A DNA stretch of 64,000 nt from contig NZ_JAEKIW010000001.1 of assembly GCF_016757965.1 (NCBI RefSeq), positions 62,001 to 126,000 on the forward strand. Direction: 5' to 3'. Of this stretch, positions 1 through 64,000 are shown in pieces. The first letter of the stretch is position 1. Every line of letters starts with the position of its first letter. Source of the DNA: Archaeoglobus neptunius (GTDB lineage: Archaea > Halobacteriota > Archaeoglobi > Archaeoglobales > Archaeoglobaceae). The translations under genes and the position numbers were made by a program. The notes below the pieces were generated by a model. That model saw only the letters and a program-made list of their open reading frames with translations. It did not search any database and was not told where the DNA came from.

Positions 1-348
1 GGGAAAACCAGGAGTGGTGCAGCGACTTCCTTAAAGAGACTGGGTTACATCCCTGATTTTTATGAAATCGCACTTCTTGTTGTGGTGGCCGGTCTAATTT
101 CTCTGGTAGCCTCTCTGGTGATTGCATACATCGCTATGCCGTTGGTTTCCCGTGTAAACATGCAGTTTCTTTCAGTTTCAGTTTTCGGTTTTCTAATATA
201 CGTCGTATATACCTTTACGGGGACTTTTGGCATTGTAGTTTTCTTCTCAGTCGTCCCCATCGGTCTTGCAGCTACCTTTCTGGAGATCAGGAGAGTGAAC
301 TGCATGGGCAGCCTGATCATACCTGTTCTGCTTTTTTATCTCAGCTAG
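1..348 (+). CDS. C-terminal part of a TctA-like (DUF112) membrane permease, cut by the window edge
   Basis: The reading frame is open from the first base to a TAG at 346-348, giving about 115 residues of a protein that starts outside the window. It begins with a KTRSGAA stretch, then has at least two hydrophobic segments and ends in an MGSLIIPVLLFYL tail. This end resembles the archaeal branch of the tripartite tricarboxylate transporter permease family (TctA/DUF112), whose members finish with a similar HxMG-x-LLLP-x-ILY segment; that match is from memory of the family. The last 4 bp overlap the stop of the convergent RNA methylase gene. Substrate cannot be inferred from this fragment. Confidence 0.6.
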   Translation, partial: GKTRSGAATSLKRLGYIPDFYEIALLVVVAGLISLVASLVIAYIAMPLVSRVNMQFLSVSVFGFLIYVVYTFTGTFGIVVFFSVVPIGLAATFLEIRRVNCMGSLIIPVLLFYLS

Positions 349-1322
349 ACCTTTCTTATCCTGGCAATAAAAAATCCAGAACATCTGTGAATGTGGGGGA
401 AGAGTCTTCTGGTCTTTTTTATCTCCTCTGGCCATTTCAGATCTAGCTCGGGAATTGTTAAACCCTCAACGCCATATTCAACTTCCACGACCTCTACATT
501 TTCTCTCATTTCAAGCAAAAAATCGACAACAATCTCATTTTCTTCTGGAGCCATTGAGCAGGTGGAGTAGACGAGTTCTCCCCCATCTTTCAAAATATCG
601 TAGGCCGCCAAAATCAGTTCTTTCTGCAGATACGAACAAAAGGACAGATCCTTCGCATCTCTATCTGTTTTTCGTGATGGGTCCTTGTGGATTATCCCCT
701 CCCCGGTGCATGGAGCGTCAAGTAGCACCTTGTCCACCCCTCCCACCACTTTTTCCCGTATTTTGCCAATACTCCTCCCGTCCATGTTAAGAACCGCCAC
801 ATTCATTGCACCCATGCGGTGAACGTTATCTATCAGTGGCTGAAGCCTCTCCTTTTGTGGTTCGACAGCCAGAACAGTTCCTTTATTCTGCATAAGCATT
901 GAGAGAAATGTTGTTTTTCCTCCGGGAGATGCAGCAAGATCGACCACCAGATCTCCGGGTTTGGGAGCCAAGACGAGAGGAGGCACACATGAGCTCTTAT
1001 CCATTATGTAGTAGTAGCCCATCAGGTATTCCGGCGTAGCTCCGATGGAATAGGGCTCGTTTGAGACCATGTAACAGTACGGTATGTCGGTTGGATCAAC
1101 TCTGAATCCTCTCACTTCCAGCCTTTTAATCAGCTCTTTTTCCGGTATCTTTATTGTGTTTACCCTTATGTACTTCGGCAACCCTTCTTCAAATGTTTCC
1201 ATGATTTTTATGGTGTCCTCGCCAAAAAATTTGAACCACCTTCTTACAATAAATTCGTCATAACCGTATTTTTCTGCAAGGACTCTGGTTCTCGTTGTCG
1301 AAGGGAAATCAAGAATTTTCAT
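345..1322 (-). CDS. NOL1/NOP2/Sun-family RNA cytosine-C5 methyltransferase
   Basis: This 325-residue protein is expected to methylate C5 of cytosines in tRNA or rRNA using S-adenosylmethionine. The SAM-binding region LVVDLAASPGGKT lies in the middle. Motif IV (DAPCTGEG) and motif VI (STCSMAPEENE), which carry the two cysteines of the Sun-family mechanism, are both intact. An N-terminal segment of about 100 residues precedes the catalytic core, and no PUA domain is evident. The ATG overlaps the stop of the upstream rqcH gene by 4 bp, so the two are probably co-transcribed from the rqcH promoter. Whether the target is tRNA (Trm4-like) or rRNA (RsmB-like) cannot be told from sequence alone. Confidence 0.85.
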   Translation of the reverse strand: MKILDFPSTTRTRVLAEKYGYDEFIVRRWFKFFGEDTIKIMETFEEGLPKYIRVNTIKIPEKELIKRLEVRGFRVDPTDIPYCYMVSNEPYSIGATPEYLMGYYYIMDKSSCVPPLVLAPKPGDLVVDLAASPGGKTTFLSMLMQNKGTVLAVEPQKERLQPLIDNVHRMGAMNVAVLNMDGRSIGKIREKVVGGVDKVLLDAPCTGEGIIHKDPSRKTDRDAKDLSFCSYLQKELILAAYDILKDGGELVYSTCSMAPEENEIVVDFLLEMRENVEVVEVEYGVEGLTIPELDLKWPEEIKKTRRLFPHIHRCSGFFIARIRKV

Positions 1323-3193
1323 TCTCTTATCCTCGATTTTCCCGGTGGTATAAACTTCATTATCTCGTCAGGGGTTGCTATTGCTCTCACAATATGCCTC
1401 TCATCTCCGGCCATGTCTGAAAGTCTTTTTGCTATTTCCACACCCAGCCTGTTTGCATCCATCTCCCCTATTTCAAGTTCAACGTAATAGTTAGCGTACT
1501 TTCTCACCGAACTCACAGGGCCTCCAATTACTCTCAGCTTTTCAATTTCAATTCCGATTCCACAGTTTAATTCGACAGTAAGGTAGTTTCTTTTTCCGGT
1601 AATGTAAAAACTTCCTTTAGGCAAATATTCACCAGATTTTGCAGATTTTGACACCTGATCGGGTAGAACGTAGTAAACTTCACCGGCGTGTTTTCCTTCC
1701 TTCCACAGGGCGGAGTATGTTGCGGCAAATTCTGCCGCTTCCCTTATGCTTGTCTCTCCTGCATCCTGACCTCTTTTGAGAATAACCACAGGAGCTCCCG
1801 GTGTTTGTGTGTGGAAAAATAGATCTCCTGTTTCTAGATACTTTGAGACTATTTCCTCATTCATATCGGCGGATCTACCTCCTATCGCCAGGAAACCCTC
1901 GCTTGTAATGAACCATCGGTAATTCTCAAACCACTCCCTTTTTCTTCTTACTTTTATGCTTGAAATGTACCTTCTTTCAAGTTCCTCGTCAATTCTTTCC
2001 ATTTCTCGTATAGTTTTCTCAATCGCTTTCTTTACTCCATCTGCCTTCTCTCTTGCTTTTTTTGACTTTTCATAATACACATCTGCGTTTTCGTGTATGC
2101 TGTTTCTGATATCAAGTTCGACGTTGAATCCGTCCAGTTTTATGGTTATGCTGCTTTTTTCCGGCTTAATGTCCACAACAAGCCTTTTCAGCCTTTCATC
2201 CCTTCTCACAATCTCCGTGATTTCTTTCCAGCTTTTCTTCTGTCTGGCACTTCTGAAAGCTTCGATTATCCTGTCAACAATCCGGTAGTTCTCATAGATG
2301 AGGTCTCCAATTCTTTTAAAGGTCTCAGCATCGCTTTCAAACTTTCTCAAGCTTTCTTTTTGTATTTCAAGTCTTTTTTTCAGCTTTTCCAGCTTCTCGC
2401 TTTTTGCACTTTCAAGTTCATCAATTTCGGTCAGCTTTTTGGAATAGTAATCGTCAAGTGCATCATTGAAAGTTTCAAAGTATTTTTTGTCGTACTGTGA
2501 ATAGTACAGAAGCTCCATTGGTACAACATCCATGTAATCACCGTTTTTCAAAATTATCTGTGGTTTTGGGGTAAAGTTCATGAGAGCTTCAACCTCTCTT
2601 TTGATTTTCTCCCTTTCATCAACGCTTAATTCCGAGTATTTTCTCCTTTTGTCGATTCCGGCTCTCAGGCAGACCTCCTCTGCATACAGCCCGCCAAGAC
2701 CTGAGGTTGCCAGAAATTTCACCACCTCTCTGTTCTCATCCCTCCTCTCTATCGGCTGTGGAAACCTGTAGGGCTCACCAACCTTAACAGTGTGCTTCAA
2801 AGGCATAATCACCCTGTTGTCGGCATCAAGGAGGATGATGTTTCCTTTTGAGAAAATTTCCGCAACGAGCTTTTTCCTTACATCCACTCTTTCGAACTCG
2901 ATTATCACAACCCTGTCAAAGTCATACTGCTCAATACTGACAATCCTTGCACCTTCAAGATGTTTTCTCAGTAGCATTGCGAAAGCTGATGGGAAGCGAG
3001 GAGCCTGCTTCGGAAATTTTGTCAGGTGGATCCTCCTTCCTGCCTCGATAACGAGATCAACCTTTCTGCCAGCATATATTCTAATTCTGATCTCACTGGG
3101 TGGGTGATGGTACACCTTCTCCACTTTACCTCCAACCAGTTCCCTGAGCTCATTAACACATGCTTTGATGTCAAACGAGCTGAGCTGTTTCAC
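1319..3193 (-). CDS. rqcH: NFACT family protein, archaeal RqcH/Rqc2 homologue
   Basis: The 624-residue protein has the full NFACT layout: an N-terminal FbpA-like NFACT-N domain (about 1-200) with a DR motif in FDRVVIIEFER, a central helical and coiled-coil region rich in Lys and Glu (about 240-420), and an NFACT-R (DUF814) domain (about 440-570) with the GGRSADMNEEIVSKYL and FFHTQTPGAPVVIL segments. Family members bind the large ribosomal subunit with stalled peptidyl-tRNA and add C-terminal tails in ribosome quality control. The start is a GTG at 3193 placed about 26 nt from a TATA-like element at 3213-3223, so the mRNA is probably leaderless. The gene leads the two-gene operon with the RNA methylase and is divergent from the ribose-bisphosphate isomerase gene. 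Confidence 0.88.
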   Translation of the reverse strand: MKQLSSFDIKACVNELRELVGGKVEKVYHHPPSEIRIRIYAGRKVDLVIEAGRRIHLTKFPKQAPRFPSAFAMLLRKHLEGARIVSIEQYDFDRVVIIEFERVDVRKKLVAEIFSKGNIILLDADNRVIMPLKHTVKVGEPYRFPQPIERRDENREVVKFLATSGLGGLYAEEVCLRAGIDKRRKYSELSVDEREKIKREVEALMNFTPKPQIILKNGDYMDVVPMELLYYSQYDKKYFETFNDALDDYYSKKLTEIDELESAKSEKLEKLKKRLEIQKESLRKFESDAETFKRIGDLIYENYRIVDRIIEAFRSARQKKSWKEITEIVRRDERLKRLVVDIKPEKSSITIKLDGFNVELDIRNSIHENADVYYEKSKKAREKADGVKKAIEKTIREMERIDEELERRYISSIKVRRKREWFENYRWFITSEGFLAIGGRSADMNEEIVSKYLETGDLFFHTQTPGAPVVILKRGQDAGETSIREAAEFAATYSALWKEGKHAGEVYYVLPDQVSKSAKSGEYLPKGSFYITGKRNYLTVELNCGIGIEIEKLRVIGGPVSSVRKYANYYVELEIGEMDANRLGVEIAKRLSDMAGDERHIVRAIATPDEIMKFIPPGKSRIRE

Positions 3194-3212
3194 ATCTGGT
3201 CTATGCTGGTAA

Positions 3213-3223
3213 GCTTAAAATTC
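3213..3223. promoter_or_regulatory. Shared bidirectional TATA region for rqcH and ribose-1,5-bisphosphate isomerase
   Basis: The 48 bp between the GTG of rqcH (3193) and the ATG of the isomerase (3242) contain a single AT-rich core, CTTAAAATTCT with TTAAG flanks. Its centre lies about 25 nt from both start codons, which is the usual TATA-to-start distance in leaderless archaeal transcripts. One element may therefore serve both directions. This is inferred from spacing only. Confidence 0.5.
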
Positions 3224-3241
3224 TTTAAGATGACAAGCTTC

Positions 3242-4183
3242 ATGGATATCGTTCTGAGAGCTGCAGAAAAAATAAAAAGTATGGAGGTGAGAGGGGCAGC
3301 GAGAATAGCCAGATTTGCCGCAGAAACGCTGAGAGATTATGCATTGAGGATAAGATGGGATAATTTTGATGATTGTATGAGAAAGGCTGCAGAAATTTTG
3401 CTGAACACCCGTCCAACGGCTGTTAGCCTTTATAATGCCATAAACTATGTAATGAGCTATTCTGGAGAAAGCGTTGAGGAGAAGAGGGAGAATTTGATAA
3501 AAAGGGCTGAGGAATTCATAAACTGGGTCGAGAATGCTCAGAAGAGGATCGGTGAGATTGGTGAAAAGAGGATAAAGGATGGATATACTGTAATGACACA
3601 CTGCAATTCCTCGGCAGCACTTTCGGTTATAAAGAAAGCTCATAAAAACGGAAAGGAAATAGAAGTTATAGCAACAGAATCGCGGCCCAGATGGCAGGGA
3701 CATCTGACGGCGAGGCAGCTCAGGGAAAGTGGAATTAAAGTAACCCTGATTGTTGACTCCGCTGTGAGATATTTCATTAACGATGTTGACTGCGTAATCG
3801 TTGGGGCCGATACAATTGCAGCAAATGGTGCGCTGATAAACAAAATTGGAACGTCTCAAATCGCCCTGGCGGCAAAGGAAGCAAGAGTTCCTTTTATGGT
3901 TGCTGCCGAGACCTACAAATTCAGTCCGAAAACACTCTTTGGCGAACTCGTAGTCATTGAGGAAAGAGATGCAAGCGAGGTTGCGCCGAAGGAGCTTCTT
4001 GATTTGGGTGTAACTGTGAGAAACCCTGCCTTTGACGTAACACCGCGAGAGTATATAGACGTAATAATCACCGAGATTGGTGCCATACCGCCTGAGATGG
4101 CATACATAATCATCACAGAAAGACTCGGTTACACCGGTATTGGCGAGGATGAGATAACGGTCGACTCGAGGCATTTCGATTAA
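3242..4183 (+). CDS. Ribose-1,5-bisphosphate isomerase (aIF2B-like family)
   Basis: The protein interconverts ribose 1,5-bisphosphate and ribulose 1,5-bisphosphate, the middle step of the archaeal AMP-phosphorylase/type III RuBisCO nucleotide salvage route. The sequence matches that family closely: IKSMEVRGAARIAR near the N terminus, TRPTAVSLYNAI, MTHCNSSAALSVI with the catalytic Cys, TESRPRWQGHLTA, GADTIAANGALINKIGTSQIA with the catalytic Asp, and NPAFDVTPREYIDVIITE. With the ATG at 3242 it has 313 residues, close to the family's 310-330, and the start is 25 nt from a TATA box. In-frame ATGs at 3230 and 3203 are possible but less well spaced. AMP phosphorylase and RuBisCO genes are not in this window. 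Confidence 0.88.
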   Translation: MDIVLRAAEKIKSMEVRGAARIARFAAETLRDYALRIRWDNFDDCMRKAAEILLNTRPTAVSLYNAINYVMSYSGESVEEKRENLIKRAEEFINWVENAQKRIGEIGEKRIKDGYTVMTHCNSSAALSVIKKAHKNGKEIEVIATESRPRWQGHLTARQLRESGIKVTLIVDSAVRYFINDVDCVIVGADTIAANGALINKIGTSQIALAAKEARVPFMVAAETYKFSPKTLFGELVVIEERDASEVAPKELLDLGVTVRNPAFDVTPREYIDVIITEIGAIPPEMAYIIITERLGYTGIGEDEITVDSRHFD

Positions 4184-4393
4184 TCGTCAAAAATTTTTGC
4201 CTTTTTGCAATAGCAGTGTAAGGTTTGTTAATCGGTTGAAGACAAAATTCATTATAGAATGGCAATTCTTGTCGCAGGGTCTATCGCAGGCTGTGCATAG
4301 GTATAGGAGAAACAGGCAAAAACAACTCCACGATCTCTTCGTTGACAACGTTGTTGGCGAAATTCCCTCCCCATCCGGTTAAACTTCTATTTT

Positions 4394-5599
4394 TTAACAT
4401 GTGTTCGTTTCAAGACAGTTGATGAGGTCGTTAACATCCTTTTTATGCTCTCCAAGCATTACTCCGGTTTTAATTCCCGCATCAAGGGATTTTGCATAAA
4501 TGTCCGACATCGTGCCCCCTAAAATCGGTATCTTTGACGTAATCCACGAAACCGCCTTTTTAAGTCCCACTGCAGCCTTAAGTATTCTGGAATCGTCTTC
4601 CGTTATTTTCCCATCTTTATGAAGCTTACTTGTCCCGTCAATCTCGTCCTTTATTTCTTTCAGCTCAACGGCTTTTGAAAGATAATCATTTGCCTTGCTG
4701 TTCAAACTTTCAAATTTTTCAATTTTCGAAACCAGATTTCCATACCCCCTTTTTGTCAGCTCATTTTTCAGATACTGCTTTGTGTTCTCCATCGCATTCT
4801 CCTTTCCCTTCTCCAATGCGAGGTACATAAGCTCCTCGACGAGACCTTTCTCCTTTTCAGGAGTATTTTTTATAACGTCTTCGACAATTTTCCGAGTTTC
4901 ATCATCTCTGTTCTGCATCAGTTCCCTCACTTTTCTGTCTCTCTCGATCATCCTGTCAACAGCGACCAAAATTCTGTCCATCGTGTCATCTTTTTCTTCG
5001 GAATTCTGCTTCTCGGAATCATAAGACTCAAACTGCTTTTCAAGTTCGTTGATGATTTCCATAATTTTCTCGTCGGCTATTTCATCCGTCGGTCTGGAAA
5101 TCACAACCAAATTTTCGCTATCGTAAATCCTGAGGGTTTCTCGAATCCTCTGTGGAGTGTTGACGTCTGATGCTGTTTTGGAGGGTGTCGCAACAGTATC
5201 TGAGCCTGTAGTTGTTGATTGAGTGTTTGAAATGCAGTTTATATATCTCTGATAAGCTTCCTGATATGCAACGTACTTCTTTTCAGCTTCGGCAGGGTCG
5301 TACGTGGACTGGTACTCTCCAAACGCTCTGAGATACTCTTCCTCCTCTTTTTTGCATATTTCTCCCCTCATTGAGCTATCCGAGCTATCGGAACCAGCGG
5401 TATCACCGGAATTCGATGTAGAGCCCGAAATACAGTTTACGTAGTTTTTGTATGCCGAACTGAGAGCATTGTTAGTCTCAATACTTGGATTTGCCTGATA
5501 GTTGCTGTACGCCCTCTCGTATTCTGCTTTCTCATCTTCGCAAATTGCAGAAACGGGGTAAATTAGTAGAATAAAAGTGAGAAAAACAAGGATTTTCAT
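4394..5599 (-). CDS. Secreted protein of unknown function with two cysteine-bounded helical repeats and coiled coil
   Basis: I do not recognise a family. The 401-residue product starts with a signal peptide (MKILVFLTFILLIYPVSA) followed directly by Cys20. Two related units of about 40 residues follow. Each opens with a Cys and acidic residues, contains a Y-x-RA(Y/F)-x-x-YQ segment, and ends in NCIS; they are separated by a Ser/Gly/Asp-rich linker. A Ser/Thr-rich stretch leads to a long charged helical region (about 150-330), then a glycine-containing hydrophobic stretch and a CLETNTC tail. The ATG at 5599 overlaps the upstream stop in an ATGA junction and has a GGAGGTG site 6-12 nt ahead, so it forms an operon with the gene at 5596-6030. 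It is probably exported; function is unknown. Confidence 0.7.
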   Translation of the reverse strand: MKILVFLTFILLIYPVSAICEDEKAEYERAYSNYQANPSIETNNALSSAYKNYVNCISGSTSNSGDTAGSDSSDSSMRGEICKKEEEEYLRAFGEYQSTYDPAEAEKKYVAYQEAYQRYINCISNTQSTTTGSDTVATPSKTASDVNTPQRIRETLRIYDSENLVVISRPTDEIADEKIMEIINELEKQFESYDSEKQNSEEKDDTMDRILVAVDRMIERDRKVRELMQNRDDETRKIVEDVIKNTPEKEKGLVEELMYLALEKGKENAMENTKQYLKNELTKRGYGNLVSKIEKFESLNSKANDYLSKAVELKEIKDEIDGTSKLHKDGKITEDDSRILKAAVGLKKAVSWITSKIPILGGTMSDIYAKSLDAGIKTGVMLGEHKKDVNDLINCLETNTC

Positions 5600-6030
5600 G
5601 AGTACACCTCCCACGAATTCTTGAACTCTTCAATGGAAATTTTGTGATTCAGGTAGTTGTAAATTGACTCGTAGGTGATATAAACTGAAAACACCTCGTT
5701 TTCTTCGAAATAGTTTTTAATAACAATAGCATCGAAATTTTCTGTAGCAAAGAGGTATCCCGCTATTATTCCGTAATCCATAGCAAGCTGGTTGTCTCCA
5801 CCTTTAAAATCCGGTTCGTAGTAAACAACGATTTTTCTTGCTCCGTTACTCTCCATCTCCATGTAGAAAACATTAACACCAAGCTCCCGTAACTCGTTAA
5901 CCGTTTTGAAACCATCTATGTTGTTATCATCTGCAAAAAATAACTCGGAATCCATAAACAGGAACAATGCTGCCATTTTAACAAACACGAGCAGGAGTAC
6001 AAGAGCCAGCAGGTACTTCAAAATTTTCAT
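5596..6030 (-). CDS. Membrane-anchored protein of unknown function
   Basis: The 144-residue product has one strong N-terminal membrane segment (about residues 4-26, KYLLALVLLLVFVKMAALFLF). A soluble domain of about 115 residues follows, rich in Tyr, Phe and acidic residues (for example VVYYEP and VYITYESIYNYL). No cysteines, metal sites or known motifs are visible. A TATA-like TTTATATATGG sits on the minus strand about 20 nt before the ATG, so this gene is probably the first of a two-gene operon with the cysteine-repeat protein downstream. The joint arrangement suggests a membrane anchor plus exported partner, which is inference. Confidence 0.65.
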   Translation of the reverse strand: MKILKYLLALVLLLVFVKMAALFLFMDSELFFADDNNIDGFKTVNELRELGVNVFYMEMESNGARKIVVYYEPDFKGGDNQLAMDYGIIAGYLFATENFDAIVIKNYFEENEVFSVYITYESIYNYLNHKISIEEFKNSWEVYS

Positions 6031-6115
6031 GGTTCTCTACACTAACCCCATATATAAATGTTTGCTTAATGTTAAAATTTTGTCCTGATGCTCTTATGTT
6101 TGAATGAAATGATTA

Positions 6116-6295
6116 ATGCATGGTGGCACGATCGTAGCTTTTCTGGGACTCACTCTGCTCTCTGAACCATCATCCGGAAACATTTTCGGAATTATGGTCC
6201 TCTTGGTCAGCACACTTTCATCGGCAGTATACATAGTTATGGGAAAAAAAGCTGATGATGGAATACGATGTAACCCTTGCAAGCAAACACTGTGA
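6116..6295 (+). pseudogene. Fragment of an EamA/DMT-family transporter
   Basis: An open frame of 59 residues starting at ATG 6116 encodes GGTIVAFLGLTLLSEPSSG and then a hydrophobic stretch ending SSAVYIVMGKK. This pattern matches the junction between the two EamA repeats of drug/metabolite transporters (compare the intact DMT gene at 44791-45657, which has AGVVLLV and a similar WAVYTVLG). A full member has about 290 residues and 10 membrane helices, so this is a remnant of two helices. After KKADDG the frame runs into unrelated sequence and a TGA. No promoter or ribosome site is evident. Confidence 0.5.
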
Positions 6296-6336
6296 TTTTG
6301 GAATCAATTACACTGTAAAAGCATCTTGCTGGAACT

Positions 6337-6681
6337 GTGAAACTTGAAGAAATGACCGGAATCAAACCTGCAGAGATTGAGGTTGTGCTGGAGGAAATGG
6401 AATGCAATCTTGTGTGTCCTGAGAGGAAGAAGGTCAAAATAAGGAAATACAGGTACAGGAGAAGACACAAAGCAGAGTGGCTACCTCTCGTTGCAGATGT
6501 TGAAGTCAGGTCAGGCGAGCCCGTGATGGTGTGAACGAGAAGCCTGAAGTTACCCCCCGTGACGATACTGGTTCGGCTCTCAGTAATGTGCCATCCTCCT
6601 GGTAGTGTTGTTGACGTCGCATGCAGGGGCAAAATCAAGAGGGTTGAGGATGGTGCTTTTGTTGATGAAACCGGTCAGTGA
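6337..6681 (+). pseudogene. Open frame with one internal TGA; gene remnant of unknown family
   Basis: One frame runs from GTG 6337 to a TGA at 6679-6681 and is interrupted by a single in-frame TGA at 6532-6534. The first part (65 residues) starts KLEEMTGIKPAEIEVVLEEM and has a very basic segment VKIRKYRYRRRHK. The second part contains SVMCHPPGSVVDVACRG, then KRVEDGAFVDETG. Both parts look protein-like and in the same frame, so a single gene with a nonsense mutation is the simplest reading. I cannot assign a family. The surroundings (DMT fragment before, no clear genes on either strand) support a decayed region. An alternative is a short intact gene ending at 6534. Confidence 0.4.
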
Positions 6682-6771
6682 TGGCAAAATAGACTGATCG
6701 GTGTTTTGAACGTATCCCACATTGCGGCCCTTTCTCCATCGCAAATGTTGTCTCTTTGAATTTTCTGATCA

Positions 6772-8082
6772 TTATAATTCTTTTCTCAGATCAAGAACTC
6801 TCCTTGCCTTACCCTTTGATCTCTCAAGCGTCCCCTTCTCCACAAGTTCTACGTTTGTTCTCAATCCGAGCTCTTTGTGCAGTGCGGATTGCACCTTTTG
6901 CTGGATTCTCTGCAGGTCTGAAAGTTCACCGGTAAACACCTCATCTCTCATCTCCACTTTAACCGTGATCTCGTCAAGCGATCCAGTTCTGGTGATGACT
7001 ACAAGGAAATGGTCTCCCACTTCCGGTATCCGCATCAAAACGTGTTCAATCTGGCTGGGAAATACGTTGATGCCCCTGACAACAATCATGTCATCGCTTC
7101 TGCCGATAATGCGGTGTATCTTGGGATGTGTCCTTCCGCATGAGCACTCGTCGTCCAGTATGTAGGTTATATCCCCTGTTCTGTATCTCAGCAGGGGCAA
7201 CGCCTCTTTTGTCAGAGGCGTGATAACCAGTTCGCCCTTTTCACCCTCGTTTACCTGCTCACCTGTCTCTGGATCGATGATTTCGGTGAGGTAGTGATCG
7301 GCCCAGATATGAAGCCCGTTCTGCTCGGTACACTCGAAAGCCACACCCGGGCCGTTCATCTCACTAAGACCATAACTGTCATAAGCCTTGATGTTGAAGG
7401 CGTTTTCCAGCCTTTTCCTTGTGTTCTGGCTCCATGGCTCTGCACCAAAACACCCGATTCTGAGGCTGAGTTTATCTGCCAAACCGAGTTCTTCAGCGAC
7501 CTCCTTAACGTGTAGGGCGTAGCTGGGGGTGGAGTGAATGACAGTAGTTCCGAAATCGACCATGGATTCGACCTGTCTTTTAGTGTTTCCAACACCTGAG
7601 GGTATCACCATCGCTCCAATTCTTTCAGCACCGTCGTGAATACCCAAACCGCCTGTGAAAAAGGCGTAATTTGCCATGTTCTGAAAGACATCGGATTTCC
7701 TAACGCCTACCATATACAGACATCTCGCAACGATGTTGATCCAATTTTCAAGATCATTACTGGTGTAGCCCACAACCTTGGGTTTACCTGAAGTCCCACT
7801 GGAGGTATGCAGTCGCACAAGTTCATCCTTAGGAACTGCGAAAAGTCCAAAGGGATAGTTTTCCCTGAAATGGTCCTTTGTCGTGAATGGAATTCTGGTT
7901 ATATCTTCCAACCTTTTTATGTCGTCAGGCCTCACTCCTGCACCCTTAAGTCTTCGACGGAAAAATTCAACATTATCATAAGCATGCTTTACAACCCATT
8001 TTAAACGCTTTAGCTGCAATTCCTCAAGTTCCTTTTTCGGCATTATCTCTTCCTTTTGCCAGTATACATCACTGTAGGGCAT
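6772..8082 (-). CDS. paaK: Phenylacetate-CoA ligase family adenylate-forming enzyme
   Basis: The 436-residue enzyme belongs to the PaaK branch of the acyl-adenylate superfamily, which activates aryl or other carboxylic acids to CoA thioesters with ATP. Seen in order: YWQKEEIMPKKELEELQ at the N terminus, the P-loop-like TSSGTSGKPKVVGYT (about 95-110), YGLSEMNGPGVAFEC, YRTGD, and a C-terminal domain with GRSDDMIVVRGINVFPSQIE. A CSCGRTHPKI segment typical of the family is present. ATG 8082 was chosen because GGTG lies 6 nt ahead; the GTG at 8091 is part of that site. In archaea such genes often accompany indolepyruvate oxidoreductase, which is not seen here, so the true substrate is open. Confidence 0.85.
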   Translation of the reverse strand: MPYSDVYWQKEEIMPKKELEELQLKRLKWVVKHAYDNVEFFRRRLKGAGVRPDDIKRLEDITRIPFTTKDHFRENYPFGLFAVPKDELVRLHTSSGTSGKPKVVGYTSNDLENWINIVARCLYMVGVRKSDVFQNMANYAFFTGGLGIHDGAERIGAMVIPSGVGNTKRQVESMVDFGTTVIHSTPSYALHVKEVAEELGLADKLSLRIGCFGAEPWSQNTRKRLENAFNIKAYDSYGLSEMNGPGVAFECTEQNGLHIWADHYLTEIIDPETGEQVNEGEKGELVITPLTKEALPLLRYRTGDITYILDDECSCGRTHPKIHRIIGRSDDMIVVRGINVFPSQIEHVLMRIPEVGDHFLVVITRTGSLDEITVKVEMRDEVFTGELSDLQRIQQKVQSALHKELGLRTNVELVEKGTLERSKGKARRVLDLRKEL

Positions 8083-8202
8083 CCCGATCACCTTTCATTC
8101 TTTGATACTTTGTTACCTTTTGACCAAAGTACTCGGGGATTAAATAATTGTCTGTTTCGATGCAATAAGCTTAAAAACAATCTAGCTTTAGGTTAGATGG
8201 AG

Positions 8203-8276
8203 GGGGCCGTAGGGTAGCCTGGTGATCCTCTCGGCTTTGGGAGCCGGTGACCCGAGTTCAAATCTCGGCGGCCCCA
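8203..8276 (+). tRNA. tRNA-Pro (anticodon UGG)
   Basis: The 74-nt sequence folds as a complete tRNA. The acceptor stem GGGGCCG (8203-8209) pairs with CGGCCCC (8269-8275). The anticodon stem TCGGC/GCCGG closes a TTTGGGA loop with anticodon TGG at 8238-8240. The T stem CCGAG/CTCGG closes TTCAAAT. The discriminator is A8276 and CCA is not encoded. There is no intron. A TATA-like CTTAAAAA at about 8170-8177 lies about 26 nt before the 5' end. Confidence 0.95.
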
Positions 8277-8343
8277 TTCGAAATTCACTGTCTGATATCT
8301 CTTATTTAGTAGGACGAAGTGGGAGATATGGTGTTACCAAAAG

Positions 8344-8690
8344 TTAAATGGAGCCTTTTTCCATCGGAGTACTTACTACTCTGTTGTACTCCTCCTCGCT
8401 AGGACGCTGAGGCTCGTAGGTGATGAGCCTTTCATAAGATTGATGTAATCCCCACTTCTCGTACAGGGTTTGATAGACATCCCTTGCGAGCTTCTCTTCC
8501 TCTCTCATATACAGTATACCTTGTCATTCAGATTTCTGGCCGGTATCTGGTAAACGAGTTGGCTGATGGTATCAACACTTACCACTCCATGCTAACCGGT
8601 ATTTTTGCCATCTGTTGATTGCTTTGAACGCATCCAGCTGCAAGTACAGCAAAAATAATCAATAACACAACAAATTTTGCCCTCGTTCAT
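8344..8690 (-). pseudogene. Broken DUF2202-family lipoprotein gene
   Basis: On the minus strand, three frames together give a degraded protein. The first has a lipoprotein signal (KFVVLLIIFAVLAAGCVQS, with an LAAGC lipobox). A short middle piece follows in a second frame. Then a third frame holds LYMREEEKLARDVYQTLYEK, the hallmark of DUF2202 (a ferritin-like helical domain), and stops shortly after at 8344. At least two frameshifts separate the parts, and the C-terminal half of the domain is missing. The ATG at 8690 is itself out of frame with the signal peptide. There is no second copy in the window. It follows the tRNA gene, a common site of insertion and decay. Confidence 0.7.
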
Positions 8691-8883
8691 ACAACCTTCG
8701 TTCAGATCATGCAATTGCATTTATTGCATCAAATTTATTTAAATTTTTAGGAGATTGGTAGTTTCTGGTTTCAAATCTACAGCAAATGGCCTTTCTCCAT
8801 TTTCATTTAGATCATTTCAGATTTTCTGGAAATTTCTGCATCTCGGTAAAAAGAGATATATATCTTTAGAGACATATTTTCGC

Positions 8884-10332
8884 ATGGAGGAATCCACCCG
8901 TATCCTCATTTCTTCAGGAATTCCGGGGTTTGATGAGATTCTGGGAGGAGGTCTTGTCAAAGGATGGTCTTATCTGCTTAAAGGTGCGCCAGGAAGCGGC
9001 AAAACAGTATTTGGTTTGCAGTTTCTGAGAGAGGGTGTAAGAAATGGAGAGAAAGTTGTTTACATTTCTTTTGATGAGTCTAAAGAAGAAGTGCAGATGC
9101 AGGCAGAATTGTTTGGTTGGAACATAAACGAACCGAACTTTTACTTTGTCGACAAGGTTGAGAAGATGGACATCCTAACGTCTGACCTCATGTTCGTTGA
9201 TTTTGATTCAATCAGTGAAATTCACGACATCATAGAGTCTGTAGTTTCAGTCAGGGAGCTTGAAAATGCGAGCAGAGTTTTCATCGATGGGATAGGAATA
9301 CTGCGAGACGCTTCGCGAGATCCGGCGATTTACAGGCGTATAATGGCGTCCATAATACGGTTTCTCAACAGCATGGGAATCACGAGCATTATAGCGGAAG
9401 AATATACGGGTGATATAGGAAAAGAGATAATCAGCTATCTGACAAGTGGTGAGTTTTTGCTTGAGAGGGTCGTGAGGGGTGATGGGGAAGTCCTCAGAGC
9501 GATAAACGTTCTTAAATATCGCGGTGGAAAAGCGTGGCTTGGCAGGCATTATCTGGACATAACCGATAATGGAATCATTGTTTATCCGATCATCCCGGTA
9601 ACGGGCATTTCTGATGGTGAAAGGAGTCTGATTTCAACCGGAAACAAAGAGTTTGACTCCATGCTCGGTGGAGGGATATATGAGGGGTCAAGTGTACTAA
9701 TCACGGGTAAAAGCGGAGTAGGGAAGACGAACATGTCCCTTCAGATACTCGTTGCCAACGACAGGAGAGGAAAAACAGGCATTCTCTACACCTTCGAGGA
9801 GAGTGAAGAAGAAATCCGGGAAAGAATTGAAAACATATTTAATTACAAACCTTCGAGACTGATCATAAAGCCCCTGTCCCCGTACGGAATGAATTTGGGA
9901 CGGTTCTACCGGATGGTCGTGGAAGATGTTGAAAATTACGCTCCGGCAGTTGTGGTGATAGACCCACTCAACGCTCTTGTACGAATGAGCATATCCTTCG
10001 AAGAGCTCAGAAGAGCAATGGATCTACTAGAATCGTACATCTCTTCAAAGAAAACGATAAGCATAAGCATTATTGAAGTCGGTGAGGCTGTTGGTGATTT
10101 CTACCTAACCGGTGCTGGAATAAGTTACTTCGCCGACTATATGGTCGTTGGGAGATACATGGAACTTCACGGAGAGATTCAAAAGGTCATTGCAGTTATG
10201 AAGAACAGATTTGGAGATCATGAGCGTACGCTGAGGGTTCTCGAAATAAAGGAGGGTGAAGGGATCAGGATTGGAGAACCGCTGAAAAGATATACTGGCC
10301 TTATGGGTGCATCTCTCGAAAAAATCGATTAA
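8884..10332 (+). CDS. Two-domain KaiC-like RecA-superfamily ATPase
   Basis: The 482-residue protein has two KaiC-type domains. Domain 1 carries Walker A GAPGSGKT at residues 34-41. Domain 2 starts near residue 245 and carries GKSGVGKTN, with a Walker B-like VVVIDPLNAL. Both nucleotide sites look intact, but the Ser/Thr phosphorylation pair of cyanobacterial KaiC is not recognisable. Archaeal KaiC-like proteins often act in signal transduction or chemosensory contexts; no partner gene is adjacent here. The start at 8884 was chosen over upstream in-frame codons because a TATA box (AGATATATAT, about 8853-8862) lies about 26 nt ahead and LISSGIPGFDEILGGG is the usual N-terminal motif. The transcript is probably leaderless. 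Confidence 0.85.
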   Translation: MEESTRILISSGIPGFDEILGGGLVKGWSYLLKGAPGSGKTVFGLQFLREGVRNGEKVVYISFDESKEEVQMQAELFGWNINEPNFYFVDKVEKMDILTSDLMFVDFDSISEIHDIIESVVSVRELENASRVFIDGIGILRDASRDPAIYRRIMASIIRFLNSMGITSIIAEEYTGDIGKEIISYLTSGEFLLERVVRGDGEVLRAINVLKYRGGKAWLGRHYLDITDNGIIVYPIIPVTGISDGERSLISTGNKEFDSMLGGGIYEGSSVLITGKSGVGKTNMSLQILVANDRRGKTGILYTFEESEEEIRERIENIFNYKPSRLIIKPLSPYGMNLGRFYRMVVEDVENYAPAVVVIDPLNALVRMSISFEELRRAMDLLESYISSKKTISISIIEVGEAVGDFYLTGAGISYFADYMVVGRYMELHGEIQKVIAVMKNRFGDHERTLRVLEIKEGEGIRIGEPLKRYTGLMGASLEKID

Positions 10333-10341
10333 ATTTAAAAA

Positions 10342-10755
10342 TTAAACGTTTTTTCCAAGTTCTCTGGCGATGTTCAGCAGCATTCCAAGAGCCTTCTGAA
10401 CTTCTGGCTCTCTGAGGGCTTTCATCAATCCGACGACGCCCACGGGTTCTGGTTCCCTCTCACATCTGCAGATGGCATCTCCAAGGGCGTTTAGAAGCAT
10501 AAGCGCCCTGTCACTTGTGAACTTCGTCGAGAGAAGACCTATGTTGGTGAGCATCTCCATATTTCTGTCAACAACGGCATCGCTTATCGAATCCTGAACA
10601 AGCTTTATAAGTGCTGAAAATCCCAGCAGTGCATCAAGGTTACCACTTTTTTCGAGCCAAACGAGCTTGTCGATCGCCTCGGAAATATGCTCTATGTTTT
10701 CGGCAATTTTCCTGATCAGTGGTTCGAGTTCCTTCATGATGTCTTCATCCGCCAT
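10342..10755 (-). CDS. DUF1641 family protein
   Basis: A soluble, mainly helical 137-residue protein with the DUF1641 pattern of a central helix pair and a C-terminal GVVGLMKALREPEVQKALG segment that is strongly conserved in the family. It contains one CRC pair (DAICRCE). DUF1641 proteins commonly lie beside, or are fused to, sulfide:quinone oxidoreductase-like or formate dehydrogenase subunits, and here it is the last gene of the DsrE-TusA-SQR operon, 9 nt after the flavoprotein. An accessory role for the neighbouring flavoprotein is inferred from context. Confidence 0.85.
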   Translation of the reverse strand: MADEDIMKELEPLIRKIAENIEHISEAIDKLVWLEKSGNLDALLGFSALIKLVQDSISDAVVDRNMEMLTNIGLLSTKFTSDRALMLLNALGDAICRCEREPEPVGVVGLMKALREPEVQKALGMLLNIARELGKNV

Positions 10756-10764
10756 GTTCTCACC

Positions 10765-11907
10765 TCAGAGCATACCTCTGGCAGTAAGCCAGAACATTCT
10801 GTTGTAGGCCAGTTTCATCCAGTGTATAAACTTGTTCGGTTTAACGAGCCTTGGTGGGGTTTCGTAGTCGAACCAGATGTACGTTGCCTCTCCAAAGCCC
10901 GTCTCTATAAAGCACATAGCCTTACCGAAATATCTTGCTGTTGGGGGAAGCCCCTTTATCTCAGCAGCTATGTTCTCTGCAACAACCTCTGCTTCGAAGT
11001 GTGCAACACTTCCAGCCTTGCTAACCGGCAGATTTGTTGCATCACCAACCACATAGACATTCTCGTACCCTTCAGCTTTCAGGGTAAATCTGTCCGTTGG
11101 AACCCACCCCTCTTTATCGCCCAGACCGGAATCGATGATAACCTGCGATCCCCTGTGAGGGGGGATGGATATCAGCAGATCGTAGGGCTCTTCCTCGCCT
11201 TCGAGTGTGACTATCACCTTTTTTTCGGGATCAATCTCGACAGGGTTGAAAAATGTCTTGTAGCCTATGTTTCTTTCCTCAAACATCTGCTGAACGAGCT
11301 CGGATACGGTCTCCATTGTGAAAATCCTGTTTATCGGATATGTGTAGAGAAGCTCCACCTCTTTCCGCACTCCATGGATTTTGAAAAATTCATCCAGCAT
11401 GAAGGTAACTTCGATTGGTGCTACCGGACATTTGTGTGGGATACCCATTACACTGATAACGACCTTTCCTTTTCTGAAAGCCGCAAGCTCATCCCTGAGT
11501 CTTTTGGCCCCATCTAGGTTGTAGAACCAGTGTCCCCCCTCAACGAGTCCGGGCATTTCTTCTGGAACGACTCTTGATCCGGTGGCAATAACAAGATAGT
11601 CGTAATCCAGCGCTTCACCCGTATCAAGCTCAACCCTGCTTTTCTCCGTGTCAATTCTGGTTGCTCTGGCAATTTTCAGCTCCAGCTGCGGGTCAAGGAG
11701 ATACCTGATATCTTTTAAAATGTCATTCTCCTCAACTCTGTTGAAGGCCAGGTAAAGAAGTCCGGGCTCGTAGAGCTGCTTTTCCCGATCGGAAACAATT
11801 GTCACCGAAACTCTTTTCTCTCTGATTTCTTCCCTCAACCTCATTGCGAGGTAGTTTGCAGTAATTGTTCCTGCAACTCCTCCGCCGACTATTACAATGC
11901 TTTTCAT
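10765..11907 (-). CDS. Sulfide:quinone oxidoreductase-like FAD flavoprotein
   Basis: The 380-residue protein has the SQR/NDH-2 fold. An N-terminal FAD site IVIVGGGVAGTITANYLA is followed by YDYLVIATGSRVVPE, GIPHKCPVAPIE with a Cys at the place of an SQR active-site cysteine, YVVGDATNLPVSKAGSVAHFEA, and CFIETGFGEATYI with another Cys near the C terminus. These features fit SQR-type oxidation of sulfide or reduced sulfur carriers with electrons to the membrane quinone. The C-terminal region has aromatic and amphipathic segments (FIHWMKLAYNRMFWL) suited to membrane contact. It sits third in the operon after DsrE and TusA, suggesting that it acts on protein-bound persulfide or sulfide. Exact substrate is uncertain. 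Confidence 0.8.
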   Translation of the reverse strand: MKSIVIVGGGVAGTITANYLAMRLREEIREKRVSVTIVSDREKQLYEPGLLYLAFNRVEENDILKDIRYLLDPQLELKIARATRIDTEKSRVELDTGEALDYDYLVIATGSRVVPEEMPGLVEGGHWFYNLDGAKRLRDELAAFRKGKVVISVMGIPHKCPVAPIEVTFMLDEFFKIHGVRKEVELLYTYPINRIFTMETVSELVQQMFEERNIGYKTFFNPVEIDPEKKVIVTLEGEEEPYDLLISIPPHRGSQVIIDSGLGDKEGWVPTDRFTLKAEGYENVYVVGDATNLPVSKAGSVAHFEAEVVAENIAAEIKGLPPTARYFGKAMCFIETGFGEATYIWFDYETPPRLVKPNKFIHWMKLAYNRMFWLTARGML

Positions 11908-11908
11908 A

Positions 11909-12130
11909 TTACTTCAACTTTTTGATGACGATTCTCCAGTAATCGTCCTCTTTCTTCACTTCCACAAGCTCATGACCGGCTTTTTTGACCCACTCAGGTA
12001 TATCCTTTGCACTGCTTTCATCGCTGGAAAGCACCTCAATTATTTCTCCTACCTCAACCTGCTTTAACGTTTTGATCATTTCCATCAGCGGGCCAGGACA
12101 GTAACTTCCTCTCGCGTCAACCACTACCAT
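11909..12130 (-). CDS. tusA: TusA/SirA-family sulfur carrier protein
   Basis: This 73-residue protein has the TusA signature with the reactive Cys in DARGSYCPGPLMEMIKTL (CPxP motif) and the usual ending with PEWVKKAGHELVEVKKEDDY. TusA proteins carry sulfur as a persulfide between sulfurtransferases. ATG 12130 was chosen because a GGGGGTGAT site precedes it by 5 nt; the GTG at 12145 lies within that site. It lies 20 nt after the DsrE gene and 2 nt before the flavoprotein gene, so it belongs to the same transcript. Confidence 0.9.
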   Translation of the reverse strand: MVVVDARGSYCPGPLMEMIKTLKQVEVGEIIEVLSSDESSAKDIPEWVKKAGHELVEVKKEDDYWRIVIKKLK

Positions 12131-12150
12131 CTCGATCACCCCCAAAAAAT

Positions 12151-12534
12151 TTAGATAAACAGAACCTTTGCATCCTCCACCATGCCTAAAAATTTCGTTA
12201 CTCCAATCACGTCGTCGAATACATCGACGAATTCATCTAGACTCATTTTCAGCATGTCCATTATCATCCCGCAGGCGTAGATTTTGAGATTGCCCACTTC
12301 CTTCGCCTGCTTCAGAACATCCACGAACAGTGGTGCATTTGCCTGTATCATACCCTTGCCAAGTTCTCCAGCCTTCCAGGCCTTATTCTCCACCACATCT
12401 TTTTTGAATGCCATCAGTCCATCCATTGTTGCGAAAAGCAGCACTTCACCAAAGGTTGCTGCTGTGCTTGCGATAATGCTCGCAGCCTGAACTTTCTCCA
12501 ACTCACCACTTGCCAGAACAATTGCCAGTTTCAT
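12151..12534 (-). CDS. DsrE/DsrF-like family protein
   Basis: The 127-residue protein has the DsrE-like alpha/beta fold pattern: MKLAIVLASGELEKVQAA, an EVLLFATMDGLMAFKK segment, NLKIYACGMIMDML with a conserved Cys (the position used as a sulfur acceptor in several family members), and a hydrophobic C terminus. It resembles the DsrE2-type or peroxiredoxin-like subgroup that co-occurs with TusA. It is the first gene of the four-gene sulfur-relay operon and has GGTGATAG directly ahead of its ATG. Upstream lies about 230 bp of AT-rich DNA. Sulfur transfer to TusA is the likely role, inferred from family and neighbour. Confidence 0.85.
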   Translation of the reverse strand: MKLAIVLASGELEKVQAASIIASTAATFGEVLLFATMDGLMAFKKDVVENKAWKAGELGKGMIQANAPLFVDVLKQAKEVGNLKIYACGMIMDMLKMSLDEFVDVFDDVIGVTKFLGMVEDAKVLFI

Positions 12535-12764
12535 CCTATCACCTATCCTATTTATGTCTTAATTTAGATAAAGCTATTTTGGTCTTGACATATATGTAAA
12601 AAACAAATCTTTAGCTCATTTTGTTAATAAATAATAACCTACTAACTAATAAATGAAAACCTCAGGAGCATTTTTGGCTATTTTGAGAGAATCTATCTTA
12701 AAATATAATTAAAATTTAAAAGTGCTCAAAGCTTTTTTATCTCATGATGGTGAAGAGAATATAG

Positions 12765-13079
12765 ATGGTCTATTTCCTCGTACCGCAGATCCCGATAATA
12801 TTGAGTGATGGCAGATGTGTTTATCTGGATGCACATTTCACGATGTATCTTGAAAAGAAGTTCAGAGCTGCCAGTTTGATAAAGGATCACAGTAAGATAA
12901 CATCCAGTTCGAAAAATGGAATAGTACTGGAACCCAACCTTCTCCCTTCGGAACTCGGTGAATTTGTTGAGAATCTCGTTGCTGAGACCAACATCGAGTT
13001 GAGCGCTATTCCGAACTTATTTATAACTATTGCCAAATTCCTGAAAGGAAAAAATTTTATTTGTAGATACAGAAGATAA
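12765..13079 (+). CDS. Small protein of unknown function upstream of the amidohydrolase
   Basis: A 104-residue frame ends 3 nt before the amidohydrolase start. It begins with a hydrophobic segment (MVYFLVPQIPIIL) and has no cysteine or metal motif. A GGTGA site (12749-12753) and a TATA-like ATTTAAAAG (about 12713-12721) at suitable distances support a real gene. No family is recognised. The tight spacing suggests co-transcription with the amidohydrolase. Confidence 0.5.
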   Translation: MVYFLVPQIPIILSDGRCVYLDAHFTMYLEKKFRAASLIKDHSKITSSSKNGIVLEPNLLPSELGEFVENLVAETNIELSAIPNLFITIAKFLKGKNFICRYRR

Positions 13080-13082
13080 CCG

Positions 13083-14348
13083 ATGATTCTCATAAGAGAT
13101 GCGAAGGTTTTAACGCCGTCAGGTGTGAAGAAAACTAATGTTCTGATCGAGGAAAACAGAATTTCTGCTGTTGGCGATGTTGCTGAAAAGGGAGATGTAG
13201 TCATCGAAGGTAAGGGGAAAGCGGTAATTCCGGGATTTTTCAACACACATACACATGCCGCCATGACTCTTTTCAGGAGCTACGCAGACGACATGGTTCT
13301 GCACGAATGGCTTGAGAAAAAGATATGGCCGCTTGAGGCGAAGCTTGATGATGAAGCGGTGTACTGGGGAACAAAGCTGGCATGCATTGAGATGCTCAAA
13401 AGCGGCACGGTCTTTTTCAATGACATGTACTTCTACCCATCAGCAATTGCCAGAGCCGCTGAAGAGTGCGGGATGAGGGCGTGTGTATCAGCGGCATTTT
13501 TTGATTTCTTCAATCCTGACCTGCTCGAAGAGAATCTAAAAAAAGCGGTTAAAGAGCTCAAAAAGATTGAGCGGTACAGTGTGATGAGATCAATAGGACC
13601 TCATGCCGTTTATACCGTCAGCATCGAAGGACTAAGGAGGGCAGCAGAGATTGCGGATGAGATGGACATATATGTACATTTTCACTTGGCCGAAACCGAG
13701 AAAGAGGTTCTCGACTTTAAAAAACAGCACGGTAAACCGATAGCTCTGGCTCTGGACGAAATTGGCTTTTTGAGCAGAAGACTTATAACCGCTCACTGTG
13801 TGTGGCTTGAGGATGGAGAGATAGAGCTTCTCTCAAGAAGAGGGGTGACGGTATCGCACTGTCCAACGAGCAACATGAAGCTGTGTGTCGGTAAGGCCAT
13901 AAACTACGGTAAAATGAAGAGGGCAGGTGTCAACTTCACCATCGGAACTGATGGGGCGGCGAGCAACAACAATCTGGATATCCTCGAGGAAATGAAGTTT
14001 GCAGCACTTCTGCAAAAATTTTACTACAGCGATCCAACTTTGATGGGCTCGGATGAGGTTTTTGAGGCTGCTACTATCAACGCTGCAAGGGCCTTTAACC
14101 TGAATTCGGGCAGAATTGAGGAGGGCTGTCTGGCAGATCTGGTCATCGTTGACCTTAAAAAACCTTACTTACAGCCAGACCACAATCTCGTGGCCAGTTT
14201 GGTTTACTCTGCAACGTCAGGATGCGTCGATACGGTGATAATTGACGGTACGATAGTGGTTGAGAACGGCTACTTCCGGGGTGATGCTGGGGCCGAGGAA
14301 AAGATAATTGAGAAAGCCTCGAGGGTGGCGGAGAAGCTTACAGGTTGA
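13083..14348 (+). CDS. mtaD: 5-methylthioadenosine/S-adenosylhomocysteine deaminase-type amidohydrolase
   Basis: The 421-residue enzyme is a metal-dependent amidohydrolase of the TrzN/MtaD group (archaeal members include DadD). Motifs in order: GFFNTHTHAAMTLFRS (metal ligands HxH), HFHLAETEKEV, ITAHCVWLEDGE, SHCPTSNMKLCVG, and GTDGAASNNNLDIL with the catalytic Asp. The length is typical. It probably deaminates 5'-methylthioadenosine, S-adenosylhomocysteine or 5'-deoxyadenosine to the inosine forms in recycling of SAM by-products. The last 11 bp overlap the convergent small membrane protein gene. Confidence 0.87.
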   Translation: MILIRDAKVLTPSGVKKTNVLIEENRISAVGDVAEKGDVVIEGKGKAVIPGFFNTHTHAAMTLFRSYADDMVLHEWLEKKIWPLEAKLDDEAVYWGTKLACIEMLKSGTVFFNDMYFYPSAIARAAEECGMRACVSAAFFDFFNPDLLEENLKKAVKELKKIERYSVMRSIGPHAVYTVSIEGLRRAAEIADEMDIYVHFHLAETEKEVLDFKKQHGKPIALALDEIGFLSRRLITAHCVWLEDGEIELLSRRGVTVSHCPTSNMKLCVGKAINYGKMKRAGVNFTIGTDGAASNNNLDILEEMKFAALLQKFYYSDPTLMGSDEVFEAATINAARAFNLNSGRIEEGCLADLVIVDLKKPYLQPDHNLVASLVYSATSGCVDTVIIDGTIVVENGYFRGDAGAEEKIIEKASRVAEKLTG

Positions 14349-14628
14349 GGGCAAAGGTCCAGCTGATATACCAGCTCGAGAAAGTAAGAAACGCAACACC
14401 TGCCCAGTCCTTGCCTTCCAGCTCAACTCCAATTTTTGGCATAATGAATTTCTGGAGGTATATCATGAATACCAGAATTATTATGCCGAACGCATCTCTC
14501 TGCCTCATCTCGCCCGTGACAAGAAAAGAGAGTATTCCCGCAATCACACCCATACCTATTGGTAAAAGTGTTTTCTTGAGCTCTCTTGCCATGTCATATT
14601 CTTCCTGCTCACCTTTTTCCGTCACCAT
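14338..14628 (-). CDS. Small membrane protein, EMC6-like archaeal type
   Basis: The 96-residue product has a charged N terminus and three hydrophobic segments: LLPIGMGVIAGILSFLV, FGIIILVFMIYLQKFIM and VAFLTFSSWYISWTFAL. The order, size and final W-x-x-x-W segment fit the archaeal EMC6-like family, which is thought to act with membrane-protein insertases. That assignment is from pattern memory. ATG 14628 follows GGTGAT by 3 nt; the stop of thrS lies at 14631-14633, so this gene is translated directly after thrS. Confidence 0.55.
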   Translation of the reverse strand: MVTEKGEQEEYDMARELKKTLLPIGMGVIAGILSFLVTGEMRQRDAFGIIILVFMIYLQKFIMPKIGVELEGKDWAGVAFLTFSSWYISWTFALNL

Positions 14629-14630
14629 TA

Positions 14631-16490
14631 TCACCTGAAACTGGGGCGAGTTGATAAAAGCTTTGGCATCGGCAACGGCATGTATGGTCTACCCTCACAC
14701 TCTTTCTTTATCCTCTCTACCAGTTCTTCGACAGTCATTTCAACCTTTTTCTGCACTTTCTGGGTTGATTCTTCCCTTACAGTAACTGTAAGCTTTCCGC
14801 TTTCAACCTCCCTGTCTCCTATTACCACGATATAGGGGATCCATTCAGTCTGTGCGTCTCTGATTTTTTTATTTAAGGTCTCTTTTCTATCGTCCACATC
14901 TACTCTGATCTCTGCCCCCTCAAGTTCCTCAGCGATTTTCAACGCATACTCCAGAAATCTCTCGCTCACGGGAACAATTCTCACCTGTGTTGGGCTGAGC
15001 CAGACCGGAAGCATGGGAAGCTTACCTTCGTCAAGCATGTACTTTGCCTTCTCGAGAAGTGCGTACATAACTCTCTCCACCGCTCCGCTGACGGAGCAGT
15101 GCAGGATGTAGGGATGCTTTTCTCCCCCATCCGCATCAACGTAGGTAATTCCATATCTTTCAGCGTTCTCAACATCTATCTGGACAGTTGATAGGGCTGA
15201 AGCCTTGTCCAGCGCATCGACAAAGTTGAACTCGAACTTTAGGACAAAGTAGAAAAAGCGGTGGTCCCACATTTCGATTAGAATTGGTTTGTTGAGAACC
15301 TCAACAAGACCGTGTACGAAGTCCCTGTTTTCCTCGTAGAAGTCTCTTGTTACTCTGACAGCCACTTCATAGTCCTCGGGATCGATTCCAATCTCTCTCA
15401 GGACTTCTACGGAAAGGCGGTACTGGTTGAAGAACTCATCCATTGCCTGCTTCATGTCCTTCGCAACGGTGTGCATATCGGGCATAGTGAAGGCTCTCAG
15501 TCGTCTGAGTCCGACAAGCTCACCCCTCTGCTCTTTCCTGAAGGAATATCTTGTCAGCTCATAGATTTTAAGTGGAAGATTTCGGTAGGTTATTGTTGAA
15601 TTTGAGAGCATGAGAAACTGTCCAAAACATGCTGCGAACCGCAGGAAAAACTCCCTTTTGTCTCCTTTTATTATATACTGCCTTGCCGGAAATCTCTCGA
15701 GGTACCTTCTGAGAGTGGGATGGTTGCGGTCATACATTATGGGAGTCTCAACCTCCATTGCTCCGTAATCAATGCATTTTCTTGTTATGAACTGCTCAAG
15801 AAGCGTTTTAATAAGCCTGCCTTTCGGGTAGTACCTTATATGCCCCGAATCACTTGCAGGCTCATAGTCGGCAATTTCAAGCCTTTTCATGTACTCCACA
15901 TGTGGTGGGACTGCATCTACTGCCCTTCTTTTGGAAATTTCATAATTTACAAACTTTTTCAGCTTCTCATATCCTGTGAAATCAAATCTTTCTACCTCAA
16001 CAAGCTGCCTGTCTGGAGTGAGAATGTACCAGTAACTGACGACTTTTTCTTCCTCATCTTTAAGTGCCTTCGTAATCTCCGCTTCAGCCTCACCGCCAAT
16101 CTCTCTGGATAATTCACTCAGTGGATGACCCTTGCATGAAATCCGGAATGATTTGTACCATCCAAACGGGGAGCGGTGAACCTCAAAATCCGAAAGCTCA
16201 ATCTCAAGTTTTTTCAACAAATCAACTGCCGTTTCAGCATCCGCCAGATTGGATGAAAGGTGGGCGTACGGATAGATCATTATCCTCTCGGCATTGACTT
16301 TTTCAGCAACCTCTCTAATGGCATCAGCGGCCTTTTTGACAACATCCTCGTTATCTCCTTTCTCCACCGACGTAAAGACTACAAGAACCTCTTCAACCCT
16401 TTCGCCCTTTCCTTCGAAAGGTTCCGCAACTTTTGTCTTCTTTTTTACCTCATATTCCATGTAATCGGCATGAATGAGCAGGAGTTTCAT
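14631..16490 (-). CDS. thrS: Threonyl-tRNA synthetase, archaeal type
   Basis: The 619-residue enzyme charges tRNA-Thr. The first 140 or so residues ([15 protein letters not shown] to the PFGWYKSF segment) form the archaea-specific editing domain related to D-aminoacyl-tRNA deacylase. The class II catalytic core follows, with motif 2 near [18 protein letters not shown] and motif 3 near [17 protein letters not shown]. The C-terminal anticodon-binding domain starts at [19 protein letters not shown]. Length matches archaeal ThrRS (about 610-630). The gene has its own promoter region (about 57 bp, with a TTTATTATT element near 16517) and is followed with minimal spacing by the EMC6-like gene. Confidence 0.95.
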
Positions 16491-16547
16491 GCAACAGCAA
16501 ACAGCTAGAGAATAATAAAGTTTTCCGAAATAAAAAGGAGAAAAATT

Positions 16548-17981
16548 TTACTCGTAAACAAGGGCATTTGCCACAAGTTCACTTACACCAGAGAAGCGCA
16601 TGTCAAGTTTCCAGTAGTTTATCAGCTCTCTGAACTGTGCCTTGCAGTTTGAGCATATTGTTGCAATGACCTTTGCTCCTGTCTGTTTGAGCTGCTCAAC
16701 CTTTACCTTGCCGTATGTTTCCATTCTGAATTTCAGGAAATCGTCCTTGGTCATGATTGCGAATCCACTACCACCACCGCAGCAGTAATTCCACTCTCTA
16801 TTGGGATGCATCTCTCTGTAATCCTTACATGCCGCCTGAAGGATTCTCCTCGGCTCCTCATAAATACCTCCCGTTCTACCCCACTTGCATGAGTCGTGGA
16901 AAGTTACGGGCTCAGGATTCTTTTCCTTGTCAAGCTTCAGTCTACCCTCTCTTATAAACTGATCGAGAAGCTCCATCCAGCTTATCACCTTAAATGGCCT
17001 CTCTTCCGGTGGTATCAGATCCTTTGCAAAATGTGCAATGGCATCATATGCGTGTCCACATTCTCCAACCACAAGGTATTCTGGCTCAAGCTTCCTGATG
17101 GTCTCAACATGAGCTTTCATAACTCTTACAAGGTCTTCATCGCTGTAAAACAGTCCGTAATTTACGATGTCGAAAACTCCAGTGTGCTGCGAGTTCAGTG
17201 ACCAATCCTCTCCAACGTAGTTCATAATTTCTACGATTCCCTGAACGGTCTCCGTGAATGCCAGGTAGTCTCCGGCGTTGTTGATGACCAGGTATTTTAC
17301 ACCTTTCTTGTCAACGGGTATGTCCACTTCCACACCTTTTTCGTCTTCGATATCCTCTTTTATAAATTCCAGAATGTCCATGAATGCCTCGTAGGGTATT
17401 TTGGGAGCACTTCCGTATTTGAGCTGGTTCTCCACACCGTTTGCTTTGAGTTCATCTGGTGCGATACCAATGTCAGCAAAAATTTTTCTTATTTCCCTCG
17501 TTATCAGTCCGTTATCCAGACCGAACGGGCACGCAAGGGCACATCTTCTGCATACAGTACATCTGTAGGCTGCTTCAGCCAGGGCGTTGATGTCATCCTC
17601 TGTCGGGTCTTTTGCCCCTATCAGTGGACCGAAAAGCTTGCCAGTAAGGGTAAAATGCTTCTTGTAAATTTTTCTGAACATGTCCGAGCGATAGACTGGA
17701 CTGTAAATCTTCTTCCTTCCACTTCCTATGTATACTGAGCAGGCCTCGGCACAGGTTCCGCACTTTGTGCACGCCTCAAGTGTTAGTTTGTATGGCAGTA
17801 AAAACGGCCAGTTCTGTTTTGACAGCGATTTTCTCATAGCTTCCAGGAATTTTTCTTTTTTAGGCTCATCAGGTCTTAGAATCTCATCTGAAAGCGCTCT
17901 GTAATCATCGAAAACTCTCCTCCATTTGACTACTTCAACGGCCTTTTCGGCTGACTTCTCAACTGCTCTCTCCTCAACCAT
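16548..17981 (-). CDS. DsrK/HdrD-like iron-sulfur electron-transfer protein (copy 1)
   Basis: A 477-residue cytoplasmic Fe-S protein of the HdrD/DsrK group. Two 4Fe-4S sites are seen: CTKCGTCAEACSVY and CTVCRRCALACPFG. One CCG domain follows, with CKWGRTGGIYEEPRRI, YCCGGGSGFA and a complete CSNC. The protein pairs with the downstream-located but upstream-transcribed membrane subunit (17988-18683), 6 nt away, forming a DsrMK-type module that passes electrons between membrane quinone and a cytoplasmic disulfide or thiol acceptor. The GAGGTGATG site precedes its ATG. Its partner acceptor is unknown; it differs from the main DsrK at 51589-53256 by lacking that operon's J, O and P subunits. Confidence 0.85.
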   Translation of the reverse strand: MVEERAVEKSAEKAVEVVKWRRVFDDYRALSDEILRPDEPKKEKFLEAMRKSLSKQNWPFLLPYKLTLEACTKCGTCAEACSVYIGSGRKKIYSPVYRSDMFRKIYKKHFTLTGKLFGPLIGAKDPTEDDINALAEAAYRCTVCRRCALACPFGLDNGLITREIRKIFADIGIAPDELKANGVENQLKYGSAPKIPYEAFMDILEFIKEDIEDEKGVEVDIPVDKKGVKYLVINNAGDYLAFTETVQGIVEIMNYVGEDWSLNSQHTGVFDIVNYGLFYSDEDLVRVMKAHVETIRKLEPEYLVVGECGHAYDAIAHFAKDLIPPEERPFKVISWMELLDQFIREGRLKLDKEKNPEPVTFHDSCKWGRTGGIYEEPRRILQAACKDYREMHPNREWNYCCGGGSGFAIMTKDDFLKFRMETYGKVKVEQLKQTGAKVIATICSNCKAQFRELINYWKLDMRFSGVSELVANALVYE

Positions 17982-17987
17982 AGTTCA

Positions 17988-18683
17988 TCACCTCGGATAT
18001 ATGTGTCTCTCGTCCAGAATCACCTTCTGACCGAAGAGTATTGCAATAGGGTGAATCAGCGTCTTAAACGGCAGATACATCATGTAAATCTGGGCCAGTG
18101 TTATGTGGAGAAGGAACAGCGGATGGGATGGGGGTTCAACGGGGTTGAGGGTGAGGATTCCCTGCACCCATGCCCACATCTGCTCGTGATCAATTATCCC
18201 CGCAATTCTGAGATAGGCACCGAGGGTAAGGGTGGCCATCAGCAGAATCAGTGCAAAATAGTCGGCAAATGTTGAGTCAACCTTGTTCTTTGCCATATCT
18301 ATCCTTCTTATAAAGAAGCCGACAGTTCCTATTGCTGCTGCAATACCCGCTGCTGCTCCCAGATAATACTCGGCGGGCCCAAGGGATGGCACAAAGATAT
18401 ACTTTGCATGGAAGCTAAGGCTGATTATCAATCCAATATGGAAGAGCATTGCAAGAGACCATATGGATATGTCTACCTTTCTCGGTCCGGGGAGTGCAAA
18501 TATTTTCTTTATGATTCCCAATAGTATGTCAAAAGTATTATGTTTTGCTGGAAACAGTGCCCATACCACTGGTCTTGGCATCACGGCCCATTTGACGAAA
18601 TTGTAAACAAGAGCCAGTGTCATCACTCCCAGAGTTATGTACGGCAAAATGTTTGCTATAAACCATGCTAAATCTCCTGCCAT
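17988..18683 (-). CDS. DsrM/NarI-like membrane cytochrome b subunit (copy 1)
   Basis: The 231-residue protein has about five membrane helices and belongs to the respiratory nitrate reductase gamma/DsrM-like family that binds heme b and oxidises or reduces quinone. Histidines suited as heme ligands lie in helices (IWSLAMLFHIGLIISLSFH and HPLFLLHITLAQIYMMY). ATG 18683 was chosen because a GGAGGTG site sits 9 nt ahead; the longer frame would start in the leader. The gene leads a two-gene operon with the DsrK-like partner and is divergent from a second such operon. Confidence 0.8.
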   Translation of the reverse strand: MAGDLAWFIANILPYITLGVMTLALVYNFVKWAVMPRPVVWALFPAKHNTFDILLGIIKKIFALPGPRKVDISIWSLAMLFHIGLIISLSFHAKYIFVPSLGPAEYYLGAAAGIAAAIGTVGFFIRRIDMAKNKVDSTFADYFALILLMATLTLGAYLRIAGIIDHEQMWAWVQGILTLNPVEPPSHPLFLLHITLAQIYMMYLPFKTLIHPIAILFGQKVILDERHIYPR

Positions 18684-19041
18684 GGTTTTTTTCACCTCCG
18701 GATTTTTTTTCGATTGGCCACTTATAAACTTTTCCAAATAAAAGAAATTTCAATATGATAAAAACTGAAAAAACTATTAATTTATTAAAAAAGATTTTAT
18801 TAAGCACATTCTAATTTTGAAATTTCATCATTCTTTTGTTTATAACAGCGTTATTAATTTAATTTAAAAGAAATATCACATAGTTTTTTAAATTCTGGTT
18901 TTGGTTTGAATTTTCAGATATGTGCACTACCTTTTTTATAAAAAATAAAAATCCAATTTTTTTCTATAATTATTAAAGTTTCAGGAAAATTTTAAATAAT
19001 TCATAAGACAAAGTTTAATTGATGATAAGGAGGTGGGTGGT
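18684..19041. promoter_or_regulatory. AT-rich divergent promoter region between two DsrMK-like operons
   Basis: This 358-bp stretch has no gene. For the leftward operon a TATA-like CTTATAAAC lies at 18721-18729. For the rightward operon ATTTTAAATAA lies at about 18988-18998, followed by GGAGGTG at 19029-19035. The middle is strongly AT-rich with a short inverted repeat ATAAC-AGC-GTTAT near 18842-18854 that could be a regulator site. Confidence 0.6.
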
Positions 19042-19980
19042 ATGATCTGGTTGCAGATATTGGCGTATGCTGGTATAGGCGTATTTGTATTGGTCACACT
19101 TTTGAAATTCGTAAGGTACTCAACGATGCCACTTCACTTGAGATGGGAATTGTATCCCGTCCCGCACGAAAAATACAGGGCGGAACATGGGGGAAGCTAC
19201 TACGAGGAGCCAGAATGGTGGAAAAAGCCCATTGAAACGACCTTCCTGGGAGAGCTAAAGGAGATGCTGATGGAGATGCTGTTCATCAAAAGGGAGTTTG
19301 AGCACAACAGGTCGCTTTGGTACTTCTCGTTTCCGTTTCATGCGGGAATCTATCTGATGCTTTTCTGGTTCTTCCTGATATTCGCATCTGCAATAAGCTA
19401 TGTTGCAGGGCTGGGAAATATTGAAAATCTGGCGATGGGTCTGGCAAAAGTAGTCGGAATTGCTGGTATGATTCTGCTGACGGTTGGTTGTGCGGGGTTA
19501 TTTGTCAGGAGAATTTCTGATAGAAAACTCAGAACCTACAGTTCAGCTTCGGATTACTTCAATCTTCTGTTTATCCTTTCGGTAGTCCTTACAGGGTTCT
19601 ATGCCTGGAGGGTGGATCCGAACTTCAGTATTGCAAAAACTTTTGCAGCATCGTTGGTCACGTTTACTCCCCTGAATACAGAATTGCCTGCTGCGGTTAC
19701 GTTACATACTGCTCTTCTGTCCGTCCTCGTTGCCTATATCCCGACCACAAAAATGTCACACTACGTTGCCAAATACTTCACGTACCATCAAATTCTGTGG
19801 GAGGATCACCCGAACATAGGAATGTCTCCTCTCAGAGAAAAGATAAAAGAGGTACTCAGTTATAAGGTAAAGTGGTCAGCTCCACATATAAGGGAGGACT
19901 TAACCTGGGCAGAGGAAGCAACAACGATCGAGCCTATATTGCAGATAAAGGCTATAGAAGAAAGGAGGAGGAAGAGATAA
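19042..19980 (+). CDS. DsrM/NarI-like membrane cytochrome b subunit (copy 2)
   Basis: The 312-residue protein has an N-terminal helix (WLQILAYAGIGVFVLVTLL), a hydrophilic loop, then four or five further helices with histidines placed for heme b (for example WYFSFPFHAGIYLMLFWFF and VTLHTALLSVLVAYIP). The C-terminal 60 residues are soluble. It is a larger relative of the divergent copy 1. ATG 19042 follows AGGAGGTG by 6 nt. Its DsrK-like partner starts 14 nt downstream, so the pair forms a second two-subunit quinone-linked module. Confidence 0.82.
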   Translation: MIWLQILAYAGIGVFVLVTLLKFVRYSTMPLHLRWELYPVPHEKYRAEHGGSYYEEPEWWKKPIETTFLGELKEMLMEMLFIKREFEHNRSLWYFSFPFHAGIYLMLFWFFLIFASAISYVAGLGNIENLAMGLAKVVGIAGMILLTVGCAGLFVRRISDRKLRTYSSASDYFNLLFILSVVLTGFYAWRVDPNFSIAKTFAASLVTFTPLNTELPAAVTLHTALLSVLVAYIPTTKMSHYVAKYFTYHQILWEDHPNIGMSPLREKIKEVLSYKVKWSAPHIREDLTWAEEATTIEPILQIKAIEERRRKR

Positions 19981-19994
19981 CGAGGTACAGGCTG

Positions 19995-21572
19995 ATGGTC
20001 GACTATATTTTTAATTTTATCTCATTCGAAGACTTTTCAGAAATTGACAAACAATTGGTAAGAATAAGACAGAACGAGCTATCGCACCTGCCCTTCTCTG
20101 GGGAACCGGACCTGACCGAGCCAAACCCGGAGTGGGGCGAAAAATACGTAACGGAGCTTGACGGCTACATAGCCATAGATGTGCCGTGGAAACCACAGAC
20201 GAAAGAGGAAGAGGAAGAACTGGTAAACAAGTTTCTATCGGGTTTGAGAAAGCTGCTCGACAAGGAGAGCAATTGGACATTTCTGCAGCCATTGCTCCTG
20301 TCTCTTGAATACTGTGCTCGCTGTCAGACCTGCAGTGAGGCATGTCCGATTTACATTGCCAGCGGAAGAAAGGAGATATACAATCCAAATTTTAGATCGG
20401 AGATCCTGAGGAAAATAATTAAGGAGACGAAGGGTGGTAAGAAGAGGTCAAAGAAAGTCAATGCAAAAACAATAACCAGACTGGCAGAGCTCTCATACAG
20501 ATGCACGATCTGCAGAAGGTGCACACAGACATGCCCCATAGGTGTTGATAACGGACTGATAACCAGAGAGATAAGGAAGCTCTTCAGTCAGGAGCTGGGC
20601 ATAGCCCCCACCGCTCTGCACAAATCCGGTACAGTTCAGCATCTGGAAAAGGGCTCATCCACAGGTCTGACGCCTGAGGGATTTTCTGACATAATCGAGT
20701 TCATTGAGGAGGACATCGAGGAAAGAACTGGAAAGAAGATTAAGATACCTGTTGACGAGAAGGGGGCGGATATACTGTTAATCCACAACGCTGGAGAGTA
20801 TCTTAGCTGGCCTGAAAATGTGGCCGCCTTTGCAATAATCTTCGAAGAAGCTGGGCTTGACTGGACACTGAGCAGTGATATGGTTGGGTATGATGCGGTT
20901 AACTATGGTGTGTGGTACGATGATGTGCAGCTTTCCAGAATAGCGTTAAAACATGCAGAGATCGCCCACAAGCTTGATGTCAACAGGATTGTGGTTGGAG
21001 AGTGCGGACATGCACATAAGGCTATCACGGTTATAGCAGACAGGATCTTTGTCGATGAGTACAACATCCCAAGAGAAAGCTGTTTGCCATTGTTGTGGGA
21101 TATAGTGAGGAAGAAGAAACTCAATCTTGACCCCGAGAAGAACAATTTCCCTGTCACGCTGCATGATCCATGCAACGTTGTAAGGCTGATGGGTATAGTA
21201 GAACCTCAGCGCAGAATACTCAACGAAATATGTCCTCAGTTCAGAGAAATGCACCCCAATGGTGTGTACAACTACTGCTGCGGTGGTGGTAGTGGTTTTG
21301 CCATAATGAACTCGATGAACTTCCCGGAGTTCAGGGCCAAGGTTGCCAGCAGGATGAAACTAAAGCAGATTCTCGATGCCTTCCAGGATCACATTGAGCC
21401 GGACGTACAGAAATATGTCTGCGCACCATGCAGTAACTGCAAGGGAGCGATCAGAGATATTTTAACCCATTACAACGTCACGGAGAAGTGCGGAATTTAC
21501 TACGGTGGGCTTGTGGAGCTTATTGTGAATGCGATGGTGGATGTCGAGGAACCATTCGTAGAAATGTACTGA
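19995..21572 (+). CDS. DsrK/HdrD-like iron-sulfur electron-transfer protein (copy 2)
   Basis: A 525-residue Fe-S protein with 4Fe-4S motifs CARCQTCSEACPIY and CTICRRCTQTCPIG and one CCG domain (LHDPCNVVRLMGIVEPQRRI, YCCGGGSGFAIM, APCSNCKGAI). Both cysteines of the final CxxC are present. Compared with copy 1 it has an acidic N-terminal extension of about 60 residues. ATG 19995 was chosen because a GAGGT site lies just ahead and the frame upstream overlaps the DsrM-like gene. T-rich DNA follows the stop and may act as terminator. Confidence 0.85.
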   Translation: MVDYIFNFISFEDFSEIDKQLVRIRQNELSHLPFSGEPDLTEPNPEWGEKYVTELDGYIAIDVPWKPQTKEEEEELVNKFLSGLRKLLDKESNWTFLQPLLLSLEYCARCQTCSEACPIYIASGRKEIYNPNFRSEILRKIIKETKGGKKRSKKVNAKTITRLAELSYRCTICRRCTQTCPIGVDNGLITREIRKLFSQELGIAPTALHKSGTVQHLEKGSSTGLTPEGFSDIIEFIEEDIEERTGKKIKIPVDEKGADILLIHNAGEYLSWPENVAAFAIIFEEAGLDWTLSSDMVGYDAVNYGVWYDDVQLSRIALKHAEIAHKLDVNRIVVGECGHAHKAITVIADRIFVDEYNIPRESCLPLLWDIVRKKKLNLDPEKNNFPVTLHDPCNVVRLMGIVEPQRRILNEICPQFREMHPNGVYNYCCGGGSGFAIMNSMNFPEFRAKVASRMKLKQILDAFQDHIEPDVQKYVCAPCSNCKGAIRDILTHYNVTEKCGIYYGGLVELIVNAMVDVEEPFVEMY

Positions 21573-21800
21573 ATTTTTTATTAATTTTGTTTATCTTTTC
21601 TCAAACACTAGGATATTGTTTTCAGGGTTTTTTATGTGCCGTTCTTTTTGAGGTACAGTCCAGTTATCCTGCCTCTCTCTTTAAAATGATATGAATAGTG
21701 CTCGGATGGGATAGTACTAAAATTATACTGGGATAGAGCAATGTGATACTTCGGGATCCAATCAAAAACTAAAAATAATCTCCTGCTAACATATACATAG

Positions 21801-22214
21801 GTGATCGGTATCAGCTGGCAGATACTTCTTGCGGTCGTGAGTGTAATTGCCGGATTTGTGGTGACAGACAAGTTTCTCGAGAGGAAGGGATTCAGAGTAA
21901 AGAAGAGAGGTGTACATGTAACCCTGGAAAATCTGGCCAGGCATCTTGCTGAGAGATACCTGGTAAAGGTAGCTGTGATCACTGAAGACTTGCATGAGGT
22001 TGTGGATGTTGATGAATATGAGGTTGATGAGATGAGAACAGCTCTTGAGGTATCGAGAAGTGACGAAATACTTCTGATTGCCGGTAGTGATTACAGGTAT
22101 GCGGTAAAAAGGGGGAACGCTTTTGTATATGTCCACGGTAAGTTTATCTCTCTTGAGGATTTTTCCAAACTATGGTTGACCGTACAGAATGCCTTTGAGG
22201 GGGTGAAAAGTTGA
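21801..22214 (+). CDS. Membrane-anchored protein of unknown function
   Basis: The 137-residue product has an N-terminal membrane helix (WQILLAVVSVIAGFVV) and a cytoplasmic-type mixed domain of about 110 residues with no recognisable motif. The start is GTG 21801, about 30 nt after an AT-rich CTAAAAATAA element. Its stop overlaps the start of the next gene (TTGA), so the two membrane proteins are translationally coupled and probably work together. Confidence 0.6.
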   Translation: MIGISWQILLAVVSVIAGFVVTDKFLERKGFRVKKRGVHVTLENLARHLAERYLVKVAVITEDLHEVVDVDEYEVDEMRTALEVSRSDEILLIAGSDYRYAVKRGNAFVYVHGKFISLEDFSKLWLTVQNAFEGVKS

Positions 22215-22900
22215 TCGTAATATTGCTGGCTTTAATCTCTGCAACCACAGCAGTGCAGGGTGATGTGGTCAATCTCACCCTTGACCAGCCTGCAGAGGTT
22301 GTAATGGATGATTGCATGTATATTGAGGAAACTCTAACCAGCCATGAAAATCTGTCGGCTGGAGACTACGGGATAAAGATAACACATTCGTGCCTCGGAA
22401 CTTACTATATTTCTGTAAAGGAGAAAGGTGGGAGGGAACAGCAGATAGCTCTTAAGGTTGAGGAGGATCCAAATCCAAGGGAGTCCCTCAAATCCTTGGA
22501 TGCGGAGATCATGAATCTTAAAAAGGAGATCTCGGGTCTGGATAATAAGCTCAGCTACTATAAAAGTCTTGTCGAAACTCTCAACAGCATCAATATGGAA
22601 CTTTATGATAGAATAAAGGGGTATGTGGGAGAGAATAAGCGTCTTGAAAGTGAACTGGCGAAATACAAGATGCTGTCAGAGAACTGCACCAGAGTTGTAA
22701 CTAGCCTCGAGAGCCTGATGAAGTCAAAGAACGAAACAATAGCGCATCTTGAGCAGGAGAATGCAAAGCTTGAGGGAAAGGTAAAAAACCTGACCCGAAA
22801 TTTGACTGTTATGGAGTCCTACACTGACCTGTTCAGAACCATGTTTACCGTAACGCTTGCATTCCTCGTGGGAGCGTTGTTTGCAATATTCAGGAGGTGA
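22211..22900 (+). CDS. Exported coiled-coil protein with C-terminal membrane anchor
   Basis: The 229-residue product begins with a signal sequence (VILLALISATTAVQG). A short beta-rich domain of about 70 residues follows (with a Cys pair at DDCMYIEE and HSCLGTYY), then a long coiled coil (about residues 90-200, for example AEIMNLKKEISGLDNKL) and a C-terminal helix (MFTVTLAFLVGALFAIF). The topology suggests an outside-facing stalk protein. The start is TTG 22211 with a strong GGGGGTGAA site. The stop lies directly before the GPN-type GTPase gene, whose ribosome site is inside this gene's end. No family name is recognised. Confidence 0.65.
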   Translation: MIVILLALISATTAVQGDVVNLTLDQPAEVVMDDCMYIEETLTSHENLSAGDYGIKITHSCLGTYYISVKEKGGREQQIALKVEEDPNPRESLKSLDAEIMNLKKEISGLDNKLSYYKSLVETLNSINMELYDRIKGYVGENKRLESELAKYKMLSENCTRVVTSLESLMKSKNETIAHLEQENAKLEGKVKNLTRNLTVMESYTDLFRTMFTVTLAFLVGALFAIFRR

Positions 22901-22902
22901 GC

Positions 22903-23604
22903 ATGGAGATCTTTGTTATAGGTAGCGCAGGTAGTGGAAAGAGCACGTTTGTTAGATGCTTTTCTGATTTTCTCACAGAAAAAGGGTACGATGTCAGGTG
23001 TGTCAATATTGATCCGGCGAGCGAGGCAATTTATACCGCAAGTGCTGACATCAGGAAATACATCAGAACTGAGGAGGTTATGAGAGAATATGGTCTTGGC
23101 ATAAACGGTGCCCTGCTCAAGTCCATTGAGCTCGGGGTGAGGTTTGCCGGCAGCCTTAAGGTGAAAGGTGACTATGTTCTTTACGACACTCCGGGACAGA
23201 TGGAGCTTTTTCTTTATTCTGCCGAGGGTAGAGAATTCGTTGAGAAACTTTCTGGAAGATTCAGTGCGGCAGTATTTCTCATGGACATAACGCTTCTTGG
23301 AGATGCAGAAAGCCTGATATCTGCAATTCTTCAGAATGTAATAGTTTCCCTTCGCCTGTCACTGCCAACGATTACAGCCTTTACCAAAGTAGATATCAGA
23401 GATGTTGACGTGGAGGGCCTGATTGAGGATGTGTACTCAAAAGAGGGTGTGCTTGCAGAGCTACTCGAGAAGGTTGTTGGGTTTGTAGAGTACACAACCA
23501 TACCCTATCGACCCATTAAAATCTCAAATATTAAAAAAACAGGATACGAAGACCTTTTCTCAGCCCTGAATGAATTGTTCTGCTCTTGCGGCGATATCAG
23601 CTAG
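22903..23604 (+). CDS. GPN-loop GTPase (XAB1/Npa3 family) with an altered GPN motif
   Basis: The 233-residue protein has G1 GSAGSGKST at the N terminus, an NIDPASE segment, DTPGQMELF (G3) and TKVD (G4), all typical of archaeal/eukaryotic GPN GTPases, which form dimers and assist assembly of RNA polymerase and other complexes. The loop that gives the family its name reads G-I-N (YGLGINGALLKS) instead of G-P-N, confirmed at codon level (GGC ATA AAC). ATG 22903 follows AGGAGGTGA with good spacing. The gene ends back-to-back with the convergent rpl11 gene. Confidence 0.88.
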   Translation: MEIFVIGSAGSGKSTFVRCFSDFLTEKGYDVRCVNIDPASEAIYTASADIRKYIRTEEVMREYGLGINGALLKSIELGVRFAGSLKVKGDYVLYDTPGQMELFLYSAEGREFVEKLSGRFSAAVFLMDITLLGDAESLISAILQNVIVSLRLSLPTITAFTKVDIRDVDVEGLIEDVYSKEGVLAELLEKVVGFVEYTTIPYRPIKISNIKKTGYEDLFSALNELFCSCGDIS

Positions 23605-24078
23605 CTACTCTTCAGGAATCTCGATCTTTCCCTCTTCAATCTCCTTCGTTATCTCCTTTGGAGTCTTGCCTTCAACGGTTATCCCCATTGAGTTGCATGT
23701 TCCCAGGACCTCTTTTACGACCTCCTTGAGTGTGTAGGAGAGCGATTCTTCCTTCTTGATCCTCGCTATTTTTATAAGCTGTTCCATTGTTAAGTCTCCA
23801 ACGAACTCTCTGCCAGGATTTGTGGCCCCCTTCTCGATCCCCAGCTCCCTTTTTACAAGAGCCGAGACCGGCGGAATACCAACCTCTATGTCAAAGGACC
23901 TGTCGTCGTGGACAATTATTTTCACTGGAACGTTGAGCCCCTCATAATCTTTCGTGGCCTCATTTATCCTGTCTACTACCTGCTTAACGTTAAGTCCGAG
24001 AGGACCAATAGCCGGACCCAGGGGTGGGCCCGGAGAAGCCTGACCTCCCGGTACCAGAACCTCAACCACCTGCACCAT
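23605..24078 (-). CDS. rpl11: Large ribosomal subunit protein L11 (uL11)
   Basis: The 157-residue protein has the L11 hallmark [20 protein letters not shown] near its N terminus, followed by the RNA-binding C-terminal domain ([17 protein letters not shown] and [16 protein letters not shown]). It forms the GTPase-associated centre with 23S rRNA. It is last in the secE-spt5-rpl11 operon, 3 nt after spt5, the usual archaeal order. An acidic archaeal tail ([11 protein letters not shown]) is present. Confidence 0.97.
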
Positions 24079-24081
24079 TTA

Positions 24082-24534
24082 TTACACCTCCTCTTTTTTG
24101 TCTATCACTCTAACATGGTCTGCCTTGACCGTTACCGGAATCGGCACGACAGCCTCAAGAAGTTCAACCGTTATTTCATTTTTTGCCTCATCAACTCTCT
24201 TGACTATTGCGAGCTCGCCCTTGAATGGACCTGATATGACTTCAACAGTGTCACCCTCCCTTATCTGCTCTGCCGCTTTCTTGGGTGTCAGGAAGTGCTC
24301 TATTTCCTCAAATTTGACCTCACCCTTCACCACACCCTTGACATGTGGCAGACCCCGTATGGCTTTCAGCAGATCGTCAGGATTCTCAACTTCTACTATA
24401 ATGTACCCTTTAAGCTCTTTCGGGGCGAGAATTGAGTAAACGGCAAGGTTGTGCTTTTTTGCCGCTATTTCCATCAAATTTGCGACCACCCTTTCCTGAT
24501 TCGCTGTAGTTTTAACCGCGAAATATCTGCTCAT
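24082..24534 (-). CDS. spt5: Transcription elongation factor Spt5 (NusG)
   Basis: The 150-residue protein contains an NGN domain (about 1-85, with YFAVKTTANQERVVANLM and ELKGYIIVE) and a C-terminal KOW domain (IREGDTVEVISGPFKGELAI). Together with Spt4 it binds RNA polymerase and increases processivity. The start overlaps the secE stop by 4 bp (ATGA), in the conserved secE-spt5-rpl11 cluster. Confidence 0.95.
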   Translation of the reverse strand: MSRYFAVKTTANQERVVANLMEIAAKKHNLAVYSILAPKELKGYIIVEVENPDDLLKAIRGLPHVKGVVKGEVKFEEIEHFLTPKKAAEQIREGDTVEVISGPFKGELAIVKRVDEAKNEITVELLEAVVPIPVTVKADHVRVIDKKEEV

Positions 24535-24716
24535 TTCAGGGCACCCGGAAGAATCTCCATAAGAATATATATCGCAAACCCGATAAATCCAACTATAATC
24601 ATCACTACTATGGCTACCTTTGCCGTTGTTGAGAATTCCTCCCAGTCTGGCTTTCTTGCCATTTTCAGTACGTTATAGTACTCCCTGAGTTTATTCTGAA
24701 TTTCACTAGACTGCAT
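24531..24716 (-). CDS. secE: Protein translocase subunit SecE (Sec61-gamma)
   Basis: The 61-residue protein has an amphipathic N-terminal helix (NKLREYYNVLKMARKPDWEE) and one membrane helix (VAIVVMIIVGFIGFAIYIL), exactly the SecE/Sec61-gamma plan. It clamps SecY in the translocon. A TATA-like CTTAAAAAA on the minus strand lies about 28 nt before the ATG, overlapping the ftsZ stop, so this three-gene operon has its own promoter and a nearly leaderless mRNA. Confidence 0.93.
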   Translation of the reverse strand: MQSSEIQNKLREYYNVLKMARKPDWEEFSTTAKVAIVVMIIVGFIGFAIYILMEILPGALK

Positions 24717-24748
24717 GAATCTACTCTTTATAGGTCGGTTTTTTAAGC

Positions 24749-25849
24749 TTATCTCACAAAGTCAATACCGTATTTCCTCGTCACGGGATAGCCTTTTCGC
24801 CCCAGAATCTGCGGACTTTTAACTCCTGTGACTATAATCAGCGTCCTCATCGTATTCTCTAGTTCTGGGTCTATCATTGCACCCCAGATTATCCTGGCAT
24901 CTGGATCGACCTTGCTGTATATCTCTTCAATCACGCTTTCCGCTTCTTCGATGGTCATATCCGGCCCTCCGGTAACGTTGACTAAAGCCGCCTTTGCCCC
25001 AGAGATGTCGACATCCAGAAGTGGACTCTTAAGCGCTTTTCTAACGGACTCAGCAGCCTTGTCCTCTCCGCTGGCTTCACCAAGACCGATCATCGCAACT
25101 CCACCCTTTTCCATAACTGTCCTGACATCTGCGAAGTCGAGATTGATGAGTGCCGGTTTGGTTATCAGCTCAGTTATGCCTTTCACAGCCCTCATGAGGA
25201 TTTCATCCGCAACCTTGAAGGCAAGCTGCATTGGATAGTTTGGGACAACCTCAAGCAATCTGTCGTTGGGTATGACAATGACGGTATCGGCCACCTCCCG
25301 CAATCTTTCAAGTCCTGCCTCAGCATTCGCCCTTCTTATTGCACCCTCAGCCGAAAAAGGAAATGTGACCACGGCGATGGTCAGTGCTCCCGCTTCCTGA
25401 GCAGCCTCGGCGACAACAGGAGCTGCCCCCGTTCCGGTCCCGCCACCGAGACCGCATGTTACAAAAACCATATCCGAGCCTTCGACAAGCTTTTTGATTT
25501 CATCCTCGCTCTCTCTCGCAGCCTCCTCACCAACCTGAGGAAGACTCCCTGCCCCAAGACCCCTCGTCCTCCTTTTTCCAATCAGGATCCTCTTGTTGGC
25601 TTTGGTGTAGTAAAGGTGCTGAACGTCTGTATTCAAAGCAATCATCTCAGCACCTTCAATTCCCTCCTCGTACATCCTCGTAATGGTGTTGCAACCAGCA
25701 CCGCCCACTCCAATTACTTTGATAATGGTTCTCAGTTCGTGCAGTGTTTGCAGTATTTCATCTTCAACATCTTCAACTCCTCTACCTTCAATTCTCTCTT
25801 TCTTCTCCCTCTCAGCTCTCGCAAGAGCTTCTTCCACGATGGATTTCAT
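24749..25849 (-). CDS. ftsZ: Cell division GTPase FtsZ
   Basis: The 366-residue protein forms the Z-ring. It has an archaeal N-terminal extension of about 35 acidic/basic residues, [17 protein letters not shown], the tubulin signature [14 protein letters not shown]-type spacing with [18 protein letters not shown], and [11 protein letters not shown] (T7-loop region). ATG 25849 is preceded by GGGGGATG; the longer frame starting at 25873 lies in the leader. A TATA box TTTTATATAC at about 25890-25899 places transcription start near 25870. A C-terminal KYGIDFV tail replaces the bacterial FtsA/ZipA-binding peptide. Confidence 0.96.
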
Positions 25850-25889
25850 GAGCATCCCCCAATACTTTTTCAATTATCAATGCAAGATA

Positions 25890-25899
25890 GTATATAAAA
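25890..25899 (-). promoter_or_regulatory. TATA box of ftsZ
   Basis: On the minus strand the sequence reads ATTTTATATA, about 41 nt before the ftsZ ATG. The expected transcription start near 25870 leaves a leader of about 20 nt holding the GGGGGA ribosome site. Confidence 0.65.
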
Positions 25900-25978
25900 T
25901 CTTTGTTCACTTTCGCCCTTTCTCCATTTCCTTTGATTCAATTGCAGCCATCACCCTTATAATTCACCGGGAGAACAA

Positions 25979-26959
25979 ATGTTGATGATCGAAAAAATTG
26001 CTGATGGGATTTACAGAATCGAGATTCCACTGCCGCGAAATCCCCTCAAATATACAAATTCGTATCTGATAGGGAGATTTGATGGATTTCTGTTAGTGGA
26101 TACTGGAATGAATAGAAAGGAGTGTCGTGAGGCGTTATATACGGCATTAAGGAGCCTGCAAATTGATTTTTCTAAACTTTCCGTGTTCATCACACATCTC
26201 CACGCTGACCATATCGGTCTTGCGGGTGAGGTTGGTGGGGAGGTGTTCTTCAGTAAAACTGAATCCGAAATAGTCAGAAAGATGCTTGACGATCCGTCCG
26301 GGTACTGGGAAACCATTCTGGAAACCTACATTGCAAACGGTTTTCCGGAGAGAGAAGCAAAAAAGATGCTGAGGCTTCATCCGGGGATAAGGTACACGTC
26401 GATGGAGAAGATTGAGTTCTCAGAGGTTGTTGATGGAGATGAAATAGATGTGGGTGGTTACTTGCTGAAATGCATAGAAACTCCTGGTCACTCTCCGGCT
26501 CATATGTGCCTTTATGATGAAGAGGGTAAGCTGTTTTTCTCAGGTGATCACGTTCTAATTGACATAACGCCCAATATCACGTGGTGGCCTTTTCTGGACA
26601 ACTCACTCGGAAGTTATCTTGAAAGTCTGGAAAAGGTTTACAATCTGGATGTAAATCTGGTACTTCCCGGTCACAGAAGGCTCTGGTACGATCTCAGAAA
26701 GAGGATCGATGAAATCAGGAGACATCACAGAGCAAGACTTGTCGAAACCCTTGCTGCTCTGGATAGGCCCAAAACTGCCTGGGAAATCGCACCCAGCATA
26801 ACATGGGACCTGGTTTACACAGACTGGGAAGAGGTGCATGTTGTCCAGAAGTGGTTTGCTGTCGGTGAGACGATTGCTCATCTCGAGTACCTTCAAAAGG
26901 AGGGACTGGTTGAGAGAGATGTTGAGAACGGTCTGGTAAAGTATTTCAAATCCTGTTGA
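25979..26959 (+). CDS. Metallo-beta-lactamase-fold hydrolase
   Basis: The 326-residue protein carries the MBL metal motif THLHADHIGL, a following GHSPAHMCLY (metal His), SGDHVL (bridging Asp) and LPGHRRLW near residue 225. The C-terminal 100 residues are helical, as in LACTB2-like and related MBL hydrolases, and look like a winged helix (TIAHLEYLQKEGLVERDV). The family covers thioesterases, glyoxalases and nucleases, so the substrate is open. The ATG lies about 21 nt after CTTATAATT and also has GGGAGA ahead. The 3' end overlaps the convergent phosphoesterase by 14 bp. Confidence 0.85.
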   Translation: MLMIEKIADGIYRIEIPLPRNPLKYTNSYLIGRFDGFLLVDTGMNRKECREALYTALRSLQIDFSKLSVFITHLHADHIGLAGEVGGEVFFSKTESEIVRKMLDDPSGYWETILETYIANGFPEREAKKMLRLHPGIRYTSMEKIEFSEVVDGDEIDVGGYLLKCIETPGHSPAHMCLYDEEGKLFFSGDHVLIDITPNITWWPFLDNSLGSYLESLEKVYNLDVNLVLPGHRRLWYDLRKRIDEIRRHHRARLVETLAALDRPKTAWEIAPSITWDLVYTDWEEVHVVQKWFAVGETIAHLEYLQKEGLVERDVENGLVKYFKSC

Positions 26960-27566
26960 GCTCAGCTTCCATACTTTCTGCGTTAAAAATAGCAAATCTG
27001 CCCCACATTACCGGTCCCGGGTTTACGGCTGTGATCACGCTGTTGATGATTCCGTGGCACTCATGGATGTGTCCGCAGAATGCAACATCAAACAATCCAA
27101 TGTTCTCCCTTATCACCCTGCAACCTGCGTTAATTCCGGAACGCGTTGTGTCCAGAATGCCCTTTGGTGGACAGTGGGAAAGAAGGATGTTGCGATCACC
27201 AAATTGAAAGCTCTGTATAAAACTTCTCATTTCCTCTTCTGTGTACTCGGATGGTGTGCCGAAAGGTGTGATCCCCGAGCCCCCAAGACCGTGGAGAGTA
27301 AAGTTATCAACCTTTACGCTTTTTCCGTGAATGAACCTTATTGCATCCAGATCATATTCGAGAATATCCTCGTAATCGCAGTTTCCGTGGACAGCATAGC
27401 ATTCGTCGGTGAATTTGGAAATTATGGCATCTGCCTGAAAAACATCCTCTCTTTTGAACTGTGTAATGTCCCCCGCTATAAACACGGTATCGTAGCTGGC
27501 AGCATCAAGGATATTTTTTAAGTTGCTGAATGAGGAGTGTATATCAGAAAGGACCAGAATCTTCAC
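26946..27566 (-). CDS. Calcineurin-like metallophosphoesterase (MJ0936/YfcE group)
   Basis: The 206-residue protein shows all metal-binding blocks of the family: LSDIHSSFSNL, IAGDITQF, AVHGNCDYED, LLSHCPPKG, and CGHIHECHG. Such enzymes hydrolyse phosphodiesters with two metal ions such as Mn or Ni. A short insertion (HGLGGSGITPFGTPSEY) follows the third motif. It is a single gene convergent with the MBL hydrolase; the natural substrate is not inferable. Confidence 0.88.
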   Translation of the reverse strand: MKILVLSDIHSSFSNLKNILDAASYDTVFIAGDITQFKREDVFQADAIISKFTDECYAVHGNCDYEDILEYDLDAIRFIHGKSVKVDNFTLHGLGGSGITPFGTPSEYTEEEMRSFIQSFQFGDRNILLSHCPPKGILDTTRSGINAGCRVIRENIGLFDVAFCGHIHECHGIINSVITAVNPGPVMWGRFAIFNAESMEAELNRI

Positions 27567-27634
27567 AGGTGGAGTTGGGAAAAATCTGTTTAAAAATACA
27601 GCGCCCGGAAAAATCTATTTTGAAAAATAATTAT

Positions 27635-28858
27635 TTATATAACGTAGATATCTCCGTTTTTGGGAGCATATGCGTCAACGCCCAGATTTTCTCTGATCCA
27701 CTCTGCGAAAGCTTCGGTTTCCTCACCGTGAATTGTGAACACTATATCGGCGCCCTTTTTAACAACTCTTCTCACGTACTCCTTTAGCTGCCTGTCATCA
27801 GCGTGGGCTGAAAAGTCGTACTGCTCAATCCCCATCTTCAGTTTAACCGTCCGTGTTCCGAGATTGATCATTCCATGTTTCAGTGCCATGTCTCCATTCG
27901 TCCCCTCAACCTGGTAGCCAGTCAGTATTATCTTCGACTTCTCATCATTGTAGAGTTTTGAAATGTAGAACATTGCAGGTCCACCGTTGAGCATTCCAGC
28001 AGTCGTAACCACGGCAGAAGGCTCCTCAAGAACGATTTCTCTCCGCTTCCACTCTACCGGAATGGAGTTCTTCATAGCCTTCTTCAGTTCCTTGGGACTT
28101 TTGATAAAGTCCGGATACTTCTGGATTATACGCGCAACTTCCTTGCCCATTCCGTCAACGTATGGTGTGATTCCGTGCTTCGACAGAATCATGAGCACTT
28201 CCTGGGTTCTTCCAACGGCGAAGGCCGGTATTATCGCATGGCCACCCCTGTCAATTGTGTCCACAACACTCTCGACAAACGCCCTCTCAAGTTCTCTTCT
28301 GTCTGGATGTTCCGTTCCAAAGTACGTGCTTTCCACAATCAAAATATCCGTGTGGGGATACTCCGTATCTGCCCCCTCAAGAAGTCTCGTTTCCTCCAGT
28401 TTTATGTCGCCGGAATACAGAATATCTATATCGCCTCGCATGTGGACGCTTGCACTGCCCGGTATGTGTCCTGCGTTAAAGAACTCTATTTCGTAGTTAT
28501 CAAATTCAATTGGATCTTCGTACTCCAGTTCTCTCAAATTGCTCTCGAACTGCCTCAGCTCCCTCTTGGTGAATGGTGGTGGTTGCATGATGTTCATTGA
28601 GTCCTTCAAAAGTATCATAGACAGGTCGTGAGACGGAGGAGTCAGAATAACATCGGGATCATAATACATGAGATTTGGTGCCACCCCAACATGATCAAGG
28701 TGGCCGTGAGAGATAACCACAGCTCTTGGAGATAAACCGTCCAGAGGAAATTCAGGAGGATCGGACGGCTTTACACCGTAATCGAGTACAATACCATCTA
28801 TCATTACAGCCGATCTTCCAACTTCTCTGCATCCACCAAGGAATTTGATCGTGGTCAT
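27635..28858 (-). CDS. Beta-CASP metallo-beta-lactamase RNA nuclease (aCPSF2-like)
   Basis: The 407-residue enzyme has the MBL motif SHGHLDHVGV, the second-site GHIPGSAS, SGDIKLEETRLL with the bridging Asp, VESTYFG at the start of the beta-CASP domain, PAFAVGRTQEVLM, and the C-terminal QYDFSAHADDRQL and TIHGEE motifs. Length and lack of N-terminal KH domains fit the short archaeal aCPSF2 or RNase J-like group rather than aCPSF1. These enzymes act as RNA endonucleases or 5' exonucleases in mRNA processing and decay. It is a single gene; AT-rich DNA on both sides (27567-27634 and 28859-28927) holds probable promoter and terminator. Confidence 0.9.
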   Translation of the reverse strand: MTTIKFLGGCREVGRSAVMIDGIVLDYGVKPSDPPEFPLDGLSPRAVVISHGHLDHVGVAPNLMYYDPDVILTPPSHDLSMILLKDSMNIMQPPPFTKRELRQFESNLRELEYEDPIEFDNYEIEFFNAGHIPGSASVHMRGDIDILYSGDIKLEETRLLEGADTEYPHTDILIVESTYFGTEHPDRRELERAFVESVVDTIDRGGHAIIPAFAVGRTQEVLMILSKHGITPYVDGMGKEVARIIQKYPDFIKSPKELKKAMKNSIPVEWKRREIVLEEPSAVVTTAGMLNGGPAMFYISKLYNDEKSKIILTGYQVEGTNGDMALKHGMINLGTRTVKLKMGIEQYDFSAHADDRQLKEYVRRVVKKGADIVFTIHGEETEAFAEWIRENLGVDAYAPKNGDIYVI

Positions 28859-28927
28859 ACCACATTACTACTTTATGTTTGAATATATAAGTTTCGCCCC
28901 ATAAAATTCATTTTTAATTGGAATAAT

Positions 28928-29689
28928 TTACACAAATCTTTTAATTTCACACCTCCCGGTGTAATTTTCCTCGAACATACCATTGAGCTTTCCGCTGCAA
29001 ACCGGGCAGTTGTTGTTGGCGGGGATGGTAAAGGAAAAGAACTCCATGGTACTCAGATCACCTCTCAGGACTCTCCCACTGGTGAGGCTGCCATTGCGTG
29101 TTATGAGCTTTATCACCTCAGACGCCTGCATCGCCCCAAATACGCCTGCTGTTGCTCCAACTATTGCAGTACCACCTGTTTCTGGAGATTCTGGCAGGTA
29201 ACACCTGTAGCATGGATTTCCGGTGAAAACTGAGAGCTCCCCCTCCCATCCGTAAACCGCCGAATGCACGAAGGGTTTTTTCAGGAGCATTGAGGCATCG
29301 TTTATTATGTATCTGATTTTGAAGCTGTCAGGACATCCAACGATCACGTCGTAAGACTTGATTAGCCTGAGAGCGTTTCTGGGATGTATCCAGTATGGGT
29401 AAACATCAACTACAACATCAGGATTGAGTTTTTCGACAAACATTGCTGCAGATTCTGCTTTATTTTCATTCAGATTTCCCGCATGAATTATCTGCCTCTG
29501 AAGGTTGGACAGCTCGACGGTATCCCCATCAACAATTCCGAGCCTGCCAACACCTGCGGCGGCAAGATAGGCTATGACAGGGCTTCCAAGCCCACCAGCC
29601 CCTATTACAAGAACTCTGGCATTTTGCAGCCTCTCCTGCCCATCAATCCCGAAAACTTCAATCTGCCTTTTGTATTTCTCAAATATCAA
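28928..29689 (-). CDS. E1-like adenylyltransferase, ThiF/MoeB/HesA family
   Basis: The 253-residue protein carries the Rossmann ATP site [19 protein letters not shown], the [16 protein letters not shown] motif, [15 protein letters not shown], and two CxxC pairs (CYRCY and CPVC) that bind structural zinc. It adenylates the C-terminal glycine of a ubiquitin-like sulfur carrier such as MoaD, ThiS or SAMP for molybdopterin, thiamine or tRNA thiolation. It overlaps the end of gyrB by 11 bp and is therefore transcribed behind it. The carrier protein is not in the window, so the pathway is open. Confidence 0.88.
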
Positions 29690-31577
29690 GATTTTTGACC
29701 TCCTTCGAGTGCTCCATTATAAAGTTCCTTCTTCCCTCAACATCATCCCCCATCAAAATTCTAAACAGTTCATCAGCTCTTCTCGCATCTTCAAGCGTAA
29801 CCTGAATCAGAATTCTGTTTTCCGGATTCATCGTCGTTTCCCATAATTGACTGGGATTCATTTCCCCCAGACCCTTATATCTCTGTACTTCTGCGTTGCC
29901 AAGCCGTTCCAGCGTTCTGCCGAGCTCATCTTCCGAATATGCGTAGTACTGTTTCTTTCCCTTTTTTATCATATACAGAGGAGGTTGAGCTATGTAGAGA
30001 TAACCGCTCTCTATCAGAGGCTTCATGTAGCGGTAGAAGAATGTAAGCAGAAGGGTTCTTATATGTGCTCCATCAACATCTGCATCAGTCATTATAATAA
30101 TTCGTTTGTATCTTGTTTTGGTTATATCGAAATCCTTCCCCATGCCTGCACCTATGGCCGATATTATCGCCTTTATCTCCTCGTTTTTCAAAATCCTTGC
30201 CATGCCGGCTTTTTCAACATTGATTATCTTACCTTTGATTGGAAGAATTGCCTGAAATCTCCTGTCTCTTGCCTGTTTTGCTGACCCACCTGCCGATTCC
30301 CCTTCAACAATGAATAGTTCTCGTTCATCCGGGTTTTTGGACGAACAATCCGCAAGCTTTCCGGGAAGTGTCGCTGCTAAATCGTTTCTTTTCTTAACAA
30401 GCTCTCTAGCCTTCTTTGCAGCTTCTCTCGCCTTTTTGGCCAAAATAAACTTGTTGATCAGAAGTTCTGACCTGGAAGGGTTTTCCTCGAGCCATCTCAA
30501 TACTCCGGTGTACACGGACGATTCAACGGCCGTTTTGACATCGCTGTTGGTTAGTTTGGTTTTCGTCTGTCCTTCAAACTGAGGTTCGGGAACCTTGACG
30601 CTTATTACTGCTGTTAACCCCTCCCTGACGTCTGAACCCGTTACCGGCTCAAACTTCCTGATGTTTTTTCTTCCGTACTCGTTAACAGCTCTTGTCAATC
30701 CAGCTCTGAATCCGATGACGTGAGAACCGCCTTCTGAGGTGTTTATGTTGTTTGCAAAAGCGTGAATATTTTCGATCTCGGAATCCGTAAACTGGATAGC
30801 CACTTCAAGAGATATCCCGTTCTTCGTATCCTCTATGTATATTGGCTCGTGGAGGGTTTTATAATTCCTGTTCAGTGATTTCACCAGGCCGACAATTCCA
30901 TCCTCAAAGTGAAAGATTTTTCTTTTACTCACCCTCTCATCTTCGAGTATGATTTTGAGACCCTTGTTGAGATATGCCAGCTCCTTTAGCCTCTGAGATA
31001 CGATCTCGTATTTGAATTCTGTGGTCTCGAATATCTCGTCATCTGGTTTAAATCTAATGGTTGTGCCACTCTCTTCTGTTTCACCTATTATCTTCAGCTC
31101 AGTTGCAGGCCGTCCCCTCTCGTATCGCTGATAGAATACTTTCCCGTTTCTCCGGACAGTCACTTCCAGCCACTCCGAAAGGGCGTTTACCACCGACACA
31201 CCTACACCGTGCAATCCACCAGAAACCCTGTAAACTTTTTTTGAGAACTTTCCTCCCGCATGGAGCTTTGTCATAACAATTTCAAGTGCCGATTTACCTA
31301 ATTCGTGCATTTCAGTTGGAATGCCGCGTCCGTTATCCTCTACGCTTGCTGAACCGTCTTTGTGAAGGGTCACTTTTATTGTGTCGCAGAACCCTGCAAG
31401 GGCCTCATCGATGCTGTTGTCGACAACCTCCCACAGCAGGTGGTGAAGTCCCCTAACTCCTGTACCGCCAATGTACATCCCCGGCCTCTTTCTCACTGCA
31501 TCGAGGTCGTCAAGCACCTCGATATCTCTGGCTGAATAATCAGAATCGCTGGTTTCGAACACGTCGTTTCCTACCAC
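29679..31577 (-). CDS. gyrB: DNA gyrase subunit B
   Basis: The 632-residue protein has a GHKL ATPase domain ([13 protein letters not shown] and [19 protein letters not shown]), a transducer domain, and a TOPRIM domain with [15 protein letters not shown] and [19 protein letters not shown], ending with the GyrA-contact motif [18 protein letters not shown]. It is full length for the bacterial-type GyrB found in Euryarchaeota. GyrA is not adjacent. The upstream 720 bp are AT-rich and carry repeats (see the 31578-32299 entry). Confidence 0.96.
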
Positions 31578-31801
31578 AATATCACTATGCCCCTCTGTTA
31601 ATAAGTACTTTGTTTTAATTAACCAGCTATTTTAATTTTTTTGATTTAATTTATTTTAAGTATTAATTTATAGTATGTTAATATTAAAATTTTAAATGTT
31701 TGTTAGTCTATCTTGTAGTATACTTTATTTTTAATTTCTTTTTTTAGAAAAAAATTTAATTTAAATTAATTTTTAATAAATAATAAAGTTAAGTACAAGC
31801 A

Positions 31802-31824
31802 ATTATTCCACATATTTTGTAACA
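31802..31824 (+). repeat. Copy 1 of an AT-rich intergenic repeat
   Basis: The copy consists of ATTATTC, CACATA and TTTTGTAACA blocks and matches the copy at 31904-31927 with small indels. A third weaker copy (TTGTTCCATAATTTTTG) lies at about 31973-31990. The first two are 102 bp apart in the same orientation. Confidence 0.55.
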
Positions 31825-31903
31825 AACCAGTATACAATTCATGACAAATTCACGATGTACCCTAATTTACGCACATACCCCCCCTTGAATGCATGCAAAG
31901 AGC

Positions 31904-31927
31904 ATTATTCACATAATTTTTGTAACA
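31904..31927 (+). repeat. Copy 2 of the AT-rich intergenic repeat
   Basis: The copy consists of ATTATTC, ACATAA and TTTTTGTAACA blocks, in the same orientation as copy 1. It lies about 330 bp upstream of gyrB. Confidence 0.55.
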
Positions 31928-32299
31928 GTCGAATTGCCAAAATCTTTGATTTTCGGCACTCCTAAAAATATTTGTTCCATAATTTTTGGAAAAATTAGTT
32001 GCTGTATTAATTAAGAATATATATTAATATATTCTTCTGTATTATTTGATTTTTGGTTGTTAATAAGAAATTAAAAGATATTTTTTCAAAATAATTTAAT
32101 TTTTAAAATTTCAAATAGTTCTAATTATTTATATTATTTTTTTATATTTTATAAATAAAATTAGTACTTTACATATATTGGCGACAATAAGAAGCGGTAG
32201 AAGATTGAAAAGCAGGTTTTGCAATCCGGGTTTTGGTGTTTAGCTTTGCAGAATCCGCTGGATCGAGAGTGCAATTCCAAAAAAGTGAGTCTGGTCAAC

Positions 32300-32506
32300 T
32301 CAGTCCTTGCCGTTAAATATGAAGTAAATCTTTCTTCCCACCTTCTTTTTTTTGACGAGATTCATGTCTGCCATAAGATTGAGATAGTAGCTTTCGGTGG
32401 ACCTTTTTCTCCCTGTTATCCTTGCGATGTCTTCCGCTGTGGCCTCACCCAGTTTTAGAAGGATCAGGGCGGTTTTGCGAATATTTTCGGGCAGATCTGA
32501 GATCAT
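32300..32506 (-). CDS. Small winged-helix transcriptional regulator
   Basis: The 68-residue protein is a single wHTH domain: IRKTALILLKLGEATAEDIA (helices 1-2), RITGRKRSTESYYLNLMADM (recognition helix with basic residues) and a wing (VKKKKVGRKIYFIF). It resembles short ArsR/TrmB-like archaeal regulators and has no effector domain. ATG 32506 lies about 28 nt from a consensus TATA (TTTAAATA, about 32530-32537 on the minus strand), giving a leaderless mRNA. The longer start at 32524 would lie too close to the TATA. Two direct repeats between TATA and ATG suggest autoregulation. Confidence 0.75.
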   Translation of the reverse strand: MISDLPENIRKTALILLKLGEATAEDIARITGRKRSTESYYLNLMADMNLVKKKKVGRKIYFIFNGKD

Positions 32507-32510
32507 TATG

Positions 32511-32530
32511 ATACATTGAAACACATTGTA
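32511..32530. promoter_or_regulatory. Direct-repeat operator candidate at the wHTH gene promoter
   Basis: Two ACATTG hexamers at 32513-32518 and 32523-32528 are spaced exactly 10 bp, one DNA turn, and sit between the TATA box and the ATG of the wHTH gene. Binding here would block transcription initiation. The location suggests negative autoregulation; this is inference. Confidence 0.45.
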
Positions 32531-32694
32531 TTTAAATTTTACGGATTATTTCATACGGGTAGTAAGATCTGCACCATAAACTACATGCAATGGTAAAAAA
32601 ATTGCAACTGGGTTGTATTTGTGTATAATGAACTTCTGTGATAAAATTTAAAACTCCCATAGAATTTTTAAAGCTTTGAAGGCTATAAAAGTGT

Positions 32695-33393
32695 GTGTAC
32701 TCGGGCAGAATTGTGAGAGTGGAGAGACACAGCTCCAGTGTTGCAACATTGTATCTTGACATAAATATTCCCTCCTATCCGGGCCAGTTTGTAATGATCA
32801 ACCTACCGGGATGTGAGGAAATACCGCTTAGCCTGTCTTCTCAGAATACAGTTACCGTCAAAGCTGTTGGCGACACGACCAGAGAGCTGGTCAACTCTCA
32901 GGAGGGTAGGAGGGTTGGAATAAGGGGGGCATTTGGCACCACCTTCACACCTTCGGATAACGCTCTGCTGATTGCAGGTGGAATAGGAATAGCACCACTT
33001 CGCTATCTCTACAACTATCTGAAAAACTGTCAGGCGGATGTTAAGGTGATATACGGTGTGAGGACAGCCGAGGATTTGATCTGGCTTGATGAATTCGAAA
33101 ATGTTGTTGTAACAACTGAAGATGGGAGTACAGGCATTAAAGGAACCGTAATCGATGCTATGAAAAGAGAGGATCTTGCAAGTTATTCCAGAATTTATGT
33201 TTGCGGAAGTGAACAGATGATGAGGGCAGCTTTCACACTTCTCAAAGCAAAAAGCGTTCTTGAAAAGTCGGAGTTCTCGCTTGAGAGGTTCATGAGATGT
33301 GCAATAGGAGTTTGCGGCTCATGTGTGGTTGAGGGTGGTTTGAGAGTTTGCAGTGACGGACCTGTTTTTTCAGCAACCAACCTTCCGTGGTGA
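32695..33393 (+). CDS. pyrK: Dihydroorotate dehydrogenase electron-transfer subunit PyrK
   Basis: The 232-residue protein has an FAD-binding barrel (SYPGQFVMINLPG, PLSLSS), an NAD-binding region (LLIAGGIGIAPLRYL), and a C-terminal cluster RCAIGVCGSCVVEGGLRVC that binds the [2Fe-2S] centre. This is the full PyrK plan; with PyrDB it couples dihydroorotate oxidation to NAD reduction. A GTG start at 32695 lies about 27 nt after a TTTTTAAAG element. PyrD is not adjacent, so the partner is encoded elsewhere or the protein serves another flavoenzyme. Confidence 0.87.
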   Translation: MYSGRIVRVERHSSSVATLYLDINIPSYPGQFVMINLPGCEEIPLSLSSQNTVTVKAVGDTTRELVNSQEGRRVGIRGAFGTTFTPSDNALLIAGGIGIAPLRYLYNYLKNCQADVKVIYGVRTAEDLIWLDEFENVVVTTEDGSTGIKGTVIDAMKREDLASYSRIYVCGSEQMMRAAFTLLKAKSVLEKSEFSLERFMRCAIGVCGSCVVEGGLRVCSDGPVFSATNLPW

Positions 33394-33429
33394 TAATATT
33401 TAAATTCACTGAAGGAAAAGGGTTGAAGG

Positions 33430-34233
33430 ATGAAAGAAAAGAGGTTGATAATTAGGAGAAGCGGTTATCCTTCTAAAGGTGAGATCGTTATCGGCACTGT
33501 TAAGAGAGTTCTCGACTTCGGCGCTTTTGTATCTCTCGATGAGTATGAGGGTAGAGAGGGGATGGTCCATATCAGCGAGGTTGCTTCGGGATGGATAAAG
33601 GATATCAGGGAGCACGTTAAGAAGGGGCAGAAAGTAATCTGCAAGGTTCTCGACATCAATCCAAAGAGGGGGCATATAGACCTTTCAATTAAGGACGTGA
33701 ATGAGAGACAAAAAAGGGAGAAGTTGCAGCAATGGAAAAACGAGATGAAGGCTTTTAAGTGGCTGGAAATAATCGGCGAAAGGCTTAACCGTGATTTTGG
33801 CGAACTTGAAAAGATTGGAAAAAAGCTTCTCAAAGAGTATGATTCCGTTTACTCGGCATTTGAGGATGCAGCCTACGAGGGATACGAGGTCTTAACTCCT
33901 GTGGTTGGAGAGGAGTTTGCCAGAGAAATGGCAGAGATTGCAAGAGAAAACATTAAACCAAAGAGAGTTAAGGTAAGGGGATACTTTGAGCTGAAAAGCA
34001 TGGCACCTGATGGAGTTGAGAGGATTAAGAAAGCTCTTCTTCAGGCGATGAAGGTGGCAAAGTCCGGGATAGGTATAAAGATCGAATACATCGGAGCGCC
34101 AAAGTACAGAATCATAGTTGAGGCTGATGAGTATAAAGCGGCTGAAAATGCATTGAAGAAGGCCATGAATAACGTTCTCAAGGAAATTAAAAAACTCGGT
34201 GGAGAGGGTAACTTCATAAGGGAGGCTGCATGA
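33430..34233 (+). CDS. Translation initiation factor aIF2 subunit alpha
   Basis: The 267-residue protein begins with an S1 domain (GEIVIGTVKRVLDFGAFVSL, GMVHISEVASGWIKD, KVICKVLDINPKRGHIDLS), followed by the helical middle domain and the alpha/beta C-terminal domain (GVERIKKALLQAMKVAKSG). It is one of three aIF2 subunits delivering Met-tRNAi to the small ribosomal subunit. The downstream nop10 ATG overlaps its stop by 4 bp; the aif2a-nop10-pac2 order is common in Euryarchaeota. Confidence 0.95.
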   Translation: MKEKRLIIRRSGYPSKGEIVIGTVKRVLDFGAFVSLDEYEGREGMVHISEVASGWIKDIREHVKKGQKVICKVLDINPKRGHIDLSIKDVNERQKREKLQQWKNEMKAFKWLEIIGERLNRDFGELEKIGKKLLKEYDSVYSAFEDAAYEGYEVLTPVVGEEFAREMAEIARENIKPKRVKVRGYFELKSMAPDGVERIKKALLQAMKVAKSGIGIKIEYIGAPKYRIIVEADEYKAAENALKKAMNNVLKEIKKLGGEGNFIREAA

Positions 34234-34409
34234 AAGTTTCAATGAGAAAATGTCCAAACTGCAGGCGTTATACGCTGAAAGAGACCTGTCCTAAGTGCGG
34301 GGCTCAGACTTACATGCCGATCCCACCGAGGTTCTCAATCGAAGATCCCTACGGGAAATATCGGAGGAGGCTCAGAAGGGAGAAGGGCTTTTTCGTTTTC
34401 AGGAGGTGA
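34230..34409 (+). CDS. nop10: rRNA pseudouridylation protein Nop10
   Basis: This 59-residue gene lies between aIF2-alpha and the PAC2 protein. The product has an N-terminal zinc ribbon with two CxxC pairs (KCPNCRRYTL and TCPKCGAQTY), then the linear segment PIPPRFSIEDPYGKYRR that wraps against Cbf5 in the H/ACA ribonucleoprotein. The start ATG overlaps the aIF2-alpha stop (ATGA). Its end provides the AGGAGGTGA ribosome site of the next gene. Confidence 0.95.
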   Translation: MKVSMRKCPNCRRYTLKETCPKCGAQTYMPIPPRFSIEDPYGKYRRRLRREKGFFVFRR

Positions 34410-34413
34410 ATGC

Positions 34414-35193
34414 ATGTTAAAAAAAGTTGATGTAAGGTTCTTGAAAGATCCGGATGAGATCGGGCTTGAAAGTCCAGTGTTTATAGAGGGGTTGCCCGGT
34501 ATTGGTCATGTTGGAAAGCTTGTCGCAGACCACCTAGTAAACGAACTCAGGGCAGAAAAAGTGGTTGAGATCTACTCTCACCACTTTCCACCGCAAGTAA
34601 TGGTGCTGGAGGATGGCACCATAAGAATGCCCAAGAACGAGGTTTATGCATGGAAGTCAAACGGTAATGGCAGAGATCTGCTAATACTTGTTGGAGATTT
34701 TCAAAGCATAAGCAGTGAGGGGCATTTCGAGCTCGTCAATGCATATATTGACATTGCTAAAAAGTTTGGGGCTGTAAGAATATACACTCTTGGCGGTTAT
34801 GGTGTCGGTAAGCTTGTTGAAGAACCCTATGTGATTGGTGCTGCAAACTCTGAGGATATTGTGGAAGAACTTAAAAGCTTTGGAGTTAAATTCGAGCCGG
34901 GTGAACCAGGTGGGGGTATAATTGGTGCCTCAGGACTTTTACTCGGTGTTTCTCAACTGGAGGGTATCGAGGCCGCATGTCTTATGGGTGTTACATCCGG
35001 TTATATGGTTGACCCCAAGAGTGCCAAAGTTGTTCTGGAGGTGCTGACGAAAATGCTTGACCTGAAGGTATCGGTAGAGGCGCTGGATGAGAGGGCAAAA
35101 GAAATGGAGAAAATAATTGCTCAGATCAAGGAAATGCAGGAAATGGCAGTGCAGCAGTGGAAGAGCGACGAAGATTTGAGATACTTCAGATGA
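34414..35193 (+). CDS. PAC2 family proteasome-assembly-chaperone-like protein
   Basis: The 259-residue protein shows the PAC2 pattern: SPVFIEGLPGIGHVGKLVAD, LLILVGDFQSISSEGHFEL, IYTLGGYGVGKLVEEPYVIG, GGGIIGASGLLLGV and ACLMGVTSGYMVDPKSA, with a helical C-terminal tail. Archaeal members are thought to help proteasome assembly or act as ATP-independent chaperones. It is third in the aif2a-nop10-pac2 operon and overlaps the next gene through ATGA at 35190. Confidence 0.9.
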   Translation: MLKKVDVRFLKDPDEIGLESPVFIEGLPGIGHVGKLVADHLVNELRAEKVVEIYSHHFPPQVMVLEDGTIRMPKNEVYAWKSNGNGRDLLILVGDFQSISSEGHFELVNAYIDIAKKFGAVRIYTLGGYGVGKLVEEPYVIGAANSEDIVEELKSFGVKFEPGEPGGGIIGASGLLLGVSQLEGIEAACLMGVTSGYMVDPKSAKVVLEVLTKMLDLKVSVEALDERAKEMEKIIAQIKEMQEMAVQQWKSDEDLRYFR

Positions 35194-35867
35194 GGTACAG
35201 TGAAATTGATTTTGCCAGAGGTCTTGCAGTAGTACTGATGCTCGTATTTCACTTTTTTTTCGACGCATCCTACTTCGGCAAAATTGAACTTAACGGCATT
35301 TTCTGGTACTACTTCCCCAGGTTTATCGGTGGTATGTTCATCTTCATCTCTGGCTACACACTTTCAATCATCCGGCCGGATTTTAAGAGGGTTGGAAAAA
35401 AGGCCCTGAAACTTGCAGCTCTTGCCGCTTTCATAACCCTGGTGACGTATGTGGGCGTTCCCGGCAGCTATGTCGTCTATGGGATCATCCACTTTTTCGC
35501 AACAGCCACAGTTGCAGGATATCTTTTTCTAAAGTATCCCAGAATGCAGCTTTTTGCCGGTCTCTCTCTTTTTCTGGCAGGCATTTATTTCAATCAGCTA
35601 AGACTTCAGACTGGAGTTCTGGTCTGGCTGGGTTTGATGCCCTACGGTTTCTCCACACTTGATTATTATCCCTTCCTCCCGTGGTTTGGGATATTTCTTC
35701 TTGGGATGTTTGCAGGCAGCCACATTAAGCCTGAAGGAAAGTTTCCGGAAATTCCTCTAATTTCCACTCTCGGAAAAAATTCACTGAAAGTTTACATTAT
35801 ACAGCATCCGGTAATCATTCTTTTCCTTCATCTTCTTTACGGCGATGTTCTCCAGCAGATTCTGTAG
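35190..35867 (+). CDS. DUF1624-type multi-spanning membrane protein
   Basis: The 225-residue protein starts RYSEIDFARGLAVVLMLVFHF, the hallmark of the DUF1624/heparan-alpha-glucosaminide N-acetyltransferase-like group, in which the Asp and His face the membrane core. About seven hydrophobic segments follow, with FISGYTLSI, YGIIHFFATATVAGYL and LPWFGIFLLGMFAG. The archaeal members are predicted acyltransferases, but the substrate is unknown. ATG 35190 overlaps the PAC2 stop. Its 3' end overlaps the convergent membrane gene by 53 bp. Confidence 0.75.
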   Translation: MRYSEIDFARGLAVVLMLVFHFFFDASYFGKIELNGIFWYYFPRFIGGMFIFISGYTLSIIRPDFKRVGKKALKLAALAAFITLVTYVGVPGSYVVYGIIHFFATATVAGYLFLKYPRMQLFAGLSLFLAGIYFNQLRLQTGVLVWLGLMPYGFSTLDYYPFLPWFGIFLLGMFAGSHIKPEGKFPEIPLISTLGKNSLKVYIIQHPVIILFLHLLYGDVLQQIL

Positions 35868-36183
35868 GGTATTTCATTTCCAGGTACTTTTCCACGGTCC
35901 TAGATCCAAAGTAGAAGGACACCACGACTATGAACGCCTTGTTCAGCCCGTCGATCAGCGATAGAAACTCATCCGTCAACGTTACAACTCCTGAAATCGC
36001 ACTGGCAATGCTTCCAAAGTAGAAACACACCACTGTAATCGCCATGGCTCTTCGGATCTCCCTTCTGTTCAACCCTCCGAGCACAAATCGGAACAGCAGC
36101 AGAAAGAGTATGAACAGCAATGCAGCGAGAATTGCTATCAGCGAAAAGGGTAGAATCGGACTAAGTACCTGACCTATGCTCAT
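35815..36183 (-). CDS. Small membrane protein of unknown function
   Basis: The 122-residue product has three membrane segments: FSLIAILAALLFILFLLLFRF, MAITVVCFYFGSIASAIS and AFIVVVSFYFGSRTVEKYL, and a charged tail. The FYFGSR-x-x-EK ending is also seen in small holin-like or phage-type membrane proteins, but I cannot assign a function. ATG 36183 follows GGTGATT; the longer frame begins in that site. It overlaps the DUF1624 gene end by 53 bp, which is unusual for this compact but non-overlapping genome. Confidence 0.55.
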   Translation of the reverse strand: MSIGQVLSPILPFSLIAILAALLFILFLLLFRFVLGGLNRREIRRAMAITVVCFYFGSIASAISGVVTLTDEFLSLIDGLNKAFIVVVSFYFGSRTVEKYLEMKYPTESAGEHRRKEDEGKE

Positions 36184-36203
36184 ATTTGTAATCACCGATT
36201 AAC

Positions 36204-37154
36204 TTATTTAAATATTTCGTTAAGTTTTAACAGCACATCCCTGGACCTCGCAACGTCTTCAAGCCTTACCCTCTCTATTGCGGTGTGGCAGCGCTGCAGT
36301 TCCCCTGGACCCCATACAACAACGTCGTATCTGTCCTTCAGGTTTAAAGCATCAGTCCAGGAAGGCATTTCCGTGTGTTCAGGGTTAATTCCGGCAGCCT
36401 TCATGGCCTCTTCGAGAAGTGAGACAACGTTGCCACTTATATATCCATCATAAGCATAGGTAACCTCGTATTCCCCATACCTTCCGAGAAATTCAATTCC
36501 TTTCAGTGCATCTTCAATCCTCATTTCCGGTTCTACCAGAACGTCGAACTTGATCCTGCAGTAGTGTGGGATGATATAATCCTCACTTCCTCCCTCTATT
36601 TTAAGAGGTGTGGCCTTAAAACGTTTTTTCAGCTCGTTTATTACCTCAAAAGCTCTCTCAATTGCATTCAAACCCAGATCCGGATACGAGGCATGACATG
36701 GTTTACCCCTGACGTTAACTCTTAAATCGAAGCTGCCGTAATGTTTTGAAGCTATTTTGAGATCGGTTGGTTCCATGACAATTGCCATTCTGCCATGCTT
36801 CCACGTTTCGACAAATTCATTTGAACCCCTACCCCCCTCTTCTTCATCGCAGAAAAATGCGACTGTAAAATCGACTCCTTTCTCCGCAGCTTCAAGAATA
36901 GCAGCGATACTGGCCTTTGCATCGCAAACTCCGGTACCGTATGCGTATACACCATCCTGACTGAACGGGGCCTTTACGGCAACTGTATCCAGGTGAGTTG
37001 CCACAATCAGGTCAGATTTGGTTTTTGTGGAAATGAAGTAATCGCCTTCAGCAACTTCATAACCGACCTCTTCAAGGTAGTTCATCACAAAATTTCTCAG
37101 TTCTCCTTCATGGCCCGTGGGCGACTCGATTTCGACGAGCTTCTTGAGCAGCAT
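36204..37154 (-). CDS. lysK: M20 family deacylase, LysK/ArgE-like ([LysW]-lysine/ornithine hydrolase)
   Basis: The 316-residue enzyme is a two-metal M20 peptidase. Seen: VATHLDTVA (first metal His/Asp), YGTGVCDAKASIAAIL (bridging Asp), CDEEEGGRGS (catalytic Glu pair), MEPTDLKIASKHYGSFD, and a dimerisation domain (KPCHASYPDLGLNAIERAF). The short length and motifs fit LysK, which releases lysine or ornithine from the LysW carrier in archaeal biosynthesis. Other lys/arg genes are not nearby, so other acyl-amino-acid substrates remain possible. Confidence 0.72.
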   Translation of the reverse strand: MLLKKLVEIESPTGHEGELRNFVMNYLEEVGYEVAEGDYFISTKTKSDLIVATHLDTVAVKAPFSQDGVYAYGTGVCDAKASIAAILEAAEKGVDFTVAFFCDEEEGGRGSNEFVETWKHGRMAIVMEPTDLKIASKHYGSFDLRVNVRGKPCHASYPDLGLNAIERAFEVINELKKRFKATPLKIEGGSEDYIIPHYCRIKFDVLVEPEMRIEDALKGIEFLGRYGEYEVTYAYDGYISGNVVSLLEEAMKAAGINPEHTEMPSWTDALNLKDRYDVVVWGPGELQRCHTAIERVRLEDVARSRDVLLKLNEIFK

Positions 37155-37192
37155 ATCGTAGTTCTTAAAAGCCCAGTTTAAAAATATGTTTT

Positions 37193-37651
37193 GTGATCGT
37201 CAGGACGGTTGAAAGAGATGACATCAGCAGCTTCGTCGAGGTTTACACAAAAGCCTACGAGGGTCTTGAGGAGTACGCATATACCAGAAGGAGGGAGATA
37301 AGGAACTACTTTAAATGGTTGTTCTCCAGAGACAGGGATGGGTTCATGGTTGCTGAGGTGGATGGTGAGGTGGTGGGGTTTGTGGCTTGTGACACCAATT
37401 GGATCAGTGTTTTTGAGAGGCAGAAGGTTGGAGAAATCCACGAGCTGTTCATACTTCCGGAATGGAGGTGCAGGGGTATAGGATCCGTTCTGCTCGGCAG
37501 AGCCATTGAATACTCGAAGAGCAGAGGTAGAAGAATAGCCGAACTTTGGGCCGGAAGAACGAACTACAGAGCGCGAAGATTTTATTCCAGCCACGGGTTC
37601 AGGGAGGCGGGAGAATGGGGAAAATGGATTAGAATGATCAGGGATCTTTAA
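37193..37651 (+). CDS. GNAT family N-acetyltransferase
   Basis: The 152-residue protein has the GNAT core with the acetyl-CoA loop RCRGIGSVLLGRAI, preceded by IHELFILPEWR, and ends with YSSHGFREAGEW. The substrate, perhaps a protein N terminus or small amine, is not inferable. The GTG start lies about 26 nt after CTTAAAAG. The end overlaps the convergent shikimate kinase gene by 14 bp. Confidence 0.83.
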   Translation: MIVRTVERDDISSFVEVYTKAYEGLEEYAYTRRREIRNYFKWLFSRDRDGFMVAEVDGEVVGFVACDTNWISVFERQKVGEIHELFILPEWRCRGIGSVLLGRAIEYSKSRGRRIAELWAGRTNYRARRFYSSHGFREAGEWGKWIRMIRDL

Positions 37652-38477
37652 ACAGGGACTCTGGCACCTGTACGTCTTCCGACGGTGAATCCGGTACTTT
37701 TCTGACAATAACTTTCCCGTAAGGCCTCCATACCTCTGCTATCGACTTCATCTCGCTTTTACTGCCGAACGCAACGTAAGCAGGACCGTTTCCGGAGAGG
37801 CCACAGCAAACATTCACTTTCCATCCGGCTTCCGCAATTTCAAGGGGATATCCAATCATTCTGCAGTAATACTCAGTGTTCTTCCTCATTGCTCTGCAGT
37901 AGTTTCCATCCAGAGCATACTCAAACGCTGGTTGAACCTCAGCCGAGTTTTTCCTGATTTCTCTCCAGTTTACTTTTCCTCTTGTGAATTCCGGGATCAG
38001 AACTGCAGCATGAAACTTTGGCCTGTCCCAACGGTATAACTTCATCCCGATGTTGTCTGAAACAACGAAACCTCCGAGTAGAGACGCTGCGGCATCATCA
38101 AAAGCTCCGGTATAGCTTATACCAGTTTCAAGCGATACTCTGGCATTGGTTTTCAGTATTTCGTGGGCATTGATTTCAAAATCCCTGAACTTGTATAATG
38201 CAATCAAAAGGGCGTTGACGAATGCGCTGCTGCTTCCGAGACCACTCCCACCGGGGATTTCAGATTTAACCACAACCTCTCCACCAATATTTTCGGCTCT
38301 CAGAATTCTCTCGGCCACAAAACTCTTTATCTTCCTGCCATTAAGGGTAATTGAAATTTCTTTGTCCTCCTCAGGTTTGAGTTTTACGGTTGTTTTGATC
38401 TCAATTCCAAATGCAGACCCCTTTCCGGTTGCCAGAGCGTTCAGTACTGTTCCGGCGGCGTATGCAGTCCCGATCAT
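37638..38477 (-). CDS. aroK: Archaeal (GHMP-type) shikimate kinase
   Basis: The 279-residue protein matches the archaeal GHMP-fold shikimate kinase: YAAGTVLNALATGKGSAFGI at the N terminus, the ATP-binding motif IPGGSGLGSSSAFVNAL, TGAFDDAAASLLGGFVVSDN in the middle and GLSGNGPAYVAFG near the C terminus. It phosphorylates shikimate in aromatic amino acid synthesis. Pantoate kinase is a related alternative but has a different N-terminal signature. The start overlaps the cgi121 stop by 4 bp. Confidence 0.83.
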   Translation of the reverse strand: MIGTAYAAGTVLNALATGKGSAFGIEIKTTVKLKPEEDKEISITLNGRKIKSFVAERILRAENIGGEVVVKSEIPGGSGLGSSSAFVNALLIALYKFRDFEINAHEILKTNARVSLETGISYTGAFDDAAASLLGGFVVSDNIGMKLYRWDRPKFHAAVLIPEFTRGKVNWREIRKNSAEVQPAFEYALDGNYCRAMRKNTEYYCRMIGYPLEIAEAGWKVNVCCGLSGNGPAYVAFGSKSEMKSIAEVWRPYGKVIVRKVPDSPSEDVQVPESLFKDP

Positions 38478-38932
38478 TTAACCACTTCCTCAAAAGCCGA
38501 GAACAGGGCGATTCTTTCTCTAACAAGGAGCGGTAATTTTTCCACCCCAGCTATCTCCATCTCCTCATCAGTTATTCCGTAAAATTCCTTTACTGCCTTG
38601 AAATCGTACTCTGGATTGAACTTCAGCTCTCTGAATCTCAACTCTGCAACTCTTCTGTCATCGAGAATCACCGCTCCAACCCTGTTTTTCCCCTCATGAA
38701 TGCCTATCTTCAGAGCATCTTTGATCTGTCTCGTTGATGCATAGTAGAGCAGGATTTCAATCGGCAGCGATCTGGATATTCTTTTTCCTCTTTCCCAGTT
38801 TCCAATAGCCTTTTTTGCTGCAAATTCAAGTACTTCAAGCGAAACCACATATCTGCTGTTCACAAATGCTGCGAAGTCAACATTAAAGCTGGAAAGATCG
38901 TCAACGATGAGTTCGCCGAATGTTACCCTCAT
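38474..38932 (-). CDS. cgi121: KEOPS complex subunit Cgi121
   Basis: The 152-residue protein has the Cgi121/TPRKB pattern: helix EVLEFAAKKAIGNWERGK, the strongly conserved ISRSLPIEILLYYASTRQIKD (split by one break here), and KIGIHEGKNRVGAVIL. Cgi121 binds tRNA and Bud32 within KEOPS, which makes the t6A modification. It is transcribed between the RAD55-like ATPase and shikimate kinase. Confidence 0.88.
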   Translation of the reverse strand: MRVTFGELIVDDLSSFNVDFAAFVNSRYVVSLEVLEFAAKKAIGNWERGKRISRSLPIEILLYYASTRQIKDALKIGIHEGKNRVGAVILDDRRVAELRFRELKFNPEYDFKAVKEFYGITDEEMEIAGVEKLPLLVRERIALFSAFEEVVK

Positions 38933-38934
38933 GG

Positions 38935-39642
38935 TCAGAGCACTCTCATCACAGACTCCATCTTTATCCCCTTGTCCGTCAGTTCGTATCTCAAAATTGC
39001 CTTTGGAACCAGTATTCCCTTGAATTTTATAACCTTTAGCCTTCTCTGCACCTCGTTTTCTACCTCCCTGAGGGTTAGCTCGATTACACCATCCGCATAG
39101 TGCTTGATCGTGGTCTCTATTCTTGAGTCGAACATACCTTTCGTCATGAGCAGAAGAAAAACAGATTCGTTTCTCTTTGCGTACTTGGACAGAACCTCTA
39201 TCAGCGATATCACATCCTCGATCGGATAGTTTGCAAGGAAGTAGGTCAGGTTGTTTATTATGACTCTTTCAAATTCCTCATGGCTGAGGATTGTTTTTAA
39301 CCCGCCGATCGGGTCGTACATCGTCTTTTTGAGGTAGTCCTTTGCATCCTTCTCACTTTCCCTGTTGTATGCAGAAGTGAGACTGAAAAGTGTAATGTTC
39401 TCCCACACCGCCTCGTCGAGATCAAAGTAGAGGTTTACATATTCCTTTATCTCCTCGTACGCATCGTCTGTTGCCAGATAGAACACATTTTCCCCGTGAA
39501 GTGCCCCTTCAACTGCAAAGTGATAGGAGAACACATCAGCACCGGCTCCCGGCTCCTCGAGTATTAACACAACACTTCCGGATGGTATTCCACCACCAAG
39601 CTGTGTATCGAAGGGGAGTATTCCTGTTTTCATCAGTTTCAT
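38935..39642 (-). CDS. RAD55/HTR-like RecA-superfamily protein with degenerate Walker A
   Basis: The 235-residue protein follows the KaiC/RAD55 fold (TGILPFDTQLGGGIPSGSVV, then VFYLATDDAYEEIKEYV and RVIINNLTYFLANY). The P-loop position reads LILEEPGAGADVFSYHF, which lacks the GK(T/S) lysine needed for normal ATP binding. This is a known trait of HTR-like proteins, which probably no longer hydrolyse ATP. It lies between mcm and cgi121 in a same-strand group. Confidence 0.75.
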   Translation of the reverse strand: MKLMKTGILPFDTQLGGGIPSGSVVLILEEPGAGADVFSYHFAVEGALHGENVFYLATDDAYEEIKEYVNLYFDLDEAVWENITLFSLTSAYNRESEKDAKDYLKKTMYDPIGGLKTILSHEEFERVIINNLTYFLANYPIEDVISLIEVLSKYAKRNESVFLLLMTKGMFDSRIETTIKHYADGVIELTLREVENEVQRRLKVIKFKGILVPKAILRYELTDKGIKMESVMRVL

Positions 39643-39683
39643 CGTTCCATCTTAAAGACCTTTTATTATATAACCCTAACTCA

Positions 39684-41780
39684 TTAAACTCTACTTACCA
39701 GTTTGTAATGTCCGTATCTGGGGGTATACACTTCTCCATGCTGTTTCAACTTTGAAAGTATCTCCTTCGCTTTACTCCTTTCAATACCCTCCATTTCCGC
39801 TTCTCTGAGTATCTCCTCTTCCGGGACTCCGTTTTCATGACTCTCTTCAAGATTCTCAATTATCTTCTTTATCACCATGATTCTGTCTCTCTGCGTTTTC
39901 GATGTTCCGCTGATGGCAAAATCAATGTCAATCTTGCCTGTTTCGGGATCAACAGCTATTTGCATCAGACTTCTCTTCATCACTTCCAGAACCCTCTCAA
40001 CATCCTCTTCTTCTACTCTGTCACTGAGTCTTATCCTCGCAGAAGCTTCGGCAAGTCTTACTATGCTTTCAAGCTGCCTCGCTGTGATTGGAACAGGTGA
40101 ATTGTCCTTTGCACTGGCTCGCAGAGAGAGATAAAACTCCTCTATTTTCTTCTTTGCCTCATCTGTTAGAACGGGATATACTGTTTTTCTGGCATACGCA
40201 ATATACTTTCTCAGCAGTTCAGGGTCTATTTCGGGGACAATCCTCACAGCCCTGGCCTTTATGTAGTCTTCATCATACTCAGCGGAGACGTTCTTTACTC
40301 TTTCCAGCATCTCTCCAAGCTGGTGGGAGTGCAGGATATGATCAACGAGCCTTCTGTCCCTCTCCTCATCTGGTTCGTCGGTCAGTACGAAAATGAGGTC
40401 AAATCTTGAAAGTAAAGTTGGTGACATGTCAATCTGCTCTGCAACAGGTGTGTATTTTTCAAATCTTCCGTACTTTGGATTTGCTGCACCGAGCAGAGCG
40501 CATCTGGCTTTTAGAATTGCGTTTATCCCGGCCTTTGCTATGCTTATCGTCTGCTGCTCAAGAGCTTCGTGAAGGGCGGATGTATCTTCCTTCCTCATCT
40601 TGTCGATCTCATCAACAAGGGCCACGCCCTTATCTGCCAGAACAAGGGCCCCTGCCTCAAGTGTCCATCTTCCATCAACCTCATCCCTGACAGCCGTTGC
40701 AGTTAAACCCGCCGTCGTCGTCCCCTTTCCGGTGGTGTATACACTTCTCGGGGCGATTCTGTGGACGTATCTCAGAAGCTGCGATTTGGCCACACCCGGG
40801 TCACCAACAAGAAGAATGTGGATATCACCCCTGATTTCAGTACCATCGGGAAGCTTTTTCGGAACCCCACCAAAAAGCTGAAGGGCAATTGCAAGCTTGA
40901 CATCTTCGTGGCCGTAGATTGATGGAGCAATCGATCTTATTATCCTTTCGTAGATGTCTTCACTCATTGCCAGTTGCATTATCATCTCCCTGTCTTTATC
41001 TGTAATCTCGAATTCCTCGTACTCCTGGTGGAGGATCTCGACGGAGTTACCCTCTATGTAAAGATCCATGTGGGTCATCTTTCTCTGGCCAACTCCACGG
41101 GGCTTGGCTCTGACTATCCCATTAATCACGACTCTGTCACCCGGATTTACCGTCCCGGCCAGATCGCCCTCAAGAATTACGTCGATTGTCTGCGGTTGCT
41201 CACCCCCTCTCAGATTTTCGGGGTATTCCTGAACCTTCAGTCTCTGACTGTCCACAGAAACACTCTGGTCGGGAAGGAAGATCAGCTTCTTGGTGCTGCA
41301 TTTGCTGCACTCAAAGGGCTGTCTGAGCTGGGAGTCTTCCTGAGGAACTATGTTTATGCTTCCGCAGTTAAGACAGGCGAACGCAGCCTGAACAATTCTT
41401 GGTCTGACTTCTGTAACCTTTCTCACTATGCCCTCAATTGCGAGAAACTTCCCAATGTGCTCCGCCCTGAGATCTCTAATCAGGATTTTTCTTGCAGTTG
41501 GGAGGGCATAAAATCTGGGTTTGCACCCTTCCAGAGAGACACCGTAGATGTTCGTAACATTAACCAAACCCTTTTCAGCATGAAGCAGAACCTCGTCAGG
41601 TCTTTCGATTAATTCCTCGCCAAGCTTGCCTTCCTGGAATATGGCGAGATCTTTTACGAAATTGATATACAGGGACCTTCCATCGCCTCCCGATTTTAAT
41701 TTGTAGGCAAGCCTGTTGATTTCCTCTCTGTAGTACCTTTCAAAGAACTCCGTCCATAGTGCAGGACTGCTTATACCCAT
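39684..41780 (-). CDS. mcm: Replicative DNA helicase MCM
   Basis: The 698-residue protein has the N-terminal MCM domain with a four-Cys zinc site (ACLNCGS and CSKCSTK), the AAA+ core with Walker [15 protein letters not shown], Walker [11 protein letters not shown], sensor and arginine finger [13 protein letters not shown], and a C-terminal winged helix. It forms a hexamer that unwinds DNA at the fork. The start ATG lies 77 bp before the divergent Trx-HEAT gene. No intein is present. Confidence 0.97.
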
Positions 41781-41857
41781 CCATTCTTACTCTCACAAAC
41801 TGAGGCATAAGTCTTTTGGTCTTGCAAAAACCCTTATAACCCGCCATCGTGGTGTGA

Positions 41858-42718
41858 ATGATGCCGGAAAAGAGTGTTAAAGTATTTCAAAGTAAGGAAA
41901 TGCTTGAGTTTGTGAGAAAGCTCAACATCTCCTGTGAGTTCGTCAAGGAACCTGAGCCGTGTCTTGGACTTCCTGCAATAAAGCTCAACAGGTCGAACAT
42001 ATACTTTCATGCCATTCCCGAACATTCAGAGTTACAATCTTTTTTATTCGCAATCAGATTCGTGTCCGAGAACGAGACAAAACCTGATGTGGAGGTGCAT
42101 GTCATTACCTTTGTTTCCAAATTCTGTCCGAACTGCAGGGCAACCGTCGATGCTGTAAATGGTCTCACAGCCAAGTACGGAATAGAGCATCACATCATTG
42201 ACGCATCCCTCTTCTCCGGGCTGGCCGAAAAATATGAGGTAATGAGTGTTCCGACCGCCATAATAAACAGCATGAGGTTTGTGGGGGCTATGGGTAAAAA
42301 TGAAGTGGAGAAATGGATTAAAGCGGCCATCGATGGTGATTACAGAGACTACATTGTTGAGAAGCTCATGAACGGTGATATCGAGGATGTAAAAAGACTT
42401 GCCATGAGCAGGAACATTGGCAGAGAGCTTGGCGAGCTTGTTGGACACAGGGAGTTCATGGTGAGGCTGGGAGCAATGGCTGCAATAGAGTCTCTCCATG
42501 AGGAAAATCCGGAGATAACCAAGGCTGCAAAGGAAGAAATTACCAAACTGCTTACCCATGAAGATGAAAGGATGCGAGAAGATGCAGCGATGATGCTCGG
42601 AATAATTGGTAATGAGGATGATATTAAATATCTTGAAGAGCTGGTGGGAGAAGGCGGCAGGGTTGGTGATTCTGCCGGGGAGGCAATTGACAGTATAAGG
42701 GGGAGAAAAAATGGCTGA
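41858..42718 (+). CDS. Thioredoxin-fold protein fused to HEAT repeats
   Basis: The 286-residue protein begins with a redox-inactive N-terminal segment, then a thioredoxin/glutaredoxin domain with active site SKFCPNCRATVDAV and a cis-proline region VMSVPTAIIN (about residues 80-165). The last 110 residues are HEAT-like helical repeats (REFMVRLGAMAAIESLHEEN and DERMREDAAMMLGIIG). The thioredoxin part may reduce a partner protein held by the HEAT part. ATGs at 41858 and 41861 are both possible; GGTG at 41851-41854 fits the second. The stop overlaps the hydrolase start by 8 bp. Confidence 0.8.
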   Translation: MMPEKSVKVFQSKEMLEFVRKLNISCEFVKEPEPCLGLPAIKLNRSNIYFHAIPEHSELQSFLFAIRFVSENETKPDVEVHVITFVSKFCPNCRATVDAVNGLTAKYGIEHHIIDASLFSGLAEKYEVMSVPTAIINSMRFVGAMGKNEVEKWIKAAIDGDYRDYIVEKLMNGDIEDVKRLAMSRNIGRELGELVGHREFMVRLGAMAAIESLHEENPEITKAAKEEITKLLTHEDERMREDAAMMLGIIGNEDDIKYLEELVGEGGRVGDSAGEAIDSIRGRKNG

Positions 42719-43271
42719 GATAGTAATCGGTTCGATCCGTGCAACCTACAACCCGAGAGGAGACAATGCGGCAATTCTATGTCCTCCTCATCCGTTGATG
42801 GGCGGTGACAGGTTCGACATACGCCTCGATCGAATCGCTTCTGAACTCATCAGGAGGGGCATTTCTGTGCTGAGGTTTGATTATGGACAGCCCTTCAGAA
42901 GCGGTATCGGGGAAATAGAGGATGCCAAAAAGTGTATTTCATATCTGAAAGATAGACACAACTTGATAGGAGTGGTGGGATACTCATTCGGCAGTGTTGT
43001 TGCCTCAAACGTTGCTGACTACTGCGACTCCGCAGTGTACATTTCACCCATTCCGTCAATCAATTCAATAACTTTCTCCGATGCCAGAAGTCCCAAACTG
43101 TTCGTTATTGCCACCAAAGATCAGTTTGTGAGTCTGAACGAGGGGGTGAGGCTGTATGAGGAGGCGTCACCACCAAAACAAATTCTGAAAATCGACACAG
43201 ATCACTTTTATTTCGGAAAGTTCGATATTCTGGCCAGGGCTGTTGCAGATTTCATTCAACAAAACTTCTGA
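42711..43271 (+). CDS. Alpha/beta hydrolase (dienelactone-hydrolase-like, COG2945-type)
   Basis: The 186-residue protein has CPPHPLMGGD (oxyanion region), VLRFDYGQPFRSG, the nucleophile elbow GVVGYSFGSVVA (Ser), an FVIATKDQFV (acid) and DTDHFYFG (His) in order. The short length fits the COG2945 hydrolases of unknown substrate. It is co-transcribed with the Trx-HEAT gene through an 8-bp overlap, and its end overlaps the next convergent gene by 20 bp. Confidence 0.82.
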   Translation: MAEIVIGSIRATYNPRGDNAAILCPPHPLMGGDRFDIRLDRIASELIRRGISVLRFDYGQPFRSGIGEIEDAKKCISYLKDRHNLIGVVGYSFGSVVASNVADYCDSAVYISPIPSINSITFSDARSPKLFVIATKDQFVSLNEGVRLYEEASPPKQILKIDTDHFYFGKFDILARAVADFIQQNF

Positions 43272-43647
43272 ACTGCCCCCTTTCAATCATTTCCTCAATT
43301 TTTCTTATGAAGCGGTCTCTTGTTCTCAAAACCGGAATTATCGTCATGTCTCCCCTGAGATCTCTGATTTTATCCACATACTCGGCATTGTCATCGTTTC
43401 CGTAATACACGATCCAGCTCCTGTACTCATCAACGGTGGTAAAGGACGTGTAACTTATCAGCTCAACGACAACAAGTTTTTCGTCAATTATACCGTGGAC
43501 GGTTTCGTATTCCACAAAATAAATTCGGCCGTTTGAGTAGTACAGTCTCTCTGCTTCAAGCGCCACAACCTGTCTGGCAAATTCCGGTAGTGAGAACTCT
43601 TCCGGTTCATCCAGGACAACCGGTCCAATGTACAGAACCCGGTCCAT
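43252..43647 (-). CDS. Conserved-looking protein of unknown function
   Basis: The 131-residue product is soluble, beta-rich in the first half (DRVLYIGPVVLDEPEEF, LYYSNGRIYFVEYE, VVVELISYTSFTTV) and helical at the end (RFIRKIEEMIERGQ). No catalytic or metal motif is seen. ATG 43647 was chosen; a GTGAG site lies 9 nt ahead and a TTG at 43656 is the alternative. It is placed behind the methyltransferase gene's far end and shares no operon with a known gene. Confidence 0.6.
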   Translation of the reverse strand: MDRVLYIGPVVLDEPEEFSLPEFARQVVALEAERLYYSNGRIYFVEYETVHGIIDEKLVVVELISYTSFTTVDEYRSWIVYYGNDDNAEYVDKIRDLRGDMTIIPVLRTRDRFIRKIEEMIERGQFRSFVE

Positions 43648-43679
43648 GGATTTCAACTCACAGGCCTGTTAAAAAACCT

Positions 43680-44297
43680 TCACGGTACCATGCCGCTTAC
43701 TATCACAACCAGTTTGCTCCAGAACCTGTAAGGCCCCATCTCAACATACCGCACATCATCCAGACCCGCACTCATAAACCAGGAAACGCACTGCTGGGTC
43801 GAGGGAAAGAGCATTATACTCTCTGCAAATTTTCTAACCAGCAGGTTGTCCGGCTTTCTTGGAGCAAGGATCACGATCCTGCCACCACTCTTCGTCACTC
43901 TGGCCATTTCCTCTATGCCTTTCTGCGGGTTGGGCCAGTACTCTATGCTTCCGGCAGAAATTGCGGCATCAAAGGTATCATCTTTAAAGGGTAGATTTTC
44001 AGCATCCCCCAGAATGAAGTTGGCGTCACTGAACCTTGCAACAGCCTTCATCATCTGTTCCGGTGTAAGGTCGACCGCAACAACATTCTCCTGACCCACC
44101 CTGTCTACAATTTCTGCGGTTGTAAATCCCGTTCCGCAGCCCACTTCGAGAACGAAATCTTCTCTGGAAATCTCGGCCATGTCCACAACTTTTCTCCTCA
44201 TCTCATCGGAATAGAAAATGGGGTTAACAAGATCGTAGATCTTAGAGAAATATTTATAAAAAATCCTTGCTCTTTTTTTGTCCTCCAGAACTCCCAT
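43680..44297 (-). CDS. Class I SAM-dependent methyltransferase (UbiE-like)
   Basis: The 205-residue protein has SAM motif I DFVLEVGCGTGFTTAEI, motif II VVAVDLTPEQM, the ILGDAENLPFKDDTFDAAIS segment and IEEMARVTKSGGRIVIL, matching UbiE/MPBQ-type methyltransferases. In a menaquinone-using archaeon it may methylate a quinone ring, which is inference. It starts 1 nt after the rps6e stop and is probably co-transcribed with it. Confidence 0.8.
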   Translation of the reverse strand: MGVLEDKKRARIFYKYFSKIYDLVNPIFYSDEMRRKVVDMAEISREDFVLEVGCGTGFTTAEIVDRVGQENVVAVDLTPEQMMKAVARFSDANFILGDAENLPFKDDTFDAAISAGSIEYWPNPQKGIEEMARVTKSGGRIVILAPRKPDNLLVRKFAESIMLFPSTQQCVSWFMSAGLDDVRYVEMGPYRFWSKLVVIVSGMVP

Positions 44298-44298
44298 T

Positions 44299-44688
44299 TC
44301 ACTCTTCTTTCTGCTTGAAGATCTCTTCCAGCGGAACCTTGCCGTGCTTAACCACTACGGTATTCACCTGGAGTATGTCCTTCGAGATTACCTTGCCTCT
44401 CACTCCTTTCCTTTTCCTCATGCCTTTTTCTTTGGGCCTGTATCCGACGCCTCCTTTTAAAAGCAGCCTCCTCCTGGCTGTTCCGGGCAGATCTGGCCTC
44501 ATTGGAAATCCGTCTTTATCCGTACCACCCGTAATCTTAAGTTCGTAGTCCGGAGGAAGTTCGACAATTGTCCCGCTTATCACATCACCTATTTGCTTCC
44601 CCAGGAGTCTGTTGGCGTTAGCTCCTTCGATGACCTTCTGATAAGCTTTACCGGTTTTAGGATCCGAAATTACAACTCTGAACTCCAT
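44299..44688 (-). CDS. rps6e: Small ribosomal subunit protein S6e
   Basis: The 129-residue protein has the S6e core: FRVVISDPKTGKAYQKVIE, LLGKQIGDVISGTIVEL, ITGGTDKDGFPMRPDLPG, and RRRLLLKGGVGYRPKEKGMR. It is the short archaeal form without the eukaryotic C-terminal tail. A TATA element (GTTTTATAAA on the minus strand, about 44714-44723) lies about 28 nt before the ATG, indicating a leaderless transcript. Confidence 0.95.
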   Translation of the reverse strand: MEFRVVISDPKTGKAYQKVIEGANANRLLGKQIGDVISGTIVELPPDYELKITGGTDKDGFPMRPDLPGTARRRLLLKGGVGYRPKEKGMRKRKGVRGKVISKDILQVNTVVVKHGKVPLEEIFKQKEE

Positions 44689-44790
44689 GTGACAACTCCT
44701 AAAGCTGAGGATTTATAAAACTATTGATGCCGGCCCGTAAAACGTACAGCTTTAACTGAAGATCCTGAGAAGACAGCAGATTGCCTTTCC

Positions 44791-45657
44791 TCAGGAACTG
44801 GCAGAAACGGTTATGTAAACACCGACGATCGTTATCGTACCGCCTATAGCTGTGAAAATATCAGGAGTTTCGTTAAGGGCAAAAAAGGCAAAAACTGCCG
44901 TAAAAAGCGGGACAAGATACACATAAACTGCAACGCTCGTTGAGTCGGAATTTGAGAGGGCGTAATACCAGACAACGTAGGCGAAAACGGAGCAGAGGAT
45001 GGACAGATAGAGGATTGAAACCACCGTTTCAGCATGCAAGTTAAAGGGGTTGGCAAAACCATTCCACAGTGCAAAGGGAATGAGGTATACGGTACCCAGT
45101 GCAAAAGTATAGGCTGTCAGGATTTCGTGATTGTATCTCACAAGCATCCTGGCCCCGAGAACTGTGTACACCGCCCATAGAAGACCATCGACAATCATCA
45201 GTGCATCTCCGAAAAAGGTTTTTGAGGTGAAAAAGTCTGCCGTCCCTCTTGAAACCAGCAGAACGACGCCTGCAAAAGATATCGTCACACCAAGAATTCT
45301 GCGGGCATTCGCACCCTCATTAACAAATCCCCACACGGCAACGAATATTGCTGAGGTGTTGATGAGGATGGAGGCATTTGTAGCCGTGGTGTACTTTAAT
45401 GCCAGGAACTGAAAGGCATACAGCAGAGAAACACCGGATAGGGCGAGAATTGAGATGAATACAAGGTCTCTCCTGTTTACCGAAGCGAGACCTCTGCGCA
45501 GCCATACCCATAGAAAAATTACAGGTGAGGCGATGAGAAATCGATAAAAGGCCAGATTGTATGGATCCAGTTCTCTCAGACCTATTTTAATGAAAACAAA
45601 GGATCCTGCCCATATGAACATTGTAAGGGCCAGAAGGGCGTGAACCTTAGTGTTCAT
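44791..45657 (-). CDS. EamA/DMT family transporter
   Basis: The 288-residue protein has ten hydrophobic segments in two EamA repeats, for example ALLALTMFIWAGSFVFIKIG, TTATNASILINTSAIFVAVW, LLWAVYTVLGARML and SDSTSVAVYVYLVPLFTAV. It is expected to export or import small metabolites across the membrane. The ATG overlaps the end of pdxT by 11 bp, so it is the third gene of the pdxST operon. A link to vitamin B6 traffic is possible but unproven. Confidence 0.88.
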   Translation of the reverse strand: MNTKVHALLALTMFIWAGSFVFIKIGLRELDPYNLAFYRFLIASPVIFLWVWLRRGLASVNRRDLVFISILALSGVSLLYAFQFLALKYTTATNASILINTSAIFVAVWGFVNEGANARRILGVTISFAGVVLLVSRGTADFFTSKTFFGDALMIVDGLLWAVYTVLGARMLVRYNHEILTAYTFALGTVYLIPFALWNGFANPFNLHAETVVSILYLSILCSVFAYVVWYYALSNSDSTSVAVYVYLVPLFTAVFAFFALNETPDIFTAIGGTITIVGVYITVSASS

Positions 45658-46240
45658 TGAGTTTCAGGAAATACTCGTGGATTCTGGTGTCATTTGTCAG
45701 CTCGGGATGAAAAGCAAGGCCAAGTACATTTTCCTGTTTTGCTGCGACGATGTAGTTCTGGAAGGTTCCAAGAACTTCAACGTCCTTGCCCACCTCCGTA
45801 ATGGCAGGAGCCCTGATGAACACCGCTTCAAAGTCGCCTATGTACTTCAAACTGAGGGTTACTTGAAAGCTCTCTCTCTGTCTTCCGAATGCGTTTCTCT
45901 TAACACCCACGTCCATCAATTCCAGAAGCTTGGTTCCTGTCTTTTCAACCTGTTCATCACCGTATTTTGAGAGCAGAATTAGGCCAGCACATGTACCCAT
46001 CACCGGCTTACCGCTCTCGGCCAGTTTCAGGATTTCATCAGCTATGCCATCGGAAAAAATAAGCTTGCTGATCGTTGTGCTCTCTCCACCGGGGATTATT
46101 ACCGCATCGCTCTTCCCCACAACACCCTTTTTTCTCGTGGCGACCACTTCACCCTCAATCCCGAGATTTTTCAGGGCTTTTCTGGTAATCAGAACGTGCT
46201 CCTCAACGTCCCCCTGAACACCGACAACAGCAACCCTCAT
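45647..46240 (-). CDS. pdxT: Pyridoxal 5'-phosphate synthase glutaminase subunit
   Basis: The 197-residue glutamine amidotransferase has [14 protein letters not shown], the nucleophile [12 protein letters not shown] (Cys), and the FHPELT His/Glu at the C terminus. With PdxS it makes PLP from ribose 5-phosphate, glyceraldehyde 3-phosphate and glutamine ammonia. It overlaps the pdxS stop by 4 bp. Confidence 0.95.
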
Positions 46241-47247
46241 AGACCTCTAGTCTGCAGTCTTTCCTCCTCACTTAGCTTGAAAACATCAAGTCCTCTCATT
46301 GCCTCGCCCAATCCTTTCGAGACTTCTACCAGCACCTCTGGCTCGTCATAATGCTGAACGGCTTCAACAATTGCCCTGGCGTATTCTGGTGGATTGGAAG
46401 ATTTGAAAATTCCCGAACCTACAAAGACGCCATCCGCACCAAGCTGCATCATCAACGCTGCATCAGCGGGTGTTGCAACACCACCGGCAGCAAAGTTCAC
46501 AACCGGGAGCCTGCCCAGATCCCTGACGTCGATAAGTACTTCATAAATCCCCTCAGTAATTTCGTCAAGAGTGTATTCTTCAAAAACCACGTCCCTGCCT
46601 CCAACATTGCCGAGACCCATTTCGTCCTTAACTCTTGTTGAGAGTTCAGCATATCTCGAGGCGTATTTAACTGCAATATCGTATATCCTCTCTTCAGGAA
46701 TTCTCTGCAATTCATCAATAGCCCTGTTTATCAATCTCATGTGCTTAACGGCTTCAACAACGTTTCCAGTACCGGCCTCGCCCTTCGTTCTGATCATTGC
46801 AGCCCCTTCCCAGATTCTCCTTACTGCTTCACCGAGGCTTCTGGCTCCACAGACAAAAGGCACGACAAATTTTCTTTTGTCAATGTGGAAGAAAACATCA
46901 GCAGGTGTGAGTACCTCGCTTTCGTCTATCATATCAACTCCGAGCGCCTCAAGAGCCCTGGCCTCGGCAACATGACCTATTCTGCATTTGGCCATAACGG
47001 GTATTGTTACAGCATCGATAATCTCCTGTATTTTTTTGGGATCGGCCATTCTGGCAACCCCACCGGCAGATCTTATATCTGCAGGGACTTTGTGCAGGGC
47101 CATAACTGCTACTGCTCCTGCCTCTTCAGCAATGATCGCCTGTTCAGCGTTGGTTACATCCATTATGACTCCACCTTTCTGCATTTTGGCGAAACCCCTC
47201 TTTATCAGCTCCGTGCCAAATTTTAGATCCTCAAGGTTAATCTTCAT
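46237..47247 (-). CDS. pdxS: Pyridoxal 5'-phosphate synthase lyase subunit
   Basis: The 336-residue barrel enzyme has the PdxS signatures [36 protein letters not shown] and [18 protein letters not shown], with the catalytic lysines in the expected places (for example the second motif). It is longer than most bacterial PdxS by an archaeal insertion in the middle ([19 protein letters not shown]). A TATA-like ATTTATATT at about 47270-47279 on the minus strand lies about 26 nt before the ATG. Confidence 0.97.
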
Positions 47248-47319
47248 CGTTTTCCCTTTGCCTCGGCGGAATATAAATTTTGGGTCAGACGAAAGGGATC
47301 CTCAGAGCTTATTATAAAC

Positions 47320-47360
47320 TATAAATCATTTTCACAAAATTTTTTAGGTTGTAGGCCTAC
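47320..47360 (+). promoter_or_regulatory. Promoter of the lactate/glycolate-type dehydrogenase pair with a perfect palindrome
   Basis: A CTATAAATC box at about 47320-47328 places transcription start near 47350. The 10-bp perfect palindrome GTAGGCCTAC (47351-47360) sits at the start site, 7 bp before the ATG. It is well placed as a repressor operator; no regulator gene is adjacent. Confidence 0.5.
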
Positions 47361-47367
47361 GCCCATT

Positions 47368-48576
47368 ATGGATTCATTAAAAATGGAATTATCACATTCT
47401 ATTAAAAGATTTGACCTTCATCCTGTCCAGAGAAAACTTTACTCTCAGGATTTATTGAAGATTCCGCCAGTCCTGAAGAGATTAGTTAAAATTCCCGTAT
47501 GCGTTGTTCAGCCGGAAAGTGAAAAGGAGGTCGTATCGGTTTTAGATTTCGCCAGGAAGCATAAAATTCCCATTGTACCCAGGGGAGCGGCAACATCTGC
47601 GTATGGTGGAGCTACTGTCTTAAAACAGTGCATTGTGGTGGATTTTACCAGAATGAATAAGCTGGAGATTGAAAACAATCGTGCCGTGGTCGAAAGCGGA
47701 GCAGTATGGCTTGATGTTGAGAAAGAACTCAACAAGGTCGGTCTGGCGCTGAGAGTCTATCCTTCAAGTGCTCCATCCTCCACGATAGGTGGCTGGATAG
47801 CACAGGGTGGATATGGTATTGGTAGCTTAAAGTACGGCGGTATACTGGAGAATTTAGAGTGGCTTGAAGTCGCAGACTTTGAGGGAATCAGGAAGGTTCG
47901 GAAAAATGAGCTGAAAAACTTTGTGGGTCTTTTCGGATCTACCGGTCTTATAGTTCGTGCCTGTCTGAGTCTGAGAAAAAATTTTGAGATAAGAAGCGTT
48001 GCGGTGAAGACAAATTTTGAAAAAACTCTGGAACTTCTGGATGGAGCCTATCATGCGACCTTCATCAACTCCGAACTCGGCAGGATGCTGGGCTGCAGCG
48101 AGGATGATGTTCTGCTTCTGTCCTACGAGGGAGATCCGATCCAGGAGGGAGACGGATACCTTGGCAGTAAGATGTGGGAGAGCAGGTTCGATCTATTCAG
48201 GGCTGCAAGGAAGAGCGAGATAATTTTCACAGAGGCGGTTCTTCCCTATGATTCCGTTGCTGACTTTATTGAACAAGCCGGTAGAATCCCTGTTAAGGTA
48301 ATATTTACCAGAAATGAGGCGGTTGTTCTCGGAATTGTTCCCGTTGAAGGATATTACAGCGCTGCTTTAAAAGCCTTGAAGTTCATCAAGGTTGCAGAAA
48401 GGTATGGGGGAAGAACTTATGCATCGGGACTGCTTTTCCCCCATAAGGGACTCGCTGATGATGAAGTCAGGGAATACAAGAAACGTATCGACCCGCATAA
48501 TCTGCTGAATCCCGGAAAGGCCATACAGGCCAATTCATTTTCAAGATTGATCAGGGTCGCGGAGTTGATATTATGA
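47368..48576 (+). CDS. FAD-linked oxidase subunit, D-lactate/glycolate dehydrogenase type (GlcD-like)
   Basis: The 402-residue protein has the PCMH FAD domain: CVVQPESEKEVVSVLDFA, IPIVPRGAATSAYGGATVL, AVVESGAVWLDVEKEL, and SSTIGGWIAQGGYGIGSLKYG. The C-terminal catalytic domain is short and ends KKRIDPHNLLNPGK, the FAD-linked oxidase ending. It is somewhat shorter than bacterial GlcD (about 460-500). Together with the next gene (4-bp overlap) it forms a membrane-associated dehydrogenase that feeds electrons from D-lactate, glycolate or another 2-hydroxyacid to quinone. Archaeoglobus grows on lactate, which fits. Confidence 0.82.
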   Translation: MDSLKMELSHSIKRFDLHPVQRKLYSQDLLKIPPVLKRLVKIPVCVVQPESEKEVVSVLDFARKHKIPIVPRGAATSAYGGATVLKQCIVVDFTRMNKLEIENNRAVVESGAVWLDVEKELNKVGLALRVYPSSAPSSTIGGWIAQGGYGIGSLKYGGILENLEWLEVADFEGIRKVRKNELKNFVGLFGSTGLIVRACLSLRKNFEIRSVAVKTNFEKTLELLDGAYHATFINSELGRMLGCSEDDVLLLSYEGDPIQEGDGYLGSKMWESRFDLFRAARKSEIIFTEAVLPYDSVADFIEQAGRIPVKVIFTRNEAVVLGIVPVEGYYSAALKALKFIKVAERYGGRTYASGLLFPHKGLADDEVREYKKRIDPHNLLNPGKAIQANSFSRLIRVAELIL

Positions 48577-49673
48577 ACATCAGAGAAATCGCATTAAAAT
48601 GCAGTAAATGCGGGTACTGCAGTGTTTGCCCGACTTACAGAATAGTGGGATGGGAATCTGTTTCGCCGAGAGGCAAGATACAGGTTGCTCTCGATTTTCT
48701 GAACGGGAACATCAGTCTGGATTCGAGAATCGTTAAGGATATTTTCAAATGTTCGGTCTGCGGTCTATGTGAAGAAGTATGTCCTGTTGACCTCCCACTG
48801 ATCGACTTCTGGGAGGATCTGAGATATCTCCTTACCCAGCAGGGATATGCTCCACTATCCGTTCACCGAAAGCTGAAGGAAATAACGTACAGGAACTTCA
48901 ACCCATACAGCGGCGACCAGGAGAGAAGAGGAGAATGGGTTGAATTCGAGGTAAGGCCTGCAAAAACACTTTACTTCGCTGGATGCACAGCGAGTTTCAG
49001 ACTGCAAAACCTTGCAAAATCAACGGCAAATGCCCTTAACAAGCTTGGAATTGAATTCACTGTTGCTGGAAAAAACGAATACTGCTGCGGGTCACCTTTT
49101 TTGAGAACCGGGCAGAGAGATATTGTGGAAAAACTGTTTGAAAAAAATTACCGGTACTGGGAGAAAAATGGGATAGAGAGGATCATAACCTCCTGTCCAG
49201 GATGTTACAGGACAATTTCTCTGGACTATCCGAAGATAGCTGAAAAGAAGGGTTACGAGTTTAATATTGAAGTTGTTCATACGGTTTCAATTCTGAATAA
49301 GGAGGGGAACTTCAAGAAGATCGGGATCAAGGGCACGTACCATGATCCGTGTCATCTGGGAAGGCATATGGGAATGTATGAAGAGCCTAGGAATGTTATC
49401 AGAAAGCTGGGTGTGGACTTCGTGGAGATGGAGAGAAACAGGGAAAGGTCTCTATGCTGCGGGGCTGGAGGCGGTCTGAGAAGTCAGTTTGGAGAAGTAT
49501 CATTTGAAATCGGAAGACAGAGAGTTTTAGAAGCGATGGAAACGGGAGCTGACTACCTGATAACGTGCTGTCCGTTTTGCGAATACCACCTCTCCAAATC
49601 GGCAGAAAAGCTCGGCGGTAAAATCAAAGTCGTCGATTTAGTTGAAATAGCAGAAAGGCTAATCTCTCCCTGA
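48573..49673 (+). CDS. Iron-sulfur subunit of the 2-hydroxyacid dehydrogenase (GlcF/HdrD-like, two CCG domains)
   Basis: The 366-residue protein has two 4Fe-4S motifs (CSKCGYCSVCPTYR and CSVCGLCEEVCPVD) and two CCG domains: FAGCTASFRLQNLAKS with YCCGSP and SCPGC, then HDPCHLGRHMGMYEEPRN with LCCGAGGG and CCPFC. This is the GlcF/LldE/HdrD plan and acts as the electron-transfer partner of the FAD subunit. The 3' end overlaps the convergent PHP gene by 50 bp. Confidence 0.87.
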   Translation: MNIREIALKCSKCGYCSVCPTYRIVGWESVSPRGKIQVALDFLNGNISLDSRIVKDIFKCSVCGLCEEVCPVDLPLIDFWEDLRYLLTQQGYAPLSVHRKLKEITYRNFNPYSGDQERRGEWVEFEVRPAKTLYFAGCTASFRLQNLAKSTANALNKLGIEFTVAGKNEYCCGSPFLRTGQRDIVEKLFEKNYRYWEKNGIERIITSCPGCYRTISLDYPKIAEKKGYEFNIEVVHTVSILNKEGNFKKIGIKGTYHDPCHLGRHMGMYEEPRNVIRKLGVDFVEMERNRERSLCCGAGGGLRSQFGEVSFEIGRQRVLEAMETGADYLITCCPFCEYHLSKSAEKLGGKIKVVDLVEIAERLISP

Positions 49674-50250
49674 TAGATACTCTCTTTCCATCGTATTTTG
49701 CGAGAAATAATCCTTTCAGCGCATCCACATTTTGGGGTAACAGTGTAATGGCCAAACCAACGGATCTGGCTGAGTGTGCATCGCTGCCGGCAATCTCGGG
49801 TTTTGAGAACTTTCTTGCGTATCTTTTCGCAATAAAGTTGAAGTAACTCTTTGCATTGAAGCTCTCCACGCCATCCACCACTCTGAAATCACCGGTTCTG
49901 ATACTGCCTCCCCTGATGAAGTCAAATGGGTGGGCAAGAAAACAGACACCTCCAGCTTCTCTGACAGCTTTGCATGTTTCTTCCATGCTCATCTTTGGAT
50001 CAATGTCGTTTAAAATTCCGTAGGCGAGAACGTGACCGGAAGAGGACGTTACCTCACATCCTGGTAGAACTTTTACTGGCAGATGCTCCTCTTCAACAAT
50101 ATCCATCGCTTCAAGAGATCCCTGAACGGTATCATGGTCGGTTATTGAGATCAGATCTATTTTCTTCGATACCGCTACTGAGAGTAACTTTTTCACACTG
50201 TCTCTCCCGTCACTGATGGTTGAATGTGCATGCAGTTCTGCTCTGATCAC
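49624..50250 (-). CDS. PHP-domain phosphoesterase
   Basis: The 208-residue protein has the PHP metal motifs: AELHAHSTISDGRD (HxH), ISITDHDTVQG (DHD), LPGCEVTSSSGHVLAYG (E, H), FLAHPFDFIRGG, and AGSDAHSARSVG (DxH). It resembles YciV/RNase AM-type phosphoesterases that hydrolyse nucleotide phosphate bonds. Its C terminus overlaps the CCG-domain gene by 50 bp. Confidence 0.85.
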   Translation of the reverse strand: MIRAELHAHSTISDGRDSVKKLLSVAVSKKIDLISITDHDTVQGSLEAMDIVEEEHLPVKVLPGCEVTSSSGHVLAYGILNDIDPKMSMEETCKAVREAGGVCFLAHPFDFIRGGSIRTGDFRVVDGVESFNAKSYFNFIAKRYARKFSKPEIAGSDAHSARSVGLAITLLPQNVDALKGLFLAKYDGKRVSIRERLAFLLFQLNRRL

Positions 50251-50298
50251 AGAGATATTTGGCGCTAAGTTTTTTATTGTTTCTCTAAAACTTGGTTT

Positions 50299-51162
50299 AT
50301 GGAGGTTGTGCCTGTAGCTTACGACTCGATGGGCGTCAGGAGCATGGCCACGTTTGTCAGAACATCAGATGTGACAGTCCTCATCGATCCGGGTGTCAGT
50401 CTCGCTCCAAAAAGGTACAGCCTGCCACCACACAGGGTTGAAATTGAGAGAATGAATCAGAAATGGGATGAGATCAGGAGATTTCTGGCAGAAAGCGACC
50501 TGGTGGTGATCACACACTACCACTACGATCATCACGATCCGAATGATGTTGAGGTTCTCAACGGTAAAAAACTTCTCATCAAACATCCGAAGGAAAAGAT
50601 AAACAGAAGCCAGATGGGAAGGGCGGCATACTTCCTTGAGCAGCTCAAAAATCTGGATGTAGAGGTAGAATTTTGTGACGGGAAAAACTACTCAGTTGGT
50701 GAAACTCTTTTGGAGTTCTCAAAGCCGGTATTTCATGGAGCGGACAGCAGGCTCGGATTTGTTGTCGAGGTGTATGTTGATGATGGCAGGGAGAGTTTTC
50801 TCTTCTCGTCCGATGTTGAGGGGCCCAACAGAGAGGAGCAGCTTGATTTCATGCTTGAGAAAAATGCTGAAACCGTCATAGTTGACGGTCCCATGACCTA
50901 CATGCTCGGATACCGTTTTTCGCAAAAGTCATTTCATAGCAGTGTGGAGAATCTGAAAACCCTGATCGAGAGAAGCAGTGTGAGGAAACTTGTTCTCGAC
51001 CATCACCTGACAAGGGACCTTCGCTGGAGGGAACGAATGGTCGAAGTTTTTGAATTCGGCAGGCAGGTGGGGGTAGAAGTCTTGTCTGCAGCGGAAATGG
51101 CGGGGGTGAAAGAAGACCTGCTTGAAGCAAGAAGAAAAGAGCTTTACAAAAAGAAAAATTAG
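50299..51162 (+). CDS. UPF0282 family MBL-fold hydrolase
   Basis: The 287-residue protein matches the archaeal UPF0282 family: [50 protein letters not shown], the metal motif HxHx[11 protein letters not shown], and [14 protein letters not shown]. The function is unknown, but the MBL fold and metal ligands suggest a hydrolase. The end overlaps dsrJ by 4 bp in convergent orientation. Confidence 0.88.
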
Positions 51163-51587
51163 GAGAAGTATTTGCTCAGTTCATTCACACCTGTGTACTT
51201 TGGCTTTTCAATGCTTGGGGTGTAGTGACAATCCCAGCACTCCGGCTGGATGCCCACGTAATTGTGGCACTGATCGCAGAACTGTGTCTTGTCTGTATGG
51301 CAGCTCCAGCAGGTATTGATGGATGCATGGTACTCTTTTCCATTCGTGAAGCTGTGGTATATCCTTCCACCTTCGGCTCCGTACCTTATCGCCTGTGTTC
51401 TCCACTGCTGAAGCAGCAGCATGTGATTCGCTGCCATCCAGTCTTTGTTTTCAACACACTCGCCTGATGGCTCTTTCAGTGATGGAGTGTATCCGAGTTT
51501 TCCCGCCATTGCGTTGTACCAGTATGGTGTGAAGAATCCCAAGAGGAAGATCAGTATCAGAGGAATCACATATTGCTTGTGGTACAT
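51159..51587 (-). CDS. dsrJ: Triheme cytochrome c DsrJ (HmeE)
   Basis: The 142-residue protein has an N-terminal membrane helix ([17 protein letters not shown]) and three heme c motifs: CWSCH, CDQCH and CWDCH. This is the DsrJ plan, an extracytoplasmic triheme cytochrome with an unusual His/Cys-ligated heme in characterised members; here GECVENKDW and candidate ligand residues precede the motifs. It is the last gene of dsrOPMKJ, 1 nt after dsrK. Confidence 0.93.
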
Positions 51588-51588
51588 T

Positions 51589-53256
51589 TCACTCCCCCTC
51601 CTCCTTCTTTAACGGTTCACCTCTAAGGTCGTACTGTCTGTCCTCCGGCTTCTCACCAAATGCCGTCAGTACGAGAGCATTTCCAACCATCTCCATTGGT
51701 CCTCCGACTTCAACTGGGATCTTCCAGTATTCGAGAGCATGCGGGAACTGTGCTTTGTCAATTGCACATGGCGTCAGCAGTATGTTCACACCGTATTTCT
51801 TGTAGACGTGCCTAACTGCCATCATTCTCGGCATCACACCTCTCATCCTCAGATCCATGAGCTCATCTGCCAGCAGACCTCCACCGGCACCGCAGCAGTA
51901 GGTCTTGTCCTTAATTGTGTGCTCCGGCATGTCGTAGAAGTTGTTCATCACGTTCCTCAGCACGTATCTTGGCTCCTCAATAAGCCCCATACCCCTTGCT
52001 ATATTGCACGGATCGTGGTAGGTGGCAATCCACTGGTCATTTCTGCTCTTGTCTACCTTTATCTTTTTGTGTTCAATCAGTGCGGCAACGAATTCGAGTA
52101 TGTGAATCCATCCATGCTCTCCTGAGGCGTAGCTATCGAATCTGATACCTCTCAGGCCTTCAGCCAGCTCCCCGAGATCAGGGTTCTCCCAGAACCTCTT
52201 CCACTCCTCGTTCTTTGGTGGCTGGTTCATGGTGTTGATGAACTGGTGTTTGTCTCTCCACATGTGCCCGCACTCACCGCCTATTATGAAACTAACACCC
52301 AGTCTTTCCGCCTCCTTATACAGCTTCGAGTTGAGAAGCTGTGCGGCCTCGTAGCTGTGAAAGCTTCCAAAGTTACCTCCCTCGCCTGCGTAGGTTGACC
52401 ACGTAATTGTCAGGCCGTACCTCTCCTCAAGCTCGTTGAAGAGAAGCAGATAACCGAGCATGACGTACCAGTGTGGGGTGGCGAAGTAATCCGCAGAAGG
52501 AGCAACAAAGAGCACATCTGCCCCCTTCTTGTTGATGTACGTGTGAAGGTCAAAGCCGGTGATGTCCTTGAGCTCCTCAAGTCCCTGCTGTATTGAACCA
52601 TACATACCTCCCGGCAGCAGGCCGAGATGGTTGCCAGTTCTTGATGACGCCTCGATTGATATCGTCATAAATCTCTGATTCAGCCCGACCCTGCTCAGCA
52701 TCCTCCTGAGCCACCATACGATTTCGGCGGTATCAATGCCGTAGGGGCAGAAAACACTGCATCTCCTGCAGAGTGAGCACTGGTAGGCATAGTAATACAG
52801 TTCCTTCAGAACGTCTTCAGTAAGCTCTCTGGCTCCTGCCAGCTCTCCGAATATTTTACCTGCGGGGGTGAAATAGCGGCGATACACGGATCTGATCAGT
52901 TCTGCCCTGCCTACAGGCATGTTCTTGGGGTCTCCAGTCCCGATGTAGTAGTGGCATTTGTCCGCACAGGCTCCACATCTCACGCAGATATCCATGAATA
53001 CCTTAAAAGCTCTGTTCTTTTCCAGAGTATCTTTCATTGCATCCAGAAATATTTCTTTCCAGTTTTCAGGGAGCTTGAGATCATCAAGATCTCTTTCGAC
53101 ATCTCCAAAAGGCATTTTGAAAAACTCGGAATTGACCTGCTTTGGCAATGATAGATAGCTTACTCTGCCCTCTTCAAACTTCTTTACCGGTTTGAGCATT
53201 TCTCTCCAGCTGGGGAATCTCTGTCTGATTTCCAATCTTTCTGGTGCCTCTTCCAT
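51589..53256 (-). CDS. dsrK: DsrK (HmeD), cytoplasmic Fe-S subunit of the DsrMKJOP complex
   Basis: The 555-residue protein has CVRCGACADKCHYY and CSLCRRCSVFCPYG clusters and a CCG domain with HDPCNIARGMGLIEEPR and YCCGAGGGLLADE. The last element reads TPCAIDKAQFPHALEYW where other DsrK/HdrD proteins have CxxC; the second Cys is Asp (codon GAC at 51757-51759). DsrK passes electrons from the membrane to cytoplasmic acceptors linked to sulfite reduction, such as the DsrC trisulfide. The ATG at 53256 is better spaced from AGGTGG than the adjacent ATG at 53259. Confidence 0.93.
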   Translation of the reverse strand: MEEAPERLEIRQRFPSWREMLKPVKKFEEGRVSYLSLPKQVNSEFFKMPFGDVERDLDDLKLPENWKEIFLDAMKDTLEKNRAFKVFMDICVRCGACADKCHYYIGTGDPKNMPVGRAELIRSVYRRYFTPAGKIFGELAGARELTEDVLKELYYYAYQCSLCRRCSVFCPYGIDTAEIVWWLRRMLSRVGLNQRFMTISIEASSRTGNHLGLLPGGMYGSIQQGLEELKDITGFDLHTYINKKGADVLFVAPSADYFATPHWYVMLGYLLLFNELEERYGLTITWSTYAGEGGNFGSFHSYEAAQLLNSKLYKEAERLGVSFIIGGECGHMWRDKHQFINTMNQPPKNEEWKRFWENPDLGELAEGLRGIRFDSYASGEHGWIHILEFVAALIEHKKIKVDKSRNDQWIATYHDPCNIARGMGLIEEPRYVLRNVMNNFYDMPEHTIKDKTYCCGAGGGLLADELMDLRMRGVMPRMMAVRHVYKKYGVNILLTPCAIDKAQFPHALEYWKIPVEVGGPMEMVGNALVLTAFGEKPEDRQYDLRGEPLKKEEGE

Positions 53257-53265
53257 CATACCACC

Positions 53266-54264
53266 TCACAATTCCTCGGGAACTATCTTGAAATCTGCCT
53301 CTTCAATCTCCTCAAGCTGGTCTGCGTACATTTCGTGGTATGTATCCCAGTCGAGTTTCTTGGACTTGAACGTCATTCCTGCCACGGTTATCCCCTTTGA
53401 AAGCAGCGGAACATCAGCGGGATCCCATGGGTTGACGTGTCTTCTTGCTCTGTTGTCATTGGGCATGTTTCTTGTCGGGGTGAACAGCACACCTCCTGCG
53501 TGCATCAGTTTGCTGAACGGGAAGTAAGCAAGGAGGAAGCAAGCAAGGCCAAAGTGTATGTAAAATATCGGTTCGATGTTGTTTGCAACCTCAATCGCCT
53601 TCCCTATGTTGAAGATCATGAGGTTTGTCAGCAGCTCCTTAACCTCGTAAAGGTCTGCCTTGATAAAGTACCTCATTATGTTGCCGCTGATCGTTATTGC
53701 CAGAAGGAGTATTAGCACAAAGTGGTCACTTGGAAGGCTCAGTGTTCTTTCCCTGGACAGGAAAATCCTTCTGAGCCATAGCAGGAAAAGTGCCACTACT
53801 ATTACCAGACCTGAGATGTACACTGAGGGAATGAATACACCTTTAAATGCTTCGATATTACTGAGTGTCTCCACGAAGCTCGGAACTGGCTCGAGGAAGA
53901 ATCTGGAGTGCCTTATGAGGACAAGCAGGAGTGAGTAGTGGAACATGATTCCAAAAAGCCACAGCCATCTTGCATCTTTCTGAGAAGTTCTGTCCAGGTA
54001 GTATCGGGTATTCTTCAACAAACTTCTGAAAAAGAATATCTCAAGAAGCATTCTTCCAGCGGTTTCCCATTTTGTATAGGGGGAGTCGAATCTGTCATAT
54101 ATGGTCCTCTTTATGAACGGGAATGACTTCTGCTGACCTCCTGTTGTTGGAACCTTGAGGGGTACTGCACTGCTGGCCCAGTTGATGATTCTGTATATAA
54201 CGCCGGCCACAAATATCGCAACCGCAATGTATGGCACTATTACTCCGAAAATAACTCCAATCAT
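53266..54264 (-). CDS. dsrM: DsrM (HmeC), heme b membrane subunit
   Basis: The 332-residue protein has about six membrane segments (IAVAIFVAGVIYRIINW at the start, VVALFLLWLRRIF, FVLILLLAITISGNIMRYF and FYIHFGLACFLLAYFPF) with histidines in position for two hemes b, and a soluble C-terminal tail. DsrM oxidises menaquinol and transfers electrons to DsrK. It overlaps dsrP by 4 bp and ends 9 nt before dsrK. Confidence 0.93.
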   Translation of the reverse strand: MIGVIFGVIVPYIAVAIFVAGVIYRIINWASSAVPLKVPTTGGQQKSFPFIKRTIYDRFDSPYTKWETAGRMLLEIFFFRSLLKNTRYYLDRTSQKDARWLWLFGIMFHYSLLLVLIRHSRFFLEPVPSFVETLSNIEAFKGVFIPSVYISGLVIVVALFLLWLRRIFLSRERTLSLPSDHFVLILLLAITISGNIMRYFIKADLYEVKELLTNLMIFNIGKAIEVANNIEPIFYIHFGLACFLLAYFPFSKLMHAGGVLFTPTRNMPNDNRARRHVNPWDPADVPLLSKGITVAGMTFKSKKLDWDTYHEMYADQLEEIEEADFKIVPEEL

Positions 54265-55451
54265 TCCTCGACCACCTCCTCCACTGCCCGTTCAGGAATC
54301 AGTGCGAATATCTTAACGCCTATCACGAAAATCAGATAGGCCATGGCAACCAGTCCTATTATCTGAAGCCACTCGATAGCGGTTGGAGTGTAGGAAACAA
54401 CATATCCCTCCAGGGTGTGAAGTGATTCCAGCTTGTATCCCGGCAGATACTCCTCTGGATAGACCTGTCCGGGAATGATCAGGTAGAATCTCTCCGCAAA
54501 CACCAGAGCAGCATGCAGAATTCCAGCTACTGAGATCCAGCGGAGGTCGTAGCCGGTCTTGGGACATAGTATTATCAGCACGGGTATGGCTATGCCGAGT
54601 ATTACCAGCAGCCAGAAGCTCCAGAATATTGAATCAGCGGGATTCAGGAATACGAAGTGGACAGCACCTTTCAGTGCTGGAATGTAGCCCTTTTCAAGGC
54701 CCTCAACTGCCAGGAAGTAAGCGAGAATGAGCATAAGTCCTGCAAATATCAATGCAAGCCCCCTTATCAGCTTTGGATCAAGCTCCCTGTTGGTGAACTT
54801 GAAGGTGAAGTAGAAGTTTGCCAGCAATAGCCCCAGACCCGAGGTTATGGCGCAGACTATGAACATCGGTGCTGTCAGTGCCGAGTGATACAGATCCCTT
54901 GAGTATATGAAGCCGTAAATCGCTCCTGTACCGCTGTGGACGAGAACTGCCCAGAAAACTGCGAGTCCGGCCATGAATCTTGTAGCTCTTTCCATCTCCT
55001 CGAACTGAACCAGCAGGTAGATGGAACATATCACAAAGTAGCTCGAGTAGAGAAATGCGTTCCACGAGAATATTGATGTCGGATTGAGGTACCTTACAGC
55101 GTTCATGAAATGATAGAGCTTGCCGATATCAAGAGCGATGCTGAGTATTGCGGCAATGATCCACGCCGCAGCCATGTATGCAGCAATTCTGCTGAATACC
55201 TTGTACTTTTTAATGTTAAAAACACCAGCTAAGGCCGAGACTATCAGCGAACCGGCACTAAGTCCGATGAAGTACGGGATTCCGGCGTTCACTATCCCCC
55301 ATGGAACTCGATTGCTTAACCCGTTGAGTCCACCGACCTCATGATCAAGGATGTAGGCGTAGAATCCTGCTGCGGTTATGGCGGCCAGAATAATGACAAG
55401 AGCAAAGTACGCCAGAGAGTCGCCCTCTATCTTTTTAAATTCGACAGCCAT
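54261..55451 (-). CDS. dsrP: DsrP (HmeB), NrfD-family integral membrane subunit
   Basis: The 396-residue protein has ten hydrophobic segments and the NrfD/DsrP pattern, for example NRVPWGIVNAGIPYFIGLSAG (split by a residue break), YLNPTSIFSWNAF, GTGAIYGFIYSRDLYHSAL and FVFLNPADSIFWSF. It is the quinone-interacting partner of the periplasm-facing DsrO. It lies between dsrO (spacing 0) and dsrM (4-bp overlap). Confidence 0.94.
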   Translation of the reverse strand: MAVEFKKIEGDSLAYFALVIILAAITAAGFYAYILDHEVGGLNGLSNRVPWGIVNAGIPYFIGLSAGSLIVSALAGVFNIKKYKVFSRIAAYMAAAWIIAAILSIALDIGKLYHFMNAVRYLNPTSIFSWNAFLYSSYFVICSIYLLVQFEEMERATRFMAGLAVFWAVLVHSGTGAIYGFIYSRDLYHSALTAPMFIVCAITSGLGLLLANFYFTFKFTNRELDPKLIRGLALIFAGLMLILAYFLAVEGLEKGYIPALKGAVHFVFLNPADSIFWSFWLLVILGIAIPVLIILCPKTGYDLRWISVAGILHAALVFAERFYLIIPGQVYPEEYLPGYKLESLHTLEGYVVSYTPTAIEWLQIIGLVAMAYLIFVIGVKIFALIPERAVEEVVEE

Positions 55452-56261
55452 TTACTCACCTCCCAGTTTTAAATAGAATACATGCGGATCTGTTCCCAGG
55501 TTTGCTCTAAGCTGCACGGGCATATTGTCCTTCAATGTTTTCGAAAGCTCGCTGTCTGGATCCTTTATGTTTCCAAACGTCATGGCACCTTTACCGTACT
55601 TGTGGCAAGCCTCAACACAGGCAGGGATCGGATTTTCACCCTTCGCAACTGCCTCGTCAACTCTGTGGACGCAGAAAGTGCACTTCTCCACAACCCCCTC
55701 CGTTCTCATCGGTACGTTTGGATTTATCTCTTTCAACCCTTTTCTCGGATCAACAAAGTTGAAGCTTCTCGCACCGTAAGGACAGGCGATCATGCAGTAG
55801 CGACATCCTATGCAGCGATGCATGTCAATCTCCACGATCCCATCAGGCCTTTTAAAGCTCGCATGTGTCGGGCACACCTCTACACACGGCGGGTACTCGC
55901 AGTGATTGCACAGCAGCGGCATGTAAAATTCCCTTGGATTAATGCTGGGCTGGTCCAGTTTTAGCTTTGCAATCCTTATCCACTGAGGATCAATCCTCTT
56001 ATCTTTGAACTCAGGGACATTGTTCTCCTTGTCACAGGCAACAACGCACGGTGGTTTTACCTCTGGATTACCAGTCTTCGCTATGAACTCCTCCATGCAC
56101 TCTGTGCATTTGGAAACGTCTATGCTCATTGCCCATCTCCTCTTTGCACTGACTTCCTCGGCAGATTCTACGAACTGGGTCTTTGCGGATATCTGTGCAG
56201 GTAAAATTGCTCCGGCAGCAACTGCTCCAGTTAGTATCAGAAATTTACGTCTCGACATCAT
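55452..56261 (-). CDS. dsrO: DsrO (HmeA), exported four-cluster ferredoxin subunit
   Basis: The 269-residue protein begins with a twin-arginine signal (SRRKFLILTGAVAAGAILP). Cys motifs follow: CTECMEEFIAKTGN with CVVACDKE, CNHCEYPPCVEVCP, CIGCRYCMIACPYG, and CTFCVHRVDEAVAKG with CVEACHKYG, the pattern for several [4Fe-4S] clusters. Exported folded by Tat, it binds DsrP on the outer face. It is the first gene of dsrOPMKJ, with a GGAGG site 7 nt before its ATG and a promoter at about 56330. Confidence 0.94.
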   Translation of the reverse strand: MMSRRKFLILTGAVAAGAILPAQISAKTQFVESAEEVSAKRRWAMSIDVSKCTECMEEFIAKTGNPEVKPPCVVACDKENNVPEFKDKRIDPQWIRIAKLKLDQPSINPREFYMPLLCNHCEYPPCVEVCPTHASFKRPDGIVEIDMHRCIGCRYCMIACPYGARSFNFVDPRKGLKEINPNVPMRTEGVVEKCTFCVHRVDEAVAKGENPIPACVEACHKYGKGAMTFGNIKDPDSELSKTLKDNMPVQLRANLGTDPHVFYLKLGGE

Positions 56262-56328
56262 GTTTATTCCTCCGGGTTATTGTTTCAACTTGTAGATACC
56301 CCTTTAATTTCCCTTTGAGGAGTATATT

Positions 56329-56392
56329 GAGCTTATATTAACCTTTTGCTTTTTCCCTTTCTGTTCACCTCAACTGGAGCGGTTAACGTTAA
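56329..56392 (-). promoter_or_regulatory. dsrOPMKJ promoter region with upstream GGTTAACGTTAA element
   Basis: On the minus strand a TATA-like GGTTAATATAAG (about 56329-56341) precedes dsrO by about 70-80 nt. The expected start near 56308 leaves a leader of about 45 nt with GGAGG. About 45 bp upstream of the TATA lies GGTTAACGTTAA (56381-56392), holding the perfect palindrome TTAACGTTAA. The same 12-mer occurs upstream of the acyl-CoA ligase gene at 61991-62002. The upstream position suits an activator or a shared regulator. Confidence 0.5.
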
Positions 56393-56418
56393 TCTACGTC
56401 CCGTTTCTAACTTAAAAA

Positions 56419-57360
56419 TTATGATAAATATTGATCAGCCTGCCTGTTATGCCGTTTCAGTCTAACCCTATCCCACAATCCCATCAGCCCGCTGGGAAAC
56501 AATACTATCACCGCTATCAAAATCAGCCCATACACGATCATATGCCCGTAAGTTATCGTAACTCTGAGCTGTTCTTCCATAACTCTGAGTATCGCTGCTC
56601 CGAGAACTGGGCCGAAAGTTGTACCCATTCCTCCAAAGACCGCCATTGCGAGAACTGCAAGTGCTATCCCGACGTTAAACGCTATCTCAGGATTTACGAA
56701 TGCAATATAGTGGACGTAAAAAGCTCCCATCAAACCCGGAAATATTGATGAAATCGTGAAGATTAGCAATATCGTTTTTGTTACATTAATCCCAACTGTC
56801 CTTGCCACAATCTCATTGCTCGCCATGACCTTCATGGCATAATACAACCTCGACCTGTTCAGCAGTGCTGATGTTACCACAGTAACAATGGCAATTGTCA
56901 GAGCGAGAATGTAGGCGGCATACATATTCCCGCCAAATATGGGTTCATCGAGAGTTATTCCTCCCGCCCCTCCCGTGTAATCGCTGAGCTGTAGAATGGC
57001 TATGTGCATAAAGCCCGCAAAAGCCAAGGTTGCAATGGCGAAGTACATTCCTCTGAGCCTGAGTGTGGCCAAACCGAGGCAGAACGCTGCCATTCCCGAA
57101 CTCAACCCACCTGCTATTATTCCGATTAGCGGATCAAAGCCTTTCATATACAGCAATACCGACACATACGCTCCAATTCCAAAGAATGCATGATGGGCAA
57201 AGGAAATCTGCCCGGTTCTCGCCAGAATGTCCCAGCTCAAAGCCAGAGAGGCGTATATGAATATAAGCACGAGAAGATCGAGGTAGTAGGTTGAGGTGAG
57301 GATGAATGGGAATACCAAAAGAAGGCCAACCAGTATTATTGACACTACAGCACTCCTCAT
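56419..57360 (-). CDS. livM: Branched-chain amino acid-type ABC transporter permease LivM
   Basis: The 313-residue protein has eight to ten membrane segments and LivM signatures: LVLIFIYASLALSWDILARTG (with break), QISFAHHAFFGIGAYVS, LRLRGMYFAIATLAFAGFM and the EAA-type loop VMASNEIVARTVGINV. It ends with a LPSGLMGLWDRVR-like tail. It pairs with LivH (4-bp overlap). No LivF/LivG ATPase or LivK binding protein is in the window, so these must come from elsewhere. The neighbours suggest a carboxylic acid or acyl substrate, which is inference. Confidence 0.88.
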   Translation of the reverse strand: MRSAVVSIILVGLLLVFPFILTSTYYLDLLVLIFIYASLALSWDILARTGQISFAHHAFFGIGAYVSVLLYMKGFDPLIGIIAGGLSSGMAAFCLGLATLRLRGMYFAIATLAFAGFMHIAILQLSDYTGGAGGITLDEPIFGGNMYAAYILALTIAIVTVVTSALLNRSRLYYAMKVMASNEIVARTVGINVTKTILLIFTISSIFPGLMGAFYVHYIAFVNPEIAFNVGIALAVLAMAVFGGMGTTFGPVLGAAILRVMEEQLRVTITYGHMIVYGLILIAVIVLFPSGLMGLWDRVRLKRHNRQADQYLS

Positions 57361-58217
57361 ATTACTTCCCCCGTTCTGAAAGACCTGTAGATTAAAACAA
57401 GCATGATTATGGCGAAGAAGACGGCATCAGCCCATCCCGGACCGAAATACCCTTTGACAAATGATTCACTCAGACCCAGCAGTAGAGATGCCCATATCAC
57501 CCCATACAGGTTGCCCAAGCCTGCCACAACGATTATGCAGAACGCCTTCAGAGTTAAGATGTCACCAACATAGGGAGTTATGTACCCGACCAAAAGCCAG
57601 AAAACTCCTGCAAAAGATCCGAGAGCTATTGACACTCCGAACGTGACGAGATAAACTCTGTTTACATCTATCCCCACCAATGCGGCCCCTTTCGGATTTT
57701 GACTGACAGCCCTTATCGATTTACCCATGCTCGTCTTTGTCAGAAAGAGATGAAGGAAGAGGCAGACAGAGAAGGCGACGAGCAGAATTGCGGCAGACAA
57801 CGAGCCGATCTGAGCGATGCCGAGGGAGAGGGATATTGCCTGATAACCAGTTGAGACGAACCTGACGTTTGATGACCAGAAAAGCTCCATCAAGCTTGAG
57901 AGAACGACGGCAATGCCGAAAGTCAGGATTAGCTGGTTGATGTGTGGTGCATCGAGCACGTGCTTCACAACTCCCCGATATACCAAAGCACCGAGAACGA
58001 ATCCGGTTGGAACCGTCACGAGTAAAGATGCCAGTGGATCCAGCCCGTAGATTCTCCAGAACCAGTAGGTCAGGTAAGTTGTAAAAATAAGTAGGTTACC
58101 GTGAGAGATGTTGAGTATCCCGAGAACGCCAACACTCAGGGCTAAGCCAAGAGCGACCATGATGTAGATTCCCGAATTGACAAGACCGTTAACCAGTATT
58201 TGAGCAAAGAATTCCAC
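57357..58217 (-). CDS. livH: Branched-chain amino acid-type ABC transporter permease LivH
   Basis: The 286-residue protein has LivH features: LVNGLVNSGIYIMVALGLAL, LSVGVLGILNISHGNLLIF, a conserved RAVSQNPKGAALVGIDVNRV loop that contacts the ATPase, and a GLGNLYGVIWASLLLG C-terminal segment. GTG 58217 was chosen over the in-frame ATG at 58241 because a GAAGGTGAT site lies 3-11 nt ahead and the longer frame would start inside the upstream gene. Confidence 0.88.
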   Translation of the reverse strand: MEFFAQILVNGLVNSGIYIMVALGLALSVGVLGILNISHGNLLIFTTYLTYWFWRIYGLDPLASLLVTVPTGFVLGALVYRGVVKHVLDAPHINQLILTFGIAVVLSSLMELFWSSNVRFVSTGYQAISLSLGIAQIGSLSAAILLVAFSVCLFLHLFLTKTSMGKSIRAVSQNPKGAALVGIDVNRVYLVTFGVSIALGSFAGVFWLLVGYITPYVGDILTLKAFCIIVVAGLGNLYGVIWASLLLGLSESFVKGYFGPGWADAVFFAIIMLVLIYRSFRTGEVI

Positions 58218-58221
58218 GCGA

Positions 58222-58794
58222 TCACCTTCTGGTTTTTTCAAGAAGCCAGTACACGTTCTCTGCGAAATGTTTGACGATCATTATACCCTCCTCATCGTTG
58301 GCAGCATCTCTCGCTCCCTTAGCTCCCGCAACCATCACATTCCAGTAAATCGACCCCGGCACTATGAAATCGTTTATAAAGAACCACGAAAGCAGTTGGG
58401 TGAAGGCTGTGTTATGTCCCGCCCTTCTTGCCACAGTTATTGGACCACCAATCTTTCTCGAAAAAGTCCCTTTCCGGAAGGTTGAGAACCCCGCTCTTAC
58501 AAGCAGAGACCAGAGTGTCGGATGAGCATAGCCGTAATGCACCGGAGAAGCGGCGATTATAGCGTCAGCCTCGACCATCTTGCCAAAGACTTCCTTGAAA
58601 TCATCCCCACTCTGAACGCACTCTCCCCTATCCCAGCACTTGTAGCAAGCCCTGCACGGATTTATTTTTTTGTTCCGCAACAGTACCATCTCCACTTCGC
58701 ACCCCTTCTCTTCGAGATGGTCAAGAGCAACCTTAACAAAGTATTCCGTGTTGGAATCACTTCTCGGACTTCCGACCAATCCCAAAACCTTCAT
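58222..58794 (-). CDS. Iron-sulfur flavoprotein/NAD(P)H-dependent FMN reductase
   Basis: The 190-residue protein has a flavodoxin-like start KVLGLVGSPRSDSNTEYF and the compact cluster CRACYKCWDRGEC that binds [4Fe-4S] in archaeal iron-sulfur flavoproteins. ASPVHYGYAHPTL forms the flavin side. Such proteins transfer electrons from ferredoxin to small oxidants or substrates. GGGTGAA precedes its ATG. It sits between the NHL protein and livH. Confidence 0.86.
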   Translation of the reverse strand: MKVLGLVGSPRSDSNTEYFVKVALDHLEEKGCEVEMVLLRNKKINPCRACYKCWDRGECVQSGDDFKEVFGKMVEADAIIAASPVHYGYAHPTLWSLLVRAGFSTFRKGTFSRKIGGPITVARRAGHNTAFTQLLSWFFINDFIVPGSIYWNVMVAGAKGARDAANDEEGIMIVKHFAENVYWLLEKTRR

Positions 58795-58798
58795 GAAT

Positions 58799-59329
58799 TC
58801 ACCCCGCAGGAGCGAACACCTGAATCCGATTTAAAAGTCCGTCTGCAACATATAAATAACCTGACGAGTTTATTCCGATCCCCATCGGGCTGAAGAAGTT
58901 ACCGGGTGTGGCACTGAACCTGCCAAACTCGCAGATGAAATCGCCGTTGTTCGTGAACTTCTGGATGCGGTTGTTTGCGGCATCGGTTACGATTATACTA
59001 CCGGCACCATCAACCTCGACTCCGAAAGGTAGGTCGAACTTACCGGGAGACGATCCAAGCTCACCAAATTTGTTTAGAGCCGAGCCCTGAGCTGACAGCT
59101 TTACGATCCTGCAGTTCCCCATATCTGAAACGTAAATATTACCCCAGCTATCTTTTGCGATACCAACGGGTGATGAAAAATATAACTTACCATCTTCAGG
59201 AATTACACCCCACGTATCCACGTGAACGTAACTGCTTGCAAAAGCTTTGGCTGCAGGCATTTTACCAAAAAGCCAGAAGCTGATGACGGTTAAAGAGGTT
59301 TTCAGCAGATCTCTCCTCAATACACGCAC
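58799..59329 (-). CDS. Exported NHL-repeat protein, short form
   Basis: The 176-residue protein begins with a twin-arginine-type signal (VLRRDLLKTSLTVISFWLFG). Three NHL repeats follow with the characteristic G-I-x-x-D-x-x-G-x-IYV-x-D-x-x-N-x-R pattern: PVGIAKDSWGNIYVSDMGN, VEVDGAGSIIVTDAANN and IGINSSGYLYVADGLLN. A normal NHL propeller has five or six blades, so this one is too short to close alone and may form a dimer or bind another protein. The start is GTG 59329 with GGGGGTGAC ahead. There is no sign of a frameshift at the end. Confidence 0.8.
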   Translation of the reverse strand: MRVLRRDLLKTSLTVISFWLFGKMPAAKAFASSYVHVDTWGVIPEDGKLYFSSPVGIAKDSWGNIYVSDMGNCRIVKLSAQGSALNKFGELGSSPGKFDLPFGVEVDGAGSIIVTDAANNRIQKFTNNGDFICEFGRFSATPGNFFSPMGIGINSSGYLYVADGLLNRIQVFAPAG

Positions 59330-59333
59330 ATTG

Positions 59334-60365
59334 TCACCCCCATTTTATGGCCGTAGCTCCCCAGCTGAAACCCGTTCCAGCTCCAACAGCGACTACCAAG
59401 CTACCATTTTTGACTTTACCCTGCTTCACACCCAGATCCAGTGATAGAACCCAGTCTGTTGATTGAAGATGGCCATACTCGTCCAGACTTGAGGAGTGCT
59501 GCATTTCGTTGAGGCCAAGCTCGCTGAGAATCTGTCTCCTGAATGAGGGTATTAGATGTAGCAAAGCCACGTAGTCTATGTCCTCATCCGTATATCCGCT
59601 TTTCCTTACAGACTCTCTGATTACTCTAACAAAATTTGCTTTGGAAAGGTCTCTGAAATCCCTGTAACCTTTTCTCGGCTTGCTCATCTTCTCCCTGTGG
59701 CTGCTTGCAACACCGATGTACCGCATCTTTTCTTTTGGCAGCTCACTCAAAATGCCCTTCGATCCCGAATTGTTGTAAACGTGGTTGTAGTAACCGTCTG
59801 TGACGAAAAAGCCTGAAAGGACTCTGTTTTTCCTGTATCCCTTTTTCAGCCACACAGCACTCGCCCCATCTGCAAAATCCCACATAAAGCTGGTATCCCT
59901 ATCTCTGTAATCAATCAGATAGGATTCCTTCGTACCGGAAACTACCAGTGCATTTTCCCATTCATCGTCACTCAAAAGAAGAGTTTTCACCTGATATAGG
60001 GCTAAAGGGCCGGCAAAACAGAGGGCATGGAGATCATAACACCAAGCGTTCTCAGCTCCTATTCTGTGCTGTATCTCCGGAGCTACCGGCCATACATAGT
60101 AGTCCGTGAACTGACTTCCATTGTAAACGATTATGTCGATATCGAGCGGATCGAGCGAGGTTTTATCGATGAGCATCTTAGCAGCTTTAACACACATATC
60201 CGAAACATGCTCATCGGGGGCAGAGATGCACTTTCTTATTATTCCGAACTTTTCTTTCAACACTTTTGCATCGATTCCGTGGATAATTGTTTCCTTCGCA
60301 ATATCCTCTGCCGTAACGAAATTATCCGGAATGTATATCGCCCAATCAACTATGCCTACTGACAA
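59334..60365 (-). CDS. KAS III-like condensing or acyl-transfer enzyme with Cys-His-His active site
   Basis: The 343-residue protein has the thiolase-fold layout of 3-oxoacyl-ACP synthase III: YIPDNFVTAEDIAKE at the start, LHALCFAGPLALYQ with the nucleophile Cys, YVALLHLIPSF with the His, and a C-terminal VVAVGAGTGFSWGATAI that closes the site. The third catalytic residue, Asn of YGN in true KAS III, is His here (DEYGHLQSTDW; codon CAT). This change occurs in a KAS III-like subfamily of acyl-transfer enzymes. Next to an acyl-CoA ligase, it may condense or transfer the acyl group that the ligase activates. Confidence 0.78.
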   Translation of the reverse strand: MSVGIVDWAIYIPDNFVTAEDIAKETIIHGIDAKVLKEKFGIIRKCISAPDEHVSDMCVKAAKMLIDKTSLDPLDIDIIVYNGSQFTDYYVWPVAPEIQHRIGAENAWCYDLHALCFAGPLALYQVKTLLLSDDEWENALVVSGTKESYLIDYRDRDTSFMWDFADGASAVWLKKGYRKNRVLSGFFVTDGYYNHVYNNSGSKGILSELPKEKMRYIGVASSHREKMSKPRKGYRDFRDLSKANFVRVIRESVRKSGYTDEDIDYVALLHLIPSFRRQILSELGLNEMQHSSSLDEYGHLQSTDWVLSLDLGVKQGKVKNGSLVVAVGAGTGFSWGATAIKWG

Positions 60366-60369
60366 AAAC

Positions 60370-61935
60370 TTACACCTCCTCGTAGAGTTCCTTTACTCTT
60401 CTCTTGTCTATCTTACCGGTTTCAGCCTTAGGTAGTTCATCAACTATCACGACCTTTCTTGGCTTTTTGAACGAACCCAGTATTTTTGCAACGTGCTCCT
60501 GTATCTCCTCTGGTGTCAGTGATTCACCCCTCTTAGGAACCACTATGGCCTTCGGCGTTTGCCCCCATACCTCATGTTTACCCCTCACAACAACAACATC
60601 GGCAACCTTGGGGTGGGAATAGATCGCCTTTTCGATTTCGGCAGGGTATATGTTCTCCCCACCGCTTATTATCATGTCATCCACCCTTCCCATTACGTAG
60701 ATGTACCCCTCCTCATCTATCATCCCGATATCTCCCGTGAAAATCCACCCATCCTTGAACTTCTTTTTCTCGTCTTCCGGCCTGTTCCAGTACCCAACAG
60801 CTCCTGTTGGCTCCTGTCTCACAACGATCTCTCCAATCTTCCCTCTCTCAACCTCATTGCCGCTCTCATCCACAATTTTAACCTCAACAAACGGTGGTGG
60901 TAATCCAACACACTCGCTGCCCTTCTCAAGAATTGGATGGTCTGCTCCAACTGCAGGACCGCAAACACCCGTCGCACCGGTCTCTGTAAGCCCGTAACCG
61001 CCCAAGTACTTTATACCCAGCCTGATGAACGCTTCCCTCAACTCTCTGGGTTGAGGTTCTCCCCCTCCGCAAACCGCTCTCAGTGATTGAACATAGTTTT
61101 CCCATCCCTCAACCTGAATCATCATTTTGAACTGCGTGGCTATGCCAAAGAGAAACGTTACACCGTATTTTTTGATGATCTCAAGCGACTCCTTCGCCTC
61201 CCACCTATCTTTCAGCACAGTCGTGCCCTGAAACATCAGTGTGGAAAGCTGAAAACAGGTTATGCCTCCGGCATGAAACATTGGTGGAGCGCCATAATAA
61301 ACGTCATCTGGAGTTAGTTCGGCTGCCATGTGATTTGCCAAAGATGCAAAGAATATGCTCCGGTGTGTATGCTTTACACCTTTCGGTCTGCCGGTTGTAC
61401 CTGCTGTAAAAAGTATCATGCTCAAATCATCGGGTTCTGTTGAAATTTCCGGTTCCTCATCCGAACTGGCTTTTATCAATTCGTAAAAGCTTTCAGCTTC
61501 GAGCTTAACCTTCTCCGACACTTCGATGAGCTGAATGCTCTTTGGCCTGATCCTCTCAATCTTGTCGCTGAAAGCTGCGTCGTATATCAGAACTTTTGGC
61601 CGAGCATCGTTAATGAGAAATTCAATTTCACTGTCGGAAAGTCTGAAGTTCGCTGGTGTGTACACAGCATCTATTTTCAGACATGCGAGGATTGTTTCAA
61701 GGGTCTCTATCCCATTCTGCATCAGGACAAATACTCTATCTCCTTTCTCCACATAGTCTAACAGGGCGTTTGCCAGCTTGTTAGTTTCTAAATTCAGCTC
61801 TTTGTAAGTAAACGATCTCTCCTTTCCGGCATCTATCACGGCTGTTTTATCCGGCACAACTTCAGCATTTCTGGCAATCACCTTGGAGACATTATACACT
61901 GAACCGTTTGCAGGATACGCACTTCTCAATTTCAC
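60370..61935 (-). CDS. Acyl-CoA ligase (AMP-forming), FadD-like
   Basis: The 521-residue enzyme carries the AMP-binding signature LFTAGTTGRPKGVKHTHR, YGLTETGATGVCG, FTGDIGMIDEEGYIYVMGR and the C-terminal catalytic lysine PKAETGKIDKRRV, a complete adenylate-forming fold. It activates a carboxylic acid to its CoA thioester. The chain length cannot be read from sequence. GTG 61935 with GGTGGTGGAT ahead is the likely start; TTG 61947 is an alternative. It leads the cluster ligase-KAS III-like-NHL-ISF-livH-livM. Confidence 0.87.
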   Translation of the reverse strand: MKLRSAYPANGSVYNVSKVIARNAEVVPDKTAVIDAGKERSFTYKELNLETNKLANALLDYVEKGDRVFVLMQNGIETLETILACLKIDAVYTPANFRLSDSEIEFLINDARPKVLIYDAAFSDKIERIRPKSIQLIEVSEKVKLEAESFYELIKASSDEEPEISTEPDDLSMILFTAGTTGRPKGVKHTHRSIFFASLANHMAAELTPDDVYYGAPPMFHAGGITCFQLSTLMFQGTTVLKDRWEAKESLEIIKKYGVTFLFGIATQFKMMIQVEGWENYVQSLRAVCGGGEPQPRELREAFIRLGIKYLGGYGLTETGATGVCGPAVGADHPILEKGSECVGLPPPFVEVKIVDESGNEVERGKIGEIVVRQEPTGAVGYWNRPEDEKKKFKDGWIFTGDIGMIDEEGYIYVMGRVDDMIISGGENIYPAEIEKAIYSHPKVADVVVVRGKHEVWGQTPKAIVVPKRGESLTPEEIQEHVAKILGSFKKPRKVVIVDELPKAETGKIDKRRVKELYEEV

Positions 61936-61967
61936 ATCCACCACCAATTCTGGAAAATTTATGATGA

Positions 61968-62002
61968 CATTATAAAACGTAAAGTTAACAGGTTAACGTT
62001 AA
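61968..62002 (-). promoter_or_regulatory. Promoter of the acyl-CoA/Liv cluster with GGTTAACGTTAA element
   Basis: The minus-strand TATA TTTTATAATG (about 61968-61978) lies about 26 nt before the expected start near 61947. Directly upstream are GTTAAC (61984-61989) and GGTTAACGTTAA (61991-62002), which holds the palindrome TTAACGTTAA. The 12-mer is identical to the one upstream of dsrO. The element abuts the TATA region, so a bound protein could control entry of transcription factors. Confidence 0.55.
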
Positions 62003-62037
62003 GAAAATCAATTAAAAACAATCGTGGGCATTGCATC

Positions 62038-62688
62038 ATGCGAGGCAAATGTTACATCTGCAACAAAACGTTCAGCAAGGCTGGAATGGTGAAACATATG
62101 AAAACGCACCTGAAGAATAATGGAGATACAAGGCTTTTCCACGTCGTGGTTGATGGATTGTATCAGCCAGAGTACTGGCTTCACATCGAAATTCCCGCAG
62201 ATGCCAAGTTTAAAGACCTTGATAAGTTCTTAAGAGAGATATGGCTTGAATGCTGCGGGCATTTGAGTGCTTTCGAAATTGACGGTGTCAACTATCATTC
62301 CAAGTACTTTGATTTTGATCTGGACCCATCAGCGAGAGATACGGATATACCGCTGAGCAGAGTTCTAAGCGTGGGAATGGAGTTCTACCACATCTACGAC
62401 TTTGGTTCTTCAACGGAGCTGAGGCTCAGGATTGTAGGAGAGAGAATGGGCAAAACTGAGGAGAAAGTCAGGATTCCTGCAAGGAACGAACCGCCCGACA
62501 TAAGATGCAGTTGTGGTAAAAAGGCGAGATGGATCTGCATGCAGTGTTTTGTTGATAATCTGGGGGAGAACTGCTATTTCTGCGATGGATGTGCAAAAGA
62601 GCACGAATGCGGCGAAGATATGCTTTTACCGGTGGTTAACTCACCAAGATGCGGTGTTTGTGGGTATGAAGGTGGTAAATACGATTGA
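62038..62688 (+). CDS. pRiA4b ORF-3-like domain protein with N-terminal C2H2 and C-terminal zinc fingers
   Basis: The 216-residue protein starts with a C2H2-type finger (CYICNKTFSKAGMVKHMKTH). A pRiA4b ORF-3-like domain follows (about 30-150, with LYQPEYWLHIEIPADAKFKD, LDKFLREIWLECCGHLSAF and FYHIYDFGSSTELRLRI). A cysteine-rich tail with at least four CxxC pairs (CSCGKKARWICMQC, CYFCDGC and CGVCGYE) completes it. pRiA4b-type proteins are common near plasmid and mobile DNA; their function is unknown. The ATG lies about 26 nt after AATTAAAAAC, so it is leaderless. The next gene is a broken integrase. Confidence 0.83.
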   Translation: MRGKCYICNKTFSKAGMVKHMKTHLKNNGDTRLFHVVVDGLYQPEYWLHIEIPADAKFKDLDKFLREIWLECCGHLSAFEIDGVNYHSKYFDFDLDPSARDTDIPLSRVLSVGMEFYHIYDFGSSTELRLRIVGERMGKTEEKVRIPARNEPPDIRCSCGKKARWICMQCFVDNLGENCYFCDGCAKEHECGEDMLLPVVNSPRCGVCGYEGGKYD

Positions 62689-62699
62689 AAGGGTAAAAT

Positions 62700-63542
62700 G
62701 ATAAAGTTTGGCTTTACGAGCTGAAGAAAGAACTTGTGACAAGGAAATATAGCAGGAGAACGGTAAAGTTCTACCTGCATTACAATGAAGAATTTTTGAA
62801 GTTCTACAATAAAAGCCCATACCAGGTATCAAATGAAGATGTGAGGGATTACCTGTATTATCTGGCAGAGAAGAAGAACTGTTCGGCTTCAACTCTGAAC
62901 ATAGCAATAAATGCACTGAAGTTTTACTACGGCGAGGTGCTGAAGCGGAGATTTGCTTACAGCATCAGAAGGCCAAAGAAGGACAAAAGATTGCCTGTTG
63001 TTTTAGGTCAGGAGGAGGTTTCGATGATTTTGTCATCGATTACCAACATCAAGCAGAGGCTGATTTTAATGTTCATGTATTCCGCTGGGTTGAGAGTTGG
63101 AGAGGTTGTAAGGCTCAGGATTGAAGATGTTGATGTGAAGAGAAAATTGATCAGGGTAAGGGGTGGAAAGGGAAGAAAAGATCGCTATACAATTCTTTCC
63201 GAAGTTGCGATGGAAACTTTCAAGAATATATTGAAAGATGCAGGCCGGAAAAATGGCTTTTTCCGGGGCAGAGAAGAGATAAAAACATATCAACCAGAAC
63301 GGTTCAGGCAATCTTTGAAAAAGCAAAGGATAGGGCTGGAATAAAGAAGGACGCTACCGTTCACTCTTTATGACATTCATTCGCCACCCATCTGCTCGAA
63401 AGTGGATTTGAGATGCATTCAGGAGTTGCTTGGACACAAAAGCTCAAAAACGACAGAGATTTATACTCATGTAGCAATGAAAGATTTGAGGAGGATAAGA
63501 AGTCCACTGGATATGCTGGGAGGTGATAGAGGGAATGGTTGA
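62700..63542 (+). pseudogene. Broken XerC/D-type tyrosine recombinase (integrase)
   Basis: Three segments in shifted frames reconstruct a recombinase of about 280 residues. Frame one holds the SAM-like N-terminal domain (KYSRRTVKFYLHYNEEF) and MYSAGLRVGEVVRLRIEDV with the first catalytic Arg. A frameshift near 63280 moves to the frame reading STRTVQAIFEKAKDRAGI and ATVHSL. A TGA at 63371-63373 replaces the Arg of the HxLRH motif. A second frameshift near 63404 leads to [20 protein letters not shown], with the final His and the catalytic Tyr, ending at 63542. No start codon precedes the first segment in frame except GTG 62736. The gene is inactive. Confidence 0.85.
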
Positions 63543-63543
63543 A

Positions 63544-63626
63544 AAGTTCGTATATCCTGCCGAAAAGGAGATAGTATGAAATTCACATATCTTCCCAAAT
63601 TAGACCAAAAAGCGAAGTTCGTATAT
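63544..63626 (+). repeat. Pair of direct repeats AAGTTCGTATAT flanking about 60 bp
   Basis: The 12-mer AAGTTCGTATAT occurs at 63544-63555 and 63615-63626, just after the broken integrase. It may mark old attachment or regulatory sites. The rest of the stretch 63543-63712 holds no gene. Confidence 0.4.
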
Positions 63627-63712
63627 ACTAAGTTCAACGAAATGCTCGCTCCGGCGCCTAGATAGAATGATTTAAAAACATGAAAATAACTCATTAATTG
63701 AGGAAACTAACC

Positions 63713-64000
63713 ATGATGAAAAAGGCTGTGGTTTGGGATCCGGTAATGAGATCTTCAGCAAGAAAATATGACCCTTGTATACAGATAGAAAAAGGTAGGT
63801 GTAAAATAAAGTGCGAAGATTGTAAAATAACCCTTATTGCAGATAGATTTCTAGGTGAAGAATTTCAGAGAGAAATTTTAGGAAAACTTGGTAAAAGCAA
63901 AGGAAGATACCCATATGTGATAATCGTTGATACTCTTGGCTGTAATTTAAGGTGCTGGTTCTGCTATGCGTACAAATTTTTTGATAAAAGATCTGCGGAA
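63713..64000 (+). CDS. Radical SAM protein, N-terminal part (runs past the window end)
   Basis: The frame from ATG 63713 (or 63716) stays open for 96 codons to the last base. Residues 80-90 read TLGCNLRCWFCYAYKFF, the CxxxCxxC site that holds the radical SAM [4Fe-4S] cluster. Before it lies an unusual 75-residue leader with four cysteines (YDPCIQIEKGRCKIKCEDCK), which may bind another cluster or zinc. The start of most radical SAM proteins has the CxxxCxxC within the first 30-60 residues, so this leader is longer than average. A GAGGA site lies about 10 nt upstream. Codon use is richer in AGA, ATA and TTA than in the housekeeping genes. The reaction cannot be inferred from this part. Confidence 0.82.
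   Translation, partial: MMKKAVVWDPVMRSSARKYDPCIQIEKGRCKIKCEDCKITLIADRFLGEEFQREILGKLGKSKGRYPYVIIVDTLGCNLRCWFCYAYKFFDKRSAE

Follow-up and report, generated by a model that had tools for sequence, protein, structure and literature searches.

An acquired, divergent gene island in Archaeoglobus neptunius as a candidate regulon for uptake and CoA activation of an organic acid

Six adjacent genes of A. neptunius probably (probability of about 0.65) constitute one arm of an acquired, divergent regulon for the uptake and CoA activation of an organic acid. They lie near the end of the window, as we call the whole 64,000-nt stretch of DNA that was analysed (C1:62001-126000), which belongs to a genome assembled in 32 contigs with a total of 2,115,826 bases; window coordinates beyond 64000 are extrapolated (C1 position minus 62000). 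The other arm is found on the opposite strand, past the window end, and both share an operator-like sequence and a single insertion site.

Reading of the open reading frames and profile searches agreed with the initial annotation that all six genes are present on the minus strand, in the families it had named. These are an AMP-forming acyl-CoA ligase (60370..61947; PF00501 at 1e-80 and PF13193 at 3e-22), a KAS III-like enzyme of family PRK06840/NF005308 (59334..60365; ACP_syn_III and ACP_syn_III_C domains), a short NHL protein of 176 aa (58799..59329), an FMN_red flavoprotein (58222..58794; PF03358 at 3e-24) and the permeases LivH (57357..58241) and LivM (56419..57360), both PF02653 (BPD_transp_2). 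The first three gene pairs are separated by 4 nt each, and LivH and LivM overlap by 4 nt; the flavoprotein gene overlaps LivH by 20 nt when LivH is read from its TTG start, and not at all from a GTG start at about 58217. From their arrangement, the genes of this arm would be co-transcribed.

The ligase is full length, with both the AMP-binding and AMP-binding_C domains of AMP-forming acyl-CoA ligases. It reaches no NCBIfam cut-off among the best 25 profiles, and its nearest solved structures are fatty-acyl-CoA and feruloyl-CoA synthetases, FadD13 and malonyl-CoA synthetase. Iron-sulfur flavoproteins (Isf) combine an FMN_red domain with a compact CX2CX2CX4-7C motif, and the flavoprotein carries a CX2CX2CX4C motif of this kind, a putative cluster site read from the sequence. 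The NHL protein, which had been taken for an outward-facing component, is probably a decaying fragment: it has a twin-arginine-like leader, matches only positions 147-274 of the 376 in the ScyF profile, about half of a ScyF-type protein, and showed no homologue at E≤1e-10 among the other family members searched, and its remnant on a related contig, L045 (see below), retains only about 52 codons.

The ATPases and binding protein that had been reported as lacking are indeed missing from the six-gene run, but not from the locus. A search of the same genome for Liv ATPases and binding proteins located LivK, LivG and LivF at C1:128755-131485 (+), followed by an alpha/beta hydrolase (LivK to hydrolase, C1:128755-132310, +), starting 2.8 kb past the window end. 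LivK (417 aa, + strand, from C1:128755) has a lipobox, as in lipoproteins, and a gene for an HTH_10 regulator (C1:132299-133015, -) converges on the hydrolase, so that the right arm occupies C1:128755-133015, or extrapolated window positions 66755-71015. The starts of the ligase and LivK are 4.8 kb apart on opposite strands. The right arm has no LivHM of its own, and its Liv parts without permeases next door support the reading of both arms as one locus, whose LIV/HAAT-type importer is complete, with one binding protein, two permeases and two ATPases. The genome contains four further Liv sets, all away from the island. No Liv subunit reaches the NCBIfam LIV or urea equivalog cut-offs, and the closest solved relatives of LivK are generic amino-acid/amide binders that give no clue to the substrate. 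The expected motifs are present in the ligase, the KAS III-like enzyme and the hydrolase, as is the Walker A motif in the ATPases.

The two arms are further connected by their upstream sequences. Across the 2.1-Mb genome, the core AACGTTAACnnGTTAACTT has exact matches at only two sites, one ahead of the ligase and the other ahead of LivK; every match elsewhere carries three mismatches, its own reverse-strand readings aside. The putative operator upstream of the ligase, AACGTTAACCTGTTAACTT (61982..62000, -), is an inverted repeat of the form GTTAAC-N2-GTTAAC, and its twin upstream of LivK, AACGTTAACTGGTTAACTT, lies beyond the window end (C1:128700-128718, +). The stretches upstream of both genes are identical at 26 of 30 bases, a value that none of 300 dinucleotide-preserving shuffles attained. 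A TATA-like sequence, TTTTATAA, precedes the ligase by about 30 nt from its TTG start (61970..61977, -) and recurs 32 nt ahead of the ATG of LivK; this spacing suggests short-leader or leaderless messages.

The HTH_10 regulator, of the Bat-like kind, is the most likely partner of this operator. Its C-terminal PF04967 domain scores 44.0 bits against a gathering threshold of 23.1, and HVO_2525_N scores 32.7 against 27. Homologues with 42-52% identity occur in five other Archaeoglobaceae genomes (G017, G021, G019, G008 and G003), each adjoining a sodium symporter (SSS) operon, and a palindrome like GTTAAC-N2-GTTAAC, with no or one mismatch, lies upstream of that operon in 5/5, although these genomes are related and do not represent independent events. 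Such a site appeared in only 1 of 2000 shuffled 300-nt symporter upstream stretches. The spacing between palindrome and TATA-like box is poorer in G003, and in G017 the operon runs on into two class III CoA-transferases and an acyl-CoA dehydrogenase; together, these neighbours link the regulator family to transport and, in G017 at least, to CoA activation as well. We did not find the strict palindrome in the haloarchaeal clusters described below. The inverted copies of the operator could also be read as transposon ends, which is disfavoured because the motif stands alone before the symporter operons of the relatives.

Alignment of intergenic DNA delimited an island of 14.6 kb, approximately C1:118430-133058, that contains both arms and lies between etfA and dsrO, and a junction alignment placed one edge within the last codons of LivM, at about 56429. 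In three genomes of the same genus (G006, G007 and G003), dsrO directly follows etfA, with etfB, HADH and genes for a DUF35-like protein and a thiolase upstream; the corresponding etf-HADH genes of A. neptunius start at C1:133261. Both arms thus occupy a single insertion site, and would have been acquired horizontally in one insertion. Between them lies a low-GC cargo (GC of 0.376, the arms having 0.473 and 0.442) that runs from 62038 to beyond the window end, with the part 62038..64000 inside the window. It comprises first a PRiA4-ORF3-like gene (+), then, from 62736 to about 63540, an XerC-like integrase with a frame shift, and, from 63698 on and continuing beyond the window, an ORF that has a sub-threshold EVE match and a CX3CX2C motif of radical-SAM type, together with a ParE-like gene that has no obvious partner.

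The initial annotation had suggested looking for the same gene order across other Archaeoglobales, but it is not a trait of the group: neither the order nor the KAS III-like gene occurs in any of the 7 other genomes of the genus, some of them incomplete. The left arm has a second copy on contig L045, binned as Eubacteriaceae, in which the end of the KAS III-like gene, the NHL remnant, the flavoprotein, LivH and LivM are present at 80-92% protein identity (92% for LivH). Among the 21 genomes searched, its non-coding DNA matched only Archaeoglobus (in G006, 82% over 321 bp), which suggests that the contig is Archaeoglobus DNA binned wrongly and that the genes occur there a second time, at a different site. 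A recent bacterial origin of the island was rejected on this ground and on the tree, in which its KAS III-like enzyme branches deeply next to the haloarchaeal clade (support 91/87).

The KAS III-like enzyme belongs to the 3-oxoacyl-ACP synthase family PRK06840, as its score with NF005308 (337.5 bits) exceeds the curated equivalog cut-off of 315. Its candidate active-site residues are Cys116, His270, His299 and Asp304. In an alignment with FabH-type rows, Cys116 is retained, Asp304 stands in place of Ser, His270 falls one column off the FabH His, and His299 occupies the FabH Asn column in all 31 family rows, so that the enzyme does not have the Cys-His-Asn triad of FabH. Cys-His-His is used by KAS I/II and Cys-His-Asn by KAS III (PMC4549310). 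An AlphaFold2 model (pLDDT 83.7, pTM 0.85; residues 194-210 and 220-230 poor) has the FabH fold, with a TM of about 0.81-0.84. Some Bacillaceae encode a paralogue without Cys at the Cys116 column. Low-scoring matches in other Archaeoglobaceae (L007-L010) were discarded as FabH-like genes in other contexts.

Of 392 other genomes from the phylum, 20 encode a member of the same family (E≤1e-30), which also occurs in Bacillaceae and their relatives. LivK, LivG, LivF and LivH are collinear with the KAS III-like gene at 13 of the 15 haloarchaeal loci examined, with the regulator at 12 and, within the stretch read, a ligase at 9; we took the genomes of these 15 loci as haloarchaea, since the plasmid matches of the same search were all haloarchaeal. 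Annotated haloarchaeal plasmids list MaoC, an alpha/beta hydrolase, an AMP-binding protein, an HTH protein, LivKGFHM and a 3-oxoacyl-ACP synthase. In Bacillaceae, the order is LivK-G-F-H-M, KAS III-like enzyme, hydrolase, SDR and ligase. LivG and LivF of the island are of an archaeal type, unlike those of the haloarchaeal and Bacillaceae clusters, and the transporter may therefore come from another lineage and have been combined with the same enzymes; a common LivH/M clade with the cluster homologues was not rejected (p of 0.22 and 0.29). A search of open-licence papers returned nothing relevant on PRK06840 or on this cluster.

Uptake and CoA activation of a carboxylate, as already proposed for the six genes, stands as the best reading, owing to the complete LivKGFHM, the shared operator and the presence of the cluster elsewhere, with the correction that the permeases are not orphans; nothing singles out the branched or aromatic carboxylate that had been suggested. 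The LivK lipoprotein would capture the acid outside the cell, import would take place through LivH and LivM, driven by the ATPases LivG and LivF, and the ligase would convert it to its CoA thioester. On this thioester, the KAS III-like enzyme, with its Cys-His-His-type site, may carry out a Claisen-type C-C step, cleavage being somewhat likelier than condensation, assisted by the alpha/beta hydrolase and perhaps also, in this anaerobe, by the putative iron-sulfur flavoprotein. The HTH_10 regulator would bind GTTAAC-N2-GTTAAC just upstream of both TATA boxes, switching both arms jointly, and the AT-rich mobile segment with the broken integrase would have come later between the two promoters. 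A. neptunius uses fatty acids (PMC8322695), which fits acid uptake, as do the Liv sets that adjoin acyl-CoA ligases or CaiB/BaiF-type CoA-transferases in other Archaeoglobaceae. Conversely, the NHL fragment and the broken integrase indicate that part of the island is decaying, and the island has no SDR or MaoC gene; both count against this reading, as do the archaeal type of LivG and LivF and the lack of a substrate clue from LivK. More tentatively, and at somewhat less than even odds, PRK06840 enzymes could form a separate Cys-His-His class of the KAS III fold, cleaving or building a C-C bond on the imported, CoA-activated acid in an undescribed pathway common to haloarchaea, Bacillaceae and Archaeoglobus.

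The combination of a KAS III-like enzyme, alpha/beta hydrolase, AMP-ligase and SDR is also that of biosynthetic clusters of the OleABCD olefin/beta-lactone type, which would condense acyl-CoAs from a precursor brought in by the ABC system. In Bacillaceae, precisely these four classes of enzyme accompany LivKGFHM, and condensation is usual for the FabH fold. Nevertheless, we consider this unlikely, because OleA is absent from the 52 PDB sequences that the KAS III-like protein matches (E≤0.001) and a dedicated binding-protein importer better fits catabolism. Furthermore, OleD is an extended SDR, the Bacillaceae SDR is a classical, FabG-like protein of 245 aa, and the A. neptunius island has no SDR at all, so it lacks the pairing of an OleA-like enzyme with OleD. 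Quite unlikely, too, is that two unrelated groups happen to be neighbours, with LivHM as orphans served in trans by other Liv sets and LivKGF-hydrolase as a separate remnant. Although the genome does hold four other Liv sets, and the right-arm LivG/F/K group weakly with ordinary archaeal sets, the halves are exactly complementary, lie within one etfA-dsrO insertion, have matching operators unique to their two promoters and correspond to collinear clusters in other lineages.

The assignment of each of the five transporter subunits to a LIV/HAAT family would suit an ordinary branched-chain amino-acid importer beside unrelated metabolic genes; this we regard as improbable, given that every subunit stays below the NCBIfam LIV/urea equivalog cut-offs, that the ligase and the KAS III-like enzyme are constant companions across phyla and that the operator is common to both arms. 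A decayed foreign island with no current function would explain the NHL fragment, the frame-shifted integrase and the ParE-like gene without obvious partner, yet it is highly improbable: the transporter and enzyme ORFs are all open and keep their expected motifs, both operators are intact, and the left arm is preserved at 80-92% protein identity on L045, a second Archaeoglobus-like contig.

On the regulon reading, what seemed a loose series of genes becomes a defined unit of an archaeal sulfate reducer, for which both a regulator and an operator can be proposed. It also brings into view a widespread cluster, in haloarchaea, Bacillaceae and Archaeoglobus, that has so far received generic annotation only and contains a KAS III-like enzyme with an unusual active site. 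The putative regulator-operator pair and the binding protein offer direct handles on the substrate.

As far as open-licence papers show, the island is an undescribed variation on a familiar arrangement, the coupling of an ABC importer to CoA activation, and its KAS III-like enzyme is unusual. The haloarchaeal clusters (e.g. Salarchaeum sp. JOR-1 pJOR178 and a Halobaculum salinum plasmid) share with it the KAS III-like family, ligase, alpha/beta hydrolase, HTH_10-type regulator and full Liv set. They are collinear, whereas the A. neptunius island is split and divergent; they differ in LivG/F type and have SDR, MaoC or SCPx companions that are missing from A. neptunius, which alone has the putative iron-sulfur flavoprotein and the NHL fragment. 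The operons of Bacillaceae (Fredinandcohnia, Neobacillus, Pontibacillus) have the hydrolase and Liv set in common with the island, with 34-40% identity for the KAS III-like enzyme and about 31-34% for the ligase, but their Liv subunits are only distantly related; they contain an SDR and, in some cases, a second KAS III-like copy without Cys, and a MalT/LuxR-like or TetR-like gene lies nearby, with no HTH_10 regulator seen. FabH (KAS III) shares the fold and the position of the active-site Cys with the island enzyme, which differs by an invariant His for Asn, Asp304 for Ser and a His shifted one column in the PHQAN region and which, unlike FabH, is not in a fatty-acid synthesis operon. Finally, the SSS operons of the five Archaeoglobaceae have a sodium symporter instead of the ABC importer, no KAS III-like gene and, in G017, the two class III CoA-transferases instead of the ligase, but they share with the island a homologous regulator and the palindromic operator.

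Acyl-CoA ligases or CaiB/BaiF-like proteins repeatedly adjoin Liv-type transporters in Archaeoglobaceae (loci L138, L139, L140, L141, L142, L143, L144 and L145), at some of these loci together with an acyl-CoA-dehydrogenase-like neighbour, suggesting that transporters placed beside CoA-activating-type genes represent a general theme of acid uptake in this family. On a plasmid of Halomicrococcus gelatinilyticus (L147:7232-15005), a tryptophanase gene lies directly 5' of the operon for the LivKGFHM importer and the KAS III-like enzyme, a possible hint to the substrate.

Fredinandcohnia-type operons contain a second KAS III-like copy (L036:53-1045, L037:4005-4997 and L039:3968-4954), whose active-site column is devoid of Cys and displays a Ser-Ser-Cys shift; this copy is perhaps a partner subunit.

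Upstream of dsrO, at 56381-56394 of the window, we found an element that may be related to the island operator, GGTTAACGTTAATC, and a similar one, ATTAACATTAACC, in a congeneric genome (G003). Between the arms, the XerC-like integrase gene (window 62736-63540) contains a stop and is frame-shifted in its C-terminal part, and is probably a decayed mobile element.

The contig with a second copy of the left arm (L045:1-6863, DMAW01000104.1) was binned in the Eubacteriaceae MAG UBA12179. Nevertheless, it looks like misbinned Archaeoglobus DNA, because its proteins show 80–92% identity to their A. neptunius counterparts and its non-coding DNA matched only Archaeoglobus among the genomes searched. 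It also encodes a protein that combines a PAPS-reductase domain with ferredoxin motifs and, after it, a DUF6079-type ATPase (L045:3437-6863); the pair seems similar to components of a BREX-like defence locus.
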